Part shown: positions 1-64,000 of the stretch, piece by piece
Layout: each line of letters begins with the position of its first letter
Numbering within the stretch: position 1 is the first letter of the stretch
Source of the DNA: Bolinopsis microptera
Taxonomy: Eukaryota > Ctenophora > Tentaculata > Lobata > Bolinopsidae
DNA: 64,000 bases
Assembly: GCF_026151205.1 (NCBI RefSeq)
Contig: NC_087078.1
Location: 5,659,675 to 5,723,674, forward strand
Direction of reading: 5' to 3'
The notes under the pieces: generated by a model
Database searches by the model: none
Seen by the model: only the letters and a program-made list of their open reading frames with translations
What the model was told of the DNA's origin: nothing
Made by a program: the position numbers and the translations under genes

Positions 1-8
1 GAGAGTGA

Positions 9-1937
9 ATCTCAAAAAAACGTAAAAGCAAAAAAGTGCAGAAAGTCCGCTCAGCAAAAGTAGCTCCCGGGGATGAAAGCAACAATTCCCTATCTGGTGC
101 CGAGGCAAATGGTGAGATAACGGTTATAGCTAACGAAGCTTCTAGAACAATCGATCATGAGGACCAAATCATAAACAAGGTCCTGGAGGATCAGAATCCT
201 ACGTTTCGTGATGAAAATGAAGACGAGGAAAGGACAGTGATGATTCGTGCTGAGGAAGAGGAGCCTTCTGAGTTGCATGCGGAGTATGCGCGGAATATGA
301 ACACAGAAGAAGAAAGACTAAGGGTTGGATTTGTTGACAAAAATGTTGTCGATCAGGATTTAGCCAGACAGGTAAAGGAGGAAGAGGAGAAATTGAAAAT
401 GTTGAGAAAGTTGAACTTGAAGGAAAGTCGGATTGTTGCCAACGAGTCAGTCATTGAAAAGGAAGAAGAACATTTGCGATCAATTCTTGAGAACACTAGC
501 AGAGAAGTGTACGAGAACGATGAGGAACAAAGAATTGATGAGCTGATGAAAACGAGAGCAGCTGAAATAATCCCCGAAGTAGTAGAGGCGAGCATAGAGT
601 ATCAAGACGAAAACATAAAGTTAGATCGGGCCCACACTGTACGGACCACACTGGAAGGAGAGACAAAACATGACTCTAACATTCGTGGGATAATGAACCA
701 GCACGACACAACAAATAAGAGCGAAGCAATTCAGAACAAGATGACCCGTGAGATCGAGGATGCGAGACTTAGAGATAACCTTGCAAAACATGCCACATTT
801 CAGAAACGAGAATCAGAACTCATCCTGAAACAAAACACAAGGAAGAATCTTGCAGCTGTTGATAACATCAAGGGTCCCAACAAGGGTAAACTCCATTTTC
901 GTACTGCGGGCGGTCTTATTAATTTTGTTATGAATGAGAGTGGAGATTTTGCAGCTCAGAATAATACCCACAAGTATTCGGAGGACTATGATTTTGTCCA
1001 GAAAATAAATAGGCACATTCAGAATTCTGACTGTGTTCTTCAAAAGGACGTCGGTGAATGGGCTCTTAATATGGATTGCGATTATGTAAACTTACGGTTG
1101 AATGTAATTGACTATAATTCTTTTAATGACGCGACGGGGACGAAAATCCACAACGACAGAGATGATTGCACAGTTGTGAACCTGGCTCAAAAGCATCTTA
1201 TTCCAACTGATGCTTCAGTTGGGCGCGAAGCCAACAAGCACATCCGTTCCAAAGACTCTATCGTGGAAAACTTTAAGTCACACGATCTGAGGCTGGTATC
1301 TCGATACCATAACCACGTGAGAGGACATCATCTTTGTCCAGAGGGTGTGTTTGTCCAGCGAGCTCATAAAATGCACATTCCTCTACCAAACACTACAGAT
1401 CTCAGAAACTCATGCACTTATTTCATTCCTCCGTCAAACTCACTGATTAATCGCAGCAAAGGGGCTGATATTTCAGATGATTGTGCAATAGCAGGGAAGG
1501 ACATGTTCTGGGATTTGTGTGATAATGGTGATATAGTTCAAGAAGAACTGAGACACAGTTTGGCGTTAACCGGCTCTCAGGACCGACAAAGCCGTCAATA
1601 CTCCATCCCTCTATCAGGGTCACAGGACGAGAACCACCCTGTGTATTTTATCCCGGATAATAAGTTAATAAACAGAGCGACGATCAGACCTATCCCCAAA
1701 GCCGGCTTGGGTGATCTGAGGAACAACACTCGCCATAATAATCACCGGAGAAAAACCTACTCTCCTTGGAAACGCAGCAAGTTTAGTATCAGCTCAGAGG
1801 GTTCGCTGGAGCACACGCACAAGTTTGGTAAATTTGACGATGCTAGCTGGGAGCCGTGTGACAATAACTACGAAATATTCGATGATTTGTCCATTGATGA
1901 GGATTATCTGAATGAGTTAGATGAAGAAGATGTGTAG
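9..1937 (+). CDS. coiled-coil / 15-residue-repeat protein, copy 1 (5' end uncertain)
   Basis: Protein of unknown function, not recognised. The frame is open from just after a TGA at 6-8. The first in-frame ATG is at 240, so the start is either upstream in another exon or at 240; relative to copy 3 the first bases look frameshifted. The N-terminal ~200 residues are highly charged, Glu/Lys/Arg-rich and probably coiled coil, with one unit of the 128-residue repeat that is expanded in copy 3. The C-terminal half holds eleven consecutive 15-residue units (1209-1703) with a loose D-S-x-V-x-N pattern, then an acidic end (DEDYLNELDEEDV). No signal peptide or membrane segment is seen, so it is probably intracellular. 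Stretches such as 541-700 are nearly base-identical to copy 3, pointing to recent duplication or gene conversion. A degenerating copy is possible. Confidence 0.6.
   Translation: MSKKRKSKKVQKVRSAKVAPGDESNNSLSGAEANGEITVIANEASRTIDHEDQIINKVLEDQNPTFRDENEDEERTVMIRAEEEEPSELHAEYARNMNTEEERLRVGFVDKNVVDQDLARQVKEEEEKLKMLRKLNLKESRIVANESVIEKEEEHLRSILENTSREVYENDEEQRIDELMKTRAAEIIPEVVEASIEYQDENIKLDRAHTVRTTLEGETKHDSNIRGIMNQHDTTNKSEAIQNKMTREIEDARLRDNLAKHATFQKRESELILKQNTRKNLAAVDNIKGPNKGKLHFRTAGGLINFVMNESGDFAAQNNTHKYSEDYDFVQKINRHIQNSDCVLQKDVGEWALNMDCDYVNLRLNVIDYNSFNDATGTKIHNDRDDCTVVNLAQKHLIPTDASVGREANKHIRSKDSIVENFKSHDLRLVSRYHNHVRGHHLCPEGVFVQRAHKMHIPLPNTTDLRNSCTYFIPPSNSLINRSKGADISDDCAIAGKDMFWDLCDNGDIVQEELRHSLALTGSQDRQSRQYSIPLSGSQDENHPVYFIPDNKLINRATIRPIPKAGLGDLRNNTRHNNHRRKTYSPWKRSKFSISSEGSLEHTHKFGKFDDASWEPCDNNYEIFDDLSIDEDYLNELDEEDV
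1209..1703 (+). repeat. array of eleven 15-residue (45-bp) protein repeats
   Basis: Cutting the protein every 15 residues from DASVGREANKHIRSK aligns a recurring pattern: D/N-S/T at positions 1-2, hydrophobic at 4, N/D/R near 6-7, H or aromatic near 10-11, hydrophobic at 12 and 14. There are no indels over eleven units. The same periodicity is present in copies 2 and 3. Confidence 0.6.
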
Positions 1938-3612
1938 AGTTGAATTGTTTGAGTATTTGTACCTTGGTTGGTATGTAAAAAGTTTGATAGATAATAGGTT
2001 TTAGTATTGGTATCGAAAAACTTTGCATGTTATAAGCATGATCTACTTAGAAATAATTCTGAATGGTTGACTGGTGGAATTGCAAAGTTTTTCTTCGGAT
2101 TCAAGTATGCGTGTAAATAACAATCCTTTTTACAAACTTGACCATTTTAAAGTGATAATAATACCTTTTTATTGGATCGCGATCTAGATGACAATGTAAT
2201 CAGAATGATATTTTCTTGATGTGGTTACATAATGTGTGTATATTAGAATCAGTATTATATCTACCCTGATGTATCAGTAGGATTATTGAACGATATTGCC
2301 TTTTGTACATAGTTGAGTAGTTGGTTTAATGCTGTTATTGTTTTTATTTTTCTGTTATAAAATCCGTTTCTTTTATAATGTAAAATGGGGAGTGGTAACG
2401 CCCCTACTTATTGCTAATGTATATCTCTACGTACAATGTACAGCGTGACATTTTATAGTGAGAGCAATATCTTTAGACAATGATCTTCCAAACGTTGCTC
2501 TTGATACATTATATATGGGTTCCCATTATATCATCAATTTTTGTGACAGCAACCTATTCGACTACATCTCTCATCCCCCTCGGCCTCTGATAGGTGAACA
2601 CCAGATGGTACTGTCTTGATAGTACCGACCTTACACTTTAATTGAAAAAGTTTAAATGATAATTACATAGTTCTCTGCTCTACCCTCATAAGGTCTAATG
2701 AGTCCAAAGTTGCCACATTACCGCAAAGTTGCCACATTACCGCAAAGTACCTCCTGATTTTCCCACCTTCCGTTCAATAAAAGCTTTTGACGCATGTATG
2801 ACGTCCTTTTACCTATGTACAGTGAGTGTGAGGAATTCCACATTTGTTCCCAGCTGATATGATTCCGTTTTCAGCTCACAAAATTGCTATTTTATAAAGT
2901 TTCTGTGCTTTCAGGCTCTACTTCTCTAGTTGAAAACGTATGTAAATTGTGGCAGTGCTCATTTTGTGAGTATAGCCTGCTCTCTCTCTCGCGTACTCTT
3001 GAAATTGCATATTTTATGAGACAGCATTAAGTCTGCGGTCTTCATTTAACGTCTCTGGAACTTTAGTACATTGGTCTCCTAATTCCGTATACGTTGTAAT
3101 GAACTAAGATGTTTTACATACGGCATGTTTACAGTATTGTTTCGCTGGTACTATCCTTTACGCAGTTATTTTCATTTGAGTTTTTTAAAATGCAAAGTTA
3201 TCTTCATAAATCTGAATTTTTTATAAACTCAGCCGCAGTTTGGTGTTACGTTCACATTCCTTGTTAACATCTTATTGCAAATTTCACTAATGCTTCACAA
3301 TCATTAGCTGCATAACTTAGAAATACTATACGTTCAAAATACTAGAAGAATATTCAGCCTCTTACATTCTCACTGTCATTGTGTAGCCGGCATTATCCCT
3401 TGATTGTCACAAATATGCTGGGTGGCTCTTAATTATAAGAGCTACTTATTAGTAGCTCCCATTTATTAATAGTATCGATCACTCACTTACTTCACCTCAA
3501 ACCTTCATATTTCCCTATACATCATAAGTACCCAGGCTACAGGGCTACTACTCTGTATAGTGTATAACCATTTAGCATATGCTAACATCTAACACCCTCA
3601 CCTCCCTTCCAG
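1938..3612. other. spacer between copies 1 and 2; no gene seen
   Basis: AT-rich 3' flank of copy 1. Several short blocks (for example around 2039-2069) match the 3' flank of copy 3 near 12077, so the ancestral duplication extended past the stop codon. A 19-bp direct repeat lies at 2709-2745. One or more 5' exons of copy 2 probably lie here but I could not identify them. 3585-3612 is the pyrimidine tract and AG of the copy 2 splice acceptor. Confidence 0.5.
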
Positions 3613-5587
3613 GCAACGTGTAAAGTCAAGGCCGCGCGAATCAGCACTACTCTCTGAAGAGGACTCCTTTATAGAGGATGTAGTAGAACCGGAACAAGAC
3701 CTCACCTCACATTTACTCTCTAACGAGGCCCAGCCCCGGTTAACTGAGGTGTTCAGAGCAGGGGAAGATGAGCACCACGAGATGGTGACCATAGTGAACC
3801 CTAGTGTCAGGGAGAGCAGGCTGGAGAGAGAGGGGTTAGAGGTGGGTCCGGGGGTCAACACAACAGACCATCCTGTGTCTCTGGTTTATGCTAATAATAA
3901 GGACCAGTTCTCTGTGGATATCTCGTCTCCTTCTCCAGCTAAAACTGTGGAGTCTGATCCCATGAAGCCTGGTGGAGAGATGGTGGAAATGGAACCGATT
4001 CCAGAGAATGATGAGAAGGAAGAAAGTTTGGTTAAAATTGGCTGGGGAACTCCTGACAGTGGTAATGTTGCTGAAACATCACTCAACGGGGAAGGAGACT
4101 CTTTTTCTGTACAGACAGAGATTACAGATACACCGTCCTCGCCCCTAGAGATACCTGTTGTTTCTGCCAGTCCAATTGAAAAGGAGCAGGAGTCAGGGGA
4201 AATTGACAGAAAGGAAGAGGAGGAGGAGAAGGTTACTCCCCAAGAGGGGGAGGAACATGTATATCATGACAGTGAGAATACAGTGAACTACGACGAGGTT
4301 GACGACGAGGAAGAGAGCGGAGAAAACCTCTACCATCCAGAACCAGCCGGTCAGTCCAGCTCCTACCGACCTGTTCCTGTGGAATCAGAGGAATCAGACG
4401 AGCGATCAAAAACTCCTGAGCCTCAAATAGACGATTATGGGAATATTCTAGATGAGAATGGACATCCAATTATTAAACACGCCTTCCCTGCTAACTGGAT
4501 CCTACAGGAGGATGAGGGTGACGGTATCATGAGATTTGAAACTGAAGACGGACCTGTGAGATTCATGGTGAGTCTAGACAATGATGGAGGCTTCGATTAT
4601 CCTAACCCACCGAATATCATGAGACTGGAGATGGATGCGAATCTGAAACACATCCCTATCACCCACCGTACTGCCTCTGGTTGTGAGTTCTTTGTGGATC
4701 ACGGGGAGTGGAGACTTCAACTTGAATCAGACGTAGTTAATCTGCTGCTCAGAATGGATATTGCCCAAGATTTTGAGGATGCAACGGGGGAAGTTTTGTG
4801 GAATCGAAACAAAGATGTTACAATTGAAAACCTGACTAGAGCTATGACCATTTTCAAGGATTGTGTTTTGGACGATAGTCCTGTAAGATGGATTCTGAAC
4901 AAAGATTCTGATTACAATCCTAAAAGTAGTGTTTTTACACTTGCTTCTGAGACAAAGGTTGAGAATATAAACAGGAATGTTTCAATAGCCGAAGGCATGA
5001 GTCTGGTGGATTCTAAAACAACGGTTTCTATACCCGATCAAAGCAACACTGAAGTCCGGAATGTCCGAAATTTCTTCATCAATGAAGATTCTGTTCTAGA
5101 AAATCAAGGCATCAGACATCTCGACAGCGGAGACTGTAAAATCGCCGAAATACTTAACGACTTCCGTTTAACGGATGACTCCAAATTAGAGGACCAAGGA
5201 ACCAGGCACCTGCTTAACAAGGACTCTGAACTGGAGGAGCAGGGTAAGCGGCACTTGCTGTGTGAGGAGGGAGACATGGTGGATATAGTCCGGGAACACA
5301 GGTTGCACCAGGACGTCAAGGTGGAGGATATCAAACGAGGGTTTCAGATGTGCGAGGACAGTGATAGGTTGGATATTAAACGTCATTATTTGGTCATGGA
5401 TCAGGAGATTGTCAGGACACCGGCGATCTGGGATAAATCAAACTTTGAGGGAGAGCTGGTCGATTTGAAAAGTTATAAGATGGAAATGGATATGAAATAT
5501 GAAGTATCTCCTTCTAAATTTAAACTCAATCAGTTGGATATTGACGATGATATGTTGGCTGATATTGAGGATGAACAAGATGAGTAA
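3613..5587 (+). CDS. 15-residue-repeat protein, copy 2 (terminal exon)
   Basis: Second member of the family, function unknown. The frame is open upstream to a strong acceptor (pyrimidine tract ending in AG at 3611-3612), so this is a 3' terminal exon of about 658 codons with the initiator in an upstream exon I did not find. The N-terminal part is acidic and low-complexity (runs such as KEEEEEKVTPQEGEE), and lacks the long coiled-coil unit of copies 1 and 3. A conserved segment (VNLLLRMDIAQDFEDATG) aligns with VNLRLNVIDYNSFNDATG in copy 1. After it come about thirteen 15-residue units (roughly 4810-5400), here with the clearest consensus, D-S-x-L-E-D/E-Q-G-x-R-H-L-L. The acidic C-terminus (DIDDDMLADIEDEQDE) resembles the other copies. 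It is the most diverged copy. Confidence 0.7.
4810..5400 (+). repeat. array of about thirteen 15-residue protein repeats (copy 2)
   Basis: Consecutive units DDSKLEDQGTRHLLN, KDSELEEQGKRHLLC, EEGDMVDIVREHRLH, QDVKVEDIKRGFQMC and EDSDRLDIKRHYLVM are all exactly 15 residues. Upstream units follow the same spacing, apart from one extra residue. Confidence 0.7.
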
Positions 5588-5821
5588 ATGGTTTTTCTAT
5601 TTTAGGGTTTATCATTTATTTTTCAGACGATGCTGTTGTGTTGCTTTTTTAGATTACTGAAGATTTAGCGCTGTAAAAAGTTGTGCTGTCGTCGCTCTTT
5701 TAATTTTAGTATCACAATTCCTATTCATGATAACATTGCACATTTACATTACATTTAGATTGCATTGAGATTACATTTAGATTACATTTATATTACATTG
5801 CACTGTTTTGCTTGTGACCAC

Positions 5822-5916
5822 ATATTGCGTAAGCCAAATTTCGGCTATTTCAGACACAAGGCTATTGTTAGCTTTTCCAACCCCCCTCCTTTAGGCTGGC
5901 TTACGTAATATCTAAA
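5822..5916. mobile_element. short inverted-repeat element, TGGCTTACG family
   Basis: Ends are imperfect inverted repeats: ATATTGCGTAAGCCA at the left, TGGCTTACGTAATAT at the right. A related element lies at 54236-54305. Non-coding; probably a MITE. Confidence 0.5.
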
Positions 5917-6547
5917 AAACTGAAAATAAATAGCAAGCTGGTTTAAATGTTGAATATGTGATAACATCGTGATATTAGATATCAGTATTCAGTTTACTGT
6001 TTAGTGGGCGGACTTTTGTAATGTATATTATTATACAGCAGTAACAGCACTATGTATTTACTTTAGGTTTTATGTTTTAGTTTGATAATTTTTAGCTTCA
6101 TCGATCATGATAATGATGAAATACATGACTTATGCATTGAAACATACTCTATGGAAACAAATTAACACTTGTGATTTTGCAGTTCAAATAAACATATATA
6201 TATCAGCCTTCATTTTCATTCTGTTGATCATAATATTTATTTAATATGCCTAAATATCGATGTTATTTTTGAAATCGAAAAACACGATGACACTGATTTA
6301 TGATTGCTGATACTGATTTTAAAAACATTCTACACTTGTACTAGCACAAGCATTTTAAATAAATATCGTTTTATTTGGAACTCAACAGCTTTCGAAAATG
6401 TTACTCTTAATCTTACTAAAACTCCGTGCGTATCATTAGTCCGATCAGACGAACTAAAAGGGAAACTCGTTAGCTTTTCGTGTTAAAATGTGCCTAATAC
6501 CAAAATAAATCACTTTACATGCAGAACAGTAAATTCCATATTTCACG

Positions 6548-6624
6548 TTACTGGGCCGCGCTCAGCCTGTCATTCCGCCAAATCTTTATTTTTATGAACA
6601 TAATAGCCTGGGGTCCCCAGGTAA
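6548..6624 (+). mobile_element. hAT-like MITE, copy A (77 bp)
   Basis: Begins TTACTGGGCCGCGCTCAG and ends GGGGTCCCCAGGTAA, giving short imperfect terminal inverted repeats (TTAC/GTAA). It is flanked on both sides by ATTTCACG (6540-6547 and 6625-6632), an 8-bp target duplication as expected for hAT-type transposition. Close relatives are at 13081-13170 and 38326-38407. Confidence 0.85.
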
Positions 6625-7706
6625 ATTTCACGAAGCAAAGAGTTGACCGCGATAAGGATTCGTCTGATATATGTATGATATAAGTACCCAAAAGCGAAAG
6701 TGCAGCTGTTGCAATGTTTCAACGCTATGTGCTCCTTGAACAGGACTCTTAAAATCCTTCAGATAGTCGAATATTACAGGAGCAAATAAGATTCTGAAGG
6801 TCTAACGTTATGTTCATAGTGACTGACCAAAACAACAGTCAGATAACTGGTCTCATCGCCAGAAATCTTACGTTAACATGTTTACAACGGCAAACCCATC
6901 AGTGGCGTAACGTTGCCTGTTGGCGCCCACCCCCCCGCTGAAAAAGCGCCCACCCGTTGGCGCCCCCTCCCCTTTTGGCGCCCCTCCCTAAAATTGAAGA
7001 AATTAGATGATTTTAGAGGATACGCCGGTAAAATCTCAAAAAAAAGTGTGTTTCTAGAGCAAAACGCGTAGTTTTGTTAGTACCGTAGTTAAGTTTTTCG
7101 AAATTGTCCCACATTCAAACGACGATTTGGCCAAAACTTGCGGCAGCGTTCGGCGTGGCCCCTTGGCATGCTTATAGTTGTGACTTAGTAGAACATAAAT
7201 GCAGTCTCTGTCATTTGTACTGTGTACTACGGGATGGGCCTCAAAATACCGCTTTGGCTTCCAGTTTCAGTTTATACTTGATTTATTTTAACGTCGCGTG
7301 AATGGTTAAGAAAATGCCCAATCATGCAACAAATACAATGCACAATAACATGTAACATTGCATGTGCCACGTTTATAGCTGATGACGCGGACGTCAGACA
7401 TATTGTCATTGATACGTGACAGGATTGATCACTCGGATTGCATTGCCATGTAGCTGCATAATATTAATTAGCGTGGTGCCAAGACACAAGAAATTAATTT
7501 AATTTTATCGATTATTGGAAGGTATTTCAAAATTTTAAAAAATACAACTTTCACGCCGCCGCTGATTTATTCTTCGGCGTGGCGGTGTGAGCAAAAACTC
7601 GGCGGCGGCGTGCACCACTGTGATTATGGATTATCATTACGTACTTAATATGTGAACGACCCCATCGCTCAATTCTCTATAATTACTTAGGTATAACTAA
7701 GCTACT

Positions 7707-8273
7707 GGGGCCATTTACTTAGAGTTAGGACGTCCGGCAAATAGGAAGGGGGGTGGTTTTGGAATTTCGGACAAATCCGGACAGGGGGAGGGCCGCGCCG
7801 GGCAAGGGAGAAGGTTTCTGAAAATCCAGACATCCGGAAATTTTGGCAGAATTATAACGAAAAAGTACCATTTATTTCAACTCTTTGACACTAATTACTT
7901 TGTAATTGTAAGTGTAAGTTTAGATCCCTGTATTTTGAACGAGTATAATTTAATGTATTTATGAATGTAACTGTGCTAAACTTGTTCGACACTGATATGA
8001 ATGTATTATTGTAAATATTGTCTATTTTAAAGTTTTAAGTAACTACACATTTTATTAACAATGAATTTGGGTAGGTTTTATTTGTACTCGATCTTAGTCT
8101 TAAATAAGTAGCTGCAAAACCGCACGTCCGCGGCCGAGGCTAGGGGGGTGGTTTTCAAAATTCTGACACATCCTGCATCCGGACATGGGGAGGGGCCGGG
8201 TAGAGACCACGGGACCACCCCGGGGTGGTCTGAAAAGTGAAAATCTGCGATTTTTGGCGGACGTCCTAAGTAT
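7707..8273. mobile_element. MITE with AGGACGTCC inverted termini
   Basis: The left end (GGGGCCATTTACTT followed by AGGACGTCCGGCAAA) and the right end (TTTTTGGCGGACGTCCTAAGT) are inverted repeats around ~565 bp of non-coding sequence containing G-rich blocks and repeated TCCGGACA-like words. A partial relative is at 14763-14903. Confidence 0.55.
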
Positions 8274-8774
8274 AATATTAATAGAATGTCCCCTGGCCTA
8301 ACGCCAACGGATATGCATTATGCAAGAAGTGAAAAGGGCGCCGCGTAGAGGGATTGGCGTGCACCAGCTGACAAAACAAACTACTCTCCTTTTTATTAGT
8401 TATTAGTATTACCACATCGAGTTTGTCTTGCTGGAATGTTGCCAAGCCTCAGTCCTCATGATGATGGAGTTGCTGATTCATTATTCAACTCTACCTTTAG
8501 GCTTTAAGTTTAACGACGTACACAATAACCTATTCAGCTTATCCGTATCGTCATTGATAATATGTTATACTGATATAAATGTTGTTAATAATGATACTTT
8601 CTACTCGCTTGTTTGCTTTAACGAATTTGTTTAGCTAATTTTCGATCACTTAATTCATAATTGTTCACATGATAAATCAAACGTCACTGATCGAGAGACG
8701 TGAGTCACCGCACTTTACACTTAAATATGATTGGGACGTATTATACTAAGATGACATATAGATGTAATATTAAT

Positions 8775-8890
8775 ATGCTGGCTCCCCCCCCCCCCCCCCC
8801 TCCCTCCGTAATCGGTTTTACACATTGACATTGCTATTGACATTTACACATTGACATTGCAAAATTACACTAGCGTAATCATTTTCAGGA
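8775..8890. mobile_element. partial MITE of the GGGGTCGTTCAC family
   Basis: A C tract followed by CCTCCGTAATCGGTTTTACAC and, later, ATTACACTAGCGTAATCATTT matches the interior of the complete elements at 43518 and 45464. Both outer ends are missing. Confidence 0.5.
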
Positions 8891-9090
8891 ATGTAAAGTG
8901 TTGTGCCGCTATTCGGATTCCTATACTCAATTTCCCAAATAACATTGTCGTCTCATTAATCTAATTTTTAACCTGATGAGGAGCTTCGTGTGAGGTTTAG
9001 GACCACAAACTGAAAATATAACCGCAGTTTAGAGTCTTTTCCAAATCCAACCACTTCTGACGACAAAAAAACCTAAACTATGATCAATCC

Positions 9091-11973
9091 ATGAACCAAC
9101 TTTATTCGAAGACGAAATCTTCACAAAAACGTAAAAAGAAAAAAGTGAAAAAAGCCCCTTCAGTAAATGTAGCTCCCGGGGATGAAAGCAACACAGAAAA
9201 AGAAAGACTAAGGGTTGGATTTGTTGACAAAAATGTTTTCGATCAAGATTTAGTCAGACATGTAAAAGAGGAGGAGGAGAAATTGAAATTGTTAAGGAAG
9301 TTGAACTTGAAGGAAAGTCGGATTGTTGCCAACAAGTCAGTCATTGAAAGGGAAGAAGAACATTTGCGATCATTTCTTGAGAACACTAGCAGAGAAGTGT
9401 ACGAGAATGATGAGGAACAAAGAATTGATGAGCTGATGAAAACGAAAGCAGCCGTCCTTGAGGATCAGAACCCTGCGTTTCGTGATGAAAATGAAAACGA
9501 AGAAAGGACAGTGATGAATCGTGCTGAAGAGAATGAGCCTTCTGAGTTGCATGCGGAGTATGTGCGGAATATGAACAGAGAAGAAGAACGACTAAGGGTT
9601 GGATTTGTTGACAAAAATGTTGTCGATCAAGATTTAGTCAGACATGTAAAAGAGGAGGAGGAGAAATTGAAATTGTTAAGGAAGTTGAACTTGAAGGAAA
9701 GTCGGATTGTTGCCAACGAGTCAGTCATTGAAAAGGAAGAAGAACATTTGCGATCAATTCTTGAGAACACTAGCAGAGAAGTGTATGAGAATGATGAGGA
9801 ACAAAGAATTGATGAGCTGATGAAAACGAAAGCAGCCATCCTTGAGGATCAGAGCCCTGCGTTTCGCGACGTTAATGAAGACGAAGAAAGGACAGTGATG
9901 AATCGTGCTGAGGAGAGTGAGACTTCTGCATTGCATGCGGAGTATGTGCGGAATATGAACACAGAAGAAGAAAGATTAACGGTTGGATTTGTTGACAAAA
10001 ATGTTGTCGATCAAGATTTAGTCAGACATGTAAAAGAGGAGGAGGAGAAATTGAAAATGTTGAGAAAGTTGAAGCAAAGTCGGATTGTAGCAACCGAGTC
10101 AGTCATTGAAAAGGAAGAAGAACATTTGCGATCATTTCTTCAGAACACTAGCAGAGAAGTGTATGAGAATGATGAGGAACAAAGAATTGATGAGCTGATG
10201 AAAACGAGAGCAGTTGTCCTTGAGGATCAGAACCCTGCGTTTCGTGATGAAAATGAAGACGAAGAAAGGACAGTAATGAATCGTGCTGAGGAGAATGAGC
10301 CTTCTGAGTTGCATGCGGAGTATGCGCGGAATATGAACACAGAAGAAGAAAGACTAATAGTTGGATTTGTTGACAAAAATATTGTCGATCAAGATTTAGC
10401 CAGACAGGTAAAGGAGGAAGAGGAGAAATTGAAAATGTTGAGAAAGTTGAACTTGAAGGAAAGTCGGATTATTGCCAACGAGTCAATCATTGAAAAGGAA
10501 GAAGAATATTTGCGATCAATTCTTGAGAACACTAGCAGAGAAGTGTACGAGAACGATGAGGAACAAAGAATTGATGAGCTGATAAAAACGAGAGCAGCTG
10601 AAATAATCCCCGAAGTAGTAGAGGCGAGCATAGAGTATCAAGACGAAAACATAAAGTTAGATCGGGCCCACACTGTACGGACCACACTGGAAGGAGAGAC
10701 AAAACATGACTCTAACATTCGTGGGATAATGAACTGGTACGACGGCAAAAAGAGGAACGATGCAAACGAGGACAAAATTACCCGTCAGATCGAAGATGCG
10801 AGACTTAGAGATAACATTGCAAAACATGCCACATTTCAGAAACGAGAATCAGAACTCATCCTGAAACAAAACACAAGGAAGAATCTTGCAGCTGTTGATA
10901 ACACCAAGGGTCCCAACAAGGGTAAACTCCATTTCCGTACTGCGGGTGGTGTTATTAATTTTGTTATGAATGAGAGTGGAAAGTTCGCTGCTCAGAATAT
11001 TGTCCACAAGTTATCAAAGGACCATAATTTCATCCATCAAAAAAATGAGCACATTCAGAATTCAGACTGTGTTCTTCAAAATAACGTCGTTGAATGGGCC
11101 CTCAATATGGATAGTGACTATGTAAACTTACGGTTGAATGTAATTGACTGTAATTCTTTTAATGACGCAACAGGGACGAAAACCCACAACGACAGAAACG
11201 ATTGCACAGTCGTTAACCTGACTCGAAAGCATTTTATTCCAACCGACGCTTCAGTTGGGCGCGAAGCCAATAAGCACATCCGTTCTAAAGACTCGCTCGT
11301 GGAAAACTTTAAGTCGCACGATCTGAGGCTGGTATCCCGATACCATAACCACGTGAGAGGACATCATCTTTGTCCTGAGGGTGTGTTTGTCCAACGAGCT
11401 CATAAAATGCAATTCCCTCTGCCAAACACTACAGATCTCAGAAATTCTTGCACTTATTTCATTCCTCCGTCAAACTCACTGATTAATCGCAGCAAAGGGG
11501 CTAATATTTCGCAAGGTTGTGTGATAACAGGGAAGGACATGTTCTGGGATTTGTGTGATAATGGTAATATAGTTCAAAAAGCACTGAGACACAGTTTGGC
11601 TTTAACCGGCTCTCAGGACCGACAAAACCGTCAATACTCCATCCCTCTATCAGGGTCACAGGACGAGAACCACCCTGTGTATTTTATCCCGGATAATAAG
11701 TTAATAAACAGAGCGACGATCAGACCTATCCCCAAAGCCGGCTTGGGTGATCTGAGGAACAACACTCGCCATAATAATCACCGGAAAAAAACCTACTCTC
11801 CTTGGAAACGCAGCAAGTTTAGTATCAGCTCAGAGGGTTCGCTGGAACGCAAGCAAAAGTTTGGTAGATTTGGTGATGCTGCTTGGAAGCCGTGTGACAA
11901 TAGCTACGAAATATTCGATGGCTTGTCCATTGACGAGGATTATCTCAATGAGTTAGATGAAGAAGATGTGTAG
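9091..11973 (+). CDS. coiled-coil / 15-residue-repeat protein, copy 3 (960 aa)
   Basis: Longest family member, function unknown. It starts at ATG 9091, with an in-frame stop at 9058-9060. A Lys-rich N-terminus (QKRKKKKVKK, a possible nuclear or nucleic-acid-binding signal) is followed by 3.7 tandem copies of a 128-residue Glu/Lys/Arg-rich segment (residues ~35-501), each with the core VGFVDKNVVDQDL and KEEEEKLK; these are strongly predicted coiled coil by composition. A linker nearly identical to copy 1 follows, then the 15-residue repeat region and the acidic end LNELDEEDV. It differs from copy 1 mainly in the number of coiled-coil units and in a few diverged patches (for example around 10735-10790). 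No signal peptide or transmembrane segment. A cytoskeletal or structural role is only a guess. Confidence 0.8.
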   Translation: MNQLYSKTKSSQKRKKKKVKKAPSVNVAPGDESNTEKERLRVGFVDKNVFDQDLVRHVKEEEEKLKLLRKLNLKESRIVANKSVIEREEEHLRSFLENTSREVYENDEEQRIDELMKTKAAVLEDQNPAFRDENENEERTVMNRAEENEPSELHAEYVRNMNREEERLRVGFVDKNVVDQDLVRHVKEEEEKLKLLRKLNLKESRIVANESVIEKEEEHLRSILENTSREVYENDEEQRIDELMKTKAAILEDQSPAFRDVNEDEERTVMNRAEESETSALHAEYVRNMNTEEERLTVGFVDKNVVDQDLVRHVKEEEEKLKMLRKLKQSRIVATESVIEKEEEHLRSFLQNTSREVYENDEEQRIDELMKTRAVVLEDQNPAFRDENEDEERTVMNRAEENEPSELHAEYARNMNTEEERLIVGFVDKNIVDQDLARQVKEEEEKLKMLRKLNLKESRIIANESIIEKEEEYLRSILENTSREVYENDEEQRIDELIKTRAAEIIPEVVEASIEYQDENIKLDRAHTVRTTLEGETKHDSNIRGIMNWYDGKKRNDANEDKITRQIEDARLRDNIAKHATFQKRESELILKQNTRKNLAAVDNTKGPNKGKLHFRTAGGVINFVMNESGKFAAQNIVHKLSKDHNFIHQKNEHIQNSDCVLQNNVVEWALNMDSDYVNLRLNVIDCNSFNDATGTKTHNDRNDCTVVNLTRKHFIPTDASVGREANKHIRSKDSLVENFKSHDLRLVSRYHNHVRGHHLCPEGVFVQRAHKMQFPLPNTTDLRNSCTYFIPPSNSLINRSKGANISQGCVITGKDMFWDLCDNGNIVQKALRHSLALTGSQDRQNRQYSIPLSGSQDENHPVYFIPDNKLINRATIRPIPKAGLGDLRNNTRHNNHRKKTYSPWKRSKFSISSEGSLERKQKFGRFGDAAWKPCDNSYEIFDGLSIDEDYLNELDEEDV
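9193..10593 (+). repeat. 3.7 tandem copies of a 384-bp coding unit
   Basis: Units start at 9193, 9577, 9961 (378 bp, two codons shorter) and 10339 (partial). Each encodes the charged segment from TEEERLRVGFVDKN to AEYVRNMN. Copy 1 of the gene has only the tail of one unit plus the final partial unit, so copy number varies between paralogues. Confidence 0.9.
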
Positions 11974-13071
11974 TGCAAGAGTGGAATTGCTTTGAGTATT
12001 TGTATCTTGATATTGGAAATGATATTGACAAACATTGCATGCTAACTACAGTACTATTAGACTCGTAAAAATAGAATGATCTACGTAGAAATACCTCTGA
12101 ATGGTTCGGGTTGCCGTTACACGTTAATTGTTGAAATTACAAAGTTTTTCTTCAGAGTCTAGTTTACGTGTTAATAACGACTTTATTTTTGTTTGTTTTT
12201 TAAAATAACCAATTTTAAAGTAATGATAATGATATTACCTTTTTATTTATTTTTTATTTTTATTATTTTTATGGATCACGTCTCACCATCTAGATGACAA
12301 TTTTATCTGCAGAAGGACATTTTCTTGTTGAGTTTACCTAGATAATGTTTGTAAATCTTCCCAATCACCAATGAAGAATCTTAATCAGAAGTATGAATTA
12401 TATGATCATACTCTACCCTAAATCCTTAATGTATCACTATCATGTCAGAACACAGAAGGGTGTTTGAACGATATTATTATTACGTTTTGTACAACTAGGC
12501 CGTGCGCGATCGACCGTAAGACGCGCGCGCTGACCATTGAATGGTTTTTAGCTCTTATTTCGGCCATCACATTATTTCGGAAACAATCAAAAAGTTGAAA
12601 TACTTCCCATATAACAATTTTGTTGAAATTTGGTCAGCTTACGTAAAAACTTATGTTCTACTGAACCTAAATTAGTTTGAGCAATTTCGATGGTCAGAAT
12701 TTGAGTTATCAACGAACTTATACCTATTTTGTCATTTTTAGACCTCTTAATCAAAGCCAATTTCTCCCAACTAATTAAGGTTCGGTAATTAAGTATGATT
12801 GGAAGGTTCTGAAAAATTTTCAGCATGATTCATGTTTAGGAACTGAAGATATAAAAGAATAATACGACAAAAATCAACGAATTTCGTCAAATTACGCGAC
12901 TTTTACACTTAATTTTGCTCCAAAAGTTGTAGGTTTACAACTTAATTGACGATGTCATCGCAGCTCGGCGCGGCACACGGGCACAGTAGCGCATCTCGCC
13001 GATCTATCAAGTGAGAAGCCTCGATGTGAGATTGTGAGAAGCCTCATTGAGTGCGCGGCGCGGCACAGTAA
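11974..13071. other. 3' flank of copy 3; no gene seen
   Basis: The first ~500 bp aligns patchily with the flank of copy 1 (1938-2450), and similarity resumes near 13895-14000. This suggests that ~1.4 kb of mobile sequence (12490-13880) was inserted into the duplicated flank. 12955-13080 is unusually GC-rich, with repeated GCGGCGCGGCACA words. Confidence 0.4.
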
Positions 13072-13080
13072 CGCATCGCG

Positions 13081-13170
13081 TTACTGGGCCGCGCTCAGCC
13101 TGTCATTCCGCCAAATCTTTATTCATTATTATTATGTTAATGAACATAATAGCCTGGGGTCCTCAGGTAA
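13081..13170 (+). mobile_element. hAT-like MITE, copy B (90 bp)
   Basis: Same termini as copy A, with a longer internal ATT-rich stretch. Flanked by CGCATCGCG on both sides (13072-13080 and 13171-13179), an 8-9 bp target duplication. Confidence 0.85.
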
Positions 13171-13289
13171 CGCATCGCGCTACAACATACAAGTTTACAA
13201 CTTACCAGGACACGCGCCGAGTTGGACTCGTCGTTGAATTGTATAATTATATGGATGATGAATGATGAAAGCAAGCTTCTAAATTCGGG

Positions 13290-13645
13290 ATAGCCTGTGG
13301 CCGGCAACGCCCGATTCTAATGCTTCTACAGACCTACATGACACAAGTGCAAGTAAGTAGGGAAATATTTCATGCTAGGCATGTGGCACCCATTACGGTA
13401 ACCATCCATTGAGTTTTTGCTTTTTCGCTGTACTATATTGCACAGCTCCCCATTTAACCCTCACACACGATTTCTCGAGCATTCGGCTGGGTGGACCGGG
13501 AGGCTGCATAGATCTTATGGGATCCTTAGCAGAACGTCGACGACGCTCACCCCACGACTAGGTAGACAGCGGGTATTGAACTTGCAACCTCACGATTGCT
13601 GGCGTTCTAAGAACTGCGTTCTAACCAACTGAGCTACCTGGCCGT
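13290..13645 (-). mobile_element. tRNA-derived SINE
   Basis: On the minus strand, 13643 to 13561 reads like a degenerate tRNA: an A-box-like TAGCTCAGTTGGTTAGAAC and a B-box-like GGTTGCAAGTTCAATACC at about the right spacing. The anticodon arm does not fold properly, so it is not a functional tRNA. It is followed by ~270 bp of non-tRNA body. This is the classic 5' head of a Pol III SINE. The 3' limit is a guess. Confidence 0.6.
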
Positions 13646-14762
13646 TATATGGAACAAATATTTTACGAGTATCACCCGTTAATCCAAAAACCGCGCACCA
13701 TCAAATATGGCACCTAGGTGAAACTCACTGATCATTCCAAAAAAGTGTAACAAATTTGGTACTATGAAAATTCTCACAGTCTCTATCTTATCTAGAAAAC
13801 AATGGTACAAAAATTTTGAAAATCCGAGCAAGTTTTATATTTTTATTGTCAATTGTGCACCCCCTAGTACAACTACATGTTTTTTATTTTACATGTTTTG
13901 ATGATGTGATTGTTTTCATTTTTATGTTATATAATTCGTTATCAGTTCTTCATCTTTGTTTTATAAAGTAAACTGAAGAGTGAAAATATTTCCCTACGCT
14001 TTGGCTTACCTTATCGATTTTTATTTGAACGCTCATTAATTGGACGCTGGAGGCCCTAGCGCGATAGCGATTATTTTTAATTTCCGTTCAAATTTTGGCG
14101 AACGTCCTTTTAAAAAAATAACGGGTGATACTTATAAAATATTTGTTTCATACCGTCGACGAGTCCAACTAAGCGCGCGTCTTGGTCATGGTATAGGTTA
14201 TAAACCTACCACGTGATAAGCGTTTGAAAATTTAGATCGTGCTAGCTACAGCATATACAAGTTGAAGTACAATATATTCAATATTACAAATCCCAAATTT
14301 TCAAAATTTACCTCTAGTCTAGCAGGTTAGGGGCCATTTTTGCAAAAGGACTTTGCCGCTTCGACATTCGACGCGCCGCACTATTAACTATCATTTTCAT
14401 TTCGCACATGACGAGACCTTCACATAGCCATTTGTATTATACGCGTACTGCGGTCGCGCGCTACTGCAAGCGAGAGGGCTCTGGTTAGAGCAAGACGAGA
14501 CTGTTGCTTTGTTAAATCGCAGAGCAACGATCTGGAAGAGTTGTATGATCTGGAAGAGTTGTATGAGCAGCAGTGAGCAGCAGTATCTTTGCACTTAGCC
14601 CCTCCTGTGCGCCGCGCACGAGTGCGCGGCTCCCCACTAGCTGTATCGTAAAAACGTAAAAAACCATAGTGCATAGTGAAACGACCGTGGGGGTCACAAC
14701 GTGATACAATGTCTTGGTTATAGGTTATATTGACTTATAAACCTACAAGGAAAATAGCTGGA

Positions 14763-14903
14763 AAGGGTGGTTTTTGAATTTCGGACAAATCCAGAAAGGG
14801 AGCCGGGATCGGAGGGGGGAATGGGGGTTTCTGCATTCTGAAAATCCGGACGTCCGGGTCTGAAAATTTGCAATTTTGGCCGACGTCCTAAGTAGATGGC
14901 CCC
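14763..14903. mobile_element. partial MITE of the AGGACGTCC family
   Basis: Contains AATTTCGGACAAATCC and ends GGCCGACGTCCTAAGTAGATGGCCCC, matching in inverted form the left end of the element at 7707. The opposite end is not found nearby. Confidence 0.5.
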
Positions 14904-15361
14904 TTACTCCAAATTGCGTTAGAATTTGAGATAATTAGTGAGTGTAGGTAGGTGACCAGTTTACGTTACGTGAAGCACTGTAGTCTGTATTAAGTATGGT
15001 TTCCTTTCAACACCAAATTCACCTAACAGTCACCATGGCACATTACATGGGCCTACGCGTACTAAGTAACTCGCTTGTGACGTGACGCTACTAATATTGC
15101 AATTAGCGCGATCAGAGGGCGCTTTGAGTTTGGTTAGAACTTAAGTTTTACCCTTTAGTTCGCTTAAACACATTCGTATTTTTAGCTGTTTTTTAACGCG
15201 TACTGCAGTCACAATATATGAATATGATTAATATGAACAAGGAAGCTATAATTTACATCATACATGACCATTGCTTGCAGACCTTCCTGTGGTTTATTTT
15301 ACTTTTAAGAGTGTTATATTAGTTCTTGGTAGATTTTTGCTGGACAAAATCATGTTATTTT

Positions 15362-15450
15362 TTACAGGCTATAATGCAAATGTTCATAAACATTGTAAAC
15401 AAATAAAGATTCGGCTGATTGTCATTGACAGGCTGAGCGCCTCCCAGTAA
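15362..15450 (-). mobile_element. degenerate hAT-like MITE, copy D
   Basis: The reverse complement starts TTACTGGG and keeps GCGCTCAGCCTGTCA and GAATCTTTATT, as in copies A-C, but the other end has decayed and no target duplication is visible. Confidence 0.5.
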
Positions 15451-15611
15451 ATACAATGAGTAAATTTCTTTATATCTAACCCATAACCAGAGCCCTCCCG
15501 CGCTTGCTGTTATTATGCACAATAGCTAGTAGCAGTGCAGTGCCAGTATCGCACCACCGTGAAATGGTTGTAGGTGAATTGTATGAGCAATGTATGTTCT
15601 TTATACATTGT

Positions 15612-16123
15612 ATATTTTACCAAAACCCATAATCATGGGTAGAGTGGACCGCTGCCAGTGTCTCTCTTTCCCAAACAAAAGGAAATGATATTAATTTGAT
15701 TGACCGTTCTCAAATGCAAAATGATACCGAGAATGAAATCGGTCGCTCGCTTTTCCCATTCATTCACGGCTTACGAATTGTAATAATTTTCGATTGATTA
15801 CATGTCAATCAGACGCTGTAAAAATCTCTTTGGGTTGCGTTCGGGTCGATACCTAGTATTTCGGGGTAAGGGTGGTAGTTATCACTTATTGCATTAGCTG
15901 AAGTTTATTGAATCTTTATTGCCGAGTACAGCTGCCTTTGGGTAGTTCTTCTTAATCTATTACAATTGTAAATGAATGGGAAAAGCGAGCGACCGATTTC
16001 ATTCTCGGTATCATTTTGCATTTGAGAACGGTCAATCAAATTAATATCATTTCCTTTTGTTTGGGAAAGAGAGACACTGGCAGCGGTCCACTCTACCCAT
16101 GATTATGGGTTTTGGTAAAATAT
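15612..16123. mobile_element. long-TIR foldback element, copy 1
   Basis: The left arm (15612-15767) and right arm (15969-16123) are near-perfect inverted repeats of ~155 bp, beginning ATATTTTACCAAAACCC. The ~200-bp loop contains TTGCCGAGTA and CTTTGGGTAGTTCTTCTTAATC, which resembles the 3' tail of the LINE at 31740-31790. No ORF. Confidence 0.85.
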
Positions 16124-17219
16124 CATCTCTTTTTGATTATAATGTCAGGGTACTTTATAAAGTCGAAATATAAACTGATATCTTCATTGAGTGGAGTTGG
16201 GTTAAAAACATATAAGAGATACGATGATATCTTCATTATAATAAGGAGGAAGTTTCAACGATTTCGAAATTTTTCCTTTAAAAACATTTCCTTGTGTTTA
16301 GGTAAGCAAATAGGTCCATCACTGACTGAATGTACCACTTAATACTCATTCAAGTTGACATTAAATTCATATATAATGACATTAAACTGTCGTGGCAAAG
16401 CAGAATTTGTTGGAAATCACGAATGAGCAAAATTCTCACCTTGCGCACGTGCAAACTTTGAGCGGACGTTGCATGCGCATCCAATATTGAATCGCCGTAA
16501 ATTTTTGCATGTAATTGTTTTATATATAGCTTGATAAGCATGCAAAGTTTCAAAGTATTTCAAGAAGAACTGTAATCACAACGGCACTCTAAAGTTAACA
16601 GAAAATGACGAAAACAGCAATTTTCAGTGATTTTAGCAATTTTCTATCAATTTGGGCGTGTCCCCACGTGTGCAACTTTTCGATTTTCAACTTTAAAACT
16701 AGCCTAATGCACAATTTATACCTATAGGAAGCAGAATTGAGCTCCACAACCCAAGGCATGGCCCAACACCAAAGAATACTAAATCGCAAAATTGACGTTT
16801 TTATAAAATAATTCTTCAAAAAAGCACAAACTTCAATGACAAATATCTTTATGAAGGAGCAAGCTAGAAAAACTTTCCGGTAGATTTTCAGAATGCTTGA
16901 ACAATTATCTAAGGTAAAAATTTCCTCAGATTTTGAATAAAATTACTCCTTAATGGGTTAAAATTAATTTTAAAAGTTATTACTTTGTCAAAAATCAAGT
17001 TTTAAAAACGGTTAACTTGATGACGTCATCAAGGGGTGTTCGTGACGTCAAATAATTTGTTTATACAATGTAAACTAAAGTGTAAACAATTATTTGCAAG
17101 ACCTGTGGTCGGAAATGGCTGTATCTTTTATACTTTTGAATCTATGGACACTTAAATACAGGCTACAATTGACTGGCAAAGCGTCTATCCCTGAATATAT
17201 ATGTATATCTGTATATCTG

Positions 17220-17731
17220 TATTTGACCAAAACCCATAATCATGGGTAGAGTGGACCGCTGCCAGTGTCTCTCTTTCCCAAACAAAAGGAAATGATATTA
17301 ATTTGATTGACCGTTCTCAAATGCAAAATGATACCGAGAATGAAATCGGTCGCTCGCTTTTCCCATTCATTCACGGCTTACGAATTGTGATAAGTTTCGA
17401 TTGATTAGGTACATCAATCAGATGCTGTAAAAATCTCTTTGGGTTGCGTTCGGGTCGATACCTAGTATTTCGGGGTAAGGGTGGTAGTTATTACATATTG
17501 AATTAGCTGAAGTTTATTGAATCTTTATTGCTGAGTACAGCTGCCTTTGGGTAGTTCTTCTTAATCTATTACAATTGTAAATGAATGGGAAAAGCGAGCG
17601 ACCGATTTCATTCTCGGTATCATTTTGCATTTGAGAACGGTCAATCAAATTAATATCATTTCCTTTTGTTTGGGAAAGAGAGACACTGGCAGCGGTCCAC
17701 TCTACCCATGATTATGGGTTTTGGTCAAATA
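17220..17731. mobile_element. long-TIR foldback element, copy 2
   Basis: Same arms as copy 1, except that the terminal TTTTACC is TTTGACC here, and both arms of this copy carry the matching change. The loop differs at scattered sites. Confidence 0.85.
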
Positions 17732-18768
17732 TCATCTCTTTTTGATTATAATGTCAGGGTACTTTATAAAGTCGAAATATAAACTGATATCTTCATTAAT
17801 AAGGAGGAAGTTTCAACAATTTCGAAATTTTTCCTTTAAAAACATTTCCTTGTGTTTAGGTAAGCATAGCGGTCGATCACTGACTGAATATGCCACTTAA
17901 TACTCATTCAAGTTGGCATTAAATTCATTTATAATGACATTAAACTGTCGTGGCAAAGCAGAATTTGTTGGAAATCACAAATGAGCAAAATTCTCACCTT
18001 TCGCACGTGCAAACTTTGAGCGGACGTTGCGTGCGCATCCAATATTGAATCACCGTAAAATTTTGCATGTAATTGTTGTATATATAGTTTGATAAGCATG
18101 CAAAGTTTCAAAGTATTTCAAGAAGAACTGTTATCACAACGGCACTCTAAAGTTGACAGAAAATGACGAAAACAGCAATTTTCAGTGATTTTAGCAATTT
18201 TTTATCAATTTGGGCGTGTCCCCACGTGTGCAACTTTTCGATTTTTAACTTTAAAACTAGCCTAATGCACAATTTATATCTATAGGAAGCAGAACTGAGC
18301 TCCACAACCCAAGGCATGGCCCAACACCAGAGAATACTAAATCGCAAAATTGACGTTTTTATAAAATAATTCTTCAAAAAAACACAAACTTCAATGACGA
18401 ATATCTTTATGAAGGAGCAAGCTAGAAAAACTTTCCGGTAGATTTTCAGAATGCTTGAACAATTATCTAAGATGAAAATTTCCTCAGATTTTGAATAAAA
18501 TTACTTTTTAATGGTGTAAAATCATTTTTAAAAGTTATTACTTTGTCAAAAATCAAGTTTTAAAAACGGTTAACTTGATGACGTCATCAAGGGGTGTTCA
18601 TGACGTCAAATAATTTGTTTATACAATGTAAACTAAAGTGTAAACAATTATTTTCAAGACCTGTGGTCGGAATTGGCTGTATCTTTTATACTTTTGAATC
18701 TACGGACAATTAAATACAGGCTACAATTGACTGGCAAAGCGTCTATCCCTGAATATATATGTATGTAT

Positions 18769-19881
18769 GTATATGTCCCGACAATCTGTCGTAAAACAGG
18801 GGTTCTAGAAAACCCACTTCCCGATGTTCCTGAAACCTGAAACTTTTTTTGCAGTCGATTTGGTCAACGTCTAGACGCCCTGAAAAATTTCAGATCTCTA
18901 ACTCGATTTTAACATGGTTTTTAAGGCACCTGAATATGGCGATTTTGGGTTTTTTACCGAATTTCGTATAACAGTGCTTGGGGCGAGTATTTTATGCAAA
19001 TTTCTTAAAAATCTGAACATAACTATTTTTTATTCCTGTCATCTTTGACATCAAATTAGAATGTTTTGAACTAAAAATAAATCTGCTGAACGACTTCCGA
19101 TGAGTCTTAATGCCTGAAAAACTCCTGCCGGAGGCGGCGGCCTTCGGCCGCCGCCTCCGGCCGGAGTGCACGCTTCGCGTGCACGAAAGAGGCTTGTAAC
19201 GTGTACCAAAGGGGGTATAATAGTAAAGGGGGTATAATAGTAAAGGGGGTATAATAGTAAAGGGGGTACATAGTATACCCACAATAAATGCACCGGTCGT
19301 GCTTGCCAGCACTGTGATGTATATGTCCCGACAATCTGTCGTAAAACAGGGGTTCTAGAAAACCCATTTCCCGATGCTCCTGAAACCTGAAACTTTTTTT
19401 GCAGTCAATTTGGTCAACGTCTAGACGCCCTGAAAAATTTCAGATCTCTAACTCAATTTTAACATGGTTTTTAGGGCACCTGAATATGGCGATTTTGGGT
19501 TTTTTACCGAATTTCGTATAACAGTGCTGGCGAGTATTTTATGCAAATTTCTTAAAAATCTGAACATAACTATTTTTTATTCCTGTCATCTTTGACATCA
19601 AATTAGAATGTTTTGAACTAAAAATAAATCTGCTGAACGACTTCCGATGAGTCTTAATGCCTGGAAAACTCCTGCCGGAGGCGGCGGCCTTCGGCCGCCG
19701 CCTCCGGCCGGAGTGCACGCTTCGCGTGCACAAAAGAGGCTTGTAACGTGTACCAAAGGTGGTATAATAGTAAAAGGGGTATAATAGTAAAGGGGGTATA
19801 ATAGTAAAGGGGGTATAATAGTAAATGGGGAACATAGTATACCCACAATAAATGCAACGGTCGTGCTTGCCAGCACTGTGA
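18769..19881. repeat. tandem pair of 550-bp units with GC-rich hairpins
   Basis: Units start at 18769 and 19319 with GTATATGTCCCGACAATCTG. Each contains a 15-bp-stem GC palindrome with a TTC loop (CCGGAGGCGGCGGCC / GGCCGCCGCCTCCGG), then an 8-bp-stem hairpin GTGCACGC-TTC-GCGTGCAC, then a 17-bp GGGGGTATAATAGTAAA satellite with 3-5 copies. Non-coding. Confidence 0.9.
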
Positions 19882-20209
19882 TTTGTTGCAACAATGTAAA
19901 ACCTGCTCACTCCTAGATTTTTGTATTTTGAAATTGAATAAGCTAATTAAAGCGGTTGATAGATCTTTTAGGTTCCATTTTTTGTAAATATTTCACATCC
20001 TGAATTATTTTCTGACAATCCTATGACAATGATTCGAGACTTCAGCAACGTAAAACTATATTTATTTGCGTGCACGTTTCTCTATTATATTCATTCTCTA
20101 GTGCAAGGGTATTGACACCAAAAGAATTTGAGTACTATTGACTATAACAGATTACCAGCAGTGTCGAATCTACTACTGTGACCTAAACTAATTTTTTTCA
20201 GGTTCAGAA

Positions 20210-21520
20210 ATGGATAAATTTCCCAATCCGGACATGATGTTGGCGGGATTTCTCGCACAAGCGGCTCTGGCAAGGATAATAACCGGTGCAACGTTGGGGG
20301 ATTACTGGGAAGTGAATGCGGGTATCTTTTGGTTTCTGCTTATCGGGCTGTCTGTAGTAGTGGCTTTCTTAACATACATTAAAAATGAAAGTGAAGGCAA
20401 CAAGTTGGTTCAAGGACTAGTTATAGTTTCATTTGCAGGATCTTTCATTCTCAACCTAGGCGGCGATTCTCTTGGGATGTATGCAGTTGAGTGTTCCGGA
20501 GGAGAGCCCAAAATCTACATGTATTGCACGATCCCGATAATGGCACTAGCTTCGCTACTAATTGCAGTGCACTTCCTGAAAGAAACAAATCCACAAGCAT
20601 CTGAAGAAAATACCAAACTGCCGAACCCAGAAATCATTCTTTTTGGGGTTTGTATTCAGTGTTTTATTGGAAAGTGTATGTTCGCTATTGGATTTGACAG
20701 CTTTTGCGGAGGAAAGGGAATCGGATTATGGCTGGAGCTTCTGATCGTGTCAGGCATCCTCGCCACCTTAACTTTCAAAACAACTGCCAGCCAATTCAGG
20801 TTACATCGATCATTGTTTACATTTGTCTGCTCATTTATCATAAGCTTTAGTTCAGTAATGGTAGGTTTCTGGTCATATATCTGTTCAAGTGATTGGTATT
20901 ATTATACTGTCTACCAAGTTTTCGCGTCCATCATTAATGGGGTAGCTGCTCTGGTTATCGTAATCATGATCCTGAGGAAGAATCCTTCTGCTCTTCAAAA
21001 TTCAACAGCTCAAAGTCCTCAAGCTGTTGTTGCTGCTAAAACTACCTCTCATCCGATGCAAACATCCTACCCTCCTCAAGTTACTTACCCTCAATCATCC
21101 TACCCGCCACAAGCATCCAACCCTCCTCAAGCATCCTACCCTCCTCAAGCATCCTACCCTCCACCAGCATCATACCCTCCTACACCATCCAACCCTCTAC
21201 CAGGATCCTACCCTCCTCAAGCATCCTACCCGCCACCAGGATCCTACCCGCCACAAGCATCCTACCCTCCACCAGTATCCTACCCTCCTCAAGCATCCTA
21301 CCCGCCACCACAAGCATCCTACCCTCCCCAAGCATCCTACCCTCCTCAAGCATCCTACCCGCCACCACAAGCATCCTACCCTCCCCAAGCATCCTACCCT
21401 CCTCAAGCATCCTACCCGCCACCACAGGCATCCTACCCTCCTCCACCATCTTACCCACCTCCAGGTCATAACTCTCCTATACTCGAAGCGGACGCTCAAA
21501 CTCCTCAACCTACTGAATGA
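20210..21520 (+). CDS. duplicated four-TM membrane protein with proline-rich tail
   Basis: 436-residue multipass membrane protein, family not firmly identified. It has two tandem 4-TM modules: module 1 (residues ~4-130, starting FPNPDMMLAGF) and module 2 (~138-262, starting LPNPEIILFGV) share their opening motif and helix spacing, so the gene arose by internal duplication. The size and layout resemble MARVEL-type proteins, but this is inference. The tail (~265-436) is built of YPPQAS/YPPPGS units, as in synaptophysin-like or other PPxY-type cytoplasmic tails. The ATG lies 8 bp after a strong acceptor (TTTTTTTCAG), implying a 5'UTR intron. AATAAA follows at 21614. Other long open frames over the tail are artefacts of its repetition. 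Confidence 0.8.
   Translation: MDKFPNPDMMLAGFLAQAALARIITGATLGDYWEVNAGIFWFLLIGLSVVVAFLTYIKNESEGNKLVQGLVIVSFAGSFILNLGGDSLGMYAVECSGGEPKIYMYCTIPIMALASLLIAVHFLKETNPQASEENTKLPNPEIILFGVCIQCFIGKCMFAIGFDSFCGGKGIGLWLELLIVSGILATLTFKTTASQFRLHRSLFTFVCSFIISFSSVMVGFWSYICSSDWYYYTVYQVFASIINGVAALVIVIMILRKNPSALQNSTAQSPQAVVAAKTTSHPMQTSYPPQVTYPQSSYPPQASNPPQASYPPQASYPPPASYPPTPSNPLPGSYPPQASYPPPGSYPPQASYPPPVSYPPQASYPPPQASYPPQASYPPQASYPPPQASYPPQASYPPQASYPPPQASYPPPPSYPPPGHNSPILEADAQTPQPTE
21060..21470 (+). repeat. coding minisatellite of the Pro-rich tail
   Basis: About 22 repeats of an 18-21 bp unit encoding S-Y-P-P-[QP]-[AGPV], with a higher-order repeat (CCGCCACCACAAGCATCCTA blocks near 21300, 21360 and 21416). 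Length is likely to vary between individuals. Confidence 0.8.
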
Positions 21521-21613
21521 AACAAAGATTCTCCTCCTGTTATGAGCCATTAAAAGAACAGAGTAGTCCGAAGAGGCTAGTATGCAAGTTCGTGAGAGGA
21601 TACTCTATGCATA

Positions 21614-21619
21614 AATAAA
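21614..21619 (+). terminator. polyadenylation signal AATAAA
   Basis: Canonical hexamer ~94 bp after the stop codon of the proline-rich membrane protein. Confidence 0.5.
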
Positions 21620-22260
21620 ATTGATTTATCAATGTTGGTTTCCGTTTAGAGAATTAAGACTGATGAAATGCGGTGCCAAAAGAGGGCGGAGACATAAAAA
21701 CTATTAAATTAAATAGGCGCCTTCTTTTATTTTATAAAACTTAATCGCATTTTAATTTATCTAGAATAGTGAAATTGGACTTCTGCCACCAACACGTACA
21801 AATATTGTTGTAATATCTAGTTTATTTTTATTCATTATTTAGATTATGATGTTGTTATTTAATTTATTTATGAGAAACTGTTTCATGGTTTTAAATGTTC
21901 CATTACTATTAGTTCACCCCCCCCCCCCAATTATGCTTAGTTAATTTCTAAAACTCGCATAAAATTCTGGTTGATGTCATTAGTCAAGAGAATTAATAAT
22001 AACCTGACCAGTATGACTATGAGTAACTGTACTTTCAAAATCAAAAGGAAAGATTAGAGCAGAAACCACCCGTGATAATAAATTAAAGATTAAAAATGGT
22101 ATGCATCAAGGAAAAATATCGCAGAGAATAAATTAGAGTGTGCCCACTGCACAGGGACCGATTTAAAATTAAAGAACAGTCTCGCAAACTTATTTGCCAA
22201 TTCAATAATCTGCTCTCCAGAATTAAATCCATTAAAAAACAACGATTCTAGGAGTAAGAC

Positions 22261-22650
22261 TCGTCAGTTCGCTATACTTCCTCCAGAAGTTGAAGCGCTG
22301 CGTCAGTCAACACATCTCGTCAGTTCGCTATACTTCATCAAGAAGTTGAAGCGCTGCGTCAGTCAACACATCTCGTCAGTTCGCTATACTTCCTCCAGAA
22401 GTTGAAGCGCTGCGTCAGTCAACACATCTCGTCAGTTCGCTATACTTCCTCCAGAAGTTGAAGCGCTGCGTCAGTCAACACATCTCGTCAGTTCGCTATA
22501 CTTCCTCCAGAAGTTGAAGCGCTGCGTCAGTCAACACATCTCGTCAGTTCGCTATACTTCATCCAGAAGTTGAAGCGCTGCGTCAGTCAACACATCTCGT
22601 CAGTTCGCTAAACTTCCTCCAGAAGTTGAAGCGCTGCGTCAGTCAACGCA
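22261..22650. repeat. 7 x 56-bp tandem repeat
   Basis: Unit starts TCGTCAGTTCGCTATACTTC; copies start at 22261, 22317, 22373 and onward with constant spacing and very few substitutions. Each unit contains the short inverted pair ACTTC...GAAGT. Non-coding. Confidence 0.9.
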
Positions 22651-22810
22651 TCAGCTTGCTCTTGAAGCATTATTTTTGCTGATGATATGATCTTTTGTGC
22701 CTGGAGTGTCATGTGTTAACGTATATCTGATCTTGTATCTTCACCGGTCCATTAAAAGGTTGGTCGAGAAGATGATCGGACGAAATAATCTATAACGTTT
22801 ATAAATGTAT

Positions 22811-23686
22811 TTATAAATCAAGAGGCTTGCATATAATGAACATATTGACACGGGTGCAGAGTTGAGTCTGTACGGAACCTAGTAGTTTCAGATCCTTGTT
22901 TAACTTGCCGTACAGCAAGGTCATCCACTACTTTAGCCCGGCGAGGCACATAACTCCCTCTACAACTCCATGACAAATGTTTCATATATAGTAGCCGAGT
23001 TCACAAGTTATATCCTTGTGTTTGAGAAGAGCTCGTTAGAACTGCTTCCTTTCCCTTCAGTATCCCACAGTCTCTCGAGTTTCGTAACTGCCAGAGAACT
23101 CTCTTAAACAATTACTAGACTCGGTGATTATAAATCAAGAGGCTTGCATATAATGAACATATTGACACGGGTGCAGAGTTGAGTCTGTACGGAACCTAGT
23201 AGTTTCAGATCCTTGTTTAACTTGCCGTACAGCAAGGTCATCCACTACTTTAGCCCGGCGAGGCACATAACTCCCTCTACAACTCCATGACAAATGTTTC
23301 ATATATAGTAGCCGAGTTCACAAGTTATATCCTTGTGTTTGAGAAGAGCTCGTTAGAACTGCTTCCTTTCCCTTCAGTATCCCACAGTCTCTCGAGTTTC
23401 GTAACTGCCAGAGAACTCTCTTAAACAATTACTAGACTCGGTGATTATAAATCAAGAGGCTTGCATATAATGAACATATTGACACGGGTGCAGAGTTGAG
23501 TCTGTACGGAACCTAGTAGTTTCAGATCCTTGTTTAACTTGCCGTACAGCAAGATCATCCACTACTTTAGCCCGGCGAGGCACATAACTCCCTCTACAAC
23601 TCCATGACAAATGTTTCATATATAGTAGCCGAGTTCACAAGTTATATCCTTGTGTTTGAGAAGAGCTCGTTAGAACTGCTTCCTTA
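22811..23686. repeat. 2.75 x 317-bp tandem repeat
   Basis: Copies begin TTATAAATCAAGAGGCTTGC at 22811, 23128 and 23445, essentially identical (one substitution seen), and the last is truncated at ~23686. The array ends 13 bp downstream of the HELQ stop codon, so HELQ transcripts may end in it. Confidence 0.9.
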
Positions 23687-23698
23687 CTCAATCTAAAA

Positions 23699-26600
23699 TT
23701 ATTTTTGCCAAAAGTTTAATAAAGTTGTCACCTCATTTTGTACCTGTTTTTGTGTGAGATGTTCGATGTCGGAGGACAGGAGTATAGGTTCCGCAGCTGC
23801 CAGTTTTTGGAGTGATTTATATCCTGCTTTGTGGAGCTGCTTTGCCCGAGCCTGCAAATAATACTTAGATTTTAAACTCAAGTTGGTTAGTATCAATCAT
23901 CCAGGGTTTATCTCGCTTATTAAAAATTCAATTTGTAATTTATCTGATTTTCATTCCTGGGCCATGAAAGTTTCAAAATAATATGCAAAATATTAAAAAC
24001 AGGCGAACTAAAGATTAAGTAATCAAAAGAAGAGGTAACTACATCAAGAATTGCAACATATTCTCAGCTGATTCTAACTTGACGTTCCATACCACTAATT
24101 GGTGCAGAATTTTAGATTTAAAGAGCACAAACACTCATGACTCATCAAACAGGGAGTACAAATTTAATGGAGTCCTTTGGATCCCAAACGAAGGTCTGCC
24201 ATCCCAGGTATCTATTTCCATTGTCAATAGTATGGCGATAAAAAGGCTATAACTATAATTAAATTAAGCTACCGATAAGATTATTGGGCTTTAAAAGAAA
24301 TAGGTCCTCTTAAACAGAAATAGTCTATCAGCGTAGTAACTATAAACTCTATACAGTCAACATCTTAACCGAGAAGTTATTTTAACAAATGCCTCTCGTA
24401 GGACAATCTTCAGCTGAACAATCGTCTATCACCGCTACTAAATTCCCAATCCCAGCAACGCTCCATTCACTAACGTCTTCCAGCTTCGTATGAAACATCG
24501 TCCATCTACCTTTGCCAGCTCATCCAGCCTTTTATTCGCCGCATTGTCTCCAAGAACTTTACTCTCAATCCATTACTTCTCGTAATGATAATGACAGGGT
24601 TGAGTGCTGAGTTCAGTATTGGCAGTACAGTTCCCAGCACTGCTATAAGATAGGAGAAAGACTCATGTGGGACATATGTATTAGTGAGACTCGTAGAGAA
24701 TACAAATCCATAGTAGGCAGAATTACATACGACAAATAGGGTTGAAATGAGGATTACGGTAATGGTCACGTGACGTTGATTGGAGCTGGCTTCAAACTGA
24801 CTTGATCTGTGCAGTGATACCAGTTGGACTACACACGTGATAAAGATGATGAGGACTGGTATAAGAAAGGCTATCACCTGAGGCATAAAGATCAAAAAGA
24901 TATTGTTCTCTGCAATACTAGCGCCCATATGCAAAATCCACCGAACATACATATTAATAGCGAATTGGTTCTGAACAAGATAAAACTGATGTATATCAAG
25001 CGCAGCTAGGATTACCCACGGCACAATGTACAATATACATGCCAGTTTCACAGCACCTATCTTTATCTGGAGGAAGGGTCTTAAGATCATGACAGTCCTG
25101 GAAACAGCCAGCACTAAGTTGTAGAATACAGACGATCTGTAACTTATCTGAATGACTGTATAGAAGACAACTGTGTGTATATCTATAGAGTTTTTACCGA
25201 TCACTCCTTTAGTGACCAATAAAAAGCTACAGACTGATGTATAACCCCAACAGCAGTCAGGATATCCGCTGATGCTATCATTGTGTAGAGAAAGGGGACT
25301 AGAGAGAGTTCGCCCTTCCGATAGTAGTTGATAACGAAGATGTTCAGGGTGATGGTTATGATACTGAGTAGAATACTTGGTATGCTGGTGGTGAAGAACG
25401 GCTCCAGGGTTGACAGGAATGCTCTCCAATAGCGATCATATTCATCATAATCAGTCATCGTAACATGCGGATAGACAGATGCACTATGAACGTTAGGAAA
25501 AGCTGTGCTGTGATCAGCCATGACGCAATTTTCTGTAAATTAATACAAATTAAAGAGCTTTAAATTAAATTCAAGCCAATAAACAGTTAGGTGAATACGA
25601 AAAATTACAGCAACGCAATTTATCGATATCACGGTTTCAAAGATCAAGTTACTGGTAAGCTTCCCGTCCCGTCAATATGAGGGCTGTCGAAATACGGGTG
25701 AAAAAAGATCGGCAGAAACTTGCATATCATAAGTTTACTAACTACAAAGTTACTTATCAAAATCGATATAAAAATCACGGTTATCGATTATCGCTCGTGC
25801 GTGCCGCAAATGGCAACCTACCAATACTATGAGCCTAACTCAAACTGTAAAAAGACGAAGAACTAAACTTAGAATTTAAATGAGCAAATAGAAAAATTCT
25901 AGTCTCTACCTAACAGCTAACTATTGCATTGTTCAATGCCCTCACGTGCTTTACCTCCAGGATGGTCAATGATTAGTCGACTTTCTTTTAATTCATTTCT
26001 TTTTCTGAACAGATGTCGACCAACGACCACTGCGCCGTTCATAATTGTTTTTTAAAAGAGAAAATTTCGGGCATTATGGTTTTAAATGGTTGGGAATTAT
26101 ATTTTTATCTAGAGTATACTTACGTGTTTGCACCTGAGACCTGAACATTTAAACAGATGTCGACCAGGGATATGGTTGTAGATGGTTGTGGATGGTTGTT
26201 TTAAAAAAATATCTAGAGTAAACAAAACTCACGTGTTTGATACCAGGAATCTCAAGAATTTGAGCAAGTTCGGGAGAGCCAGCAAAGAAGAGTTTCTGTA
26301 CCAAAGCATCAAAAACAGAAGAGAGTGCCCAATAATCCGGCAACTCCTGGGTGATAGTACACTCTCAATTCATAGTAAACGGGAGAATTGCATAAATTAT
26401 AGGTACAAGTACACTCTACCGCCTAGATTTAATCAGCAGAGTCGCCTCAAAATTAAAGCTGGTGTGATAGGGAAAATACAGGGTGGCCCGAATTAACACA
26501 ATTCAGTAATCTTGAACCAAGCTGAAGCAGAGCACTGTAGCATAGGATCTGCTCACATCAACATTAATTCTCACCACACTGAACTTAAGCCAGGTGTTGC

Positions 26601-29600
26601 TTAGCAGCTCAGCGCAAAAAAACATAAATCGACTCGGAGTCGTGATACAAATAAAAGTGAACATTTCAAAATGTTAATCTTGCGATGCGCAATGTGCATA
26701 GTAGTATAGTCAGTAGTGTGTAGTGTGTACCTTGGTAAAATGAGCCAGTTTGCTGGCGTGAGATATAACAGAACTAAGAGCAGACTGTAGAGTCCCCCGA
26801 GGGATCTTGAAGAGAGCACTAACTTTCCAGGATGGTACCCCTGAGATCAGCTTGTGGAGTGCTCCTGCTACGTAGAATCTCTTGTAGGGCACTTCTTTTT
26901 CCTGTAGTAGGCCCATTAGAAAATTTGAAGCAATATAACTTGAGAATCTCAAAAATTGCTGAGACTAATTTATATGTTTTAGCTAGTTGTCGCGTTTTGA
27001 CTATCGCAAAAGAACCGTTTTAGCAAATTTTCAAATATTCCCTTGGGATAAATATATACACCAAATAAAAAGGACAGAAAAAAAAGGAATATAAAGTATA
27101 ACAAACTGTACATATTATACACTATATAATATATATACAGTATATATAATATACTGTATACATATACAGTATATATACTGACGATATCAGAGGAGTTCTG
27201 AGTGAAAGCTCTCCAGGCGAGGTAAGATTCCAGGAGGCCAGCAGCAGTGAAGGTTAGTCGGGTAACCTCGTCAAACTGGGAGAAAGCACTGAAATACATC
27301 TGCCAGTCCACGTACACGCCCCTGGTGGAGGTTAAGGGAGGTTAAAGAGCTGAAATACATCTGCCAGTCCACGTACACGCCCCTGGTGGAGGTTAAGGGA
27401 GGTTAAAGAGCTGAAATACATCTGCCAGTCCACGTACACGCCCCTGGTGGAGGTTAAGGGAGGTTAAAGCACTGAAATACATCTGCCAGTCCACGCACAC
27501 ACCCCTGATGGAGGTTAAGGGAGGTTAAAGCACTGAAATACATCTGCCAGTCCACGTACACGCCCCTGATGGAGGTTAAGGGAGGTTAAAGCACTGAAAT
27601 ACATCTGCCAGTCCACGTACACACCCCTGATGGAGGTTAAGGGAGGTTAAAGAGCTGAAATACATCTGCCAGTCCACGCACACGCCCCTGGTGGAGGTTA
27701 AGGGAGGTTAAAGAGCTGAAATACATCTGCCAGTCAACGTACACACCCCTGATGGAGGTTAAGGGAGGTTAAAGAGCTGAAATACATCTGCCAGTCCACG
27801 CACACGCCCCTGGTGGAGGTTAAGGGAGATTAAAGAGCTGAAATACATCTGCCAGTCAACGTACACGCCCCTGATGGAGGTTAAGGGAGGTTAAAGCACT
27901 GAAATACATCTGCCAGTCCACGTACACGCCCCTGATGGAGGTTAAGGGAGGTTAAAGCACTGAAATACATCTGCCAGTCCACGCACACGCCCCTGGTGGA
28001 GGTTAAGGGAGGTTAAAGAGCTGAAATACATCTGCCAGTCAACGTACACGCCCCTGATGGAGGTTAAGGGAGGTTAAAGCACTGAAATACATCTGCCAGT
28101 CCACGCACACGCCCCTGGTGGAGGTTAAGGGAGGTTAAAGAGCTGAAATACATCTGCCAGTCCACGCACACGCCCCTGGTGGAGGTTAAGGGAGGTTAAA
28201 GAGCTGAAATACATCTGCCAGTCAACGTACACACCCCTGATGGAGGTTAAGGGAGGTTAAAGCACTGAAATACATCTGCCAGTCAACGTACACACCCCTG
28301 ATGGAGGTTAAGGGAGGTAAAAGAGCTGAAATACATCTGCCAGTCAACGTACACACCCCTGATGGAGGTTAAGGGAGGTTAAAGCACTGAAATACATCTG
28401 CCAGTCAACGTACACACCCCTGATGGAGGTTAAGGGAGGTTAAAGAGCTGAAATACATCTGCCAGTCCACGCACACGCCCCTGATGGAGGTTAAGGGAGG
28501 TTAAAGCACTGAAATACATCTGCCAGTCCACGTACACGCCCCTGATGGAGGTTAAGGGAGGTTAAAGAGCTGAAATACATCTGCCAGTCCACGTACACAC
28601 CCCTGATGGAGGTTAAGGGAGGTTAAAGCACTGAAATACATCTGCCAGTCCACGTACACGCCCCTGATGGAGGTTAAGGGAGGTTAAAGCACTGAAATAC
28701 ATCTGCCAGTCCACGTACACGCCCCTGATGGAGGTTAAGGGAGGTTAAAGAGCTGAAATACATCTGCCAGTCAACGTACACACCCCTGATGGAGGTTAAG
28801 GGAGGTTAAAGCACTGAAATACATCTGCCAGTCCACGTACACGCCCCTGATGGAGGTTAAGGGAGGTTAAAGAGCTGAAATACATCTGCCAGTCAACGTA
28901 CACGCCCCTGATGGAGGTTAAGGGAGGTTAAAGCACTGAAATACATCTGCCAGTCAACGTACACACCCCTGGTGGAGGTTAAGGGAGGTTAAAGAGCTAA
29001 AATACATCTGCCAGTCAACGTACACACCCCTGATGGAGCTTAAGGGAGGTTAAAGCAATCAATCAATCAATCAAAGTTCGTTTATTTCAGTTCGCTGCTG
29101 TAGAGTATAGTGAGTCCCCCCTCCCCTCCCCTCTCCTATTTCCACCTCTCTAAACCTCTCTACACAGTGTACCAACTCACTCAACGATAGGAGGAACACA
29201 CAAGTACACCAAATGTAGATCTCCCAGTAGAACGAGGTGTCTGTTTGCTTCTCTGATTCCTTGCATTACTTTGTGTGAAATGGTAGGATTTAACGAGCTT
29301 TTGTACACTGCTTTACCAAATTGAGTAGGCTGGATCTTTCCTGGGACGGTTTGTGTTAACCTTGTCTGTTATAAATGATAATAAAAGTTGCACCATTCTG
29401 TAATAAGAAATTTAGGAATTCACATTATTCGATTATTTAAAAATGCACACAGCACAGTTTCTGATCACAGAATGCTAAATCTTAGAATTCTAACCTTCTA
29501 CCCGCTCCACGAACTTGGACTCCTGCAGGAATGTAAGAGCGGAGTCCGCTACAGTGAGACAGGTGTCGGGGGCCTGGTGGTGTAGCAGAGTCTTCTTCAT

Positions 29601-31786
29601 GAACATTCCCAGATCTGCTGAGCTCTGTATCAAACCTGTTCACAAACATACTGTATTAAATAAGTTAGAAAATCCCGATTTACCGCGGGTGTTTCTTTTC
29701 CCAAAACTCCGTGGTTTTATAAGGTTTTAAAGCCCTTACTAATGACTATGATCAACGGTATTGAGTCTGTACCGCTACTGAACTTTTTGACAGAAATCGA
29801 ATCTCAGTAATCGGTCCGTTATTGATCGCTGCTCTTCTTCCTTATTAAAGAACAAACTCCTTCGTACAGAGAACAGCTTGAAATAGAGATAAAATTAGCT
29901 TGAAAGGAAATATAGTTGACGAATTAAAAACCTGATCCGATGAGATGTAGGAGGGTAAGAGCGAGAGATTCTTCATCTAAACAACTCCTGACATCTTCAA
30001 TCTTCCCAAACACCAGCTCGTTAAGGATCTTCTTCTCTAATACACTGCCCAACAGGAAACTGGCCCCTGTGGCTGACAATCCTGGCAGATGGTTATACAT
30101 ATGTTAATACACCTATATCACATCCAGTATACTGAGAAGTTGGTTCACTGTTCAATTCTGTCCCAAAAAGTATTAAGTAATATTATTAGCAGGAGGAAGC
30201 TCGGACTACTACTTGAGAATATTTAAGTGTGCAGATACCATACAATTTTGTGCAGATAGGATTCATATCAGTTTGTTCACAAAAAATTTGCACGTGCAGT
30301 TTTTTCGGACAACATACAAACCTGTTCTACCAGCCCTGCCAACCATCTGGAGATACCGAGTTCTGGTCAAAATACTCGACCCTATCTTCACACTCCGTAT
30401 AATCACTCTGAGGTTGTGCTGTGTTATGTAGTTACAACATCGAGATGTAAAATACCAATCGAGCTAAATATAGAATGCAAACATTTAAATATTTCGAACT
30501 AATTCCAAAATCTCTCTTGCTGCAAAAATAATTACGAAAAGTACGGTACAGATGAGTGGGGTACCTAGAAGCGGGAAGGTTCACCCCTGCAGCTAATGTT
30601 GAGGTACAGCACAGAACAGAGAGAACTCCTGTGCTGAACGCTTCTTCCACCAGAACTCTCTCATCTGCTGTCAAACCGCTGTGGTGGTAGGACACACCTG
30701 GGGTAGAAGGCATTGCTGATTAAGAGAACTCTCTTAGAACTCTAAAATTTATCCGTTTCAAGTAATTGCATCTACTTGTTGTTGACGTTAGCATGCTCAA
30801 GAACTCTTGAGGCTCAGTACCTAACAAAGCACTCAAGTTGATATACAACAGCTTTGTCAGTCTCACTTGTACTACTGCTGCACAGTTTGGGGAACAAGAT
30901 CGCTAAACTCCGTTAAAAGAGTCTTCTCGGCCCAGAAAAAGGGCATTCGCGCTGCAGATAACCAATACCACCGCTATTTTTATGACAAAGATCTGAATAG
31001 CACACCTTCACACACAAAGGAAATTTTCAATAAACTAGAAGTATTAGCTTTACCGAACGTGATAGCTAAATGTATATTATGCTTAATGCACAAAGTTTAT
31101 TCTAACACTGCACCACCAAATATTATAAGAATGTTCACTGTTTCAAACTTAAACGCACCTAGAAGAGAACCTGAATTCTTTGCAGTACCATTTAACCGTT
31201 TATGTAATTCAGACAAGAGCATTTCTTACATTGGGCCTAAGTTATATAACCAAACAGTCAACATTATTAACAAGGACATAAAATATGTCACCACTTGCCT
31301 ACAAGACAAATTCCTAAATTCATTCAAGTCTACAGTCAACAAGCATGTGCTTACTGCACAAGCACATAAACCGGATGACAAGGACTGGGACAACTCAAAT
31401 TTCGTACTTTTAGAAATTTAAATAATTTGGTACAACATACGTTGATCATAATAACGAGCAACAAAACTTTAACCTCATAACAAAATATGACTATCTTCGA
31501 GCATTTTTTACAATGCTATCGACACCGCGCAATTTCACTGTCATTTACAACTTTTAAAAGATAAAAATATCACCGCGCATTCTTCAGACCATGTGTCGCT
31601 GTTCTAAATTTATGTCAAGAGATAAGAGTATTTAAAATTCTTAATAGTACTATTTAAATTTGCTAATAGCATAATCATATTTTATACATTATCAATACTT
31701 TATACATTGTGTGCATATATTTATATTTGATTGTAATTAAAGATTTTAAGGCGTTAGTGCCGAGTAATGCCTTCGGGTAGTGCTCC

Positions 31787-31826
<40 letters not shown>

Positions 31827-34800
31827 CTCACGAAATCATAAAACGCAATCACTACAATCGCTTATCAGAATTACTTAGTCAGCCAATTTTGATTTCATCC
31901 CACTGATCAAAATAGTAATATTATCGTTTGAAGCGCCTCAACTTCCAGATTATATTCTAATAACTGTGCCCTTACCAGAAGAGAGCATGTCAGAGAAAGC
32001 ATTATCCATATGACCAGTTTCCAGTTTGATGCGATCTATTAGAATAGTTCTCTTGTGCTTCATCTCATTTCCTGCGCTGTTGAAATAAATCTTGATAATA
32101 ATATACGGTTACAGAAGGAATATAGTGGCTCGGATTACGAGATAATTTCTACTTTGTATATTTCATTCATATCAAGATTCATCATGCTTTTGGTAAGGAA
32201 AACATCTTTCAGACCAACATTTTTAAAGAATGGACAGGATTGTACTAGTGAGAGACACAAACAGGTACAAACCAAGGCAAGGTTTGTACCTATTTGTGTC
32301 TCACTTACCAAGGCAGGGTGTTGGTTAACATTCGGGCTGTTGTTTCGCAGGAGTTCTTTGTTGGACAGAACACCAAAACTCGTTCTGGTAGAACTTCCTG
32401 AGATAAAATAAGATTAGGTTAGCAGATTACCAAACAGATCACATTGTTTAAATAGGATGCTATCATCTGTGAATGTGTCAATGTTAGATTCCCGGAGAAA
32501 GTAAAATTCCCGGAGAGTGGAAGACCGCCAATGTGTCCATATTCCAAAACTTTTTCTGTATTAACTCAATTTCACATTTTTGTACTAACTTTTCTTCAAT
32601 GACCAATTAGTCAGTTAACTATGGATTACATAGACGTAGAACACAATTTAGGCACTGGAAGTTAGATTTCCGGAGAAAGCATTAAAAAGCAAATGGAAAA
32701 TCTCTACTTATTCGTTAAATATAAGATAAAGTTAAGTATGACTATACTATCACCTGTACAAGTGAAGCGACACAGTCCTTGTCTAGTGTATTGGTGTTAA
32801 CAGGTGATGATAAGGGTGTGGACTGTCTCACTGCTACTAACTCTCCTTTCTTCTTATCCACCTTGAAGATCTGGGGAGACTTATTGTGAAGAAATAAAAT
32901 GAAGAAACATTGGTCAGTACATACCGCACTACAAACTATCCTCAAACAGCCCAAGGATCAGGATTTGTTGAAATTGTATCTTGATAAAAAATAAGTTCTT
33001 TTTAATGCGGATAGAAGCAACACAGCTGATGTCATTCTCTGAGATATCTTGATTCACGTACAGCTGTGGTTCGACAGTCGACACGCACGGAAGTTCGACA
33101 AATAAAGTTCGCCAGAAATCACCCCAGTCGAACTTCGGTGCTTGTCAAACCAGAGTCCAGGTAGCGTACTCTAGTTCGACAAATAGTTTCTGCTTGTGAT
33201 CCAAGGGCTATTTCCGGGTCCTTGTCATAGGATCGCAGATCAGAAATTTCAAAACGTTTCGGTAATCTTAAAAACTATTTTCTGATATCATGCAACCAGC
33301 GGTTGGAAATTTCAGAACCATTCAGTATCTTAAACAATAATCTCAGAATGTGTGTTTTCTGTCTGTCTGTCTGTCCGCGTGTAAATTCTGAGCGGCTTAA
33401 TCAAGAAAACGGTAAGAGTTACGGGGCTGGTTTTTTTCGGTAGTGCCGACAAAACTATGAGGGAGTCAAATGGTAAAGGGTTTTTAAATCGGTCGGTGGT
33501 AAGTGGTTTAATTGATCATTTTGTGACCCAAATGTAATACTAAAGTGTCAGGGGATGAGGGGAAGGGGACCTCAAGATTGCCTATCAAGTATTACAATTA
33601 GATAATAGATACGTGAGGGGCGTTCAGAATTAAATTGCAGTGTGTTTGGACTGAGCGAGTTCATACTTTCCCACCGTTTCAACTACGAAAATGTAATGTG
33701 TGTTTTCGAATATTATAATAGGCGGGTTTATACTTTTGCATTTCAACTGCGATAGTGAAGTCCCGATCGTAGGCACGGGTTACACTAGTTAAATATAATA
33801 TGGTCGACTTTTATATTATACTAAATTTGTACGTATAAAATATTCAAGTTTTATCTTAAATTGATAGGCTGAGATGAGTCTTATATTTGTGTTGCACAAA
33901 TTTAAGCAGTGGGCACCGTAGTACGTTCTCTCACATGTACCGTTTAGTTAGAACAAGTATTTTAGTACGTTTATCAACGGGTGATTACAAAACAATCAAC
34001 ATGATTTTTAAGTTAGATCAACATTCTGATGAAAATATAATACATACGAACAGAATACTTTTCAACAACTAAAAAATAAAACTAAAAAACTAACAAATAA
34101 AACTAAAAACTCACGGTATCTCCCATCTTGACATGCTCGTCGAGAGTAACTGGTCGGGGACCCCCTGTATGCTCCATGCTGCACTTCATAAACCCCGCTA
34201 TTTCCTGGTGGTTGCTCAACGTAGCCGTCATTCCGATTATACGGGGCCTGAACACAGTTCACTACAGTTATACAAGGCCTGAACACAGTTCATTACAGTT
34301 ATACGGGGCCTGAACACAGTTCATTATAACTATACGGGGCCTGAACACAGTTCATTCCGATTATACGGGGCCTGAACACAGTTCAGTACAGTTATACAGG
34401 GCCTGAACACAGTTCATTACAGTTATACGGGGCCTGAACACAGTTCATTATAACTATACGGGGCCTGAACACAGTTCATTACAGTTATACAGGGCCTGAA
34501 CACAGTTCATTACAGTTATACGGGGCCTGAACACAGTTCATTATAACTATACGGGGCCTGAACACAGTTCATTACAGTTATACAGGGCCTGAACACAGTT
34601 CATTACAGTTATACGGGGCCTGAACACAGTTCATTATAACTATACGGGGCCTGAACACAGTTCATTACAGTTATACGGGGCCTGAACACAGTTCAGTACA
34701 GTTATACAGGGCCTGAACACAGTTCAGTACAGTTATACAGGGCCTGAACACAGTTCATTACAGTTATACGGGGCCTGAACACAGTTCATTATAACTATAC

Positions 34801-37800
34801 GGGGCCTGAACACAGTTCATTACAGTTATACGGGGCCTGAACACAGTTCATTACAGTTATACGGGGCCTGAACACAGTTCAGTACAGTTATACAGGGCCT
34901 GAACACAGTTCACAACAATTATACGGGGCCTGAACACAGTTCATTATAACTATACGGGGCCTGAACACAGTTCATTACAGTTATACGGGGCCTGAACACA
35001 GTTCACTACAGTTATACAGGGCCTGAACACAGTTCATTATAACTATACGGGGCCTGAACACAGTTCACTACAGTTATACGGAGCCTGAACACAGTTCATT
35101 ACAGTTATACAGGGCCTGAACACAGTTCAATACAATTATACAGGGCCTGAACACAGTTCACTATAACTATACAGGGCCTGAACACAGTTCATTACAGTTA
35201 TACAGTTATACGGAGCCTGAACACAGTTCATTACAGTTATACAGGGCCTGAACACAGTTCATTACAGTTATACAGGGCCTGAACACAGTTCATTACATTT
35301 ATACAGGGCCTGAACACAGTTCACTATAACTATACGGGGCCTGAACACAGTTCATTACAGTTATACAGTTATACGGAGCCTGAATACAGTTCACTACAGT
35401 TATACAGGGCCTGAACACAGTTCATTCCGATTATACGGGGCCTGAACACAGTTCACTACAGTTATACAGGGCCTGAACACAGTTCATTATAACTATACGG
35501 GGCCTGAACACAGTTCACAACAGTTATACGGGGCCTGAACACAGTTCACAACAATTATACGGGGCCTGAACACAGTTCTCTACAGTTATACGGGGCCTGA
35601 ACACAGTTCACTACAGTTATACGGGGCCTGAACACAGTTCATTACAGTTATACAGGGCCTGAACACAGTTCACTACAGTTATACAGGGCCTGAACACAGT
35701 TCACTACAGTTATACAGGGCCTGAACACAGTTCTCTACAGTAATACGGGGCCTGAACACAGTTCATTACAATTATACGGGGCCTGAACACAGTTCATTAC
35801 AGTTATACGGGCCTGAAAACAGTTCACTACAACTATACGGGGCCTGAACAGTAACACAGTTCTCATTACTATTATAAAGGCCTGAACACAGTTCACTACA
35901 GTTTGTGTCCGATCATTTAAAATGGCTATTATTCCAATTTAGGGGGGCCAAAAGTCAGTACACATTTGCATACGTTGGTGATTTCTCAATTGCTGAGTGC
36001 CCTATTGAAATAGTTCTTTATAGTACAACTTGCTGTTAGATCAATCATTCGAGGAATACATCAAATCAAATAACATTGATGTTCATTTTTTCCGAATGAA
36101 CCGTCATTTTCGTTTTTAGATCTTTTATATGATTGGGTCCACAGTTAAATTGTAATGCATTGGATTGTGCTGGCCTTTCTTTTCCCGGTTGTTCTCATTT
36201 TAGTGAGACAGCTTTGCTTTTAGTTTTTCCGCAGTCAATTTGGTTTCATTGGTTCAACTTACTAGGATATGTTTTTTGTCTCGATTGGTATGTCACTGTA
36301 CTACCTTTTATTTTTCCTACAATAAATTGTTTCTGCTGCTACTTAAATTAGTGTGGTTTATGATAAAATATAATTTAATTTTGTCTAAGTTGCCTTTTTG
36401 AGTTACACTTTGCTCACATCACTCACAGTCAACCGCTCTGACATGGTTAACCACCTTCATTGTGTTCATTGGTTAATCATATACGCGGGATATAAATACC
36501 TAATTTCATTCTAGTTGATCAGATAACCTAGATATTGAGCATAAAGAGTTGGTGGGGGGGGGGGGGGGGGCATAAACCTCATAAATATACATTTTAAAAA
36601 TAAAGAAAATACTACGAATCATTTCTACGTAGAGACCATTGAGGCACAGTTTTTGAAAGATGCATTTATTTATCGCTCATTTTTGTCATTGCACTTGAGA
36701 TAAAAGAAGGTGCACCCAACGCATCACACCTATTCAAATTGTCAATAAATTCGTTGTATCGGAAGATAAAGTTCATTTATGGTCACACAAGGATGGGATG
36801 GTTATACCTGCTCCTGCAGATAATTCTGGTCCTCCTTCTACCTGCCTTGGGATCACTTCCACCGCCAACAAGAGCGGGAACTCTGGAAAAGAACAGTTTG
36901 ATCGATTCCAATATCACCGGAATGACTAAAGAGAATGACCGTTCACAGTATGTTAAAGACCGCATTAAAGGACTGATGAAAGAACATGTTAAAGACCCGA
37001 TGAAATCATGCTATCAGCTACATGAGGTGGTCTGCTGTGATGATCCGATCAACCAGTTTCCTGCTGATTCCTTGGAACAATGTGAACAGTACTGCCAGTT
37101 TTCTGACCACTGCAACTACTTAGTATACAAATCCTATACTAATATGTGCACCTTGCTCAAGAATCTTCCAGCTCCAACTAAAAACGTGTGGTCCACCATT
37201 GGGAATTTTACTTGTGTTAGATCTGTACAAGGAGCACTTGCACTTGACCGGAAAAATCATTCAATGGTGGAATGGTTCGTAATGGTAGATGGGAAGAAAA
37301 AGTTGGAAGTCCTGATCACAAATGGAGACACGGGGAAATGTCTAGGAGTTGATAAGACTTGGAATCTGAAGTGGGGAGCATGTTTGGACATGTCACTTTG
37401 GATTGTGAGGTTGATGAACCCCAATTCGCCTGAACATGTATCTATCGAACATAAAATATCTGGAAAGTGTATGGAGGTCTTACAAGATGGTTTTACAGTT
37501 ACAGCCGTTAATCTCACAAATTGCTTAAGAAGAAGTGATGCACAACAACTTGTGATTATTCCATTCAAGATAATACCAAATCCCACGATGGAGAAATATT
37601 TATTGGGAAAACCTTTATGGACATTGACACTGACCTATGTTGACATGTATGATGATTTGAACAGCATATATTTGGAGAGCATATACTTATGTTTACACTG
37701 CAACGAAACCTTACAAAACCTAGCAATCGAACCAGTTGTAGAGTACCGAGGACCATGCAACAAACATATGGACCCGATGAAAATAAAAAACGGAAAGGTA

Positions 37801-40800
37801 GTGAAAAACTCATCAGTACCATTCTACCTACCCGGAAGTAACATCACTGTGGCATGTAATCCCGGATACGAGGCTAGGGAGCACAACAACGCCACTACTT
37901 ACCAGTTCACCTGTCTCAACAACTTTATCAAGCCACCGCCGTGCCAAGGACTGGAAAACACTGCTTCTAGCTATTGCTTTGCAACAAAAACCGGTCATGG
38001 AATATTGTTTCCTACCTTCATTCTGATAAATCTTCTGTTTTGAGTTCAACAATTTAAGAAAGCTTTTAATCTAAGGATGACAGTTCATCTTGGCCTTATT
38101 TAGCATCAATACGACTTTAGTATAACAGCATTATTGCCATGGGCTGTACTTTAACGTTATTATTTACACTAGCTGTCATGATTTTCGATAGAAAGAAAGC
38201 GCTTTATTTATAGTTTTGATGTTAACATTCTGGGTTCGAAAATACACAAAAGCCTGTTTAAAGAATTAAAATTTCGATGCATTATTTATAGACTATAACG
38301 GACATTATTTATTATTTACGCTTGCTTACTGGGCCGCGCTCAGCCTGTCATTCCGCCAAATCTTTATATAATGTTTATGAACATAATAGCCTGGGGTCCC
38401 CAGGTAAACGCTTGCTCGCACAAGATTTCATTTATTCTATCAGTTGTTGTAAATTGCTGTCACAATTTTTAATTGGAGTTGGAAGAAAGCGCTTAAATTT
38501 TAGTTTAGATAACATTCTGGGCGCGAAAATACACAACATTCAAGTCAAAGAATTTAATTCAACATCTACTGAACCTAATTCAATCCGATTAGAATTAATT
38601 TTCACGAACCTAATTATTCATGCAAGGGGTTGGACCGTTAAAATTACGATCTTAAAGACATATTTTTTCCATGCACTACCACTTCAGATATTTTTTTGGT
38701 TTCACTATATTATACTAATAATTGAATCAAATGGGTACAGATTACAGAAATTAGTCGGGTTTCACCAAAAAAAGGCTAGAATATACAATTATTCACCAAA
38801 ACTAAAACGTACCCTGATTTCAATGACAGCAGTTTAGTCAGACAGGTCTCGAGGATAGCCCCTCTGTAACCGTCACCTATCATATGAATCTCATCCACTA
38901 CAACTAATCCTAGTTCACTGCATCGCCCCTCTTCGTACAGGGAGTTGAACAAGGAGTTTGCCTGTGTGGCAGGGGGTTCAAGTTTGCGACTTTCCGAGTA
39001 TTTTTAGAGTTCGACATTTCACATGTTCAATCATACAATACATATTTATGTATAGAAATGACATGTTTTACGAAGAAATAACATAAATTACTTTTTCGAT
39101 GGTTGCGACGTAAACAGCGCGTTTATTCCTGCGTTTCCTAGGAGGGAACCTGCCCCTGCTGCCAGCATACCTTTCCAAACCAAAGGAGAAGTGTTCAGCA
39201 AACTCCGCCAGTTCTCTCACCTAAAATGTGGGTAGATAGTAAGTCTAAGAGATTTTATTTAGAAAGTCAATACTTTTTAGTATAGCTGAGCTCGGGTATT
39301 TGTCTCCGAGAGATCCTTCCATAAATGGAATAAACTTTTCCTTTTGTGTTCCAACTACTTTATCTATTCATAGGTATTACGGAGGGGGGAGGGAGTAAAA
39401 ATTGCTAAAATATTGATTACGTAATATTATGTGAACGACCCCTAAGAGCTTTGTGTTTGATTTACTTGATCAAACCGATAAATTGCCGTGCTGACAGTTC
39501 TTTTCTAAATCAACTCGAATCAAAGGTGAAAATATCAGTACTTTTTCCTCCACAAGAGCAACGTAAGGTAGAACAAGAAGAGCATCAGTGCAGCGCGTTA
39601 GTAGAGCGTTAAGAAGTAGCAGTTCCCCAACCAGAGTCTTCCCGCCAGATGTGGGGCACGTGACAATGTGGTTACCTGGGAATCACGTGACAATGTGGTT
39701 ACCTGGGTATCACGTGGTTTATGGTTGTCTTGGCAACAAGTTTTAATCGAAAAGTTTTCTCTTTACAACATGCAGTATATAGTTGCTGGAAGAAATTCTG
39801 TCACATCTGTGAAATTTCGGTGATAGCAAAAATATATTAATTTCATCTCATTGGTACCATAAATTGTTGTTAGCGAAGAAAAAACGGTCAGAAGAATACA
39901 GTAACAAGGAGAGTCAAAAAGAGTCCTACCTCCAGAGCGGAGACAAGCAGACACAGTCTTCTGTTGCCACGGATACAGTGATTTTATACCCCGGATCTTA
40001 TCTATCAACTTAAAGACCTCCTCCGGGACACCCAGCCTCACCGTCTCGTCACTTTTAGAAGAGTACGGACTCATTAGGCCCGTGCTGTACAGCTGTCTCT
40101 GTGTGCCTCCTTTCATGGGCGTGAAGAGGAAAGAACTGCTGAATGAGTCTGATATGTCCAGCTGAGGGGACTGTTTTGGTTGTTTTGGTGTGGCCGGGGG
40201 TTTGGTTTGTTCTAGAGATGAGTCTGAGCTGGTTGTGTGAGAGCTGGAAAACAGTGTGGGGCTTTCTTTATCCAGCTGTTTGACTCTAGTAGGTACAGCT
40301 CGTATTGGGGTGGTCTCTAGTCTCTTGATTTTCTTGTCGGAGTGTTGTAATGACGGTGCCGTTTTTGTGTTTTCTGGAGTTCTATCTATGCTCTTAGAGT
40401 TTTTAACCGCCTTAAGGACATCAGCTGAGGTGTTTGTTTCGGGAGTTTTTTCCCTGGAACTATTGTTATTCTGATGTGGAGAGGAGGACTGACTTAGTCG
40501 GGAGAGTTTTGAAAGTGGTGATCTCGAAGGGGTCTGGTGCGAGATTGGTGATCGGGCTCCGGTTTGAGAGAGATTCTTGTTTGCAATTGGAGACTTGAAC
40601 TTCATTTCTGAGGGATTAATTATGATATCTTTTGTGATTTAGATTACCTTGGCTCTGGTCGGAACAGATTTGTTTCAGTACGACATAAGGACCCTTGATG
40701 ATATGATGAAATACACGTCATGTTGATTCAATCAAAATGGATCTAAAGAATTTGTAAACATATTTGAAGAGCCAAAATTGATTAAGTTTCTGGTCAAATA

Positions 40801-40993
40801 ACATTAACAACAGACAAACAACAGATATCTCACTTTTATCTTTCTCGGCGAAACCAGGAATTTGGAACTGAGATGCCTTAGTCTGAGGAGGTGAGGTGAA
40901 GTCTGCTGTCTCCAGTTGTTTCTCGATCTGATTCCAGTCAATGTTTTCTATGAAACTATCGTCTTCTAAAAAACTCTGCGTAGCACTCAAATT
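23699..40993 (-). CDS. HELQ: HELQ DNA helicase (18 exons; first exon missing)
   Basis: Superfamily 2 3'-5' DNA helicase of the HELQ/Hel308 family, nuclear, acting at stalled forks and in crosslink and double-strand-break repair. Exons: 40834-40993, 39930-40607, 39542-39675, 39092-39220, 38813-38961, 34115-34247, 32754-32870, 32309-32397, 31976-32076, 30565-30697, 30322-30407, 29932-30081, 29495-29635, 29181-29340, 27183-27321, 26731-26901, 26233-26346, 23699-23851. All join in phase with GT-AG ends, giving 978 residues (human protein 1101). Visible motifs: Walker A PTSGGKT, DEIH box ([12 protein letters not shown]), [47 protein letters not shown], and the C-terminal [13 protein letters not shown] helix-hairpin-helix. 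The N-terminus is disordered and Ser/Pro-rich, as in relatives. Exon 40834-40993 opens without ATG after a good acceptor, so an upstream exon exists. Introns host two genes, a LINE and two large minisatellites. Confidence 0.93.
23852..26232 (-). other. last HELQ intron outside the GPCR
   Basis: Apart from the GPCR (24506-25521) the intron holds nothing recognisable in 23852-24505 or 25522-26232. Sequence near 26150-26200 repeats GATGTCGACCA and GGTTGT words also seen at 26015-26090. Confidence 0.4.
24506..25521 (-). CDS. class A GPCR nested in a HELQ intron, with one frameshift
   Basis: Seven-transmembrane rhodopsin-type receptor, ligand unknown, in a single coding exon. The first frame (25521 to 25201) covers the extracellular N-terminus, TM1 and TM2. 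The second (from ~25220 to 24506) covers TM3-TM7: SRT replaces the usual DRY after TM3, TM6 lacks CWxP (it reads VCNSAYY), and TM7 has [10 protein letters not shown], an NPxxY variant. The two frames join if one base is added in the A/T homopolymer at 25221-25225, which would give ~338 residues. The break is therefore either a sequencing error in a T5 run or a real inactivating mutation. An acceptor-like AG precedes the ATG, suggesting a 5'UTR intron. It lies inside the last HELQ intron on the same strand. Confidence 0.75.
27304..29057 (-). repeat. 29 x 61-bp minisatellite copied from a HELQ splice acceptor
   Basis: TGCCAGTC occurs every 61 bp from 27301 to 29009 without a single indel (29 units). 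On the HELQ strand each unit reads a pyrimidine-rich tract ending CCTCCACCAG or CCTCCATCAG, then GGGCGTGTACGTGGACTGG and GATGTATTTCAG. This is the intron end plus the first ~30 bases of the exon at 27183-27321. The first unit overlaps the real exon; the rest lie in the intron. 61 is not a multiple of 3, so the array cannot be coding. Confidence 0.95.
30850..31830 (+). mobile_element. 5'-truncated LINE in a HELQ intron
   Basis: 30867-31421 encodes ~184 residues resembling the region after the reverse transcriptase domain of non-LTR retrotransposons. A 3' UTR follows, ending in GTGCCGAGTAATGCCTTCGGGTAGT and a (TCAA)n tail at 31785-31825, typical of CR1/RTE-type 3' ends. The RT core is absent, so the copy is dead on arrival. 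It is inserted antisense to HELQ between exons 31976-32076 and 30565-30697. Confidence 0.75.
32248..32304. repeat. perfect-looking hairpin next to a HELQ splice donor
   Basis: Arms GTGAGAGACACAAACAGGTA... and its near-complement (32281-32304) enclose a 7-nt loop. On the HELQ strand the stem starts at intron position +5 after the donor at 32308, and the TGCCTTG|GT exon end is echoed in the loop region. Confidence 0.7.
33590..33790 (+). mobile_element. 200-bp dispersed repeat, copy 1
   Basis: From AGATACGTGAGGGGCGTTCAG to GTAGGCACGGGTTACACTAG. It is very similar to 42490-42692 and, inverted, to 62064-62262. No ORF or clear inverted termini; it could be a SINE or MITE. It lies in a HELQ intron. 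Confidence 0.75.
34248..35905 (-). repeat. ~53 x 31-bp minisatellite copied from a HELQ splice acceptor
   Basis: On the HELQ strand the unit reads CTGTGTTCAG then GCCCCGTATAACTGTAATGA. The authentic boundary is CTGTGTTCAG|GCCCCGTATAATCGGAATGA, at exon 34115-34247. A few internal units (near 34350 and 35420) keep the exact exon bases ATTCCGATTATACGGGGCC, showing where the array came from. A few units are irregular (for example 35210, 35360 and 35850). Confidence 0.95.
36491..36498 (+). promoter_or_regulatory. possible TATA box (TATAAATA)
   Basis: TATAAATA ~300 bp upstream of the PAN/ricin/Sushi gene, with no ORF between. A G tract and MITE fragment at 36553-36596 would then sit in the 5' UTR. 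Core promoter use is inference. Confidence 0.35.
36553..36596. mobile_element. partial MITE end with long G tract
   Basis: About 19 G followed by CATAAACCTCATAAATATAC, matching the end of the complete element at 44591-44687. Confidence 0.5.
36793..38043 (+). CDS. PAN / ricin-like / Sushi GPI-anchored surface protein
   Basis: Predicted cell-surface protein of 416 residues in one exon. I start at ATG 36793 because it opens directly into a signal peptide ([19 protein letters not shown]). Domains: an apple/PAN-like Cys cluster (~73-141, with C-x-x-Y-C and CNYLVYK spacing); a ricin-type beta-trefoil-like region (~172-255, with GKCLGVD and GKCMEVL, though the QxW motif is weak); and a Sushi/CCP domain (~320-385, [14 protein letters not shown]). 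There are several N-glycosylation sites (NHS, NLT, NET, NSS, NIT, NAT). It ends in a hydrophobic segment ([14 protein letters not shown]) with no cytoplasmic tail, typical of GPI attachment. It is nested antisense in the HELQ intron between exons 38813-38961 and 34115-34247. Carbohydrate binding or recognition is inference. Confidence 0.8.
   Translation: MGWLYLLLQIILVLLLPALGSLPPPTRAGTLEKNSLIDSNITGMTKENDRSQYVKDRIKGLMKEHVKDPMKSCYQLHEVVCCDDPINQFPADSLEQCEQYCQFSDHCNYLVYKSYTNMCTLLKNLPAPTKNVWSTIGNFTCVRSVQGALALDRKNHSMVEWFVMVDGKKKLEVLITNGDTGKCLGVDKTWNLKWGACLDMSLWIVRLMNPNSPEHVSIEHKISGKCMEVLQDGFTVTAVNLTNCLRRSDAQQLVIIPFKIIPNPTMEKYLLGKPLWTLTLTYVDMYDDLNSIYLESIYLCLHCNETLQNLAIEPVVEYRGPCNKHMDPMKIKNGKVVKNSSVPFYLPGSNITVACNPGYEAREHNNATTYQFTCLNNFIKPPPCQGLENTASSYCFATKTGHGILFPTFILINLLF
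38326..38407 (+). mobile_element. hAT-like MITE, copy C (82 bp)
   Basis: Same termini as copies A and B. Flanked by ACGCTTGC at 38318-38325 and 38408-38415, a perfect 8-bp target duplication. It lies in a HELQ intron. Confidence 0.9.
39657..39716 (-). repeat. 27-bp tandem duplication of a HELQ splice acceptor
   Basis: On the HELQ strand ATACCCAG|GTAACCACATTGTCACGTG is followed 27 bases later by ATTCCCAG|GTAACCACATTGTCACGTG. Only the downstream one continues into the Walker A exon (39542-39675). Use of the upstream AG would add GTAACCACATTGTCACGTGA, which contains an in-frame TGA. Confidence 0.9.
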
Positions 40994-42470
40994 CTGTAAG
41001 AAGAGTCTTTAATTACCAATTCTGTGAATTGGTGAAATGCTTATTTCCATAAATAAGGAAGTAAATACTATACTTTGATTAAATATTATGTCGAGCAAAA
41101 ATTATGAACCACATAATTATATAATCATAAAAAGTTAAACTTCAAATTAACCATATTCTGTTCTGTTTCATGATAATGTCTCGCGGTTCCGAACAAAATT
41201 CATTGTTATTGTTGCTTCAAAGTTCAATGTTATTGTTGCTACAAAGTTAAAATTCAATGTTATTTTAGCTTGTGATACTTTTCTGTTTTACTGTTTCAGT
41301 TTATTGCCAGATGTTTAACCAAAACTTGTTCGTCTGCGTGTGTTTTCTTTTCATCCGTGAGATTATATTTGTCCAAAGTTCGTGCGTTTCAAGTTTTTCC
41401 GTGTGATTTGTATTTTCCGTGTGTTTTTTGCATTTCGGGTGACAGGGATTTTCCTTTTTTAATGTTAGTAAAATTGTTAGGTCGTTAGTTCCTTCTCCCG
41501 TCAGGACTCCTTGATAAGTTTTCAAATCTGATTCCTAAAGTATGAGCCTGATGGTCTAGGAGATACATCCGTTAGCCGGCGAACGCTCTTTTTAGCCTGT
41601 AGGCTACTGCGTACCCCGGTTACTCACAAATTACAAACTCTCCATTTTAAATTTTAATATTCAGCACCCTTCACTTGCCACATATATGATCAATTATTCT
41701 CATTATCCACCATATTACAAAATTTATTTAATTCTAGGTCTTAGTGAAAACAGGTAGGGTAAATGAGGTATAGTATTAGTAGTGATACAATATATTATGT
41801 GAGAGTAAATTGCAATTGTATAATTGATAAATTTGATAAATTTGAATTTGAATTTATACCGGATTCTTAATCTGAAATAGCAATTTAGCATCCGATTTAA
41901 AGTTTACGTTCTTTTAAAACCAGCGATGCATTTTTTAGTATAAGCCAAAGTATACAATTACTACGTTCCTGTCACACATGAAATTATAGAGGTTGAAATA
42001 TGAATAGATAATCGATATGGGAGTTACGAGAACGTGTAACCGGATGCTATGTTCAATGAACATTGTTCATTTTGTTGATCAGTAACATGATATAGCCCGA
42101 CAACCCTAATACTTCCTCGCAGATCATTGATAATCGAGCGTGTTTATTAAATAGTTGAAAGGTTCCGACTGTTTGATGAGATCTGTACTTTACAGCTGAC
42201 AATAGCCTGCTGTTTTCAATAATTTATATTGCTGTGTCCCGGCCGAGAGTTGTTCGAAGCCAGTCCTCGTGGACCGTCAGGTTCCATCTGAACTCCACGC
42301 TCCTATTTCTGAGAGATTAGGACACAGAACCTAGTCATCACTTTAGTGCGTGCGTGCGTGTGTGTGTGTGCGTGTGTTTGTGTGTGTACTGTCCCACTCT
42401 CGCTCTCTCTCATCTCATAATAATATATTTGCTATATAATTAGGTAATTTGGCAGTGTATACCTCAAGAA
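40994..42470. other. upstream of HELQ exon 2; no gene recognised
   Basis: It must contain, or lie near, the missing HELQ first exon, but no short ATG exon with a suitable donor stands out. There is a 74-codon minus-strand frame at 41301-41525 without family features. 42346-42415 is a (GT)n tract followed by CT-rich sequence. Confidence 0.4.
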
Positions 42471-42489
42471 TCAAGATTGACAATCAAGT

Positions 42490-42692
42490 ATTACTATTAC
42501 TCTATTAGATACATGAGGGGCACTCAGAATTAAATTGCAGTCTGTTCGTACTGAGCGAGTTCATACTTTCCCACCTTTTTAACTACGAAAATGTAATGTG
42601 TGTTTTCGAATATTATAATATGCGGGTTTATACTTTTGCATTTCAACTGAGACAGTGAAGTCCCAGCCGTAGGCACGGGTTACACTAGTATA
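42490..42692 (+). mobile_element. 200-bp dispersed repeat, copy 2
   Basis: Matches 33590-33790 and inverted 62064-62262. It ends in ACTAG followed by a (TA)n tract, suggesting insertion next to or into a microsatellite. Confidence 0.75.
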
Positions 42693-43517
42693 TATATATA
42701 TATTATTAGTCAGCCACAACTATCAGTAAAACAACGCCTTGACTTCAAATGTCGGTAATATGTACCTTTACAGTCATTCTCAAATTATTTGTTATAATAT
42801 AGTAGTGTTGAAAGTATTAAAAAATTATATATTATATATATAAAATTATGGAAATCACTCGCAAATTCCTCATTATTACATATCCTTATTAACCTTATGA
42901 TGTAATTTTACGAAGATTTCAAGCATGATAAGCCTCAAGCCTGATAAGGTGTGTTTCCCTTCGTGTCCAAACACTATAACATTTCATTATCCTCAAAGGA
43001 GTTTTATAGGAAAATTACACGAACAAAGGTTAAAAGGCACTATTATGAGTTCTGACTGCAATGAAGTAATGAAGCTAACTTATTTACATAGTATATAATC
43101 ATAATACAAAATATGATCATAATAATAATAATATATAATCATATTCGATTTATTGTAATGCTGTGATAAGAAGACATACAAAATAGCGTAGTTTGTTAGG
43201 GTTTGTTGCCTAAGTGTTGATGTATCATTTACTTGAACAATCGTATAGTTACGTAGTATTTATATAGTCGTGGTTTGGTAGTTATCGTAATACTTATGTC
43301 GTTTGATTACCTTAACGGAAATTTCTGAATATGGTCAATATTGTGTTCTTGTAACCTAGTCGTTCAAACAGAAAAAATGTATGGTTAGATAGAAAATTGG
43401 CTTAGATTCCGTTTTGTATCACGTCATGATGCTGTACGACATTTATCGCTGGTAGCGCAGATAATCAAGTTATATGTGAAAATGAGTTCACCAATTCTTC
43501 GGTTGAGTAGTACATAT

Positions 43518-43672
43518 GGGGTCGTTCACATATTACGTAGTAATTTTTTTGGCAATTTCCCCCCCCCCCCTTCGTAATCAGTTTAACACATAGCTATTGT
43601 GTCAACATTACACTAGCGTAATCATTTGGAAACCCCCCCACTCTGCTGATTACGTAATATGTGAATGACCCC
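43518..43672. mobile_element. complete MITE of the GGGGTCGTTCAC family, copy 1
   Basis: Ends GGGGTCGTTCACATATTACG and ATTACGTAATATGTGAATGACCCC are inverted repeats of ~25 bp. The interior has C-rich runs, CGTAATCAGTTT and TTACACTAGCGTAATCATTTGG. 155 bp, no ORF. Confidence 0.85.
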
Positions 43673-44590
43673 CAAATAACATTTATTTTATCTTATTAAA
43701 TTTCACAACCAAATAAAATTTGGAGAGCCACTTTAACGACTGGAATGGAATAGGGTAAAATTTAAAATTAAATTTCGTTAGCACTTACCGCTACTTAGTT
43801 ATGTGCAACTCAAAGATAAGCAATGTAAGTTACAGTTCGTAAGCTTTACCCTTGCAGTTCCACTTACGTTTGATTTTGGCGGGGAGTACTCTTGGCAAGC
43901 TCTATTTTTTCAAATGTAGCAGGCAGAACGATAATGGTATTTCCACTGCTCGAGTACGTGACTGTGTCGGATGATTATGTTGCATTTGTACCTATTCACA
44001 TTATTGTCTGATATTTGGTATTTTTACTGCTAGTCAACCACGGAATTTTGTGCCTTTCTTGTTCTCTTTTTATCACCTTATGTCAATAAAGTAGGTTAAT
44101 ATTTAATGTTTTATTTCATATTTACTGTGTGACAATGTGTATTTGATATCGTCCCCTGAAAGTACAAACTGAGATGTAGTATGCGGAAACAAAAAAAGTG
44201 AATTTTCGGCTGCAACCACAACTTTATGCCCATCGTCATTTTATCCGTTTAAAACGAAACCATAAATTTGTGTCTAATTTTAGCCTAAACGATACTTAAT
44301 CACTAAACCGGAATCTAAACGGAATCTTTAGATAGTTGGTTATCAATATCATGGTCACATGAAAAGACGTATCTCAAGTCAATCAAATAATTTTTAATTA
44401 ATTACGAATCACGTCTTGTATTTAAGTAATTTATTTTGTTGATAAAGAGATAAAGGCGTTCAGTCTGTACTCTGAAGGTGGCGATTTTACTAGTTTAGTG
44501 ATAAACTTTCCTTTTTTAGTACACTAACACTTTCCTTAGCTTACTTTATTCTAATAATTTATTTTTCGATTTCTTGTATTAATATAATCT

Positions 44591-44687
44591 GGGGGGCGTA
44601 AACCTCATAAATATACGTTAACACTTATACCTATTTTGAAATCGGAAGGAATAATATAGGTATTTATGAGGTTGATGCCCCCCCCCC
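44591..44687. mobile_element. MITE with CATAAACCTCATAAAT termini
   Basis: The left end (GGGGGGCGTAAACCTCATAAATA) and right end (TATTTATGAGGTTGATGCCCC) are inverted repeats; ~97 bp. A half copy lies at 36553. Confidence 0.7.
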
Positions 44688-44712
44688 ATAATCTTTTGCT
44701 TAATAAACATTG

Positions 44713-45121
44713 TAGTGTTTAGTGAATTAATAGGCAGCATCACAGCTCTCGACAGACAAAGTGGAACAAGGCAAATGACTTAATGACTAGGGAAGCACGG
44801 TAGTTTAAAATATTATGCTGCTCTGAAAATAATACATACATCCAAACAGGAAATGGGTTTACGGATAACTTATTTTTAACTTATTGTTTGGATGTATTAT
44901 TTTGAAAGCAGCATATTATTTTAAACTATGTGTATGTTTATTGTTTAGCCAAGTTGAGGTCCACTTTACTAAATTCCTTTAATTCTTATAATTACAAGCG
45001 TCTCACTTAAGTAAGTTAGCAACTACTTAAGTGAGACCCTCAGTATTCTAATTTCATTTAGTTTTCACCAGTCATTTACCTTGTTTCACTTTGTCTGTCG
45101 AGAACTCCCTACTAAACACTA
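44713..45121. mobile_element. foldback element with a nested hairpin
   Basis: Outer arms: 44713-44785 (TAGTGTTTAGT... CTCGACAGACAAAGTGGAAC) pairs with 45070-45121. Inside, 44803-44850 pairs with 44880-44928 (AGTTTAAAATATTATGCTGC and its complement), and 45000-45037 is a further 14-bp-stem hairpin. No ORF. Confidence 0.75.
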
Positions 45122-45140
45122 AATAAAAAAAAAACTCACG

Positions 45141-45172
45141 CTCGTCACTGTAAGCCGGCTTACAGTGACGAG
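45141..45172. repeat. perfect 32-bp palindrome
   Basis: CTCGTCACTGTAAGCC followed directly by its exact reverse complement GGCTTACAGTGACGAG, with no loop. Confidence 0.9.
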
Positions 45173-45317
45173 ATCTACATAATAACTGTTTACCATGATC
45201 TGTTGTATGATTCTACCCAGAGTTAATTTGAGGTGATTGTGGCTTCATAACACCATTACTGATCAGTCATTTTCTTCTTATAACAGAGACTTTAACGCTT
45301 AGCTGAACACTACACAA

Positions 45318-45790
45318 TAAGCTGGCAGCTGGCTGTTACAGTAACAGCCCTCTGACAGCTCTCTGACAGCCGGCTAATAGCCACAACAAAGCACGAGTAA
45401 GCGTCGGCTGTTAGAAACAAAGGGCTGACCGAGGTGGGCGGAAAGTGCTGTTAATTGGCTGTTAGGAGTCGTTCACATATTACGTAATCACTGTTTGGAA
45501 ATTTGTACACCCCCCTCCGTAATCAGTTTTGCACATAACTATTGTGTCAAAATTACACTACCGTAATCATTTGGAAACCCCCCTCCCCCTCGGCTGATTA
45601 CATAATATGTGAACGACCCCTTAAAAATGCAAATAAAATGGCTAGTAACCGGCTGTTAGGGAGCTGTTAGGTATTTGTGCCCCCAAAATGGCTGTTCAAT
45701 GACTGTTAAATGGCTGTTACCGTAGCAGCCGGCTGTTAGCCAGAAAAAGGTTCTGCAATACAATTAAAATCCCGATAGTTGGCTAATAGG
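45318..45790. repeat. cluster of GGCTGTTA / TAACAGCC words
   Basis: The octamer or close variants (GGCTGTTAG, TAACAGCC, GGCTAATAG) recur more than ten times in both orientations, sometimes abutting as palindromes (GTAACAGCCGGCTGTTAG near 45725). The region is interrupted by the MITE at 45464-45620. Confidence 0.65.
45464..45620. mobile_element. complete MITE of the GGGGTCGTTCAC family, copy 2
   Basis: Ends GGAGTCGTTCACATATTACG and TAATATGTGAACGACCCC; the interior matches copy 1 (43518-43672). Confidence 0.85.
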
Positions 45791-45930
45791 AAGTAAGTGC
45801 TAATCATTTCCGTGTATTTATTGTTATCACTGCATCGCTACTCACTGTTACATTTTACACCGTTCAATTTTTTAGTGTAACTGTTTAATATATTCCAGAT
45901 CAGATCTCTTACATAACACTTCAGCACTTA

Positions 45931-47960
45931 ATGGAATTAGAAGAGAGGATAAAGGAACTATGTGGACCTTATCTGGGTTGGAAAGGTGCTGATAATCAGA
46001 TTGTAGTGGACAAGTTAGGTAAGTTATTCGTTGCACTGTCGTTTGTCATATTTTCAGTGCTGCAGTTCAATTCTTGGTAGCCGAGTCTAAATTTGTTTTC
46101 CTTCGATTATTGACTTTATGATCAGTAGTTAAAACAAAACATGTATTATACTATTTAAATGAAAGGGAAAATATTCCTGTACCCAAAAGCTTGAGCTCTT
46201 ATATGATTACCATGGCAGTCCTGACAAAATAATTGTTTATGCTCGATAGTTTATGCCGTCTGACCAATCGCGGGACGCACATTTAACTTACAATATCGTT
46301 GAGACTAAGAGCCTTTCCTCTCCTAACTAGAATAGTCATCTCAGGCAGGGTATCCTTGTCTATCTCTGTATTCGGTTGAAATGCTTTCCAATTTCTGCCA
46401 AACAAACCACTCACAACAATAAAAGCTCCTTCAATTTGGCTAGGTGTCATGTGGTATGTTAAACTCAAAGTGTGAGCCGTGCTGTAGATCTCACGTCTGA
46501 CAGATAGCTGGCTCTGCCGAACATGCTCGAATATTTGAGGCATATCATCGTTAATAATATCCTCCCCCAGCGATACAACCTCTGATCGTGTCCGTTTTAA
46601 GTTGGAGGTGCAGTGGGTACCCTTGGTACGTTTAGCAGCAAATTCAGCATTTAAAAACTGCATCATGGCTTCTTGATCAAGGTCTTGAAGCTGTCTATTC
46701 ACAGTATCAGCCGATCTTCCCAAACCTGACCTCACTTTCAACCTGTTCGATTTAGCAGAATGTCTGTCAACGGAATTTGAGAAATTTCCAATCATGATAC
46801 AAGAGCTGAAAGGAAAACTTGATGATCTCTATTTAGCGGATTAAAACGAAATATAGCACGGAACTGAAAAAAGGTTTTGACAGTGATAAAGTATTTTGTG
46901 GCATGCCCTGGACGTGCCCACTAATCCATGCATCTTGTTCACGGCGCTTGATATCATACAGTTATATTAAAAGTTAACCGATCCTTCCCCAGGTCTGGGT
47001 TGCAGCAACAACATACTCGTAGCAACACTATTGGACGCCAACGCAACAGTCCTTGACAAGGTTCTAGTCCGGATCTACGGCAGTCAGATCTCCTCGAGGC
47101 TCCAGGAGGATATCTACATCAACTGTCACCTGGGGACGCTGAGACGAGTACCGAAGATAAGGGGTATATTTGACGGGGGCAGGTTTGAGGAGTTCCTTCC
47201 TTCTAAAACTATAAATAGGGAGGAGTTCAGTACAAAGTACAGGGAGATGATAAAGATGATTGCAGAGGTTCACAAGATTGAGATGCCGTTATCGAGGGAG
47301 CCGTGGTTGAAGAAACAGCTGACTGACCAGATCACCAGAGTCAGAATAGATCCGGAGCTGTGGAGACGTGAAGTGGAATGGTTTGTTAGCACTCTGGAGG
47401 TGCTGGAAAGGGACATGAGGGTTACTTTCTGTCACAATGATTTTAACATGAACAATTTACTGATCCCCACTACCTCTTCTTCTCCCTCTTCCTCTCCCTG
47501 CTCCTCTCCCTCCTCCTCTCCCTCTTCTTCCCCCAATTCTTCACCCACTTCCCCCACCCCGACCCTTATTGATTATGAATACTCCGGTTACAATCACTGT
47601 CTCTACGACCTCGCCAACTATTGCTGTGAGATGCAATACGACTGGTCACACGATAAACCACCCTACTTCCTCTTCAAATACCAATGGTTTCCTGACGACA
47701 CCAAGATGCTAGACATGATCCGACACTACAGGACCCTAGTCCGGGATCATGGGGTGCACACTTCAGATCAGGTCTATTTAACCCAGCTGAAGTTCCTAAC
47801 CCTAGGCAGTGAGTTGACCTGGACTCTGTGGGCTCTGAGTTATGAGGGATTTAGCTTGGATATGGAGCCCTATCTGGAGGTTAAACGTGAGAGTTATTTT
47901 AGGAAGAAGAAGGAGTTCCTGGAGGACATTGAAAAGCTTGTTGGATCCTATGATAATTGA
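45931..47960 (+). CDS. ethanolamine/choline kinase-like
   Basis: Cytosolic kinase phosphorylating ethanolamine or choline, first step of the CDP pathway to phosphatidylethanolamine or phosphatidylcholine. Exons 45931-46018 and 46993-47960 join in phase (GT/AG) for 351 residues. Landmarks: KLGLGCSNNIL and VLVRIYG near the N-terminus (the latter typical of the ethanolamine kinase branch), the Brenner motif CHNDFNMNNLL (H177, D179) and the choline-kinase motif IDYEYSGYNHCLYDLANYCCE (from ~222). Between these two catalytic motifs lies a ~30-residue Ser/Pro low-complexity insert (~190-219) encoded by a TCC/TCT-rich expansion, unusual for the family. The frame is open upstream of the ATG to an acceptor-like AG at 45896-45897, so an earlier exon is possible. 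Intron 1 contains an antisense ORF. Confidence 0.85.
46283..46795 (-). CDS. 170-aa antisense ORF/exon in the kinase intron, unknown
   Basis: Not recognised. It starts at ATG 46795, just after an acceptor-like TTTTCCTTTCAG. Near its stop it has a consensus donor (GATATT|GTAAGT), so it may be an internal exon ending at ~46289 rather than a complete gene. The protein is hydrophilic and basic at the start (RHSAKSNRLKVRSGLGRSAD), ends LPEMTILVRRGKALSLNDIVS, and has no signal peptide or membrane segment. It lies wholly inside intron 1 of the kinase on the other strand. It could be a captured transposon-derived exon or a nested gene. Confidence 0.45.
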   Translation of the reverse strand: MIGNFSNSVDRHSAKSNRLKVRSGLGRSADTVNRQLQDLDQEAMMQFLNAEFAAKRTKGTHCTSNLKRTRSEVVSLGEDIINDDMPQIFEHVRQSQLSVRREIYSTAHTLSLTYHMTPSQIEGAFIVVSGLFGRNWKAFQPNTEIDKDTLPEMTILVRRGKALSLNDIVS

Positions 47961-49158
47961 AGTGGGTTTTTGCAGAAGTGAGATCGTCCAGACTGTCAGA
48001 TGTTAACAGGAATTCTTTGGAGATGTTTTAGAATTTATTATTTACTTGCGTTTTAAACATTTATGTGACTTTGCCATTCATTTCACAGTATTCTGGATTT
48101 TAATGAGTATTTTAAAGTTATAGTTTTCACGTTTTAACAGTTGTAATTGTGTAGCTAAGTTGATGTAGTCAATGACCGAAGTTATCTTAATTTTTCGCTT
48201 GTTATAAGTTGTCAGATTTGCCTTACTATGGGTTTGTATTTTTAGGGTTATGAGGGTATGATCAAAACTAAATTGTAAATGAAAAAATATATAGCGTATT
48301 ACCAACTCAGCACAAGAACCATTCGTAATAGTTTTAGGTGGCAGGTGTTCAGTTTTCACACCTCTATCCGTCTTTTCATCATCAGTGATATCAGAAGTTG
48401 TACCGGAAGCCAAGAAGCTGGGCAACTGGGAGGAAGTTGTATCCAGGGGCTCTGGGGAGAGAACTTATGAATTCAGAAAGTAAATAATAACTCATTTATA
48501 ATTTCTGATCAGCAATGACGCTATTATCAATTTTATTGGCATCTATTGCACTTGTTTTATTTTCCTCGCAACTGTATTCATGCATTGCACATAAAAGGGC
48601 ATAAAAATAGAATTTGTGAAAGTTTTATGAGATTTTTAGTTCACAAAACTCACGTGAGTCAGCTTGAGCTGGTATTTTGGATACCCTCTTCCTCTTGCTT
48701 TTCAGGGTTTTCAGCATATTTCTCTAGTTTCATTCCTTACATTCTTTATTACGTTCTACTGCTATAATCAAGATAAATAACGAGTGAATTTACAGTTTGT
48801 CTGTGGTAACAGTGATCTCTATTTGCGGATTTAGAGAGTCAGCAAAATAAATTCCGAATATATTTGAGAAAATAATATCAATTTGGTAGGTATAAACGTA
48901 ACGAACTACCTAAATTATGCAGTAAAAAACAAATTGACTTAAATTTCTATATCTAAATCAGTCTATCATTAAGAAACATATCTCTTTCAGAGACTCTTGT
49001 CTGGGTTTCTGATCTCATGCTTTGTGTGAAGTGAATGTGAATCCAGGGCAGAAGTAAATTATGACCAAGAACAATATACACTACTATTTTTTAGTGTAGG
49101 ATGGCTTCTTCTGTATTTTATTTCACCGTAGAAACCTGATGTCCTCGAACGAATAATC
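47961..49158. other. spacer between kinase and delta-tubulin; no gene seen
   Basis: Convergent 3' ends of the kinase (+) and delta-tubulin (-). Short open frames only. Confidence 0.5.
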
Positions 49159-52100
49159 TCATTCCGAGTAAGATATGTATCTGTAATCCTGGTCTACTTT
49201 CTGCACAATGTCAAAGCTCTCGTTAAACCAATCGGCACCCAGACCAAAACTCTCGTATTGGTACAAAAACGCTTTGGCTTGAAATTTAGCCCACGATTCT
49301 TGGATGAGTTGTTCGAGAAAATCTCCATTTTTCTCCGCATTGCTCAGTACAAACATGGACTTTTCAAGTTTTTCGAATGGAGAGGAAGAGTATCCAAACA
49401 TACATCTCACTTTTTCTCTCAGGTAAATGTCTGCTACAGTAAACTTTTCCTGCGAAATTTAGATCAGATAAATCGGTCAACTTGGAGTGCGAAAAATATC
49501 AATCAATCGACTTTGTGTTCATGTGACCCTGTGACTTCTTAATGTGATGATTATATTTATGGTCATGAATTGAATATGGTAAGATAAGATTAGTAAGTGA
49601 AGCCTTACCTGAATATGAGGGATACGTGATCCTGTTCCTCTACAAACCACCAGGTTACTGATACACGTGTTAAGGGACACCCTCCAGTTGGACGTCTTCA
49701 ATTCCGAGCGGGGTTTCACCGACCAGGTCAGCTTCTCGTCAAGTATACTGTTTTGTAGTAACATTTGTCTGGAGTACTTTCCTGGTGGTTAGGGGGTGAG
49801 GTAACGGCTTCAACACGCAGTCAGCTCACAGTTCAATCGAGTTATATTTATAATTTTATTAAGAACTGTTAATCACGAATCTCTCGATGGATTGCGTAAG
49901 CGTACTCTAACTATGTGTAAGGTTGAATAGGTCCTGATCTCAGATCCCCATAGACTTCTTTTGTAAAGAGTCTTTCCTTGCGATAACCACGATGTAGTAA
50001 TTAACTTGAAGCACTGACATGTTCATAAATAAAACATAAGACACGTAAAAAATAAACCACAAAAATATAATTCATTCCCATCATTAAATTGACAGCATAC
50101 TAACTGACCTAACATCTCCCATGAAGTGTTGGTGAACTCTCTACAGTAGTCACTAACAACTGGCATCATCCGCGTGGTCAGTAGTTTGTATCCTGGGTGT
50201 GGAACCAGGTGCTCCACTACCTGATCAAGTACTTGGAGAATGTTTTGACAACAGGATCTTGAATTATAAATCTGGACAGCGTATGTGAATTCTATAAAAA
50301 TTACAAAATGGGAAGTATTAAAGGCACTGTAACATCTTCGTTCTAACTTGATCTAGCTCTATGAGCTGGGATGTCACCTCCTCTCCCTTCTCCTCCTCCC
50401 CAGATATGGTATTACTAGGTAGGAGTAACCCGGCCATGTGAGCAGAGATAAGACAGTTTATCTCAGAGAAGGACACACTGTCTCCGGAACGGGCTGGGAG
50501 CAGTCTTCTGGCGAGTGCCTGGTACTGGAAGAGAGATACAAGAGTTATTTTATTGAGGGTGGGTATTGGTGAGTTTCCTCACCTATCAACTTGTCAATGC
50601 AGTCGCGACAAAACCTGACAAAATAGTCGCGTATTAACAACTTGTGGATTCAAAGGGATTCAAAGTGACCTTGGAATACCGGACAGGTTAAACTCAAGTC
50701 GAATTTAAATTCTGCCGACTTGGTCAAAAACAAAGATGTTCAATGAAAATCTGCATTTAAGTGTGGAATGAAGCTGAGGCTATACTGTTAATTCGAGGAT
50801 TTTCTGAATAAGTGGGTCCCAGGGTGATTACCTGGTCGTTGTGAGAGAGTATGATGGAGTCAGAGTTCTGGTAAAGTGAGGAGAGTGTGAGAAGCATGTT
50901 GTAACTCTGTACTGCTACCTCCCCGTGTGTAAACGGTAACACCACCTGAGACATGAAACGTCACTGGACAAGAGATGACGTCACTGGAAAGGGATGACGT
51001 TACTAAACAAGAGATGGTGTCGCTGGGAAAAGGTGACTCACCGAACAATCTTAACCTTTACAGACACTTATAACTTCAGAAAGGACGAAATATCATTCAA
51101 ATTCTATGATCAACACCGATAATAACCTGGTTAATGACAAGTGCTCCTGGTATTACTTCCTTGACTATCTCAGTTATCTTGCAGCCTAAACCGGATCCAG
51201 TCCCTAAAAGAGGAAGTGTTAAAGTCACATGATATTAGAACAACAAATATTACTATTAGATCTTTAGATTTACCATGAATATAAACAATATAAAATCAAG
51301 TGATCCTGGTTCAGAACTACCATTTGTTGTTAGCAGTAGCAACGTATTAATGCTTTTCAAACAAAGTTACAACAAATTCTTCATGTAGTGCATCCTGGGT
51401 TTGGACAGGATATGCCCGTTTAAAATATTTCCATCACGTTACATTACATAATTCTCACAACAGGAAATGCCATCCCCCTGCAACAAACCTCCAGCAGAGC
51501 TCATCAAGATGAGGACCACAGAGACGGAGGTAATCTGATCTGATATCACCCTCACTGCATCCACTATCTCCTCCTCCATCTTAGTGCCGTAGTTACAGTA
51601 ACCATTAGCCCAGTTGTTACCTGGAGGAGGAGGGGTTAAGTGTTCACTCGGTGTGAAGTCTTGTTCAGAGTTGGAGTGGTTTTAGTTTTGAAGATATAAT
51701 TTAAAATAAAATCTTCAAATTCGTTTTTGTCTGAATGTACTTGTAGGGCGTATAGGCTAGTGTAAATTTATTAAAGTTTTCCAAAAGTTGACATTAATCT
51801 AGTGCTGACTTCCTACTTGAAAAGGTTTACCTACCTGATCCCTGTTTAGAAGACACACAAGCGTTAGGATTGTAGAACCAGCTTCTCTTTTGTTGTCTGG
51901 ACATTACTTTTGATATTACTTTACTCTCCATGTCCACTAGTACTGCGTTGGCTACGTGAACTTTATCTGGGAGGGGGCTGGATAAAGCTGATTCGGGGAA
52001 ATAAAAAATTTCAGTATAATACAAACGGAAATTGGCACCAGTGTCAAATATCGGATTCAAATCTAAAATAAACCGACCTAGTTCCCAGAATAATATCAGG

Positions 52101-52278
52101 AAAACAATTGATAAACCAACAAACCTCCTGTTTCAGTAGAAAAGAACCTCCTAAAACAGGCAGAAGAGAACTCCTTGTCTTTACAACCACTAGCTTCACA
52201 ATACAGCCTGTCAAAGAGAGCATCTCCCAACTGGTTACCACACTGGCCCACTTGTACCACTATAGTTCCAGCCATCAT
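49159..52278 (-). CDS. TUBD1: delta-tubulin (9 exons)
   Basis: Delta-tubulin, a centriolar/basal-body tubulin needed for triplet microtubules. Exons: 52125-52278, 51835-51987, 51489-51620, 51127-51203, 50832-50945, 50348-50524, 50109-50271, 49609-49781, 49159-49449. All junctions are GT-AG and in phase, giving 477 residues (human 453). Start at ATG 52278 or the next codon, 52275. Evidence: N-terminal VVQVGQCGNQLGDALFD; NAVLVDMESKVI; KQGSGNNWANGY; the GTP-binding SAGGTGSGLG split by an intron; NMLLTLSSLYQNSDSIILSHND; VEHLVPHPGYKLL (delta-specific wording); SRIPHIQ; and C-terminal WAKFQAKAFLYQYESFGL. Exon 50348-50524 carries an extra Glu-rich loop (EEEKGEEV) compared with relatives. Presence implies a ciliated or flagellated organism. 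Confidence 0.93.
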
Positions 52279-53099
52279 AAAGTGGATTTACCACACGGAT
52301 ACGAACAGATTGTCTTGGTAACGTTTTGGTAACGTTAACAACTTATTCTCGTTACAGTTATTGTACAAATTCGTTGGATCTGATCTGATACGTTCTTGTA
52401 CAAGATGGTGTCCTATCACAGGTTTATGCTAGTTTCTGCAATATCACAAAATTGCTTGTTTGATAGATTTGGACAGGTACTCAGTTTTCTCAAGTTTGCA
52501 GTTCATGTCCTGCATGTTAGGGAATTTAATGACCTCAGTTGTAAAACTGTTTCTAAGAACAAGAAAACTAGAATATCCGGATATTGCTTATCTTTGAAAT
52601 TCGACATCAAAAAGGATATAATTACATTAAAATATCTTACTAGTGGCTATTTTTTAGGGGTAACAAAATATGTTCTTATCAAGGGGAAGTTTCAGGCTAA
52701 TCTTGTTTTGAGACAATAGAAATTCTCAGTGTTTTCTATCGAATTACCTGCATGGCTTCATGGGCTTATTTTTAGAATATGACTGAACTCTAGTAAACAA
52801 CGATTAAAAATGGCAGAGTTAGCGTAATAATAACAGGATTATCAAAAAGGAAAATACAATGAAATAGAAAGTAGACAACAATAATTGGTACAGATAAAAA
52901 CTCGGATCTAAACGCCACAAAATTGACGGCTTAAAAGCACATTTATAATAATGCAGTAGTTCACAGTTACAATAAGTAAGCTCTCCTATTTAGAGAAATT
53001 ATCAATTTGAATCACGGTTCGTTAAGATGTTAAGGCTACATTTCTAGTTGGTCAGCGAGCCGAGCACGTTTATTAAATTTAGAAATTGAAAGATCGAGT
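52279..53099. other. upstream of delta-tubulin; no gene seen
   Basis: AT-rich; one 107-codon open frame on the plus strand (52396-52719) has no recognisable features. Confidence 0.4.
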
Positions 53100-54148
53100 T
53101 CAACAAAGAATACAGAAAGCTACGAGTGGTCGTCTACGATCTTTACAATTGTCCACAGTCAGCAATAACAACACGTTGGCTTGTCTTCCCTCGGTCACTT
53201 CCACCGCCTCCATTTGTTTCACTACCTTCTCGTACCCTTCTATCACCTTCCCAAACACAACATGCTTCCCTGTGTAATAATTAAAATCCATTTAATTATG
53301 GATTAATACACGAAGAGCTTATTAAACATGTTTTAATTTGTCATTCACTAATTAATTGTATAAATTGTAATAGTAATACAATTTTCTAATTTCTAGTTCA
53401 TCTGTAACGAGACGTTTAATTCACCGTTACCTCACACACCACGATTAACCCTCCCCCTTCCCTCACACTTACCATCAAGCCAGGGTGTCTTCTCCGTGCA
53501 TATAAAGAACTGAGAGCCGTTAGTATTAGGCCCTGAGTTAGCCATGCTCAAGATACCAGGCCCAGTGTGCTTCAGATCAAAGTTCTCATCCTCAAACTTC
53601 CCCCCGTATACTGAGCCTCCTGCTGAGCCGTTGTGTCTTTTAAAGTCTCCTCCCTGAGGAAATGTGGTTGTCAAGGGTGGAATGTGGTTGTCAAGGGTGG
53701 AATGTGGTTGCCATGACGTCATGTACTCGTACATGGCATACTTGGGGAAAATTTGCTTCAGTTGAGAGATATCTACAATCTACATCATGTGCCGAACATT
53801 TTCAACTAGGTAACTAGATTACCAGGTAACTAGATTACCAGGTAACTAGGTAACTAGATTACCAGGTTACCAGGTTACCAGGTAACTAGGTAACTAGATT
53901 ACCAGGTAACCAGATTACCAGGTAAAAAGGTAACCAGATTACTAAGTAACTACGTTACTAACCTGACACATGAAATCAGGAATGATCCTATGGAATGTGG
54001 TTCCCTTGTAGCACATTCCCTTCTCCCCGGTACACAGTAACCTGAAGTTCTCCACCGTCTTGGGAACGACATCATCCCTCAGCTCTATTTCAATGCGACC
54101 CACCGGGCGTCCTTCTATCTCGATGTCAAGGAAGGTTTTGATCGGCAT
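53100..54148 (-). CDS. cyclophilin-type peptidyl-prolyl isomerase (3 exons)
   Basis: Cyclophilin A-like cis-trans prolyl isomerase and protein-folding helper, 178 residues, with no signal peptide, so cytosolic or nuclear. Exons 53963-54148, 53473-53653 and 53100-53269 join in phase with GT-AG ends. Catalytic and cyclosporin-binding residues are present: [15 protein letters not shown] (R, F, M, Q), [16 protein letters not shown] (Q, F), [17 protein letters not shown] (W, L, H). After [10 protein letters not shown] the C-terminal strand departs from the usual VVIADCG ending ([22 protein letters not shown]), a ~12-residue extension. Both introns carry short tandem repeats next to the splice sites. 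Confidence 0.93.
53661..53712. repeat. 20-bp tandem repeat upstream of a cyclophilin acceptor
   Basis: Two and a half copies of GAATGTGGTTGTCAAGGGTG ending 8 bp from the acceptor at 53654. Confidence 0.8.
53806..53945. repeat. GGTAACTAGATTACCA repeat next to a cyclophilin donor
   Basis: About nine variable units of 10-18 bp built from GGTAAC, TAGATTACC and AGGTTACC, starting ~20 bp inside intron 1. On the gene strand the units contain many CTG|GTAATC and CTG|GTTACC words that look like weak splice donors. Confidence 0.75.
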
Positions 54149-54235
54149 TTTCCTATTAGTTGTTAGAAATTAGTGATTTTTGTTTATGATACCTTGTTTT
54201 TAACCTCAAAAAAGCTGTAATTTAAATCAGCTACG

Positions 54236-54305
54236 TGTAAATTGGCTTACAGATGGGGAAGGGGGTCTAAAATGACCCAAAAAATGGCTTACATAATATG
54301 GGTGC
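54236..54305. mobile_element. short inverted-repeat element, TGGCTTAC family
   Basis: AAATTGGCTTACAG at the left and AATGGCTTACATAATAT at the right, relating to the element at 5822-5916; the arms are partly in direct orientation, so this copy may be rearranged. Confidence 0.4.
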
Positions 54306-55073
54306 AATGGGTTCAACTTTTCATACAATTACAATTAAGACATTTAAAATTAAAGAATGAAATAGCAGACCTTGCTTTATTATATTATATTGTGGTATTT
54401 GATATTTTGTATACTTGATTGGGGTCAAAAGTACACTTTTAAAATTATCATAACATACAAATTTATCATTTTTCAAAAACATATACAGATAAGATCATAA
54501 GAATAATAAATAGTTTCATAAATAAATTTAAAAACATCGAAATTGAAATCATCACAGATAATTTACGAAACATTAATTAACCCTTTGAAACCCTTAAAAA
54601 TGAACGCCGAACTCTACATTAAGTTAAGAAAGGATATATATTGTAGATGATCCAGATCATGTATTGCAGGAGGCAACTTTACCATTATAACTATCGCTTT
54701 TGTCAGATATCGACTATTGAGCAAGAGTCAATGGGGAGTCAATACCAATTACACCAGATCGGCTGAGCTGGTTCCTGCGAGAACAAAACCACATAAATTA
54801 TAAATTAGAGGTTGGCTGTCCTCCTTCTCCCGGGACGAGGATCTTTTAGCAATCTCGCTCGAAAAGGTCTCCTCCTTGTCGTTAGAGTGGCCTGTACCAC
54901 ACAGTAACTCTTTCACTCCTTCTTCCGCGTATGAGACCCCTCCAATGACCTTTTAGGCCTATGGTTATTACCCGAATTTTGCAGCCTTCTGTGCTCGATT
55001 TAGATTTTTGGTGGTAAGTGACCTACCTACCTATGTGACCTATGTTGAGTTTCGTCAAGACTTGACGGGGCCA

Positions 55074-56843
55074 TCACATCTTCTGACCACCCCATAGCGA
55101 AGTAGAGTCTCGCTCGTTGCGCCAGCACAGCAGAGAGTTCGTATTTGGAGGAGTATATCCCCTGATCGGCGGCTTATCAGGGAGAGACAACATGAACTTT
55201 GTGAGCTTATCTTTGAAGTGCTCTAGATCTTGAATGACATTCAGATGGTAGGGGATTGCATTCCACAATTTAGGTCCCTGAACTGCAAATGAGTTGTCAA
55301 ACAAGGTGAGGTTTGCTGTTGAACTGGTTCTACATTTTGATAGAATTACTGCAAGGTTTCCAAGCCTTGGGAGTGAAACAAATAGAACGTTCAGATCATT
55401 GCTGGTCTTTCCGTGGAGGATTTTCCACATATGGAGAATGATGAATCGCTCCCGCCTTCGTTGAAGAGACATCAGAGATAGATAGACCAGGCGATCCCAG
55501 TAGTGGAGATCGCGCATTCCTGATATTCTGGCGGTGAATGCTTTCTGTACACTCTCCAGTTCTTGGATATCGCTGATTTTTGAGGGATGCCATAATGGAC
55601 AGCAATATTCAATCAGACTTCGAACCATTGATTTGTATAGCGTCAGCATGATGGAGTGAGATCGTGTGTGAAATACACTGAGAACCCATGATGCTTTTTG
55701 GCGAGCTTTATCTGCAATGGCTCGTATGTGTGGGGACCAAGAGAGATCACTTGACACTATGACGCCTAAATCCCTGAGCTGATGTATTGGCTCAAGTATA
55801 GTGTCTTTGGAAACTGAGTATTGATAGTGTTCAACCACAAATGGAAGTTCAGATAGTACATATTGGTGGTTGAATTTATGACACATGTACTCAAATTTGT
55901 CTTTGTGAAGGGCCATATTATTTCTTTCAGACCAGTCAATGACATTTTGCAGATCTTCTTGGAGGAGCTTGACGTCATGCTCCGATTTGATAGCAATGGA
56001 TATGCGAGTGTCATCAGCAAAACATCGAATTATAGAGTGCATGATACAATGTTCGATATCATTGATAAAAATCAAGAAAAGGATCGGCCCCAAAACAGTA
56101 CCTTGTGGAACTCCGCTGATTATCAGTGCAAGGATGGACAGATGACCGTCAACAACAACTGCTTGTTTCCGGTCTGAGAGGAAAGATTCTATCCACTTTA
56201 TGATTTTAGGATGGATTCCATAGAGTTGGAGCTTTCTCAGTAGGAGTTTGTGATCGACTTTATCGAAAGCCTTGGCATAGTCGAGGTATATTGAATCAAA
56301 ATCTGAATTGTTGCTCAGAGAATCCAAAACGTCATCAAAATGGTGGAGAAGTTGAGTAAGGCAACTCCGGCCAGATCTAAATCCGTGCTGCTTACTACAT
56401 ATGAGGTTGTTGATCTCCAAATAGTTTACCAGCTTTTTTCTTATCACCCTCTCGTATACTTTAACCACATGAGAGGTGAGTGATATAGGTCGGTAGTTAG
56501 CTGGTTTGGCTCGACTATCCTTCTTGTGGAGAGGAAATACGTGTGAGAACTTATAGAAACTAGGGACCTCCCCAGTAACTAAAGAGCGGGACCAGATGAT
56601 GTGCATTGGTTCTGCTAGGGCTTTCTTGCAGTTCTTGAGAAGGGTGACTGGAATTTCGTCAGGACCTGATGCAGCATTAGGTTTGATGTCTTCAATGGCC
56701 TTAATGATGTCGTCCACGGAGAAATTCAGCATATCGTCAGTAAAAGGATGCTTGATTGGAGTGAATAATTGAATATATATATTGAAATGCACCGGTCGAA
56801 TGATCAGTAGAATAGCTAAATAGTCTCTTCGATCGTTGTTCAT
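55074..56843 (-). mobile_element. non-LTR retrotransposon, reverse transcriptase ORF (5'-truncated)
   Basis: 589-residue ORF of a CR1/L2/jockey-like LINE. RT landmarks: ANYRPISL (~115), KQHGFRSGRSC (~151), YLDYAKAFDKVDH (186-198), SGVPQGTVLGPILFLIFINDI (~243) and FADDTR (275-280, catalytic FADD), then the thumb and a C-terminal region with PLWHPS. The upstream apurinic endonuclease domain is absent and the ORF opens at a non-homologous Met, so the insertion is 5'-truncated. The RT frame itself is intact, suggesting a young copy. The 3' UTR probably extends towards ~54650. Not closely similar to the fragment at 30850. Confidence 0.88.
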
Positions 56844-58300
56844 AAATTAGAGTATTGGGTTTTAAGTAATTTAAATAATTTCTGAAACTTGATCATTTGA
56901 ATACGATTTATTAATTTGCTCGTGCTAATCTGTTTAGTGTTATTCAGCATAGAATAAAAGCGTTATCCGAGCGGTGCATTTCCACCAATGTTAGCACAGA
57001 TTGAAAATATAGTCAAAGTTAGCCTAAAACCCCTTATTCTAAGCAGCCACGAGTCTCTTTCTTATCATCACCCCACAAATTACTCATCTGACGGTGGAGA
57101 GCACTTAAAATTATGAGATATATTGTCCATTGTTTATTCTCGCTATTTTCACCACATATCTTTGTTTTTTGTGATAATAAATTGTGTCTCAAAGTTGTTT
57201 AGTTAGAACAAATGAAACATTACATGAATAGAAAATAAATGATGAGTTATAAGTCAATATTTTGTCTCAAGCTCCTAACATATTCTTTTGTTACTTCCCT
57301 CGTCATTCAGCAACCATACCCTTCATATAATAATAATGATTTAATATACGATCACATTTATCTTGACTAGACACATTCACACCGTGATCTATATACGAGG
57401 CATAGCGACACCTAGTGTCACCTAGCGACACATAGCTAGCAACACCTAGCGACACATAGCGACACCTAGCGACACATAGAGACACCTAGCGACACTTAGA
57501 GACACCTAGCGACACCTAGCTAGCAACACCTAGCGACACATAGCGACACCTAGCGACACATAGCGACACCTTCTCCCCGGGTTCTCAATTCTCTTGCTTC
57601 TTGTGTTATAACTTATAGTACAAAGACCAAAAAATAGACAAAAGAAATGAAATGTCAGTTCGTGATATAGTGCGAGTACATCTCGAGAAAAGCTTTCTTT
57701 CTGTACTTCCGTCAAAAAGAAGATAGTGCAAGCAAAGTGAGCAATAAAAATTGTATGAAATACTGTAAAAAAGATAATTTTCAAGAAGAATGGAAAGTCT
57801 TAACTTTCTGATTGCATTTTTTCCTAAAGTTGATGAAGACTTGCCTTAAACCGAATGACTGAGCCAGCAGGGTTTATCCACATGTTTATATGACCAAACA
57901 TCTGTTATTTATCATAACAGATTTACGGTTATAATTCTACGGCTTAGCAAAATTTCAATCAGGTTGGGAACAAATAAAATTCACAATTTTTCAAATCGTT
58001 ATGAACCATTTTGCCTGTACAAGCTTCCTGACAGTGACATCAATTGTCCTTTAAGTCTTTGGTTTAATAAGAGTTATATTTATAGCCCTCCAAACTTCGA
58101 ATATGAAGTAATATCCTTGAATCAATTGAATCAATTTATTTATCAATTACGTAATTTCATTCTTAACTGTCCGTTTATCTTCGTAAGTCTATATATACTT
58201 TACTCAATCATCTGCAACTGAGAGCAACTGCTAAGCATCTCCTCCTCTCCTGTAACTACATTATATATTCCAGAGGTTCTCATCTTCCCTTGCCAACAAC
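56844..58300. other. spacer between LINE and PLAC8-like gene
   Basis: No gene recognised. Contains the 57398-57570 repeat; the rest is AT-rich, including the probable 3' flank of the PLAC8-like gene. Confidence 0.4.
57398..57570. repeat. 9/18-bp repeat (GACACCTAGC / GACACATAGC)
   Basis: About 17 copies of a 9-10 bp unit GACAC(C/A)TAGC, with occasional TAGCTAGCAACACC variants. Confidence 0.85.
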
Positions 58301-59062
58301 TTAGACACGTGGCATCTGAGGCTGAGCAGCGCTGACTCCGTGAGATTTCAGTTCCCTGGCCTCTTGTGAGATTGTACAGAGAGGACAGCAAAGGATCATG
58401 ACAAGATCCATCACGGGACTTCCCTGGAGGGGTTAGATCAATATCAGGAATGTAACCTTAGACCCAATATGAATGGTCAATGCAATCTAGTAAAGGGCTG
58501 CCTCCTATTAATCTGTTGAATGCGATTCTCACAATAATGTACTCAACATGTCAAATTCAGTACATTCATTTTATCTTAAAATGTCTTACCTCAAGATTGT
58601 ATTTCTCCCTGATGGCGCCCCTGATCTTGAACAAGCAGAATATGTTGACAAGAGGCACCAAAGACAGGAGACCACCAATCAAACAATCAGAAACTCCAGC
58701 TCCCTCAGCGTTCTGTCCTATTGTCACACAGGGCACGAACCATGCGATCAGGCCTGTGCAAGATGAGAGATAACTTTACAGCTCCAACAAATATCAATAT
58801 ATCGATTTATAGAACACTTTTCTAGTTTTATCTTATATTTTGCAGATACAAACAAAGCCATCTCGTTATCTGAAGTTACAGCATATCAAACAAATAGTTT
58901 GGTTTCGTTTCCGCAATCAGTGCAGTATTATCAGAACTCACATATCCCGATATCGTCAAAGCAGCCGAACAGAGGAGAACTCCAGGGTCCTGAAACTCCG
59001 GGAATAGCAGATCTGAGAGCTCCACCCACTCCCCCATTGTCACCAGGCATTAGTCCGTTCAT
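58301..59062 (-). CDS. PLAC8 / Cys-rich domain protein (3 exons)
   Basis: Small PLAC8-family protein, 135 residues. Exons 58942-59062, 58590-58753 and 58301-58423 join in phase with GT-AG ends. Family signature in order: WSSPLFGCFDDIGIC, then WFVPCVTIGQNAEG, a hydrophobic middle (LLSLVPLVNIFCLF) followed by IREKYNLEGS, and CCPLCTISQEARELK. Members associate with membranes; in animals and plants the family is linked to cell size, cadmium resistance and Ca handling, but no specific role can be assigned here. Some Cys of the usual CCPC motifs are replaced (VPC, CCPLC). The Gly-rich N-terminus is low-complexity. Confidence 0.85.
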
Positions 59063-61318
59063 GTTCTTGTGTTCTTTGGCTGACTTACTTAATTTAGCAC
59101 TTTTAAGAGATAATACATATTGAAGAGAAGCCCGGTGAAAGTAAAATTTGTGATATTTTGAAAGTTGAATTTATCTAAAAGTAGAGATGAACACAAGATA
59201 ACAACGTCAAGAGAAACAACAGTGAACAGTAATGACTATTGTAAAACGAGATCTCTTTTTTCATTTTATGCACTGATGAGTAAGTTAATCTCGACAATTC
59301 TCAAACGTTTCCGTTTGAACATGTGTCAGCAAAACAGGAGATCGTGATCTGAATTGTAAAACATATTTTTTCGGTATTATGTGTAGAAAAAAACCTTAAC
59401 ATGGTAACCTTGTTGCCTGCACAGAGCAATTCAACCTGCAAGGGGGCCCGGGGCCGGGGGCAATATTCAAACTTCGATCTCTTTTTTTTCGTTATTTAAT
59501 TTTATTATTTGTCACTTGTTTTCATATGTTGCAGCCTATTCATCAATCAGTACCTTAAAAGGGGGCCACACCCTCTATCCATCTGTGGTAGTATAGCATT
59601 TGGCAGTAAACTGAAAACGAATCTCCATGATCCATGGTTTTCAACTTGGTCTCATTCCAGGAAATTTTCCGTCGCCCAGCAGACAAGTGCTCAAAGATGA
59701 ATTATTAATTAAACAAATGTCTACAGGTCAAATGTATATAGGGCCACTTAAAATATCCTTGACGCCTCAAACTGCTCATCTCATTTTGACCTCACGACAT
59801 GGCTAATTAATAAAACATTGAAAGTAAACTCCTGCCCTGCCCCTGATTATCGTGTATTTAAAAGGCATGGGTTGGGTTGCACTGCCCGTTACTCACTTTG
59901 GCTCACGGTCAGCTCATTCACAGTTGTTCTTACCATTGAAACCCTAGTCTCGGATAATTAAGTAATATGCCAGGTCTTTTGGATCGGATCTCAGGGTCCA
60001 GTAGCAGGTCTCTAGATCTGATGTCAGGTTATTAATATTAGGTTACATGCTGGGTCCTTTGCTTCGGTACTAGCAGGTGCTTGGACTAGTGTATAGGCGT
60101 GCGACCCTGTCCTTCCCTGATCCGGAATACGAATATTTCTTTCTTCAGTTAGGTTAAAGTCAACAAACTTGATAGATGTATAACTTCTTATCTGTATAAT
60201 AACATGTAGTTGTGATGACATTATCGTTTTATTCTTGTTGCCTGCTCAGAGCAATTCTACCTACACATTCACATTTTTCAATGAGATTGCTCGCAGTAAT
60301 AACGACTTATTTGTTCACAAAATAATAATTTTGAACACTTCCAAAGATATTCCTCACAAATCAGACATCTCACTACTCTATAATCCAACTCCACGTTGCT
60401 AGATCACTGATCAGCATTCCATTTTTAATCAGTATTTTCTGATTTCTCAGCTGGTTTGATGAATAGCAGGGCAAGTAAAGACGTGTGGTGGGCCATAACA
60501 TAAGGGTTATGTAATGTTAATCTACGTATATTTCAGATCCTCAGAGCTAAGTTAATAACCGTCTTCATCCTCTGTCTAATTCTGGTAGTTACTATTGGGC
60601 GATGTAATAAAAAATTTCAGGAAATATAATTAAAAGCTATATTTATCTGAGCACGAGGAAATTATAAGCATGTTCTACCAACCCCACCTGCCTTTAATTA
60701 CAAAATATCTCAGCACGTGCAACATCACTCTCAGCACGTGCAACATCACCTTGGAGTTAAAAACGCCCTGGTGCACGTCGTGAGGCCTGGTCTCTAGTAA
60801 TACAGTAATGGTGGTAGTAAGTCATACTAGAAAGAATTATTTCAATTGGGCACTCAGTGACTCAGCTATTAAGGCCAACGTATGAGTACTGACTAATGCC
60901 CCCCCCCCCCCCACCCCTAACGTGTAGTGCACGTGCGCTGGTCCTTACTTAATTATCTTGTACCACGTTACAAACATTTATTTTCTTTATCCGTCAGTTG
61001 GTTGTTTAGTGAACATAAACATCTCATAGAGCGTATAATTCGGATTAATTTGTTTCGTAATAATGTTTTAGATTAAATAATTAACGGTATAAGAAGCAAA
61101 CGACGCTAAATTCACTGTAATTAGTTACATTTTTCCAATGAGAAACTATTGATAAGTGAGCCACTCTAAACTTATGGGATAATTCTTCGTAATATTCATT
61201 TTGGATATAGGTAACTTGCTTCATTTATAGGTAACTTGCTTCATTTCATTTTTTTCAAAGTTGGCAAAGTTATCAATCCCGATCTGTAGCGAGTAATACG
61301 TCTACTGTGAAACTAGAG
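59063..61318. other. intergenic region; no gene seen
   Basis: Between divergent genes (PLAC8-like on minus, lectin-like on plus), so it must hold both promoters. A ~30-bp sequence (TTGTTGCCTGCACAGAGCAA) near 59410 recurs near 60236. Poly-C at 60899-60912. An AGCACGTGCAACATCAC direct repeat lies at 60713-60749. Confidence 0.4.
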
Positions 61319-62441
61319 ATGAAAGTGGAAAAGTTGGTTTGGACGGTCCTGGCATTGCTTTTAATGTGTGGTAAGTTGTGTCACGTGCCTAGTCGTGTTT
61401 CGTGTCTAATATTTAAATAATTAAAGTCCATACTATGGGATATATATTCCGTATCTCTACTGCTAAGTGAGATTAATTATATCTCACTTATTATATGAGA
61501 TTAATTATAGCTGTTCAGGTATTTTAAAACTACCATACATTTACAATTTACACATAATAAAATTTTGAAATTTAAGGTGAAGAGGTAAAAGCAGCAGCCA
61601 CTGTGGAAATTTCATCAATCAATATACTCAATAAGGACCCTAACAACGCAATTGATGATGACAAGAAGACTTACGTTCACTCCATGGACGTGGACAGTGA
61701 TGACTTTGAATCTTTCCCAACACTCAACATTACATACTCGTAAGATCATTGAACCCACTGTCATGAGAATCGAAGTTTGTCGTCAAGCTTTATTATCGAT
61801 CAAATTAATTAAAATGTCGACGAACAAATAGGATGCATTTTCCGGTAATTTGTTAACACTGACTTATTTCCCTTAAAAATCGCAGTAAAAGCAAGCAGGT
61901 AACGACAGTTACCCTCTACTTCTATCGATACGATGACTGGTGTAAAAATGAGATTGCTAAATGTCTAGCGACCTGGAAGCGACTTCGCGGGATTAAGGTA
62001 TCAATTGGCATAGCTGAACAGGGGGAGTCATCATTAATTGGTTAGTTTAATGGTATTATGATACAACTAGTGCAACCGGTGCCTACGGCTGGGACTTCAC
62101 TTTCCCAGTAGAAATACAATAGTATAAACCCTCCTACCATAAATTTTCAAAAACACGCATTACATTTTCGTAGTTAAAACAGTGGGAAAGTATGAAATCG
62201 CTCAGTCCAAACAGACCGCAATTTAATTCTGAGTGTCCCTCATGTATCTAATAGTAATACTTATCAGAGTGTGGAACTGCCCCTGACTACACACTACCAG
62301 ACATCACCATCACAACGGAACCGGAGCCTATACAACAAACACTTACCTGCACTGACACTATAATAGGGAACTGGATTGTGGTTCAGCAAACGAGGAAAGA
62401 CGAGGTCCTACAGTTCTCAGAGATATCCATCCCTAATGAGG
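61319..62441 (+). CDS. secreted F5/8-type C or fucolectin-like protein (3' part not found)
   Basis: Secreted protein, partial. Exons 61319-61370, 61577-61739, 61886-62040 and 62268-62441 join in phase. Exon 1 encodes only a signal peptide (KVEKLVWTVLALLLMCG). The next 160+ residues resemble a galactose-binding-like jelly roll of the fucolectin/discoidin type: AIDDDKKTYVHS (the N-A-x-D-x-x-x-x-T-x-x-H-S pattern), a core strand VTLYFYRYDD, Cys pairs, and GNWIVVQQTRKDEVLQFSEISI at the end of the domain (the usual L-x-[IL]-x-E-[IV]-x-[IV] strand). The donor GTAAGA at 62442 shows that it continues, but no further exon is clear before the window ends. Carbohydrate binding is inferred from the fold. 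Confidence 0.7.
62064..62262 (-). mobile_element. 200-bp dispersed repeat, copy 3, filling an intron
   Basis: The reverse complement matches 33590-33790 and 42490-42692. It makes up nearly all of intron 3 of the lectin-like gene, and its end lies within ~6 bp of the acceptor at 62267. Confidence 0.75.
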
Positions 62442-62474
62442 GTAAGAAAACTATATTTTATAGTACAGGGGGCT

Positions 62475-62498
62475 GGGGGGGGGGGGGGGGGGGGGGGG
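62475..62498 (+). repeat. poly-G tract of about 24
   Basis: Followed by CCAAAAGTTAGTACCCATACG. A shorter G tract with the matching CCAAAAGTCAGTACACATTTG sits at 35942, so this is an end of a repeated element. Confidence 0.8.
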
Positions 62499-63019
62499 CC
62501 AAAAGTTAGTACCCATACGTTGGGTCTCATACCACCGCCGTGTTATATATTTGATGGTTGTTGCTTTGCAGATGGCATACTGTACCTACTTGTTCGAGGA
62601 TTCCGTCGTCAAAATTTTAAAATTAGAATATTTTAGACCACTCAATATTAAAACACCTTTATTTTTATCTCTGAACATGCTGAAGGCCTAATTTTTTTCA
62701 GATACGTTAGATTATTAAATGTTGCATCTGATCTGAAAACATGAGGCAAAACGGATTAGAAATGACGAAGTTATCAAGCATTTTGTGTACCTCGTTAAAG
62801 GACCAGTTAACTGAAAAAAAAGTTATCCTCATATTTTGACAGATTGTGACAAATAGCAAACTAAGCAACGAGTCGAAATTCCTAAATCTCTAACTGCTCT
62901 CTAACGCGTGTAATTAGCGTTTGTATTATTTTGGCGATGACGTCATAAAGTCCCTTGCGCGCACAGATGAGCTCGTGAGACTGTATTTTACAGGTAGAAA
63001 ATGGACATAATACAATGTT

Positions 63020-63430
63020 TCTCCCCCAAATAACTCGAAAAGTAAGTATTTTAGGGTACATGTTGCTTCATAAGTTGTATATAAACATGGCCATTCTGCA
63101 CAATTTGCACTCATTCAAAAATCTGTAGGGCCTTCATAGCCCAATTAACGAGCTACCCATATTTTTGCATGATTTCTGGAACCGGAAATCAGTTTTTCGC
63201 CAATAACTGAAAAAGTAAGCACTTTAAGGCATATGTTTGTTCGTAAGTCATATATTAATATGCTAATTGCGGTTCTTTTGCACCCTGTCTAAAGACTCTA
63301 TCACGATCCTATCGAAAATGGGCTCAGCACCCCGCCCAAAATGGTTTTTGGCAAAGTTCTCGGAAAGTAAGGATTTTAGGCCATGTGTTGCTCAGTAACT
63401 CCTATATAAACATGCATATGCCGCTTCGTT
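63020..63430 (+). repeat. three diverged ~160-bp tandem units
   Basis: CGAAAAGTAAGTATTTTAGG, TGAAAAAGTAAGCACTTTAAGG and CGGAAAGTAAGGATTTTAGG recur at ~63037, 63207 and 63359. Each is followed by a TGTTGCT/TGTTTGTTCG block and TATATAAACATG or TATATTAATATG. Likely remnants of a mobile or satellite sequence; otherwise nothing seen to the end of the window. Confidence 0.6.
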
Positions 63431-64000
63431 TAAGCCTATTTTAAAGTCTCTACGACCTTCAGAAGCAAGGGGTCGGTTACGTTATTTGGTCAATATGGGC
63501 GTGGCCCTCCTGGGTTTTCTCTACGGTCAAAAAATGTCTCCAAACGAAAATCGTTTATTCATACCTTCAGGAAGGTCTGTGCAAAGTTTCGTGAGTATTT
63601 GAACATTTGCAGGATCATTTCCATAAATGTCCATAAATGACTGGACTACACAACTTTAGAGTTAACTTTAGAGAAACTCATAAGTCATTTATCTCAAATT
63701 AAGCTGTTAGTGTCCATAATCAACCTGTGGCGACAATGTTTTACGTGAAATGTAAAAATCAGTAGTAATATAAAAAGTGTATTTTTAGATTAAAGTGCTA
63801 GCTCATAGTTTTAGAATTGTATAGATTAACGTTGGTCGTTTAGCCATCTAACAATCGATCGTGCCGTAATATATGGCCAGAGAATAATAGGGTCTTGGAA
63901 ATCCTATAGTTTTTCAGTGGGTCGATTGACTGAACACGTTTGCACTTGGTATTTAAACTTACCAGTAGTTTATTTATTATATGTACCGATGATAATGCAA

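Follow-up and report, generated by a model that had tools for sequence, protein, structure and literature searches.

How does an intron come to end in dozens of copies of its own acceptor, and are splice junctions special targets for such expansions? Both questions are raised by the window analysed here, a stretch of 64 kb from the genome of the ctenophore Bolinopsis microptera. Its minus strand carries an array (34228..35902) of 52-53 head-to-tail copies of a 31-bp unit that joins the 3' end of an intron to the start of an exon. The far edge of the array, at 35902, was placed by eye; TRF reports a single array at 34237-35850, with a period of 31 and 51.6 copies. When up to two mismatches are allowed, CTGTGTTCAG is found 52 times on the minus strand including the genuine acceptor, two of the 52 being one-mismatch copies. 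One more degenerate copy is present in a 69-base piece of the array, and thus the figure of about 53 proposed in the initial annotation holds.

The host gene encodes a HELQ-type Ski2-like helicase, of the DNA-repair type, as motifs of the Hel308/POLQ/HELQ group are found in collinear exons. Family profiles applied to nine pieces of the helicase region gave Helicase_C and POLQ_helical matches above the cut-offs and two DEAD matches just under them; one piece has weak matches only, and four of the nine have none. Hel308 models score well below their full-length cut-offs on this gene. We take it to be HELQ rather than POLQ, given its similarity to HELQ and the separate long POLQ-like frame present elsewhere, at C5:11642099. 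The exon of interest (34115..34247, minus strand) is 133 nt long and ends with ...HVKMGDT. It is preceded by an intron of ~4.6 kb (34248..38812), which terminates 3' in the array and also contains an open frame on the plus strand, and by the 3' part of the previous exon (38813..38952), whose DEAD match is just below the cut-off. The genuine acceptor, the exon-proximal copy of CTGTGTTCAG (34248..34257), was identified by frame and homology. The donor of the previous exon, AGG^GTACGT at 38812, scores 8.2, and the junction, ...TCA GG^GTACGT (38812) with CTGTGTTCAG^G CCC CGT ATA ATC GGA ATG ACG (34247), is in frame. This join creates a 14-residue HELQ/POLQ-type helicase motif, and the joined peptide matches the DNA polymerase theta helicase (E 3.5e-14), Brr2 and Hel308 (PDB); POLQ has a 15-residue insert directly before the position of the join. 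In-frame joining and motif homology both indicate that the exon boundary had been placed correctly. At its other end, the exon has a weak donor (ACC^GTGAGT at 34114, score 3.7), below all of the 109 donors modelled in our genome sample, the lowest of which scores 4.5.

Each unit of the array comprises 11 intron bases and up to 20 exon bases and therefore spans the intron-exon boundary. The genuine boundary copy (34228-34258) is the last copy, at one end of the array, and the others run 5' into the intron. Both features are those of the splice-boundary arrays called ‘mirages’. Taking the genuine 21 bases, CTGTGTTCAG followed by GCCCCGTATAA, as the reference, 18 of the 52 sites are identical, 29 have one difference, three have two and two have seven. 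With 50 of 52 sites thus within two mismatches, the unit does reproduce the HELQ-type acceptor, as first claimed. The exact 21-mer occurs 18 times in the 264.65-Mb genome, always between 34237 and 35792 of the window and with the genuine boundary counted in. Because the best match to the first 21 bases of the unit outside the array is only 16/21 in the 64-kb window, the identity between array and exon boundary is not a matter of chance. The exact exon bases ATTCCGATTATACGGGGCC are present three times in the window, in the exon (34230) and in the units at 34354 and 35424. These two units keep all 20 exon bases, in agreement with the observation that rare units do so. Against a simple expansion of the exon boundary stands the finding that, in ATCGGAATGA, 49 of the 51 units deviate from the exon, with a nearly invariant acceptor core; this can reflect the spread of a variant or an older, imperfect intron repeat. 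As the exon side codes for a conserved helicase motif, copying went from the exon to the intron, and we rejected the array as the source of the exon start. The 46 standard 31-mers have a mean identity of 94.0% to their consensus, and irregular units of 69 and 30 bases mark the distal edge. Judged by eye, the interior units are homogenised and the edge units diverged, as in mirages. A higher-order repeat was also considered and rejected, the lag identities (0.901-0.923 for lags 1-9) having no clear period.

The same gene harbours two more arrays at acceptors. One comprises 29 copies of a 61-bp unit (27289..29055, minus strand) and spans the likely acceptor CCTCCACCAG^GGGCGTG (score 6.8) of an exon starting at 27321; this exon can be joined in frame to a weak donor at 29180. 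A likely donor with a score of 1.2 is the second weak donor of the gene, besides that at 3.7. A protein-family profile search gave no family match for the exon at 27321. The 31-bp unit is unrelated to that of 61 bp, as their local alignment score of 8.0 is reached by 99 of 300 shuffles; a common origin was rejected, and the arrays arose separately, as proposed initially. The other array is short, with 2.2 copies of a 27-bp unit (39657..39716, minus strand) at an exon start at 39675, where the in-frame join gives an 18-residue peptide. The idea that the same event happened twice in this gene is thus right for the 61-bp array but overlooked this third case.

Altogether, the 31-bp array is very probably a mirage, i.e. 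a splice-boundary minisatellite born as a small acceptor-spanning tandem duplication that expanded, its copies being tolerated in the intron. A tandem duplication of 31 bp, comprising 11 bases of the intron end and 20 of the exon start, would have arisen across the 3' splice junction, possibly seeded by the short direct repeat, TGA, in which it ends. Each of the three HELQ arrays has its duplicated segment bordered by a short direct repeat, namely TGCTTT (6 bp) at both ends for the 61-bp array, CACGTG at both ends for the 27-bp array and the 3-bp TGA, by itself weak evidence, for the 31-bp array. A point against this account is that the seed repeat varies among the sampled arrays, its length, judged by eye, ranging from 0 to about 6 bp. 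Slippage or unequal exchange may then have caused growth to ~52 copies. Correct mRNA would be obtained only from the exon-proximal acceptor, with the upstream copies becoming part of the intron and being spliced out. Since every upstream copy would leave with the intron, the array is presumably nearly neutral and would need no function. Indeed, nothing suggests a function for it in HELQ.

What splicing at the other copies would do can be read from the frame. A stop within the exon results from 49 of the 51 acceptors tested. The two exceptions are the genuine acceptor and its nearest upstream neighbour, whose use would add 31 nt and cause a frameshift. One might see the array as a regulatory decoy, in which unproductive splicing tunes the output of HELQ and the length of the array serves as the dial. 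Besides the stops, the scores lend themselves to this idea, as 41 of 50 upstream acceptors outscore the exon-proximal one, and 20 of 28 score higher than the genuine one in the 61-bp array. Nevertheless, unrelated genes carry similar arrays, and mirages are reported not to disturb splicing in amphioxus (PMC3087553), making a decoy role very unlikely in our opinion. Each unit might also be a cryptic micro-exon (AG/GCCCC/GTATAA), as conjectured at first. The standard units do have an AG and then a GT five bases on, and 52 of 54 GTATAA-type sites directly follow an acceptor. However, these 54 sites score -1.3 (median) to -1.0 (best), and the highest score among all 225 GTs of the region is 2.2, against at least 4.5 for the 109 modelled donors, which were chosen partly for good sites and scored with a matrix derived from the genome. 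A low score alone does not prove disuse, since two HELQ donors are themselves weak (3.7 and 1.2), but a 5-nt exon would also shift the frame. By score only, no usable donor is found just downstream of the acceptors; we therefore rejected micro-exons, and hold them to be extremely improbable. Nor do the units correspond to recursive (ratchet) splice sites, as they read AG/GCCCCGT, with the AG not immediately before the GT.

To place the HELQ arrays in context, we used a sample of 66 gene stretches (271,466 bases) of the B. microptera genome. Seven families gave 356 exon matches, of which 280 were used, in 68 stretches that we chose around multi-exon genes and that became 66 once two adjoining pairs were joined. 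The 76 matches omitted were mostly single-exon, near-duplicate or widely spread, and none of the 136 matches to the kinase family, mostly in single-frame genes, was used. Of 167 neighbouring exon pairs modelled, only the 109 with scores above 4 were retained, and both the matrices and the null thus rest on the better-looking introns. Junction-spanning arrays, at donors and acceptors, are present in kinesin (L012, L013, L014 and L017), myosin (L020) and dynein (L044) genes. Those of L012 (49 bp x 7, acceptor), L020 (40 bp x 22, donor) and L014 (26 bp x 112, acceptor, with three exon bases) lie outside the 109 introns and were not counted; for the L013 array, a unit of 23 was chosen by eye in place of the 109 given by TRF. 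We did not count as junction-spanning the doubtful arrays of L008 and L019 (degenerate) or of L004, L023 and L055 (array edge and junction only a few bases apart).

One may imagine that minisatellites arise preferentially at splice junctions in this genome, for instance because of co-transcriptional DNA damage at splice sites or because exon duplications are tolerated only when the copies are spliced out. Among arrays with a period of at least 20 and at least eight copies, three of seven in the modelled introns span a junction versus 1.14 expected, with an uncorrected P of 0.048 for one of six cuts. HELQ alone has three acceptor-spanning arrays versus ~0.7, a hand estimate from intron lengths for a gene that was picked for its junction arrays and whose remaining arrays were left outside the estimate. 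In contrast, all arrays with periods of at least 15 in the 109 introns yield four of 31 versus 3.39 expected under random seed placement (P 0.45), in a sample whose small size leaves room for a twofold enrichment, and the remaining cuts give 4/44 versus 3.87, 4/18 versus 2.93 and, twice, 3/11 versus 1.63. In addition, 14-mers centred on junctions recur nearby more rarely (5/218) than those at intron positions (148/2834), the value for exon positions being 11/1744. A preference for junctions is thus unlikely, and in this small sample the idea of junctions as special targets does not pass the genome-wide comparison proposed in the initial annotation. The number of junction-spanning arrays fits random seeding: in the genome sample, they are about as common as chance predicts. 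We are similarly doubtful of a broader view for the ctenophore lineage, namely that large minisatellites tend to be born at junctions, that mirages drive intron growth and occasionally intron gain, and that the spliceosome has to pick out the exon-proximal site from dozens of tandem copies of equal or greater strength.

The splice-boundary mirage is a known kind of array, already described in amphioxus, where tandem units are found at splice boundaries of Adh3 and of the globin genes BflGb6 and BflGb9; these genes are reported to combine the same anatomy with regular splicing (PMC3087553). The units of amphioxus mirages, like those of the 31-bp array, span a 3' or 5' splice boundary with the genuine boundary at the exon end, and many copies carry splice signals (PMC3087553, PMC3902484). 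An arrangement in PGBD5 has also been likened to them. Copy numbers differ, with 52 units in the 31-bp array and 112 in L014 versus the three and six reported for BflGb6, as do the hosts, a cephalochordate there and here a ctenophore, in which the array is known from the sequence of one assembly. Human variable internal tandem repeats in segmental duplications likewise involve minisatellite expansion at an exon-intron boundary that alters gene structure; they lengthen exons and introns or make putative new introns, whereas the 31-bp copies sit in an existing intron (PMC2812944). There is also a likeness to intron gain by tandem genomic duplication (PMC4974935), an idea of Rogers (cited in PMC3087553), where the duplicated exon sequence can be removed by the spliceosome since the duplication brings splice signals with it, except that the 31-bp array enlarges an intron. 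A search of the ctenophore literature for minisatellites, or for tandem repeats and splice sites, gave no title on splice-boundary mirages, the term ‘mirage’ itself having been looked up for amphioxus only; the ctenophores may be new as a taxon for such arrays. Sequence comparisons agree in part with a ctenophore host not far from Mnemiopsis: for a piece of one glutamate receptor (L071), the best solved relatives are the ctenophore receptors ML032222a and then 4zdm, and the best identity to the ML032222a piece is 81%. By contrast, kainate receptors of the vertebrate type rank first for L071 and L069 taken whole, and delta-1 does so for the L069 piece.

Our findings suggest that boundary mirages also occur outside amphioxus, and the sample gives a rough mirage rate against a fair null. 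The HELQ array also offers a natural test of how the spliceosome settles on a single acceptor when about 50 near-identical copies lie in tandem.

The 31-bp array at the acceptor of the helicase gene (minus strand) extends from 34228 to ~35902, and TRF reports it at 34237-35850 with 51.6 copies. Allowing two mismatches or fewer, cutting at the acceptor motif yields CTGTGTTCAG 52 times, genuine site counted (two of the 52 have one mismatch), plus a degenerate copy inside a 69-base unit, in line with the ~53 copies of the initial annotation. Relative to the genuine 21 bases, CTGTGTTCAG followed by GCCCCGTATAA, there is no difference in 18 of the 52 copies, one base in 29, two in three and seven in two; the single changes usually give GCCCT in place of GCCCC, or GTATAG. 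Spacing is exactly 31 in 46/50 gaps between successive strict matches, and these 46 units represent 18 distinct sequences with a mean identity to the consensus of 94.0%. The invariance of the acceptor core among strict-match units is built in, as the strict pattern demanded that core; a looser count finds two mismatches over 520 positions. All 20 exon bases GCCCCGTATAATCGGAATGA are kept in two array units, as first noticed by eye, and the second half of the others is ACTGTAATGA, GTTATAATGA or similar. The array ends share TGA (GTGA^ACTG and AATGA^CGG).

The exon boundary initially proposed for this unit is correct. The upstream exon ends TCA GG^GTACGT at 38812, the exon after the array starts G CCC CGT ATA ATC GGA ATG ACG at 34247, and joining them gives a 14-residue peptide stretch. 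The joined peptide matches DNA polymerase theta helicase (E 3.5e-14), Brr2 and Hel308 in alignments that run across the join, and POLQ has a 15-residue insert directly before it. The exon codes for a conserved motif, which makes it the original and the array units its copies. Genome-wide, the gene has a single locus at this identity; a distinct POLQ-like open frame lies at C5:11642099. For Helicase_C or POLQ_helical, two of nine helicase-region pieces pass the cut-off; two more fall just short of it for DEAD, one gives weak matches only and four give none.

The same kind of event was thought to have occurred twice in this gene. The 61-bp array indeed spans an acceptor as well, but the count is three. 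At 27289-29055, the 61-bp unit CCTCCACCAG^GGGCGTGTACGTGGACTGGCAGATGTATTTCAGTGCTTT contains the likely acceptor (score 6.8), which joins in frame (26 residues) to an open frame with a weak probable donor (1.2) at 29180. By similarity we take its exon to be HELQ; a Pfam search of that exon gave no match. The edges read ATTGCTTTAACC on the intron side and AGTGCTTTCTCC on the exon side, and thus the 6-bp repeat TGCTTT marks both ends. The third array (39657-39716, minus strand, 27 bp x 2.2) has the unit TTCCCAG^GTAACCACATTGTCACGTG, an in-frame join giving an 18-residue stretch, and a duplicated segment bounded by CACGTG on each side. Probably, all three began as small tandem duplications whose ends fell in short direct repeats lying by chance on either side of an acceptor.

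Other features lie nearby. A 466-aa open frame (36643-38043, plus strand) within the helicase intron that holds the 31-bp array, on the opposite strand, has PAN and Sushi matches, both under cut-offs, and is perhaps a nested secreted-protein gene. Elsewhere in the gene region, a 198-aa open frame (30825-31421, plus strand) is possibly a mobile-element remnant. An array of 317 bp x 2.8 with 99% match (22811-23685) probably lies in or near the 3' UTR, as ~14 bp separate its start from the end of the last helicase open frame (23699).

Splice sites were scored with matrices built from 109 modelled introns. The exon-proximal acceptor of the 31-bp array scores 6.0, with lower scores in 11/109 modelled acceptors, and is outscored by 41 of 50 upstream copies (array median 7.7). 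Use of the first upstream copy would lengthen the exon by 31 nt and put it out of frame, and 49 of the 51 acceptors tested for reading frame bring a stop inside the exon. Consequently, either the exon-proximal site would be chosen by rule, or much transcript would be lost. Such a choice could rest on exon definition or on a branch point that the last unit provides. The exon's 3' end, ACC^GTGAGT at 34114, is a weak donor (3.7 vs 4.5 for the lowest of the modelled donors). Micro-exons, deemed conceivable in the initial annotation, are unlikely in this array, since the best of 54 GTATAA-type sites scores -1.0, well under every modelled donor.

Boundary arrays were also sought in a genome sample chosen by exon matches to myosin, TCP1, kinesin, SNF2, MCM and two dynein families (280/356 exon matches, 66 stretches, 271,466 bases), in which TRF found 158 arrays with period >=8. 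Arrays that include exon as well as intron sequence at a junction occur in unrelated genes and at both intron ends. Donors are spanned in stretches L014 (33 bp x 52), L017 (53 bp x 2), L020 (40 bp x 22.1, 100% match) and L044 (65 bp x 12), and acceptors in L012 (49 bp x 7), L013 (~23 bp, ~23 copies, gene-oriented 5717-6248) and L014 (26 bp x 112, 3 exon bases). L014 (G000:C12:14427700-14436000), a kinesin gene, carries two very large boundary arrays: the 33-bp unit reproduces the INTSLSELG codons of the exon, and the 26-bp unit reads TTACTTGTAG followed by GTAGAT, a recursive-splice-like AG^GT repeat. The L020 array, in a myosin-type gene (G000:C2:3174000-3179400), matches at 100% over 885 bp, implying a very recent origin, strong homogenisation or an error of assembly. 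In L013 (G000:C13:6730600-6737400), the unit ...TTTTCAG^GAG^GTAACA leaves only 3 bases between the acceptor and a donor-like GT, which may make it a stronger candidate for micro-exons than HELQ. In L004 (G000:C12:14832900-14837000), a kinesin exon start and its acceptor are duplicated 158 bp upstream as two diverged copies, a duplication absent from the TRF list used.

Are junctions preferred sites? The initial annotation had proposed a comparison with random placement, which we ran on the 109 modelled introns, placing the first unit at random and excluding exon-only units. Overall, it gave about the number expected: arrays of period >=15 span a junction in 4/31 cases vs 3.39 expected (P 0.45), and those with >=3 copies in 3/11 vs 1.63 (P 0.185). 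Arrays with period >=20 and >=8 copies do so in 3/7 cases vs 1.14 expected, with an uncorrected P of 0.048 for one of six cuts. In a TRF-free test, 14-mers recur within 1.5 kb at 11/1744 exon positions, 5/218 junctions (one of the five being the diverged exon duplication of L004, not an array) and 148/2834 intron positions. Junctions are therefore intermediate between exon and intron, not enriched, in a small sample compatible with a twofold effect.

Splice-boundary minisatellites, or mirages, have been described in amphioxus; according to that report, either intron boundary can be affected, unit lengths vary, RT-PCR suggests undisturbed splicing, and an intron-gain model is proposed (PMC3087553). 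Tandem repeats over PGBD5 splice sites have been likened to them (PMC3902484). Literature searches pairing ctenophores with minisatellites or tandem repeats listed no paper on splice-boundary arrays by title. One glutamate-receptor comparison likewise points to a ctenophore as the source of this genome, other such comparisons being weaker or neutral. The HELQ array shares every mirage feature testable on sequence, and its new aspect may be the taxon, a ctenophore.
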